A stretch of DNA of 20,549 nucleotides, taken from IMG/VR virus record IMGVR_UViG_3300005915_001969, positions 1 to 20,549 of that record. One strand, 5' to 3'. Each line of letters begins with the position of its first letter. Position 1 is the first letter of the stretch. Of the stretch, positions 1-20,549 are shown in pieces. The stretch comes from a virus. A model generated the notes under the pieces. It was not told where the DNA came from. It saw nothing but the letters and a program-made list of their open reading frames with translations, and did no database searches. A program made the translations under genes and the position numbers.

Positions 1-97
1 TAAAAACAACTTCTCTTGTGCTTATAGTTATACGTTTTGATAAACCACCTATACATGCTTTAGGTTTTTTAGATGATAATATTTTTCTACAACTCAT
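1..97 (-). CDS. Head closure / head-tail joining protein, N-terminal fragment (cut by window edge)
   Basis: Reading down from an ATG at 97 gives 32 residues with no stop before the window edge, including Cys15 and the segment IGGLSKRITISTRE. That layout (Cys, Gly-Leu, then RITI and an Arg) is typical of the start of phage head-closure/head-tail adaptor proteins, which form the ring below the connector. The ATG lies 2 nt after the TGA of the gp6-like connector gene, the usual neighbour, so translation is probably coupled; only a weak GGA is seen upstream. The call rests on a short fragment plus gene order. Confidence 0.6.
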   Translation of the reverse strand, partial: MSCRKILSSKKPKACIGGLSKRITISTREVVF

Positions 98-99
98 AA

Positions 100-705
100 T
101 CAAATATATCCATTTGCATCTACTATTTTATTGAATGAATAAATTAATTTGCTAGTAGCTGGTAATGTTTCTAAAATATATGTTTGATTTGAATAATCTA
201 TATCGCAATCACCTCTATTTTCATACATAAAAGCAACATGCACCTTAATTGCGTTAATTATATCTGCAGGTATAGAACTTGCTGTATCACCATAACCTGT
301 TTTAAATGTTATTTTTATGGCTTCTGGATGATCGTCATAACTTTCTGGAATTAATATTCTATATATTTTTCCGTATATTCCAAAATTTTGTACTATATAA
401 TTATCTGAATCTAATGTCTTATCTACTGAATCTTTTAGATACTCAATACTTATTAAGCTTTGAAACTTGCCTTTTCTAAGTGTTAAATCTCCAATTATAC
501 TGTTTCTATAATTTATATAAGTTGTTGTTAATAAATCTCTGTTCATTATTTTTTCGGCTATTGTTACAGCTGCGTTTATAATTGCAGTTATTAAATCATC
601 ATCGGTTGTATCTTCAACCTTTAAATAAAGTTTCATGTCTGCTAATGAAATTACATCAGCTGAAACTTTATCACTTTGATAGTAAACATTAGTAAGTAAT
701 GACAT
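100..705 (-). CDS. gp6-like head-tail connector protein
   Basis: This 201-residue protein resembles the phage gp6-like connector family, whose members form a ring under the portal and join head to tail. The N-terminal part (about residues 18-60) has the family pattern: ISLADMKLYLKVED, then an acidic DDDLI stretch and a helix INAAVTIAEKIMNRDL. The C-terminal half (VHVAFMYENRGD) fits the family's long helix. The start ATG at 705 has GAGG 8 nt upstream. The gene is separated from the capsid block by an intrinsic terminator (737-768) and has its own candidate promoter at 724-734, so it probably begins a separately controlled connector/tail unit. The head-closure gene follows after 2 nt. Confidence 0.85.
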   Translation of the reverse strand: MSLLTNVYYQSDKVSADVISLADMKLYLKVEDTTDDDLITAIINAAVTIAEKIMNRDLLTTTYINYRNSIIGDLTLRKGKFQSLISIEYLKDSVDKTLDSDNYIVQNFGIYGKIYRILIPESYDDHPEAIKITFKTGYGDTASSIPADIINAIKVHVAFMYENRGDCDIDYSNQTYILETLPATSKLIYSFNKIVDANGYI

Positions 706-723
706 CTTAAATACCTCAAAAGA

Positions 724-734
724 ATTATATCATA
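724..734 (-). promoter_or_regulatory. Candidate extended -10 promoter for the connector gene
   Basis: The minus strand reads TATGATATAAT here, a perfect TATAAT (729-724) preceded by TG one base upstream, which is an extended -10. No convincing -35 is seen at 16-18 bp. Transcription would start near 717, at about the GAGG ribosome binding site, leaving a very short leader. It lies just downstream of the terminator at 737-768, a logical place to restart transcription. The same 11-mer occurs before the portal gene at 5931-5941. Confidence 0.4.
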
Positions 735-736
735 TT

Positions 737-768
737 AAAAAAGCGATAGGAAAATTAATTCCTACCGC
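737..768 (-). terminator. Rho-independent terminator after the capsid genes
   Basis: On the minus strand GCGGTAGGAA (768-759) pairs with TTCCTATCGC (752-743) around a 6-nt loop, giving a 10-bp stem with one G-U pair, followed directly by six T (742-737). This is a textbook intrinsic terminator. It sits 29 nt after the decoration-protein stop and before the connector gene. It probably sets the ratio of abundant capsid proteins to connector and tail proteins. Confidence 0.88.
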
Positions 769-796
769 CTCTTTATAATTTTAGTCTAACAAGTTT

Positions 797-1192
797 TTAA
801 ACTGTTGGACAATGTTTTGCTTTACTCTTGAATGCTATTCCTGCAACGTCCATTGTTGGAGCGCCTGTAGTTCCAAACTTAGCCCTTACATATCGTTTGT
901 AACCAACATAACCTAGATGAATTACTTGTGTTCCTGTTGCACTTGCTGATAGTGTCGCTGTACCTATAACATTAGTTGAGTCTACAGCTTCCTCATCAGT
1001 CATTAAAGCTGCGTCGCCTTCATAAAGTGTAACCGTCACAGGTGCGCCTGTTGTAACTTCAAGATTGAAACATAAATCCAAAGATTCATGATCTTGAGTA
1101 TCAATTGTTTCTCCAGTTACAGATCCTGAAGCTGCTATAGCTTGGACATCAAGACAGCTTTCAATATCTGATCTACTTCTTAAATCGTACAT
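797..1192 (-). CDS. Putative capsid decoration/cement protein
   Basis: This 131-residue protein is encoded directly downstream of the major capsid gene. It looks beta-rich, with alternating Thr/Val/Ala segments (VTTGAPVTVTLYEGD, TATLSASATGTQVIHLG) and a GYKRYVRAKF stretch near residues 97-106. Small beta-rich proteins in this position, with a G-x-KRYVR-like segment, commonly decorate or cement HK97-type capsids; the assignment is by pattern and synteny, not a firm family match. The start ATG at 1192 has GGAGG 7 nt upstream. The strong terminator at 737-768 lies downstream, so it is co-transcribed with capsid, as expected for a protein needed in high copy. Confidence 0.55.
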   Translation of the reverse strand: MYDLRSRSDIESCLDVQAIAASGSVTGETIDTQDHESLDLCFNLEVTTGAPVTVTLYEGDAALMTDEEAVDSTNVIGTATLSASATGTQVIHLGYVGYKRYVRAKFGTTGAPTMDVAGIAFKSKAKHCPTV

Positions 1193-1207
1193 ATTATTTC
1201 CTCCCTC

Positions 1208-2524
1208 TTATTCTTGAACTTGTAATAGTTTAAATGCTTCTGCAATACCTACTTGACCAGTAAGATATCTAATCCATGTCATTTCTACTACTGCGCTTGT
1301 TTTTCTTGTATAATCATCCCTAATCATCATAAGACCAACAGCGTCAAGTATATAATAACCATAGAAAAAGTTTCCAATTCCTAATGCATATGCTGAAGCT
1401 GCAACATTAGGCATAGAAGGAAGGATAACAAAAGGGATTCCAGCGATATTGTTTGGCATACCTTCGCCGCCTATTCTCCATAAGAAATTACCATTTTCGT
1501 CTTGTTCTGCTCTTAGATCATAAAGTGTTTTCTGGTTCATGAAAAATCTTGCTTGTGGTAAATAACCATTTTTCAAATTTCCTGGTAATGCTACAACATC
1601 AGTTAATGAAAGTGTTTCACTTGTTGCTGTTTCAATTACATTACTAGCTAAAACATCGGCATTTGTTAAAATACCTTCTGGATTTTTAACACCGTTTCCA
1701 CTTAAGAAGCCTTGACCTTCACCAATAGCGAATGCCATTGCTGCGTCTTTACTCATTTGTTGAATCATATCATAATTTGCAAAATTAATTTGATCCCAAG
1801 TGATAGGAGTATTTATGTGTTGTCTATAAGCTGTCATTTGTTCTAGTCTATAACCAGATTGAGAATTAGGAACTGTTTCTAGTTCGCCTTCAAATGTTGC
1901 AGTAGGTAAACTTGTTCTGATAGGAACTTCTAATGTTTTTACCTTACTTGAAAATACTCTTGCCAATGGTCTAATTGGATCAAGCTCTTCAACTTCTTCT
2001 AAGATCTGAGTGTAAAGCTCAACGGGTACTAAATAGCCACCCTGTGAACCTACATCAGTTCGTAATGTTTTTATCTGTTCAGGTGTAAAAGCTGAGTCGC
2101 CTTCTTTTACGTAAAGTTCTAATGCTTTGTAATGATCTCCTGTGAGATACATTTTTTTATCTGTAACACCTTTTGAAGTTTTAATAAGATCAAGTTCTAG
2201 TTCCTTGATTCTTGTCATAAGCTCGTCTTGTTTTTTTACATGTTCTGTTGATTTAAGCATATCGTTAAAATCTTCAATTGCTTGTTCTTTTGTTTTAATT
2301 TCATTTGCTGCTTTATCTTCTTTTAATAAAGCTTTTTGAAATTCAGCATCTTTTGCTTTTAGATCTGCTTCAATCTTTTTAATTTTAAGTTTAGTTTCTG
2401 CTTCTAAAGACTTGAATTTTTCATCATATGTATCTTTATCAGAATTTGATTTTTTAATTTCAGCCTGTAAGTCCGCTAAAATTTTATTCGATTTATCAAG
2501 ATCTTCTTTTGTTATTTCTGGCAT
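1208..2524 (-). CDS. HK97-fold major capsid protein with N-terminal delta (scaffold) domain
   Basis: This is the 438-residue shell protein. Residues 1-115 are a Lys/Glu-rich coiled coil, the delta domain that acts as internal scaffold and is normally removed by the prohead protease. A linker follows, then the HK97 core beginning near residue 157 with VGSQGGYLVPVELYTQILEE, a hallmark segment. Further family features include TWDQINFANYDMIQQ and GEGQGFLSGNGVKNPEGIL near the middle, and a C-terminal region ending in AEAFKLLQ. The start ATG at 2524 has GGAGG 6 nt upstream and lies 1 nt after the protease stop. The exact cleavage site cannot be read from sequence. Confidence 0.96.
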   Translation of the reverse strand: MPEITKEDLDKSNKILADLQAEIKKSNSDKDTYDEKFKSLEAETKLKIKKIEADLKAKDAEFQKALLKEDKAANEIKTKEQAIEDFNDMLKSTEHVKKQDELMTRIKELELDLIKTSKGVTDKKMYLTGDHYKALELYVKEGDSAFTPEQIKTLRTDVGSQGGYLVPVELYTQILEEVEELDPIRPLARVFSSKVKTLEVPIRTSLPTATFEGELETVPNSQSGYRLEQMTAYRQHINTPITWDQINFANYDMIQQMSKDAAMAFAIGEGQGFLSGNGVKNPEGILTNADVLASNVIETATSETLSLTDVVALPGNLKNGYLPQARFFMNQKTLYDLRAEQDENGNFLWRIGGEGMPNNIAGIPFVILPSMPNVAASAYALGIGNFFYGYYILDAVGLMMIRDDYTRKTSAVVEMTWIRYLTGQVGIAEAFKLLQVQE

Positions 2525-2525
2525 T

Positions 2526-3200
2526 TTAAACCTCCATTTTTAATTGTTTTACGCCTTGTAAAAATTTATTCAATTCACTATCAATATCGCATTGATTTAT
2601 TTGTTCATCCCGAACAAATGTTTTTATCTTACTAATTATTATAGCAGATTTTTTATTACTTATTCCAATATTTTTTAAGTACCGTTCTAAGTCTCGTATA
2701 TTTTTTGATTCTTCTAACTCTTTGTCGAAGTCTTTATAGTCGCTGATAACTGCCTCCGCATTTGCTGGAATTGTTACAAGACTCACTTCATATAGTTTTA
2801 CTTTTTTAATATAAGTTATATTTGTTTCCCTATCGTATTCATCCATTATTATTGAAAAACCTATGGACATTGTTCTTACAGATCCAACTTCAACTTGTGG
2901 TTTAACACGACCTTTTACAAAATCGTCTCCTAAAGGCATTTTAGCTTCTAAATATAGACCTTTTTCGTTTTCATATATTGTTATAAAAACACCTATAGGC
3001 TCTGACATTTTGTGCTGCCACAAAAAAATTGGAGTTAATTCTTTTAGACTTTCTTCAAAACAACCTTTAACCATTACCTCTTTTTGTCGATCTACATTTC
3101 CAAAAGTTGATCCAAACCCCTTTATTATAAAATATTTATTATCATTTTCAGTAACTTGTTTTGTATCTACAATATCAAATGATACAACTTTATGTTTCAT
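2526..3200 (-). CDS. Prohead protease (HK97 U35/S78-like serine protease)
   Basis: This 224-residue maturation protease cleaves the delta domain from the capsid protein inside the procapsid. Visible features are the start of the fold (FIIKGFGSTFGNVDRQKEVM), the catalytic His in WQHKMSEPIG (His63), and the Ser in MSIGFS (Ser112). Next comes the KLYEVSLVTIPANAEA strand-turn typical of the family. The roughly 70-residue C-terminal helical, charged tail would face the scaffold. GGAGG sits 7 nt before the ATG at 3200. It directly precedes the capsid gene, the canonical order. Confidence 0.94.
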   Translation of the reverse strand: MKHKVVSFDIVDTKQVTENDNKYFIIKGFGSTFGNVDRQKEVMVKGCFEESLKELTPIFLWQHKMSEPIGVFITIYENEKGLYLEAKMPLGDDFVKGRVKPQVEVGSVRTMSIGFSIIMDEYDRETNITYIKKVKLYEVSLVTIPANAEAVISDYKDFDKELEESKNIRDLERYLKNIGISNKKSAIIISKIKTFVRDEQINQCDIDSELNKFLQGVKQLKMEV

Positions 3201-3218
3201 TATTAAGCCTCCATTAAA

Positions 3219-3698
3219 TTAAATATCTATTTCTAAAGTTATTTTAATTTTTTTACCATGTATTCGTCCATGACATGATTTACATAAACCAATTAGATTA
3301 TATAGATTATTGTTTTTTTTATTATTATCTAAATGATGAACATCTTCTATATCGTTTACTTTACAAATAGCACATTTAATTTGTGAACTATTCTCTTCAA
3401 ATAATACTTTGTGTACATATTTTTTATTTTTATTATAAACTAAATAACCACCATAATCACTTATACCTGTTTTAAATGTCTTATTGTTTTCGCCTTTATT
3501 GCTTTCTGTATAACAAAGATGAGAACAATATTTTTGTAAAACATAATATCTTTTAAATTCTTTTCCACATCTTTTGCATTTATTTATACTTTTTTCTTTT
3601 AAATAACTTTTCCAACATTTAGAATTACAAAATTTAAATCTTTTTTCTTTTGCTAGAAAACTTTTTCCACAATATTTACATATTTTTTCATATGCCAT
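3219..3698 (-). CDS. Free-standing HNH endonuclease with zinc-finger repeats
   Basis: This 159-residue protein has two tandem treble-clef-like Cys modules (C7/C10 with C24/C28, and C41/C44 with C58/C62) followed by an HNH nuclease core. The core shows CAIC (109-112), VHHLDNNKKNNN with His121/His122 and Asn residues, and CKSCHGRIH (139-147). Such proteins are mobile (homing-type) endonucleases or packaging-associated nickases. Position inside the head cassette, between head morphogenesis and protease genes, favours a homing-type insertion; packaging HNH genes normally lie beside the terminase. I chose ATG 3698 because GGAGG (3714-3710) precedes it by 11 nt. The longer reading from 3716 would place that site inside the coding sequence and has none of its own. 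Confidence 0.87.
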   Translation of the reverse strand: MAYEKICKYCGKSFLAKEKRFKFCNSKCWKSYLKEKSINKCKRCGKEFKRYYVLQKYCSHLCYTESNKGENNKTFKTGISDYGGYLVYNKNKKYVHKVLFEENSSQIKCAICKVNDIEDVHHLDNNKKNNNLYNLIGLCKSCHGRIHGKKIKITLEIDI

Positions 3699-3720
3699 AA
3701 AAAATAAATCCTCCATAATA

Positions 3721-3731
3721 ATAATATCATA
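3721..3731 (-). promoter_or_regulatory. Weak candidate extended -10 before the HNH gene
   Basis: The minus strand reads TATGATATTAT, one base different from the TATGATATAAT motif found before the portal and connector genes. It lies in the 36-nt gap upstream of the HNH start. A start point near 3714 would coincide with the GGAGG site. The support is only motif similarity and position. Confidence 0.22.
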
Positions 3732-3734
3732 ACT

Positions 3735-4556
3735 TTAACTTAGCACTGTCATAAAGTAACTACAACGACAGTTAACTACGTTTTTAACACTTGCCCCGTG
3801 AGCTGTATCGCCTGGAAATTCTAACTGTTCTCCATCTACTAAGAATAAACCATCAACAGGTTGTAATTGTCCATGAGCCGATGCATGAGCTGGTCTTGTA
3901 CTTCCATCAAGTACAGAGGTCCATCTTTTTCGTGTTGTTTTTCCTTGTCTTTCAAAATCTTTTATAACGCTGTTAGCTGATAACTGTTTTGTTTTTTGTA
4001 AAACGTTTTGTGTTTCTGTTACCGCAATAGTGCTTGATCTGTTGTTAAGTCTTTGATTAAAGTTGTCCATTATTAAACTATTCTTTTCGGCTTTTGTTAA
4101 CTTCAATCCGTTATCACGTATTAGCTTTTCAATCTTTACTTGGCTTCTTATAAAATCGTCTTTAGTTGTTTGTAAAATAGTTGCTGATTGTGTTATTTTC
4201 CTTTGCTCTGCATATACTTTCATTTGTTGCTTAACTTCATTAGCTCTAAAGTTAATCTCTTGTTTTGACACTACGCTGTTTATTATTTTATCATTTCTAA
4301 AGTAATCAATACCTGTATCTATAGATTGTTTATAACTGGCTTCTAGTATGCTTTCTAATTGTGTTCCAAATAATGCGTCTATATCAATGATTTTTTTTTT
4401 AAGCTCTTTACTAGATAAGACTAAAGAATAAGCATCTGTTATTGAATCAAATAGCCTATCTAATTTATTTTCAAGACTAATTTCAATTAGAATTTTATCT
4501 TTTAGCTCAACAAATACTTTTTCGTATTCTTCCTGTATTGACTCACTGAATATCAT
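3735..4556 (-). CDS. Mu gpF-like head morphogenesis protein (minor head protein)
   Basis: This 273-residue protein is a minor head component ejected or assembled with the portal. The N-terminal 200 residues are helical and charged. The C-terminal region holds the Mu F motif: KRWTSVLDGSTRPAHASAHG (211-229; Trp212, Asp218, Arg221, His224, His228), LEFPGD (245-250) and VNCRC (261-265). The Asp/Arg/His/Cys pattern is conserved in the family. The gene overlaps the end of the portal gene by 14 nt and lacks a good ribosome binding site, so it is probably translated by coupling to the portal. Portal followed by Mu F protein is the usual order. Confidence 0.9.
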   Translation of the reverse strand: MIFSESIQEEYEKVFVELKDKILIEISLENKLDRLFDSITDAYSLVLSSKELKKKIIDIDALFGTQLESILEASYKQSIDTGIDYFRNDKIINSVVSKQEINFRANEVKQQMKVYAEQRKITQSATILQTTKDDFIRSQVKIEKLIRDNGLKLTKAEKNSLIMDNFNQRLNNRSSTIAVTETQNVLQKTKQLSANSVIKDFERQGKTTRKRWTSVLDGSTRPAHASAHGQLQPVDGLFLVDGEQLEFPGDTAHGASVKNVVNCRCSYFMTVLS

Positions 4557-5901
4557 AGATTTCTTTTGCCTTTTCCATGGCTTTATTCTCGTCCATACCT
4601 GATTTAATTAAAACATTTACAAATCTTTTTACTTCTGGATTGTTTTGTTTAATATCAGTACCAACTGGAACTAAATTACTTTGTTGATAAAGCAAACTAT
4701 TTTCTTTGCCTAGTTCACCTTCACCTACCATTAATCTTATCTCGTTGTTAGTGTAAACACCTATATCTTTTTTAGTCTTTACCTCTTCTAACATTCTTTG
4801 TTGTAGTACTTCTATACTGGTTGGATCATAGGTTATTATTTCATTAGGTTTCAATACTTTTTTACTTTGGAAAAAACTTGTAAATTTTCTCATTATATCT
4901 TTGTATTCTGGCAATACAGCTCTTATATATAAATCATAAATTGATAATTGATAGTTAGAATACTTTTGAGCCTCTTCACTCCATAATGGGCCAGGTATTT
5001 GAAAACGACCGTAAATAACTTTTCTTACTGTTGATAATGTTTTTTCATATTCCATATCTTTGTTAGTCATTTGTATAGGTCTGAACTCAATGGTTTTGCC
5101 CTGACTAACAAGATATTTACCAGCATTACTACTACCTGTAAAATATGTTCTTATGTCTTGTTTAAACTGGTCAATTGATTCAACTGATGAGTCAACATTA
5201 AATACACCATTTAAATTAACTCCATTCATTAACAATGACATGTTGTGATTGTTGCCTTGATTCATTATCTCTAATTCATAAAAAATACTGCTTAATTTAC
5301 TTCCTGCCATGTAGCCGTCTGTTGTAGAGTAGTTTACAAAATCTCTTACATGTAATAATTCAGTAAAATTATCTGCTGTGTATCTACCCGTTTTTTTATC
5401 ATAAACATAATTATTATTTAAAAATAGTAATGCATTTGGATTGCTTGCGTTTATATGTATACTCTCGCTTGATCCTGTCATGTTTATTGCTGTAGATGGT
5501 TGTAAATATAATTCTGATGGTATAAATTTACTATTCCCTAAAGCAACAATAAAAGCATTTGCAGTTAATAACTTGTATTTAGTTATTGAATCAATAAAGT
5601 CACCATAGTCATTCATTGGATTAGGTTTGTGTAATAGTTTTAGTACTTCGTGTTTATAAGAGTATTCTTTACCATCAAATACAACAGGAATTATGTTTTT
5701 AACTTCTTTAACAATTGTGTCAACAGCATCTGCTACAGCTGAATTTTTATCATATAACTGCATCGCAAGACTTGATGTTACAAAATGATATCCCTTTCCT
5801 TGCATATATTCAACAAATTCTGACATGCTAAATTCTGTTCTATTTTGTGCCGAATCGACATTAGATAACGTTTTTGTATTTATCAAGCTAGTATAACTCA
5901 A
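4543..5901 (-). CDS. Portal protein (HK97/SPP1-type phage portal)
   Basis: This 452-residue protein forms the dodecameric ring at the capsid vertex through which DNA enters and leaves. The length fits the HK97-type portal family. Recognisable parts are VADAVDTIVKEVKNIIPVVF near residue 57, LHKPNPMNDYGDFIDSI near 90, and the core FRPIQMTNKDMEYEKTL. FQIPGPLWSEEAQKYSNY follows near 300, then a C-terminal helical region. The start is TTG at 5901, not ATG: AGGAG (5913-5909) lies 7 nt upstream and no in-frame ATG is near. A candidate promoter lies at 5931-5941, in the gap after the large terminase. Confidence 0.94.
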   Translation of the reverse strand: MSYTSLINTKTLSNVDSAQNRTEFSMSEFVEYMQGKGYHFVTSSLAMQLYDKNSAVADAVDTIVKEVKNIIPVVFDGKEYSYKHEVLKLLHKPNPMNDYGDFIDSITKYKLLTANAFIVALGNSKFIPSELYLQPSTAINMTGSSESIHINASNPNALLFLNNNYVYDKKTGRYTADNFTELLHVRDFVNYSTTDGYMAGSKLSSIFYELEIMNQGNNHNMSLLMNGVNLNGVFNVDSSVESIDQFKQDIRTYFTGSSNAGKYLVSQGKTIEFRPIQMTNKDMEYEKTLSTVRKVIYGRFQIPGPLWSEEAQKYSNYQLSIYDLYIRAVLPEYKDIMRKFTSFFQSKKVLKPNEIITYDPTSIEVLQQRMLEEVKTKKDIGVYTNNEIRLMVGEGELGKENSLLYQQSNLVPVGTDIKQNNPEVKRFVNVLIKSGMDENKAMEKAKEIYDIQ

Positions 5902-5930
5902 TGATAAGCTCCTAGTGTGTTTTTTTAAAT

Positions 5931-5941
5931 ATTATATCATA
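5931..5941 (-). promoter_or_regulatory. Candidate extended -10 promoter for the portal gene
   Basis: The minus strand reads TATGATATAAT, an extended -10 with perfect TATAAT (5936-5931). It is identical over 11 bases to the copy at 724-734. No clear -35 is visible. A start near 5924 gives a leader of about 22 nt before the TTG, containing the AGGAG site. It sits in the 47-nt gap between terminase and portal genes. Confidence 0.45.
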
Positions 5942-5948
5942 GTTGAAT

Positions 5949-7187
5949 TTATACAAATGAATAATAATTTTGCTGTTTTGGTTTGTAATAACAAAGCAAC
6001 ATAGAATCCGCATAGTCACAAGAATGACCTTCACGTTTTTTATAATCATCTTTTGATTCTATTGCTAATCGTCCTTTTTTATCTATTTTATACTTTCTTC
6101 TAGTCGTTTCTCTTTTTAATCTATCAATATTTATTAATGAAATTGTTTTTATCATGTCATTAAATTCATGCCACATTTCACTTATTAAATTACTATATCT
6201 ATCTTTATCTTTTGCTAACTCTCCAAAATTTAATCCTATTGCATTATAACCATCAGCTTTTAGTTGATCGTAAACTCCGGGCATATATCCAAGATCTACT
6301 TTTATAACATCAGTTTTATTTCCTACTTGATGTTTTACCCAAGCAACAATTTGAGGACCATTTAATTTATTTTTTTCTTTTTGATATTTCATTACAAGAC
6401 CTTTTCTTTTTGTTAATACTGTTTGATCGTCTCCATAGCGTGCTAAATCAAGTCCGTATTCTGTTGCGCCATCATCAGGTACAAGCCTTTCTGTTGCTGC
6501 GTAAAAATCTTCTAATGAAATTAAAGTATCATCGCCCTCTTGTCTTAGTTCTCCTTCGTATATATTGAGATACTTTTTATAATTAGTTTCTTTCATTCTT
6601 AACGCTTGATCTATTAACTTTTGACTTACATATGGATTTTGCCATAGAGTTGTATGTAAATAAAATGTATCTGTTCTACGTTTAATCATAAACTCTTGCC
6701 AGATGGGGTCAGTTTCAAACATTGGATTAAATGTAAATAAAGCTCGTGAGCCTTTTTCTCTTATTGTTGGTAATAATAAATCTAAACTGTCTTGACTTAT
6801 TTTATCGGCTTCTTCAAACCAGACTTTCGTAATTCCTGGAATTGATTTTATCTTGGCTATATTTCTATACATACCTGCAAAGATAAAAACTGAGCCCGTT
6901 TTTGTATTAAAAATACGGTCCTTTTGAACTATGTAATTAGGTATCTTGTAACTCTCAATACAATCTTTTAATAAAGCATATACAGAATCATCTATTGAAT
7001 TTTGAATTTCTCTTAAACAAAGTACCTTTTCTTTTTTCAATGAAGCTTCTATCAAACAACTCAAAGCGCCTGCAGACATAGACTTACCACTTCCACGACC
7101 ACCAGTTATCATGTAGTAATAGTAATCATTAAGCTTTGTATAATAGTCTTTATACGCATCAGGAAGTTTAATGTTTAATTCAGACAT
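5949..7187 (-). CDS. terL: Terminase large subunit (ATPase/nuclease)
   Basis: This 412-residue packaging motor pumps and cuts phage DNA. Walker A is GGRGSGKS at 29-36, Walker B with catalytic Glu is VWFEEAD at 122-128, and the coupling motif FTFNP is at 151-155. The RNase H-like nuclease domain begins with EYGLDLARYGDD (243-254), and the conserved late acidic cluster is CDYADSML (390-397). The pattern fits PBSX/Terminase_3-like large subunits. The ATG at 7187 has no Shine-Dalgarno and lies in a potential hairpin (7184-7213) behind an in-frame TAG, which is unusual for such a gene. The portal gene follows after 47 nt. Confidence 0.96.
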   Translation of the reverse strand: MSELNIKLPDAYKDYYTKLNDYYYYMITGGRGSGKSMSAGALSCLIEASLKKEKVLCLREIQNSIDDSVYALLKDCIESYKIPNYIVQKDRIFNTKTGSVFIFAGMYRNIAKIKSIPGITKVWFEEADKISQDSLDLLLPTIREKGSRALFTFNPMFETDPIWQEFMIKRRTDTFYLHTTLWQNPYVSQKLIDQALRMKETNYKKYLNIYEGELRQEGDDTLISLEDFYAATERLVPDDGATEYGLDLARYGDDQTVLTKRKGLVMKYQKEKNKLNGPQIVAWVKHQVGNKTDVIKVDLGYMPGVYDQLKADGYNAIGLNFGELAKDKDRYSNLISEMWHEFNDMIKTISLINIDRLKRETTRRKYKIDKKGRLAIESKDDYKKREGHSCDYADSMLLCYYKPKQQNYYSFV

Positions 7188-7213
7188 AAACTATACACGG
7201 TTTATAGTCATGT
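7184..7213 (-). promoter_or_regulatory. Potential hairpin covering the terL start codon
   Basis: On the minus strand ACTATA (7208-7203) pairs with TATAGT (7195-7190) around a 7-nt loop. After a small bulge, ACAT (7213-7210) pairs with ATGT (7187-7184), which includes the terL ATG. A tiny in-frame ORF (ATG at 7211, six codons, TAG at 7193-7191) ends one codon before the start. No ribosome binding site is near; GGGAG at 7235-7231 is too far. It may tune terminase expression. AT-rich stems of this size can also arise by chance. Confidence 0.35.
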
Positions 7214-7275
7214 TTTTTACCAGTGTTCTGCTCCCGTAGAAAGTTAACAAAATAAGTTGCTGTAAATTTTTTATA

Positions 7276-7710
7276 TTATTCTTGTTTATTTTCATCTTTT
7301 ACCTCAACTTTTTCGTCAACTTTTTCCACTTTATCAACAAATTCAAGCGTAATCTTATTAATATCCTTATCACCTGATTCAAAATTCATATTGTCGGTCT
7401 TTGGCGTCATGTCCATAAGCTTCATTAATAATTTCATCTTACTTTCGCTATTTAGCTTTGATTTGTCTGATATTAATTGTTGATGTATTATCTTTGATGC
7501 TTGTTCCCAGAAATTAACAGTACGACCATCTGGCAATTTAACATCCATTATTTCTTCAAATATGCTTTGTCTTAATCGCTTCCATTCCCAAGACTTCTTT
7601 TGTCCTTTACTCTTAGCTTCAGGACTAGGTTGATTCTCACTTGTGAAACGATTTGGCTTTCCAATTTCTTCAAAGTTTTTGTCTCTTTCTTCTAAAGTCA
7701 TTTTACTCAT
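7276..7710 (-). CDS. Putative terminase small subunit
   Basis: This 144-residue, very hydrophilic protein lies directly upstream of the large terminase, where the DNA-recognition small subunit is normally encoded. The segment KPNRFTSENQPSPEAKSKG near residues 18-36 is like the N-terminus of DUF5681-type and small-terminase-like phage proteins. The middle is helical (WKRLRQSIFEEIMDV, SESKMKLLMKLMDM) and the C-terminus is a Lys/Glu/Val-rich tail. No clear helix-turn-helix is seen, so the role rests mainly on position and the weak N-terminal resemblance. A GGGA site is close before the ATG at 7710, and a candidate promoter lies at 7757-7767. An 88-nt gap separates it from terL. Confidence 0.62.
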   Translation of the reverse strand: MSKMTLEERDKNFEEIGKPNRFTSENQPSPEAKSKGQKKSWEWKRLRQSIFEEIMDVKLPDGRTVNFWEQASKIIHQQLISDKSKLNSESKMKLLMKLMDMTPKTDNMNFESGDKDINKITLEFVDKVEKVDEKVEVKDENKQE

Positions 7711-7756
7711 AATAAATCCCGATAGTTTCCCGTTCTTTTACTTGATTTATATTTAC

Positions 7757-7767
7757 ATTATACCATA
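7757..7767 (-). promoter_or_regulatory. Candidate extended -10 promoter for the packaging genes
   Basis: The minus strand reads TATGGTATAAT, a TG-extended perfect TATAAT (7762-7757), matching the TATGNTATAAT motif at 5931 and 724. The best TTG-type box upstream (TTGGAA, 7791-7786) is 23 bp away, too far for a standard -35. A start near 7750 would give a leader of about 40 nt before the small terminase gene. Confidence 0.45.
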
Positions 7768-7777
7768 CTTTAATATA

Positions 7778-8023
7778 TTAGTTACTTCCAAAGTAAGTAT
7801 TAACATTTTCACCATAAATAACTCTTTTTACTGTATTTATACCAGCTAAATAGTTCTGTCCTAACTCAAACATCTTTTTCTTGTTTTTATTTACACATAA
7901 TTGTAGTTGTTCTTCTGTGTCTTTTTCAAGTTTTTCTACTTTTTTCATAAGTTTTCTTTTATACAAACTTACTGTTATTAAGTTAGATACAAGTAAAGCT
8001 AAAATTAAAATTGGTAATAACAT
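7778..8023 (-). CDS. Small single-pass membrane protein with charged tail
   Basis: This is an 81-residue protein. Residues 1 to about 20 (MLLPILILALLVSNLITVSL) form one hydrophobic membrane segment, followed by a Lys/Glu-rich coiled-coil stretch (KRKLMKKVEKLEKDTEEQ) and a mixed C-terminus. I place the start at ATG 8023 because AGGAG (8035-8031) lies 7 nt upstream; the ATG at 8029 would be only 1 nt from that site. It follows the DNA methyltransferase stop by 2 nt and is likely in the same transcript. The architecture resembles small phage membrane proteins such as spanin-like or Rz-like products, but no lysis genes surround it and no function can be assigned. Confidence 0.62.
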   Translation of the reverse strand: MLLPILILALLVSNLITVSLYKRKLMKKVEKLEKDTEEQLQLCVNKNKKKMFELGQNYLAGINTVKRVIYGENVNTYFGSN

Positions 8024-8025
8024 AA

Positions 8026-9225
8026 TCATTCTCCTTTTTCATATTCATTTGTTATATCTTCACTATTTCTTTTTACGTTCCATTCTATTTTATTGGCTTT
8101 ACAATAATCAACATACCTTTGTACTATCACATCACAGTAATGTTCATCTAGTTCCATTCCATAGCATTTTCTGTCTGTTTTTTCGCAAGCGATTAGTGTT
8201 GATCCTGATCCAAGAAACAAATCTAATACACTCTTAAACTCTGCTTTATAATAGTCAAAGCACCATTCTGCTAGTGCTACTGGTTTTTGTGTTGGGTGAA
8301 CTCTCTTTTGGTTTCTTTCACTATCTTTATTAAATCCTTTCCATAGGTGTCTAAATATTCTAATAGAACTCCACTGAGATTTAACCCATGCCATTTCACA
8401 ATCTGATTGAGTATCTTTCATTTTGTCTTCAACTCTTTTGTCCCAAACCATCCAATTATTACTTTGTGGCAAACTATGGCAATAATAATTAGCACCCCAC
8501 CAAATTTGTCTGGGAATTTTCAAGGCTTCGCATAAGTTATAAGCATCAACAGCATACTGAACTGTATCATCTTTAAAATCTTTTAAATTGTGGTTTCTTG
8601 CTAAACCCGTTTTTCTTGCAGTTCTATCACCCTTTTCATTTATGCCATAAGGAGGATCAGTATAAACTAACTCTATACTTTGACCATCTATAAGCTTTTC
8701 AACATCATCAATCATAGTAGAATCACCACACATCAACCTATGTTGTCCAAGCTCGTATATATCACCTTTAACTGTTTTAGGTATTACTTTTTCAGGTACT
8801 TCATCGTCGTTAACTGTTTCAAGTTGTTCTGGTTCAATATTTAATTCTTCTAAAGCCATTAATTCTAAATCCATATCAGGCAATTCAATCAAAGTTTCTT
8901 TTATTAATTCAATATCTAATACAGAATAGTTTTGAATACTGTTATCTGCTACCATGTCAAGATACTCTTGTTCTTCATTTTCATAATCTTGATAAATAAC
9001 TGGTACTTTTTCATAATTTAATATTTTTGCAACTTGTAATCTTGCATGACCTACTATTAGTTTATTACTTCTTTTTGATATTGTTAAAGGTCTCCTAAAC
9101 CCTTGATGTTTTATTATTTTAGTTAATATTTCAATTTGTTTATCTGAATGAATATTAGGATTTTTTTCATTAATTTTAATATCTTCTATATTTACTAAAT
9201 CAATTTTTTCACATTTATTATTCAT
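8026..9225 (-). CDS. ParB/Srx-domain N6-adenine DNA methyltransferase fusion
   Basis: This 399-residue protein has two domains. Residues 10-100 form a ParB/sulfiredoxin-like domain with IVGHARLQVAKIL (57-69) and a DNS...YSVLD segment. Residues 150-375 form a beta-class DNA methyltransferase: DPPY (190-193) comes before HPTQKP (310-315), and the SAM-binding motif LDLFLGSGST is at 334-343. This order and the DPPY tetrad indicate adenine-N6 (or cytosine-N4) methylation. Such fusions are common in phages and are thought to protect or mark phage DNA; no partner restriction enzyme is visible. AAAGGA precedes the ATG at 9225. It overlaps the upstream small gene by 8 nt. Confidence 0.93.
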   Translation of the reverse strand: MNNKCEKIDLVNIEDIKINEKNPNIHSDKQIEILTKIIKHQGFRRPLTISKRSNKLIVGHARLQVAKILNYEKVPVIYQDYENEEQEYLDMVADNSIQNYSVLDIELIKETLIELPDMDLELMALEELNIEPEQLETVNDDEVPEKVIPKTVKGDIYELGQHRLMCGDSTMIDDVEKLIDGQSIELVYTDPPYGINEKGDRTARKTGLARNHNLKDFKDDTVQYAVDAYNLCEALKIPRQIWWGANYYCHSLPQSNNWMVWDKRVEDKMKDTQSDCEMAWVKSQWSSIRIFRHLWKGFNKDSERNQKRVHPTQKPVALAEWCFDYYKAEFKSVLDLFLGSGSTLIACEKTDRKCYGMELDEHYCDVIVQRYVDYCKANKIEWNVKRNSEDITNEYEKGE

Positions 9226-9403
9226 CTTTTTTTTCCTTTGGTTTTTCTTCTAAGTAAATTAAAATATCTTTTACTTTATGATTTAAGTTAAAATTCTTTT
9301 TAACCTTTTTTACATCATATTGAACAAGCTCTTTAATTTCTGTTTCTTTGGTTTCATCAATTATTAATCCTGAATTTTGAGTAACGAAAATCAATTTATA
9401 CAT
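9218..9403 (-). CDS. Small hypothetical protein
   Basis: This 61-residue protein has no recognised family. It has a short beta-like start (MYKLIFVTQNSGLIID) and a charged C-terminal half ending KPKEKKDE. It has an AAAGGA site about 7 nt before the ATG at 9403 and overlaps the start of the methyltransferase gene by 8 nt, so it is probably a real, coupled gene. The start pattern hints at a small beta-sheet protein; a role near the methyltransferase is only guessed from overlap. Confidence 0.55.
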   Translation of the reverse strand: MYKLIFVTQNSGLIIDETKETEIKELVQYDVKKVKKNFNLNHKVKDILIYLEEKPKEKKDE

Positions 9404-9415
9404 TATTTATCCTTT

Positions 9416-9667
9416 TTAAATACTGAATTTTATTATTAATAACACTATTGAACTTTTTAAAAACACATCAATAAGAGAAACTATCTTTACTAATTTTATA
9501 TTTTTTACATCAGAAAGTGCCAACTCTATGTCTACAAGTTTAAATACAATAAATGATGTTGTGATTACTTTTGTATATACATCTATTTCTAAAAAATAGA
9601 ATACTATTGCAAATAGTGTAATTAATATTTCCTGAAATAACTTTAACTTTAATTTTAAATTATCCAT
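9416..9667 (-). CDS. Small polytopic membrane protein
   Basis: This 83-residue hydrophobic protein probably has two or three membrane segments: about 14-28 (LITLFAIVFYFLEI), 35-48 and 63-80 (LIDVFLKSSIVLLIIKF). I chose ATG 9667 because AGGAG lies 8 nt upstream; the frame is also open from a TTG at 9670. It overlaps the end of the glycosyltransferase gene by 8 nt. Size and topology are compatible with a holin or with a membrane partner of the upstream sugar-transfer genes, but no lysin gene is nearby, so neither is claimed. Confidence 0.62.
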   Translation of the reverse strand: MDNLKLKLKLFQEILITLFAIVFYFLEIDVYTKVITTSFIVFKLVDIELALSDVKNIKLVKIVSLIDVFLKSSIVLLIIKFSI

Positions 9668-10676
9668 CAATAAAACTCCTAAAAAATTCTAGTCTTTGCT
9701 TGTTTAAATTTGATAATAAATAGTTGTCTTTTAAGTACTGGTAATTATTATCATATTCCTCTTTTATTCTCTCGTCTTTATTTCTAATCATATCCATTAC
9801 AATATTAGTTTTATTTAAAAATGTTTTTTTATTAATAAAGAATTCCTCTTTGCTATTCCATTTCCATTCTTCACCCTGTGGATTCATAACAACAGCACCA
9901 GCATAGGTCATTTCTATTTTATAGATATTAGACTTAGCATGATTGAAAGGTATATCTAGTAAAGGGTAAAAGCCTAAACTCGGTTCAAGATCTCTTATGG
10001 CTTTCATGTAATAAATAGGGTCCATCGTTTCTTTGTAGATTACGTTTTGCATTTTTGACATTTCTTTAAATGGTATAAATCCAATAAATATGAAAGTGAA
10101 ATCTTGATTGTCTTTTATTAATTTAAGAAGATCATTTTTGTAAGGTTCAAAATCTACGTTATGAGTATTAGAACCACGCCAGAGAATACTTTTATTATAA
10201 TTACTAAATTTGTTTTCTAGTTTAAACAAATAGTCATTAAATCCATTGTTTACAACACAAGTTTTAGTCTCTGGCTTTATGTATCTAAATTCATTTAATG
10301 AATTTAACATATAATCAGTGGATAATATAAAACCGTCTACACTTTGAATTATATCTTTATACATTTTTTTATAATCAACATCTTTGTTTGCTAAGTGAAA
10401 AGGATTTGCTTTAGGTACTGATGAAAGTAAATCATCATGATCTATAACAACTTTTTTATTATTGTTTTTGCAAATCTCAATTACTTGTTGTGCGTTTTCT
10501 GTATGAGGTCTTTGATAAAAGACTAAATCTATGTTTGCCAAATCAGCCCAACTTAATTTTTCTCTTTCCACTATCTCAATGCTTCTATCTAATTTACAAA
10601 GTTCGTTAATAGGTAAAACTCCACGGTAAAAACTAGTTGAATCTCCACGCCTTGAATATAGGCTTAATATCCTCAT
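9660..10676 (-). CDS. Putative glycosyltransferase (GT4/GT-B-like)
   Basis: This 338-residue protein looks like a GT-B-fold glycosyltransferase. The N-terminal part reads MRILSLYSRRGDSTSFYRGVLPINEL, followed by IDLVFYQRPHTENAQQVIEIC and VVIDHDDLL near residues 75-85. The middle has VDGFILSTDYMLNSLNEF and CVVNNGFNDYLF, which fit the inter-domain region of GT4-like enzymes, then ILWRGSNTHNVDFEPY and FTFIFIGF. The C-terminal sugar-nucleotide region has KSNIYKIEMTYAGAVVMN, resembling the conserved Glu-containing K-x-x-E-x-x-x-x-G-x-P-V motif. AAAGGTG precedes the ATG at 10676. As the last sugar gene before the small membrane protein, it is a candidate for attaching the sugar made by the upstream genes; donor and acceptor are unknown. 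Confidence 0.75.
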   Translation of the reverse strand: MRILSLYSRRGDSTSFYRGVLPINELCKLDRSIEIVEREKLSWADLANIDLVFYQRPHTENAQQVIEICKNNNKKVVIDHDDLLSSVPKANPFHLANKDVDYKKMYKDIIQSVDGFILSTDYMLNSLNEFRYIKPETKTCVVNNGFNDYLFKLENKFSNYNKSILWRGSNTHNVDFEPYKNDLLKLIKDNQDFTFIFIGFIPFKEMSKMQNVIYKETMDPIYYMKAIRDLEPSLGFYPLLDIPFNHAKSNIYKIEMTYAGAVVMNPQGEEWKWNSKEEFFINKKTFLNKTNIVMDMIRNKDERIKEEYDNNYQYLKDNYLLSNLNKQRLEFFRSFIDG

Positions 10677-10677
10677 T

Positions 10678-11604
10678 TTAAATACACCTTTCTATTGTTT
10701 TAAATAAGAAATTAGTTTCTTTTGTTTCTTCTGTTATTTCATTAACTATTGTTAAAGATAAATTATTGTTGATAACATAACAAACATACCCAATTTCTTT
10801 TAACTTGCTTAGAACTTCGTTTGGATTGTACTCAAATTTTCGTGACCACTTTCTTAGTAATTCAATATACAAAACAGGTTTAAATTTCTTTATTGTTTCT
10901 ATTCCGCCATTAACAACAAGCTTTTCAGCACCTTCTACATCTATCTTTATAAAGTCTAATCTTTGTAATTTATTCATACTAACTATATTATCTATTGTAT
11001 TAAATTCAGTACTTACTTCTTTGTAAAAATCATGATCTTGTATTTTTTTCAATGATGATGCTCCGAATCTTTGAGTATCAACATAAAAGTTTTCTTTTGA
11101 TTCTTTATCAGATAAGCCTATATTAAATATTTTAGATCTATTTAATATTCTGTTTGTTTTCTCATTGTTTAATCTTATGTTTCTATAAAGCTTTTTATAA
11201 GTCTCTCGAAATGGTTCAAATGAGTATACAATTGTATTTTTAAACTTTTTAAGCCAATGTATTGAGTACCACCCAGAATTTGCACCTACATCAAATATGA
11301 CATCATCTTCTTTAATGATTTTTAATAAATATTTAGTTTCTTTTAAATCATAAAAACCAAATGACAAATGAGTAAATGGTACTGATGAAATATCATGTTT
11401 TGAACATGTCATTTTTATGTCTATACCATTACTAACAAAGGTAAATATTACATCGTCTTCTGTAATTATTATATTCTTACAATTGGTATTTTTTATATAG
11501 TCTCTGTAATCATATAAAACTCTATGTGTTTTATTCATTTCAGTAAACATTTCAATTTTATTAATTTTACCGCTAATAAAATCTTTTTTAACCTGTGTAA
11601 ACAT
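10678..11604 (-). CDS. FkbM-family SAM-dependent methyltransferase
   Basis: This 308-residue class I methyltransferase has the SAM-binding motif FDVGANSGWYS at 104-114, an acidic strand end YSFEP (127-131), and the FkbM signature FIKIDVEGAE at 218-227. It also has LYIELL near the C-terminal strand. FkbM enzymes usually O-methylate sugars or polyketides. The first 100 residues are an extra N-terminal region of unclear role. GAGGAG lies about 9 nt before the ATG at 11604. It lies between the epimerase and the glycosyltransferase (1 nt to the latter), which points to O-methylation of the sugar or glycan made by this operon. Confidence 0.91.
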   Translation of the reverse strand: MFTQVKKDFISGKINKIEMFTEMNKTHRVLYDYRDYIKNTNCKNIIITEDDVIFTFVSNGIDIKMTCSKHDISSVPFTHLSFGFYDLKETKYLLKIIKEDDVIFDVGANSGWYSIHWLKKFKNTIVYSFEPFRETYKKLYRNIRLNNEKTNRILNRSKIFNIGLSDKESKENFYVDTQRFGASSLKKIQDHDFYKEVSTEFNTIDNIVSMNKLQRLDFIKIDVEGAEKLVVNGGIETIKKFKPVLYIELLRKWSRKFEYNPNEVLSKLKEIGYVCYVINNNLSLTIVNEITEETKETNFLFKTIERCI

Positions 11605-11610
11605 AGTTTT

Positions 11611-12471
11611 TTACTCCTCTTGTTTAAAGCTTTTAATTGTTCTATGAAACGCCTCGAGTGTTCCTATCGCTGGATCAAAACCTAGTTGTCTTAATGGTTC
11701 AATATCTAAACTTTCTTTTATTGTAGCTTTTTCATCAAATCCTTCTACAAACTCAATATCGCAATATATTAAACTAAGTTCTAAAGCTAAGCCGTGCAGT
11801 GTAGTTTTGTTTTTTGGATTACCTATATTATAAACTTCTCCAGATGTTCCTTTTAATAAAGTTCTAAAAATTCCATCTAATGCATCAGTTATATAAGTAA
11901 AGGTTCTTACTGAGCTTGGGTTTTCAATATTAATTTGTTCATTGTTCAAAATTTGTTTAACTATATAAGCAAATATTCTTTTATCTTTTTCAAGTCTCAT
12001 TGTTGGTCCAAATGTATGATCTAATCTAACTGAATAAGTAGGTATATTATATTGATCTGAATAATACCTTAAAAGCCTTTCTGTTGATCTTTTTGCTTCA
12101 CCATAACAATTAACTGGATTTAAAGCTTCTCCTGAACTTAAAAACATAAATCCTTTTAAATCGTTATTACCTTTTATTTTTTCAATTAATCTGTTTGTTT
12201 CAATTACATTACACTTAAAAACATCTACAGGATTAACAAATAACTCACTACTAGCAGGGCTTGCAGCATGTATAATATAATCTATGTCTTGATATATTAA
12301 TTCTGATTCTTTTGTTATTACTATTGCATTTATATATTCAAGAAATAACTTAATAAATCGCCCTATCATTCCAGTTGAACCAGTTAAATAAAATATTTTA
12401 CCCTTAAATTGGCTATAATCTAAATCAGAATCTAATATATTATGTATATCTTCTTGTATTATTTTATTCAT
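11611..12471 (-). CDS. NAD-dependent epimerase/dehydratase (extended SDR, sugar-nucleotide)
   Basis: This 286-residue extended short-chain dehydrogenase acts on nucleotide-sugars. The NAD-binding motif is TGSTGMIG (30-37). DYIIHAASPAS (64-74) and FLSSGE (110-115) follow, then the catalytic Tyr123-x3-Lys127 (NCYGEAK). The later RLDHTFGP and VRTFTYITDALDGI segments are typical of UDP/dTDP-sugar enzymes. The frame is open from 12537, but the real start is ATG 12471: AAGGAG (12485-12480) lies 8 nt upstream, and the first 22 residues of the long form overlap the preceding gene in another frame and are compositionally odd. The product could be a 4-keto sugar or an epimer feeding the C-methyltransferase or ThDP enzyme. 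Confidence 0.91.
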   Translation of the reverse strand: MNKIIQEDIHNILDSDLDYSQFKGKIFYLTGSTGMIGRFIKLFLEYINAIVITKESELIYQDIDYIIHAASPASSELFVNPVDVFKCNVIETNRLIEKIKGNNDLKGFMFLSSGEALNPVNCYGEAKRSTERLLRYYSDQYNIPTYSVRLDHTFGPTMRLEKDKRIFAYIVKQILNNEQINIENPSSVRTFTYITDALDGIFRTLLKGTSGEVYNIGNPKNKTTLHGLALELSLIYCDIEFVEGFDEKATIKESLDIEPLRQLGFDPAIGTLEAFHRTIKSFKQEE

Positions 12472-12472
12472 A

Positions 12473-12688
12473 TTAATCTCTCCTTGGTGGTCTTGGTCTA
12501 GGTGATGAAATTGGTTTTGGTGGTCTTTTGTGTTCAACTCTTAATTCACAAGGTGTATAACCAGAAAAAGGATCATTACAAAAATTCTTTAAATCTATTA
12601 ATTTAAAAAACCAATTTCTTTTTAATAATTCTTGTGGATGATTACAAAATTCATTTTTAAAATAAATACAATTAACTTTAACTTTCAT
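12473..12688 (-). CDS. Small Cys-rich protein with Pro/Arg tail
   Basis: This 71-residue protein has no recognised family. The first 47 residues carry four Cys (C7, C15, C37, C47) and aromatic residues, suggesting a small metal-binding or disulfide domain. Residues 54-71 are a basic, proline-rich tail (KRPPKPISSPRPRPPRRD). The gene overlaps the upstream methyltransferase end by 11 nt; AAGG lies 12 nt or more from the ATG at 12688, so initiation is probably coupled. The last codons, AGG AGA for Arg-Arg, also form the ribosome binding site of the epimerase. This supports a conserved compact arrangement. Confidence 0.62.
   Translation of the reverse strand: MKVKVNCIYFKNEFCNHPQELLKRNWFFKLIDLKNFCNDPFSGYTPCELRVEHKRPPKPISSPRPRPPRRD
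12484..12527. repeat. 11-bp direct repeat inside the Pro/Arg tail codons
   Basis: TTGGTGGTCTT occurs on the plus strand at 12484-12494 and again at 12517-12527. It encodes the similar basic-proline steps of the small protein's tail on the minus strand. It probably reflects slippage or duplication in a low-complexity coding tail; the upstream copy also overlaps the epimerase ribosome binding site. Confidence 0.4.
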
Positions 12689-13805
12689 AAATTTTTATAA
12701 CCTTGTTATATAATCCAATATGATTAATATAATCCTCTATTTCTTTTTGATATGAGTAACTAGAAATTAGAATTGGTATAAATGGATATTTTCTTAATAA
12801 ACTTATTTCTAGTATCGCTTTATCGTTAAATTGCTTATTTACATAATTTTTGTTTGAATCTACATAACACCATATTTTTGAATTATCATAATATTTACTT
12901 AACATTTGCGTATGAGTTCCCACACCCCATACAATTAATTTATCGTTTTCTTTAAATATCTTTTCTATATTCTTTATTAATTTTTTTTCTTTTGTCTTAC
13001 TTTTGTTTATATAAGTTTTTAATGTTGTTTCTGTAGCTGTATCTCTTAAACACATAAACTCATTATTTACAGAAAGTGAAAACAAACAAGGATCTACTGA
13101 TTGATTAACTGTATTTAACTCATTTGATTGACATAGCTTTTCTAGTTTATGCTTTTTAATTAAATTATTTAGTGACCAGTGACTAAAATAATTTATGTGT
13201 TCAATACTAAATTGTTGAAAAGGTGTAAATAGGTTGTCTTTAAATCTTGTACATAAAGGAACTTCAATAAATAATAAACCTCTTGGATTTAAATAACTTA
13301 CTATTTTTTCCATAGATTTATCCAGATCAACTAAGTGTTCTAAAACAGATGAAAGTATTATTAAATCAAACTTAGTTCTAAGTTTCAAACTGTCTATTGT
13401 TGAACATATGGCATTTATTCCTTTTGATTTAACTTTTTCAACTGCTTTTTTAGATGGATCTATACCTACAATATTATTAAAACCATTTTCTTTAAAAAGT
13501 GTTAAAAGTCCGCCTGTTGAACATCCTATATCTAATATTCTTGAGTCTTTATTTTTAAGTCTTATATAATCAAATATCTTTTGATTATGTTCTTGATTTG
13601 TATAATCAACATCATACTTTGACATGTTTTTATAATACTTGTTAAACTTTCTCTGACTTGGTAGATTATCAGCATAACCAAAACCGCAATCACTGCAAAC
13701 TACAACATCATAACTTTTGATTATTGATATTTTGTTTTCTACAAAGTTTTGAGAATACATTATTTTCTTGTACTTGCTTCCACAAATTTGACACTTTCTA
13801 GTCAT
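12678..13805 (-). CDS. Three-domain SAM methyltransferase, sugar C-methyltransferase-like
   Basis: This 375-residue protein has three parts. An N-terminal zinc-binding module has Cys5/Cys8 and Cys37/Cys40. A class I methyltransferase core has LDIGCSTGG (91-99), GIDPS (114-118) and an ILSSVLEHLVD strand. The C-terminal Rossmann-like domain contains KLIVWGVGTHTQML and CYVDSNKNYVNKQF. This order matches NDP-sugar C-3-methyltransferases (Methyltransf_13, _11/23 and _14; for example TylC3 and NovU), which methylate 4-keto-deoxysugars. It starts at ATG 13805 in an ATGA overlap with the upstream radical SAM gene, with AAAGGTG just upstream. The epimerase downstream may supply its keto-sugar. Exact substrate unknown; a general SAM methyltransferase with this layout is the alternative. 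Confidence 0.86.
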   Translation of the reverse strand: MTRKCQICGSKYKKIMYSQNFVENKISIIKSYDVVVCSDCGFGYADNLPSQRKFNKYYKNMSKYDVDYTNQEHNQKIFDYIRLKNKDSRILDIGCSTGGLLTLFKENGFNNIVGIDPSKKAVEKVKSKGINAICSTIDSLKLRTKFDLIILSSVLEHLVDLDKSMEKIVSYLNPRGLLFIEVPLCTRFKDNLFTPFQQFSIEHINYFSHWSLNNLIKKHKLEKLCQSNELNTVNQSVDPCLFSLSVNNEFMCLRDTATETTLKTYINKSKTKEKKLIKNIEKIFKENDKLIVWGVGTHTQMLSKYYDNSKIWCYVDSNKNYVNKQFNDKAILEISLLRKYPFIPILISSYSYQKEIEDYINHIGLYNKVIKIYES

Positions 13806-14794
13806 AAATACACCTTTTCCATAATATTTTTACATAAATTATCTTCGTCGTGCATTCTGTATTTAATAATATTGCATTCTTTACATGTTTTATTTTTATT
13901 TGAGTTAATTAATTTTTTTCTAAAGTTGTTTAATTTTTTACCATTCCATACATCATAAAATGATTCGCTTTTCAGATTACCAATTATTTCTGGATATTCA
14001 AAAGAATAACAAGGAACAACAGCCATGTCTGGATTTATCTGTAAATGAAAAAATGGTTGTGGACAAATATTCACTTCCTTTAATTCGTGTCCAAATTGAG
14101 TTGTATCACGTTCTTTTAATTCCACACCTTGATGTATAGGTACAGTAGTTTCAATTGCTATATAGTCGCAAATATCACCAAATAATGTGTAGAAATTCTT
14201 TTTATCTATCTGGTCTGGTAGAACTGAATCAACTGCCTTAATATAAATGTCACATTGTTTTTTAGCTCTGTATAAAAATCTTAAATTATTTATGAACCAT
14301 TCAAAATCTATTCTATTCAAACTTAAACCACAATTTTTATTGTATTGTTGTGTTGTTAAGCCTTGAATTGAAATAACTATTCTATCTAAACCACTGCCAA
14401 TTAATTCTAATGTTTTAAATCTTGATAATAAATAACCATTAGTTATTAGCTCGATCTTTTCACAAACATTGCTTTTTTTTGTGTAAGCAATCATTTTATG
14501 TAATTCATTATGGAGTAACGGTTCTCCAATACCAACAAATCTAATTACTTTAATCTTGTTCTTAAACTTTTTCATATCGTTTATTGATTTAACAAAGTCT
14601 TTAAATTCCATTTTAACTTGATTAGATATAAAATGACGATCAATAACAGGTATTTGGAAAACGCAATAATTACATTTAAAATTACAACTATAAATAGGAA
14701 AAATTTGAACAACAAGCGGAGCTTCCAAAGGTAATAAATCAATTAGTTTTTGTCTTTTAGTTGGTTGTTTACCTGTTAAGTTAATAGCTATCAT
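13802..14794 (-). CDS. Radical SAM enzyme with SPASM-like C-terminus (second of pair)
   Basis: This 330-residue enzyme carries the iron-sulfur motif CNFKCNYC (Cys37, Cys41, Cys44), FVGIGEP (87-92) and the strand LITNGYLLS. The C-terminal SPASM-type Cys set includes Cys244 (ICPQPF), Cys262 (VVPCYS) and Cys304/Cys307 (TCKEC), following NLKSESFYDVWNGKKLNNFRKK, a typical SPASM lead-in. It would use a SAM-derived radical to modify a sugar, peptide or other metabolite. It overlaps both neighbours by ATGA. In a carbohydrate operon a sugar-nucleotide or glycan substrate is likelier than a peptide, but no precursor peptide gene was sought by search. The relation to the adjacent paralogue is unclear. 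Confidence 0.91.
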   Translation of the reverse strand: MIAINLTGKQPTKRQKLIDLLPLEAPLVVQIFPIYSCNFKCNYCVFQIPVIDRHFISNQVKMEFKDFVKSINDMKKFKNKIKVIRFVGIGEPLLHNELHKMIAYTKKSNVCEKIELITNGYLLSRFKTLELIGSGLDRIVISIQGLTTQQYNKNCGLSLNRIDFEWFINNLRFLYRAKKQCDIYIKAVDSVLPDQIDKKNFYTLFGDICDYIAIETTVPIHQGVELKERDTTQFGHELKEVNICPQPFFHLQINPDMAVVPCYSFEYPEIIGNLKSESFYDVWNGKKLNNFRKKLINSNKNKTCKECNIIKYRMHDEDNLCKNIMEKVYL

Positions 14795-15825
14795 TCAAAA
14801 TCACCTTTTTCAAAAACATCTTTATAGTTCATTGGTAACTCGTTTTTATAAATCTTATTAACTAAGTATTTATTAATAAACTTTCTATCCTCAGCAAGAA
14901 AACAAGTATGACCTTTAAACGGTTTACATTTCATTATTCTTTCAAGTATTGGTTTTAATGGTTCTTTAAAAAGATTACCCATTGAACAATGAAAATATGG
15001 ACAAATTAAAACGTCGCCTTGTTGTGTTATAGAAAATATATTACTACCAGCTGGACAACCTAAATCTAAATCATAAGCACTTGTAAGATGAGTAAAAACT
15101 TTATGTTCTTTTTCAAGTGATTTCATAAATAAAAGATCTTGTTTATCCATTAAACCGTCAAATTGATTTGTAAAAGCTCCAACAGGTTTCGCAAATGAAA
15201 CAAAAACACTCACACCTTTTTTATTAAAAAACTTCAAATAATTTATAAATTCTTCTGAATAAAGTCTTTGTTTTGTAACTACTGTTTGCATAAACATTTC
15301 TATATCGTTATTTAATACATGGTCGACCGCTGCCATTGTTCTTTTAAATGAGCCTACAGCGTCTCTAAAATCATCGTGGTCATGTTCATTTAAACTATCT
15401 AAACTTAGCTGTATTCTGTCAATACCAATATCTTTTATATGTTTAGCTTTTTCGTCGTCTAAATACCAACCATTTGAGTCAATATTAATGTAAAATTTAT
15501 CTGGATTAATTGCTTTAACTAAATCATCTAAATCATGGAATATTAATGGCTCTCCACCTGATATAGTTGTTCTTGCTAGTCCTAAGTTATCAGCTTGACT
15601 ATAAATATTTTTTACATCTTCTATTGATAAACTCTTGTCTTTTTTATATCTAAAGTCTTTTATTGAACAATGTTTGCAATGAAAATTACAAATATACTTA
15701 TATTGAAGTTGTATAATTCCAATACTTTCGTTTCGTTCTATCTTTTCTTTAAACTTAATAACCTTTTCATAAACTTTAGGCTTGTTTAATTTTAATTTGT
15801 TTCTTCTGTCGTCTTGATTGCTCAT
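14791..15825 (-). CDS. Radical SAM enzyme with SPASM-like C-terminus (first of pair)
   Basis: This 344-residue enzyme has CNFHCKHC (Cys46, Cys50, Cys53) for the radical SAM cluster, TISGGEPLI (87-95) and INIDSNGWYL. IDRIQLSLDS follows near 135-144. The C-terminal region has Cys257, Cys275, Cys280, Cys300 and Cys308, consistent with auxiliary cluster binding. The start ATG 15825 overlaps the ThDP C-domain gene (ATGA) and has AAAGGAG 8 nt upstream. It shares the fold but little obvious sequence with the next enzyme, so the two probably catalyse different steps. Substrate cannot be read; epimerisation, dehydration or C-C chemistry on a sugar is plausible by context only. Confidence 0.91.
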   Translation of the reverse strand: MSNQDDRRNKLKLNKPKVYEKVIKFKEKIERNESIGIIQLQYKYICNFHCKHCSIKDFRYKKDKSLSIEDVKNIYSQADNLGLARTTISGGEPLIFHDLDDLVKAINPDKFYINIDSNGWYLDDEKAKHIKDIGIDRIQLSLDSLNEHDHDDFRDAVGSFKRTMAAVDHVLNNDIEMFMQTVVTKQRLYSEEFINYLKFFNKKGVSVFVSFAKPVGAFTNQFDGLMDKQDLLFMKSLEKEHKVFTHLTSAYDLDLGCPAGSNIFSITQQGDVLICPYFHCSMGNLFKEPLKPILERIMKCKPFKGHTCFLAEDRKFINKYLVNKIYKNELPMNYKDVFEKGDFE

Positions 15826-16361
15826 ATACTTGACTCCTTTTTTTGATCTGGATTTATAATAACTTCTATTAATGATGGTCGAGTTAAATCATGGTTAAAT
15901 ATCTTTTCTAGTTTTGTTAAATCATTACATAATTCATAATCCATAAAATACGTTATAGATAAGTCTAACAAAGGCGGGAATGTTAATTGTTCAACTAGAT
16001 CATTGTTAAAAAACTTTTGATGTGTGTTTCTTATTGAAGCATAACCATTGTTATTCAAAACAAATATTAATATATTTAAATTTAATCTGGTAATAGTTTG
16101 TAGCTCTTGAATATTATGCTGCAAACTTCCATCACCTTCAATACATATAACTGGTCTATTACTAGCTATTGATGCGCCTATTGCATGAGGTATAGCAAAC
16201 CCCATAGAACCAAGCCCAGGATTACATATAATTCTTTGCCCTTTTTTAACTTTCCATGCTTGTTGTGTTATCTCAGATGCAAAACCTGAACTAGATGGAA
16301 CTATTACATGATCTTTAGTTGCAAGATCAGATACCTTGTTTATAAAATCGTATAAGTTCAT
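15822..16361 (-). CDS. ThDP-dependent enzyme, C-terminal (PP, cofactor-binding) domain as a separate gene
   Basis: This 179-residue protein corresponds to the pyrophosphate-binding third of acetolactate-synthase-like enzymes. It has VPSSSGFASE (21-30), GLGSMGFAIPHAIGAS (49-64), the ThDP/Mg motif GDG (76-78) ending at NNN (103-105), and GYASIRNTHQKFF (106-118). The GLxSMG and NNGYASIRxTQ-like patterns are those of ThDP enzymes of polysaccharide/nonulosonate gene clusters, which may transfer a two-carbon unit from pyruvate. Normally this domain is the end of one chain of about 550 residues. It starts at ATG 16361, overlapping the middle-domain gene by ATGA, with GGGAG 8 nt upstream. It must assemble with the products of the two preceding genes to be active. 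Confidence 0.92.
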   Translation of the reverse strand: MNLYDFINKVSDLATKDHVIVPSSSGFASEITQQAWKVKKGQRIICNPGLGSMGFAIPHAIGASIASNRPVICIEGDGSLQHNIQELQTITRLNLNILIFVLNNNGYASIRNTHQKFFNNDLVEQLTFPPLLDLSITYFMDYELCNDLTKLEKIFNHDLTRPSLIEVIINPDQKKESSI

Positions 16362-16867
16362 TTACAAAGCTCCCTTGCTTTTTCAATTAATCCTAAATGT
16401 TCATTATCTTGATCTTGAGTTGCACATAAATAATAATATTCATTAAAAGAAGTTAAAAATTCTTTTATATCTCTACAAATTTTTAATTCACCAAAAGAAA
16501 GTTTATCAAGTTCATTTTGATCTATATCTATTATTATTTTTTTTGCATTAGATGTATATTGTTCTGGATGCCAAGATGTTTGCATTAAGTCCATTCTTGC
16601 ACCAATACATATAATTAAATCTGCTTTATCTTCAATTAATTTTGCATTTTTATTATTTAATAATCCTGGTCTACCAAAATATAAATGATGATTTTCTGAT
16701 ATTAAATCTATACCTCTCCATGTTGTTAATACTGGAATATGTAATAAATTTATTAGTCTTTCAAATTCATTAATAGCATTAGATGCTCTTACTCCATGAC
16801 CAGCTAATATTATAGGAAATTTACTAGAGTATAAATAATGAAACATTAATTGATTTACATCACCCAT
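16358..16867 (-). CDS. ThDP-dependent enzyme, central domain as a separate gene
   Basis: This 169-residue protein matches the central Rossmann-like domain of acetolactate-synthase-like enzymes. SKFPIILAGHGVRASNAINEFERL (15-38) and IPVLTTWRGIDLI are seen, then HHLYFGRPG (60-68), KADLIICIGARMD (81-93) and KKIIIDIDQNEL. In full-length enzymes it binds FAD or is structural, between the two catalytic domains. It starts at ATG 16867, overlapping the N-domain gene by 8 nt (ATGGGTGA) in a +1-shifted frame. It has no clear ribosome binding site, so translation is probably by termination-reinitiation. Ends match the inter-domain linkers, so nothing essential seems missing. Confidence 0.88.
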   Translation of the reverse strand: MGDVNQLMFHYLYSSKFPIILAGHGVRASNAINEFERLINLLHIPVLTTWRGIDLISENHHLYFGRPGLLNNKNAKLIEDKADLIICIGARMDLMQTSWHPEQYTSNAKKIIIDIDQNELDKLSFGELKICRDIKEFLTSFNEYYYLCATQDQDNEHLGLIEKARELCK

Positions 16868-17387
16868 TTACTAATTCTTTTTGTATATCTATTGGAATTT
16901 CTAGCCAAACAGGAGCTTTACGACCTGTTGTTGCTTTCTCTATAAGTATTGGCAAAAGTTTGTCTATAGTTGGATATTTTCTTAACATAACACCTGATTT
17001 TGTTATTTCTTCAATAATTGATCTAGTATCAATTTCACCAACACCTTTTGATCTAATATCTTTATGTTCTTTTATATCTTGAGTTTTACATTGACCTGAA
17101 ATTATAAGCAAAGGAGTTGAATCAATATAACTTGCTGCAACTCCTGTAAGACAATTTAAAGCGCCAGCGCCATTTGTTACTATTACAACACCTAATTCAT
17201 TTTTATACTGTGCGTAAGCATCTGCAGCTATAACAGCCGATTGTTCGTGTAACATGTGTATGAATTTTATATTTTTATTCTTGTTTACAGCGTCGATTAA
17301 ATACATACACATACCGCCAGAAACACCAAATATATGAGTGACGCCTATTTCTGATAAATAATTAACTATAAATTCAGCTACAGTCAT
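16860..17387 (-). CDS. ThDP-dependent enzyme, N-terminal (Pyr) domain as a separate gene
   Basis: This 175-residue protein is the pyrimidine-binding first third of an acetolactate-synthase-like enzyme. It has the opening MTVAEFIVNYLSEIGVTHIFGVSGG and the catalytic Glu48 in HEQSAVIAADAYAQ (47-60), which activates ThDP. TNGAGALNCLTGVAASYIDS (71-90) is the classic family segment, and it ends with GRKAPVWLEIPIDIQ. It stops exactly at the normal domain boundary. ATGA overlap with the preceding unknown gene and GAGG 7 nt upstream support the start at 17387. Together with the next two genes it makes the equivalent of one 523-residue enzyme, probably acting on a sugar or keto-acid in this operon. Confidence 0.92.
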   Translation of the reverse strand: MTVAEFIVNYLSEIGVTHIFGVSGGMCMYLIDAVNKNKNIKFIHMLHEQSAVIAADAYAQYKNELGVVIVTNGAGALNCLTGVAASYIDSTPLLIISGQCKTQDIKEHKDIRSKGVGEIDTRSIIEEITKSGVMLRKYPTIDKLLPILIEKATTGRKAPVWLEIPIDIQKELVNG

Positions 17388-17740
17388 TCAAAATCCTCAT
17401 ATTGACCATATATTAAACCTTTTGCTCTAGTCACTATTGAATCTTTTATTTTATATAAATATTTTTTTATCTTATTTTTTATATCACTTAATACTATTTC
17501 ATTTTTATTGATTATTCTTTCGTTGTCTTTAACATGTTCTAAGTTAATATAATATTCATCTTCTTTAATAAAACTAAATCCTTGAAGAATTTTATTTATT
17601 TTATTCCCCTTTTTTCCTATTAAAGTTAAACTTATTCTTTCTTGATAACATGCACCTGTACAAGATAGCGTTTCAGTTAAATTTAAATTTAATTCAACAT
17701 TATCTTCAAAATCTACATATTTTCCATTATAAAATATCAT
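17384..17740 (-). CDS. Hypothetical protein in the sugar operon
   Basis: This 118-residue protein is not recognised. It opens with MIFYNGKYVDFEDNVELNLN and has a Cys pair in LSCTGACYQERISLTLIG (about 26-43). A Lys/Ile-rich helical half follows, ending IYGQYEDFE. Gene spacing shows it is real: its ATG at 17740 overlaps the NeuB-fusion stop by ATGA, and its own stop overlaps the ThDP N-domain start by ATGA. It may be an accessory or carrier-type protein for the sugar pathway, but there is no motif proof. Confidence 0.65.
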   Translation of the reverse strand: MIFYNGKYVDFEDNVELNLNLTETLSCTGACYQERISLTLIGKKGNKINKILQGFSFIKEDEYYINLEHVKDNERIINKNEIVLSDIKNKIKKYLYKIKDSIVTRAKGLIYGQYEDFE

Positions 17741-19242
17741 GTTATTTCACCATCTAACCAAGATCTTTTAAATGTCATTTTTGTTTTTCTGTTTGGGTTG
17801 TTTATTATCCTTTCATCATCATAATAAGAATCACCTTCAATACTTGTTGTTGATATTTCTTCAAATACACATCCATTACAAGCAGTAAAGAAATGTACTT
17901 TCTTTCTTTCTACAATGACTAAATTATCATCTGTTGGATTTGTTGTTCTAATTTCTCCATTTATATTTGTAGTTAAATCACCATATAAAACATGAAACGT
18001 CTCATCTTTTTGAATATGATAATGATCAGGATGTATTTGATTAGGTAATATAACTATTATTTTCTTTGCATATTCTCTATTTAAAATATTAAATATTGCA
18101 GCTCCGTATTCTTTATATCTGCTAATTCCGTAATGATGTGATAATTCCATGTCGCAATTATCAGGTATAGCAACTTTACTATTTTTTATTATTGGTACAA
18201 TTTGTTTAATTATATCTAAAACATCTTGTCTTTTATTATTACAATCAATCATATTTTTAGTTACTTGTAAGTTTTTACCAATTTCATATTTAACTTTATA
18301 TTCTTTATACTTCGATAAATCACTTGTAGTTAAATGCTGAGTTCCTTGAACTGGCATGGCAAGAAACGTATTTTCTTTTGTTAATATATCACCAGCTTTT
18401 AAATCTTCTTTTGCATAAACACCACGTTGCAAGTTTCTTATTGTTTGTTTTTGAGTTTCTGGGATTTCGTATCTTCTAGTTTCGTATCCACTTAATAATA
18501 TAGAATTTTTATAGTTTTCAAGTAATACTTTAAGTTCAATTGGACTTATTGAGTATTTATTACCATCATTTAATTTTATATGAACCTCTAAAATGTTTGC
18601 TCTTATATCAAATGAACCATGTTCTATATGTGATGAATAACCAATTGATATATCTTTATATCTATTTTTTAAAAACTCTATTTGACCTAATTGACCATTT
18701 TCCCACTGTGTAGGATATTCAGGCACACAATGAAGCAAAGCAAATTCTTTTTTACGATGTTTCATGAAACTAACAAAGTTATCTATATCTAATAATTCAG
18801 CTGCTCCTGTACTAGCTATAATATGCTTGTTTGTTACAGCAATCTTTTCTATTAAGGACCAATCAGTAAATGAACAACTTGCAATTTTAATTATGTCATA
18901 ATTATGTTCAATAATTTTATCAACACTATTTTCATCAAAAGGAGTACAAATAGAAATAAATCCACATTCTTTTATATAGTCTTTTATTTCTTTGAATCGT
19001 TCCCATGATAAACGAGTATCGTTAAATCGTTTTATATATTTGAAATCTACATTGTGTTTAAAATAAGGATGTATAAATGTATCTAAATCTCTATATTGAA
19101 GCTTAATTCCAAACTGAAAAGTATCTTTGTATGGTTCGCATTGTTCTTTTGCTATTTTTATTATTTCTTTTGCAAGTTCAACTGACCCGAGATGATTATT
19201 TGCACACTCTAAAACTATTAACCTATTAAAATAATTAATCAT
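17737..19242 (-). CDS. NeuB-type nonulosonate synthase fused to SAF and cupin domains
   Basis: This 501-residue fusion has three domains. Residues 1-255 are the NeuB TIM barrel that condenses phosphoenolpyruvate with a hexose to make sialic-acid-like sugars. It shows ECANNHLGS (12-20), SICTPFD (97-103), IIKIAS (117-122), ASTGAAE (143-149), HCVPEYPT (171-178), IGYSSH (200-205) and EVHIKL (219-224). Residues 272-331 are a SAF antifreeze-like domain (RGVYAKEDLKAGD). Residues 335-501 contain a cupin with IHPDHYH (403-409), Glu414, His417 and a late His450, resembling sugar-isomerase-type cupins. GGAG 6 nt before the ATG at 19242 supports the start. The cupin may isomerise or epimerise the substrate before condensation (inference). 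Confidence 0.92.
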   Translation of the reverse strand: MINYFNRLIVLECANNHLGSVELAKEIIKIAKEQCEPYKDTFQFGIKLQYRDLDTFIHPYFKHNVDFKYIKRFNDTRLSWERFKEIKDYIKECGFISICTPFDENSVDKIIEHNYDIIKIASCSFTDWSLIEKIAVTNKHIIASTGAAELLDIDNFVSFMKHRKKEFALLHCVPEYPTQWENGQLGQIEFLKNRYKDISIGYSSHIEHGSFDIRANILEVHIKLNDGNKYSISPIELKVLLENYKNSILLSGYETRRYEIPETQKQTIRNLQRGVYAKEDLKAGDILTKENTFLAMPVQGTQHLTTSDLSKYKEYKVKYEIGKNLQVTKNMIDCNNKRQDVLDIIKQIVPIIKNSKVAIPDNCDMELSHHYGISRYKEYGAAIFNILNREYAKKIIVILPNQIHPDHYHIQKDETFHVLYGDLTTNINGEIRTTNPTDDNLVIVERKKVHFFTACNGCVFEEISTTSIEGDSYYDDERIINNPNRKTKMTFKRSWLDGEIT

Positions 19243-19636
19243 TTACTTCTCCATTATCAAATTCTTTTTTAAAATCATCATAGTCTTTTAAAAGACCCAA
19301 ATAATAAGCTTGAATAACTTGTGATATTTTATATACAATTGGAGTAAACATATTTAATGATTTCTTTTGTATATGTAAAACTTCTTTTTCTTTATACCTA
19401 AATATGATTACTTTTAATCCATCAGATCTTTTGGCTATTTTAACTTCTGTATTTTTTATTAACTCTTGTAATCTAACATTATTTTTATATGTTGACCTTT
19501 TTTTATAATCTGAATTTTCTACTTTTACTTCATAATATCCAATTCTTTCTGCTCCATGAACAATATAGCTATTTTTTGACAATATTTCTAATAATTTTAA
19601 ATAATCATCTTTTTCTTTTATTTTATAAATTTCCAT
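19235..19636 (-). CDS. Hypothetical protein in the sugar operon
   Basis: This 133-residue basic protein has no recognised family. Its N-terminal half is KEKDDYLKLLEILSKNSYIVHGAERIGYYEVKVEN, its middle is beta-rich and Lys-rich, and its C-terminal part is helical (FTPIVYKISQVIQAYYLGLLKDYDDFKKEF). AAGGAG lies 10 nt before ATG 19636 and 7 nt before an in-frame TTG at 19639, so either could start it; ATG is preferred. It overlaps the first gene's end by 14 nt and the NeuB-fusion start by 8 nt, indicating a coupled real gene. Confidence 0.65.
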   Translation of the reverse strand: MEIYKIKEKDDYLKLLEILSKNSYIVHGAERIGYYEVKVENSDYKKRSTYKNNVRLQELIKNTEVKIAKRSDGLKVIIFRYKEKEVLHIQKKSLNMFTPIVYKISQVIQAYYLGLLKDYDDFKKEFDNGEVND

Positions 19637-20414
19637 CAATCATATACTCCTTATTTTCTTTGATTAGCCATTCTTTTAATGAGCCTTGAAAATTACCTAA
19701 ATGATCGTTTTTCCATTGTCTATATTCATCATGTTTATATGCTTCAAGTCGTCCATCATAATCTTCTAAATAATCGACTAAATAACCAAGTGATCTATTT
19801 GTTTTTAACATTATTTTACGTAAGCTAGTTTCTATAAATCCGTAGTACTTTCTAGGCTGATGAAAACCTCCGTTGCTCATAATCCAGTCAATATCAATCA
19901 TACAACAATTCATCATTTCAATACTAGGGTGAATAATAACATTGTGACCAGCTATAACTTTATTATGACTTAATAGATTATTAAATTTCTTTTCTATTTC
20001 TGGATGATACATACAATTATGATTCATTCCGCCGTTTGACATTGCAAGGATTCCTATTTCTGGTTCAGCGTCCATTACTTCATTCATTACAACATCAAAA
20101 TAATATGATTTAGTTAATGTGTCAGGATCAAAACCAATGTATCTAGTTCCTTTTGGAAACTTGTTATTTTCAAAAAAATGATTAAGCCCCATGTGAGCAC
20201 CATTGTCGCTAAGACAATCATGTATCTTACATCCGTAAAACTTTGCATATTCAATTATCTTTTCGTGATTCTCTTTATAATTAATCGGATAATGTTTTAA
20301 TAAAATCCAATGTTCCCAATTTCCAGATCCAAATTTATAAAGATTTTCCATACTGAATTGCAAAATGTCTGCATTACAAAACGCTTGAGTAATTATTAAA
20401 GTTTTTTGTGACAT
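19623..20414 (-). CDS. Possible GT-A-fold glycosyltransferase-like protein
   Basis: This 263-residue protein opens with TLIITQAFCNADILQFSMENLYKF, like the first strand and helix of GT-A glycosyltransferases. It has RYIGFDPDTL (91-100), where Asp96-x-Asp98 could be the metal-binding DXD. EIGILAMSNGG and a His/Cys-rich middle follow, and it ends with SLKEWLIKENKE. It is first in the operon and is followed by overlapping sugar genes. Three ATG codons are in frame at 20420, 20417 and 20414. AAGG ends at 20421, directly against the first, so the third (6-nt spacing) is the likely start. Family assignment is tentative because the rest does not match a family I know. Confidence 0.55.
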   Translation of the reverse strand: MSQKTLIITQAFCNADILQFSMENLYKFGSGNWEHWILLKHYPINYKENHEKIIEYAKFYGCKIHDCLSDNGAHMGLNHFFENNKFPKGTRYIGFDPDTLTKSYYFDVVMNEVMDAEPEIGILAMSNGGMNHNCMYHPEIEKKFNNLLSHNKVIAGHNVIIHPSIEMMNCCMIDIDWIMSNGGFHQPRKYYGFIETSLRKIMLKTNRSLGYLVDYLEDYDGRLEAYKHDEYRQWKNDHLGNFQGSLKEWLIKENKEYMIDGNL

Positions 20415-20423
20415 CATCATCCT

Positions 20424-20475
20424 TAATTATCAGACTGTTGCCTTTCTAATTGCTATGATAATTATGAGGCAACAG
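20424..20475 (-). promoter_or_regulatory. Leader stem-loop with competing or pseudoknotted pairing next to the ribosome binding site
   Basis: In the minus-strand RNA CTGTTGCCT (20475-20467) pairs perfectly with AGGCAACAG (20443-20435), 9 bp around a 23-nt loop. Within that loop TAATTATCA (20464-20456) is exactly complementary to TGATAATTA (20432-20424), which abuts the AAGG ribosome binding site. The two 9-bp pairings interleave, so they either form a pseudoknot (the 2-nt linkers make full coaxial formation tight) or exclude each other as a switch. Either could control translation of the first sugar gene. Confidence 0.6.
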
Positions 20476-20520
20476 CCCGAAAAATGGCTCTAATTAAATC
20501 GGGTAAAAAAACCAGAGCCA
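20476..20520 (-). promoter_or_regulatory. Upstream leader pseudoknot or intrinsic terminator/attenuator
   Basis: In the minus-strand RNA TGGCTCT (20520-20514) pairs with AGAGCCA (20491-20485), and CCCGA (20503-20499) from its loop pairs with TCGGG (20480-20476) downstream. This is an H-type arrangement (7 bp and 5 bp; loops of 10, 7 and 4 nt). Alternatively the 7-bp stem followed by TTTTT is a wide-loop terminator of an upstream unit, and the CCCGA pairing is its alternative. The element ends exactly where the next stem begins (20475), suggesting a designed multi-helix leader. Confidence 0.5.
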
Positions 20521-20524
20521 AGAT

Positions 20525-20530
20525 TTTATA
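20525..20530 (-). promoter_or_regulatory. Weak -10-like box before the structured leader
   Basis: The minus strand reads TATAAA at 20530-20525. Seven bases on is a G at 20519-20518, so a transcript from here would begin almost exactly at the first stem of the leader. Any -35 would fall at the window edge and cannot be checked. AT-rich surroundings make chance matches easy. Confidence 0.25.
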
Positions 20531-20549
20531 AGTATATATATTTTTGTTT

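Follow-up and report, generated by a model that had tools for sequence, protein, structure and literature searches.

A probable YerE/JanthE-like ThDP carboligase encoded as three one-domain subunits in a phage sugar cassette

In a virus record from IMG/VR, a ThDP enzyme is encoded by three intact and overlapping ORFs on the minus strand, each carrying a single domain in the order PYR, TH3 (middle domain) and PP. We consider it likely that this trio represents a YerE/JanthE-like carboligase of a sugar cassette that is split into three translationally coupled subunits, and we infer that the three chains most likely assemble into one active carboligase. With somewhat less confidence, we favor the broader view that phages have repeatedly dismantled this three-domain carboligase at its linkers, giving rise to nearly every architecture including the first separate TH3 subunits, with homing endonucleases making the cuts and the subunits reassembling into working hetero-oligomers. 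The window, i.e., the whole record of 20.5 kb, features terminase, portal, prohead protease and capsid genes along with the sugar-modification cassette, all located on the minus strand.

Results

Pfam assigned the PYR, middle and PP domains singly to the three ORFs (Table 1), in line with the original prediction, which had described one ThDP enzyme laid out as three one-domain genes. Using the NCBIfam ALS models, the ORFs align to approximately residues 1–173, 192–345 and 357–542 of the full-length enzyme. The key residues and the gene borders also proved to be as predicted, including frames, coordinates, the 8-nt overlap and the ATGA overlap with its GGGAG site: the catalytic Glu of the PYR ORF is E48 within LHEQ, and the PP ORF harbors the metal/ThDP motif GDG (residues 76–78) followed by N103 N104 N105 G106, which satisfies the GD-X(25–30)-N pattern. 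The window contains all features of the ThDP decarboxylase-type superfamily, namely a PYR domain with catalytic Glu, the PP motif, TH3 and the domain order, apart from the single polypeptide, which is usual but not strictly defining and is replaced here by three ORFs.

Table 1. Coordinates of the ThDP-enzyme trio, its junctions and the surrounding cassette genes in the window.
Feature	Position	Strand	Length	Remarks
NAD-dependent epimerase/dehydratase	11611..12537	-		PF01370 4.1e-23
Methyltransferase (putative C-methyltransferase type)	12678..13805	-		PF13489 5.6e-24; relatives in the same cassettes
Radical SAM/SPASM enzyme 2	13802..14794	-		PF13186 5.2e-14, PF04055 2e-12
Radical SAM/SPASM enzyme 1	14791..15825	-		PF04055 4.8e-23; ATGA-coupled to PP gene
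PP-domain subunit (putative)	15822..16361	-	179 aa	PF02775 (TPP_enzyme_C) 2.7e-27, sole Pfam domain in ORF
Overlap of middle-gene stop and PP start	16358..16361	-	4 nt	ATGA; GGGAG 8 nt upstream
Stand-alone middle (TH3) subunit (putative)	16358..16867	-	169 aa	PF00205 (TPP_enzyme_M) 2.5e-32, sole Pfam domain in ORF
Overlap of PYR stop and middle-gene start	16860..16867	-	8 nt	ATGGGTGA
PYR-domain subunit (putative)	16860..17387	-	175 aa	PF02776 (TPP_enzyme_N) 1.2e-36, sole Pfam domain in ORF
Gene between NeuB and PYR	17384..17740	-	118 aa	No Pfam, NCBIfam or PHROG match; ATGA-coupled
NeuB-like sugar-acid synthase fused to cupin	17737..19242	-		PF03102 4.5e-37

The nearest solved structure to a bacterial fused homologue is JanthE (5.5e-124), followed by an AHAS (9.8e-76). 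JanthE is a YerE-like enzyme coupling 2-keto acids to ketones, and the product of YerE itself is yersiniose A, a branched sugar (PMC12188165, PMC12247030). Among PDB sequences, JanthE (8rph) was the best match for TH3 (1.1e-12) and PP (1.1e-21) of the window; PYR matched the AHAS 5ahk (1.7e-28) better than JanthE (6e-22). AlphaFold models of the TH3 chain alone (pLDDT 82.6, pTM 0.80) and of the PP chain alone (pLDDT 83.5), both computed from alignments including pieces of fused relatives, were compared by Foldseek; the TH3 model matched the middle domain of AHAS and JanthE, and the best match of the PP model was JanthE. The model for biosynthetic acetolactate synthase (TIGR00118) scored 76.3, 68.1 and 120.4 bits at a cut-off of 538, a shortfall that partly reflects length. 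The initial description as acetolactate-synthase-like does not hold in detail, and we prefer the label YerE/JanthE-like, with JanthE as the nearest solved structure to the bacterial homologue.

The ThDP gene is found together with genes for NeuB-cupin, radical SAM, methyltransferase and epimerase proteins in phages as well as bacteria (Nitrospirota and Omnitrophota MAGs). Relatives of the NeuB-cupin protein encoded beside it in phages and bacteria are 38–48% identical over approximately 490 aa, and radical SAM/SPASM enzyme 1 is 39–56% identical across split and fused cassettes. Judged from this sequence context, the most likely role of the enzyme is that of a carboligase introducing branches into a surface or virion glycan. 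The 118-aa gene upstream of PYR occupies the slot where bacterial cassettes hold a HAD-type (NT5C-like) gene.

Scans of IMG/VR and GTDB genomes yielded 380 loci, and merging of repeats left 137 distinct viral loci, of which 94 are fused, 40 are split and three were excluded as contig end, TGA-recoded or frameshift-like; since later viral scans used split sequences as lead, splits are over-sampled in these counts. The split loci comprise 25 PYR/TH3-PP, seven PYR-TH3/PP, three PYR/TH3/PP, two PYR/PP and two TH3/PP arrangements (slashes marking gene borders) as well as one contig-end cut. When one query (A1) was used throughout, splits made up 13 of 38 viral loci compared to two of 80 bacterial loci, both of the latter being frameshift-like. 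Overall, 75 of 79 bacterial relatives are fused and the remainder are contig ends or frameshift-like. Moreover, none of about 110 TPP_enzyme_M matches in 61 genomes from the phylum to which a close bacterial homologue belongs was a stand-alone frame, the shortest frames (261 and 286 aa) being partial matches in one fragmented genome. Three-way loci besides the window are L114/L116, L138/L306 and L263, so that the search for homologues sharing this split, suggested along with the original prediction, recovered it in two further phage lineages (L114/L306 and L263). In single-ORF searches for close relatives of the window, PYR gave none, and matches to PP and TH3 did not exceed 46% identity. INPHARED contained distant matches only, all below 60% identity and many resembling host contamination.

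Several candidates were rejected as splits, including L275 (frameshift-like break within TH3), the bacterial loci L181 and L210 (frameshift-like) and L157, L165 and L129 (contig ends). A further rejected case is L364 (IMGVR_UViG_3300035698_024406), featuring two in-frame TGA codons (3089–3091 and 3311–3313) at conserved Trp positions (GC*LDSIP and GPV*IDIP); this phage probably reads TGA as Trp, leaving its ThDP gene unsplit.

Among the accepted splits, 43 of 46 breaks fall into the two inter-domain linkers, which account for 12% of the gene. Counting approximately one break per lineage, this enrichment corresponds to a P of the order of 1e-6, where the number of lineages is approximate and detection by domain profile favors clean breaks. 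In nearly all split loci, the PYR ORF ends at profile position 171–175, TH3 starts at 1–14 and PP at 1–3. In L055, L370, L306, L263, L108, L316, L315 and L321, the downstream part lies approximately 190–1460 nt from the upstream stop, and the downstream parts of such physically separated loci carry their own starts. The gap between PYR and TH3-PP in L370 (2034–3497) holds two ORFs without Pfam match, with G-rich GGTAAGGT-like repeats around.

The junctions of the window resemble other gene borders of its operon, where ATGA overlaps occur several times. Overlaps (ATGTATAA) of the same length as that between PYR and the middle gene of the window occur at junctions in L010, L011, L048, L049 and L062, and an ATGA junction like the one between TH3 and PP is also present in L114 and L082. 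Compared to 169 fused homologues, the inter-domain DNA of the window is reduced to 16.3 codons between PYR and TH3 (median 34, 5–95% range 29–44) and to 26.7 codons between TH3 and PP (median 36, range 34–38). As both linkers are shorter than in nearly all fused homologues, the breaks do not represent single-base errors within a linker that is normal in other respects. Assembly or sequencing indels breaking a normal gene are therefore a very improbable explanation, even though the metagenomic record is one contig without reads and one indel could in principle open each junction: in addition to the short linkers, this would require two indels of opposite sign, each placed inside a linker, while no other long gene of the contig is disrupted and many independent assemblies are broken at the same borders, with gaps of up to approximately 1.5 kb. 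Just as improbable is a programmed frameshift fusing the ORFs into one chain after all. The overlap between PYR and TH3 does correspond to a +1 shift with the UGA in a GGG UGA context, but the TH3/PP border would need a −1 shift, where no slippery heptamer was seen by eye, and the RNA structure is ordinary at both junctions (z-scores of −0.13 and −1.24). Furthermore, a GGGAG site precedes PP and the parts lie hundreds of bases apart in relatives.

With regard to sequence conservation, the window retains 29 of 35 (PYR, including E48), 15 of 19 (TH3) and 20 of 25 (PP, including GDG and the Asn residues) columns conserved in fused homologues. These values of 83, 79 and 80% correspond to the 1st–5th percentile of fused homologues, and several conserved TH3 columns are altered. 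The C-terminus is short as well (179 residues versus 222, range 205–229, in fused homologues); a tail of about 40 residues is absent, whose counterpart region in JanthE holds the active-site residue K567 (PMC12188165). This divergence, together with the loss of conserved residues and of the tail, could indicate a decaying pseudogene, i.e., a once-fused and now useless enzyme broken by frameshifts. We regard this as unlikely, because three frames remain open despite AT-rich DNA, the ThDP-site residues are kept, the codon-position GC pattern matches that of neighboring genes, starts and stops overlap cleanly with a ribosome binding site, and the equivalents in other phages are maintained with dN/dS well below 1. 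The original prediction had named uninterrupted homologues next to a decayed copy as evidence against a genuine split; fused homologues indeed exist, but the copy in the window is not visibly decayed.

In an IQ-TREE phylogeny of 79 rows, the fused/split state requires seven changes, with at least five changes for the PYR/TH3 break and at least six for the TH3/PP break, and the three-way state appeared in three places (the window, L263 and L114/L306). A FastTree phylogeny of 215 rows showed a similar scatter of splits. The nearest partner of the window is tree-dependent, namely the split L370 in FastTree and the fused L079 in IQ-TREE, and its own fission is consequently undated. Since split genes lie within groups of fused genes from bacteria and phages, fission is most simply read as the derived rather than the ancestral state; refusion may represent the alternative direction, as the tree root was not inferred. 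The split genes in phages other than the window are under purifying selection, with dN/dS of approximately 0.08–0.26 for split-gene pairs in L010/L011 and L048/L049/L055, 0.13–0.15 for the PYR-TH3 gene of L093/L307 and approximately 0.08–0.12 for the three-way pair L114/L306, for which dS is near saturation. Together with the occurrence of the same kind of split in other phages, sometimes with parts hundreds of bases apart, this selection strengthens the proposal of a true three-subunit phage enzyme.

Five phage loci carry a homing-endonuclease-type gene within a linker: a NUMOD4/HNH_3 gene between PYR and TH3 in L263, an HNH gene between TH3 and PP in L108, a GIY-YIG/NUMOD3 gene between PYR and TH3 in L055, and GIY-YIG-like genes, recognized by motif only, in the gaps of L293 and L313. 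Their position suggests how splits arise. Such a gene is absent from the two junctions of the window itself. Elsewhere in the window, between the prohead protease and head-protein genes, a 165-aa ORF with zinc-ribbon and HNH-like features (3219–3716, minus strand) possibly encodes a free-standing homing endonuclease; its Pfam match (DZR_2) is sub-threshold only.

Discussion

A split would most likely originate from the insertion of a homing endonuclease, or from a similar break plus an internal start, in a linker, and the cut would be tolerated because the linker is dispensable. In the window, the endonuclease would later have been lost, resulting in overlapping genes and shortened linkers. 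The PYR, TH3 and PP chains would then fold independently and form a hetero-oligomer, with the ThDP site located as usual where the PYR domain of one protomer meets the PP domain of a second, and TH3 would bridge PYR and PP. Such a complex would decarboxylate a 2-keto acid and pass the aldehyde unit to a keto-sugar acceptor, which would be provided by the NeuB, epimerase and radical SAM neighbors.

Alternatively, the subunits could indeed be separate while the working enzyme consists of PYR and PP only, with TH3 being dispensable or otherwise used. Consistent with this option, L080 (36.9 kb) and L372 encode PYR and PP as separate genes with TH3 nowhere in the record, and ComDE and RhiEF function without TH3 (PMC12141560). 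However, TH3 is intact and encoded in the same operon in the window and L114, and it is retained in L306 and L263 as well, so that we judge this option doubtful, too. L080 (IMGVR_UViG_3300037087_000031), where PYR and PP overlap by ATGA, represents a natural TH3-less version of a TH3-bearing family, and the pair in L372, featuring a very short PP (159 aa), adjoins NeuB-like and radical SAM genes.

Our favored three-subunit carboligase shares the sugar-cassette context with YerE-like carboligases such as YerE and JanthE (8rph, 8rpi, 8rpj). Known members are, however, single chains of about 600 residues, whereas the window encodes three chains with short linkers and without the C-terminal tail, and it features a canonical GDG instead of the CDG of JanthE. 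PYR and PP located on separate chains around ThDP, as proposed here, are known from ComDE (sulfopyruvate decarboxylase), RhiEF (phosphonopyruvate decarboxylase) and split transketolase, the latter being active as alpha2beta2 with the linker missing (PMC7661550). In contrast to the window, none of these has a separate TH3 subunit, and while ComDE-type splits are regarded as ancestral, the phage splits are embedded in groups of fused genes.

Split phage genes with an HNH or GIY-YIG gene in the break, whose products can function, have been described for nrdA/mobE of Aeromonas phage Aeh1, for gene 60/mobA of the T4 topoisomerase and for gene 43A/43B; in Aeh1, nrdA is split by mobE and the NrdA enzyme is still active (PMC2988022). 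The phage ThDP splits differ from the Aeh1 and T4 cases in that the breaks fall into domain linkers, affect several lineages of one family and mostly lack an endonuclease at the break. The open-access papers searched yielded no report of a free TH3 subunit, be it of a split or a three-part ThDP enzyme. What is new here is therefore the three-part architecture and its recurrent phage origin; the assembly principle was already known.

According to the current view, PYR and PP were originally separate subunits in ThDP enzymes and became fused later, TH3 being added, and the meaning of surviving split genes like comDE and rhiEF has been called enigmatic (PMC12141560). The reverse path is visible in the family described here, in which fused, two-part and three-part forms sit near one another on the tree and endonucleases are found in the gaps. 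The function of a free TH3, the need for linkers in catalysis and an endonuclease-driven modularity of phage enzymes thereby become testable, and the split domains might serve as building blocks for the mixing of carboligases.
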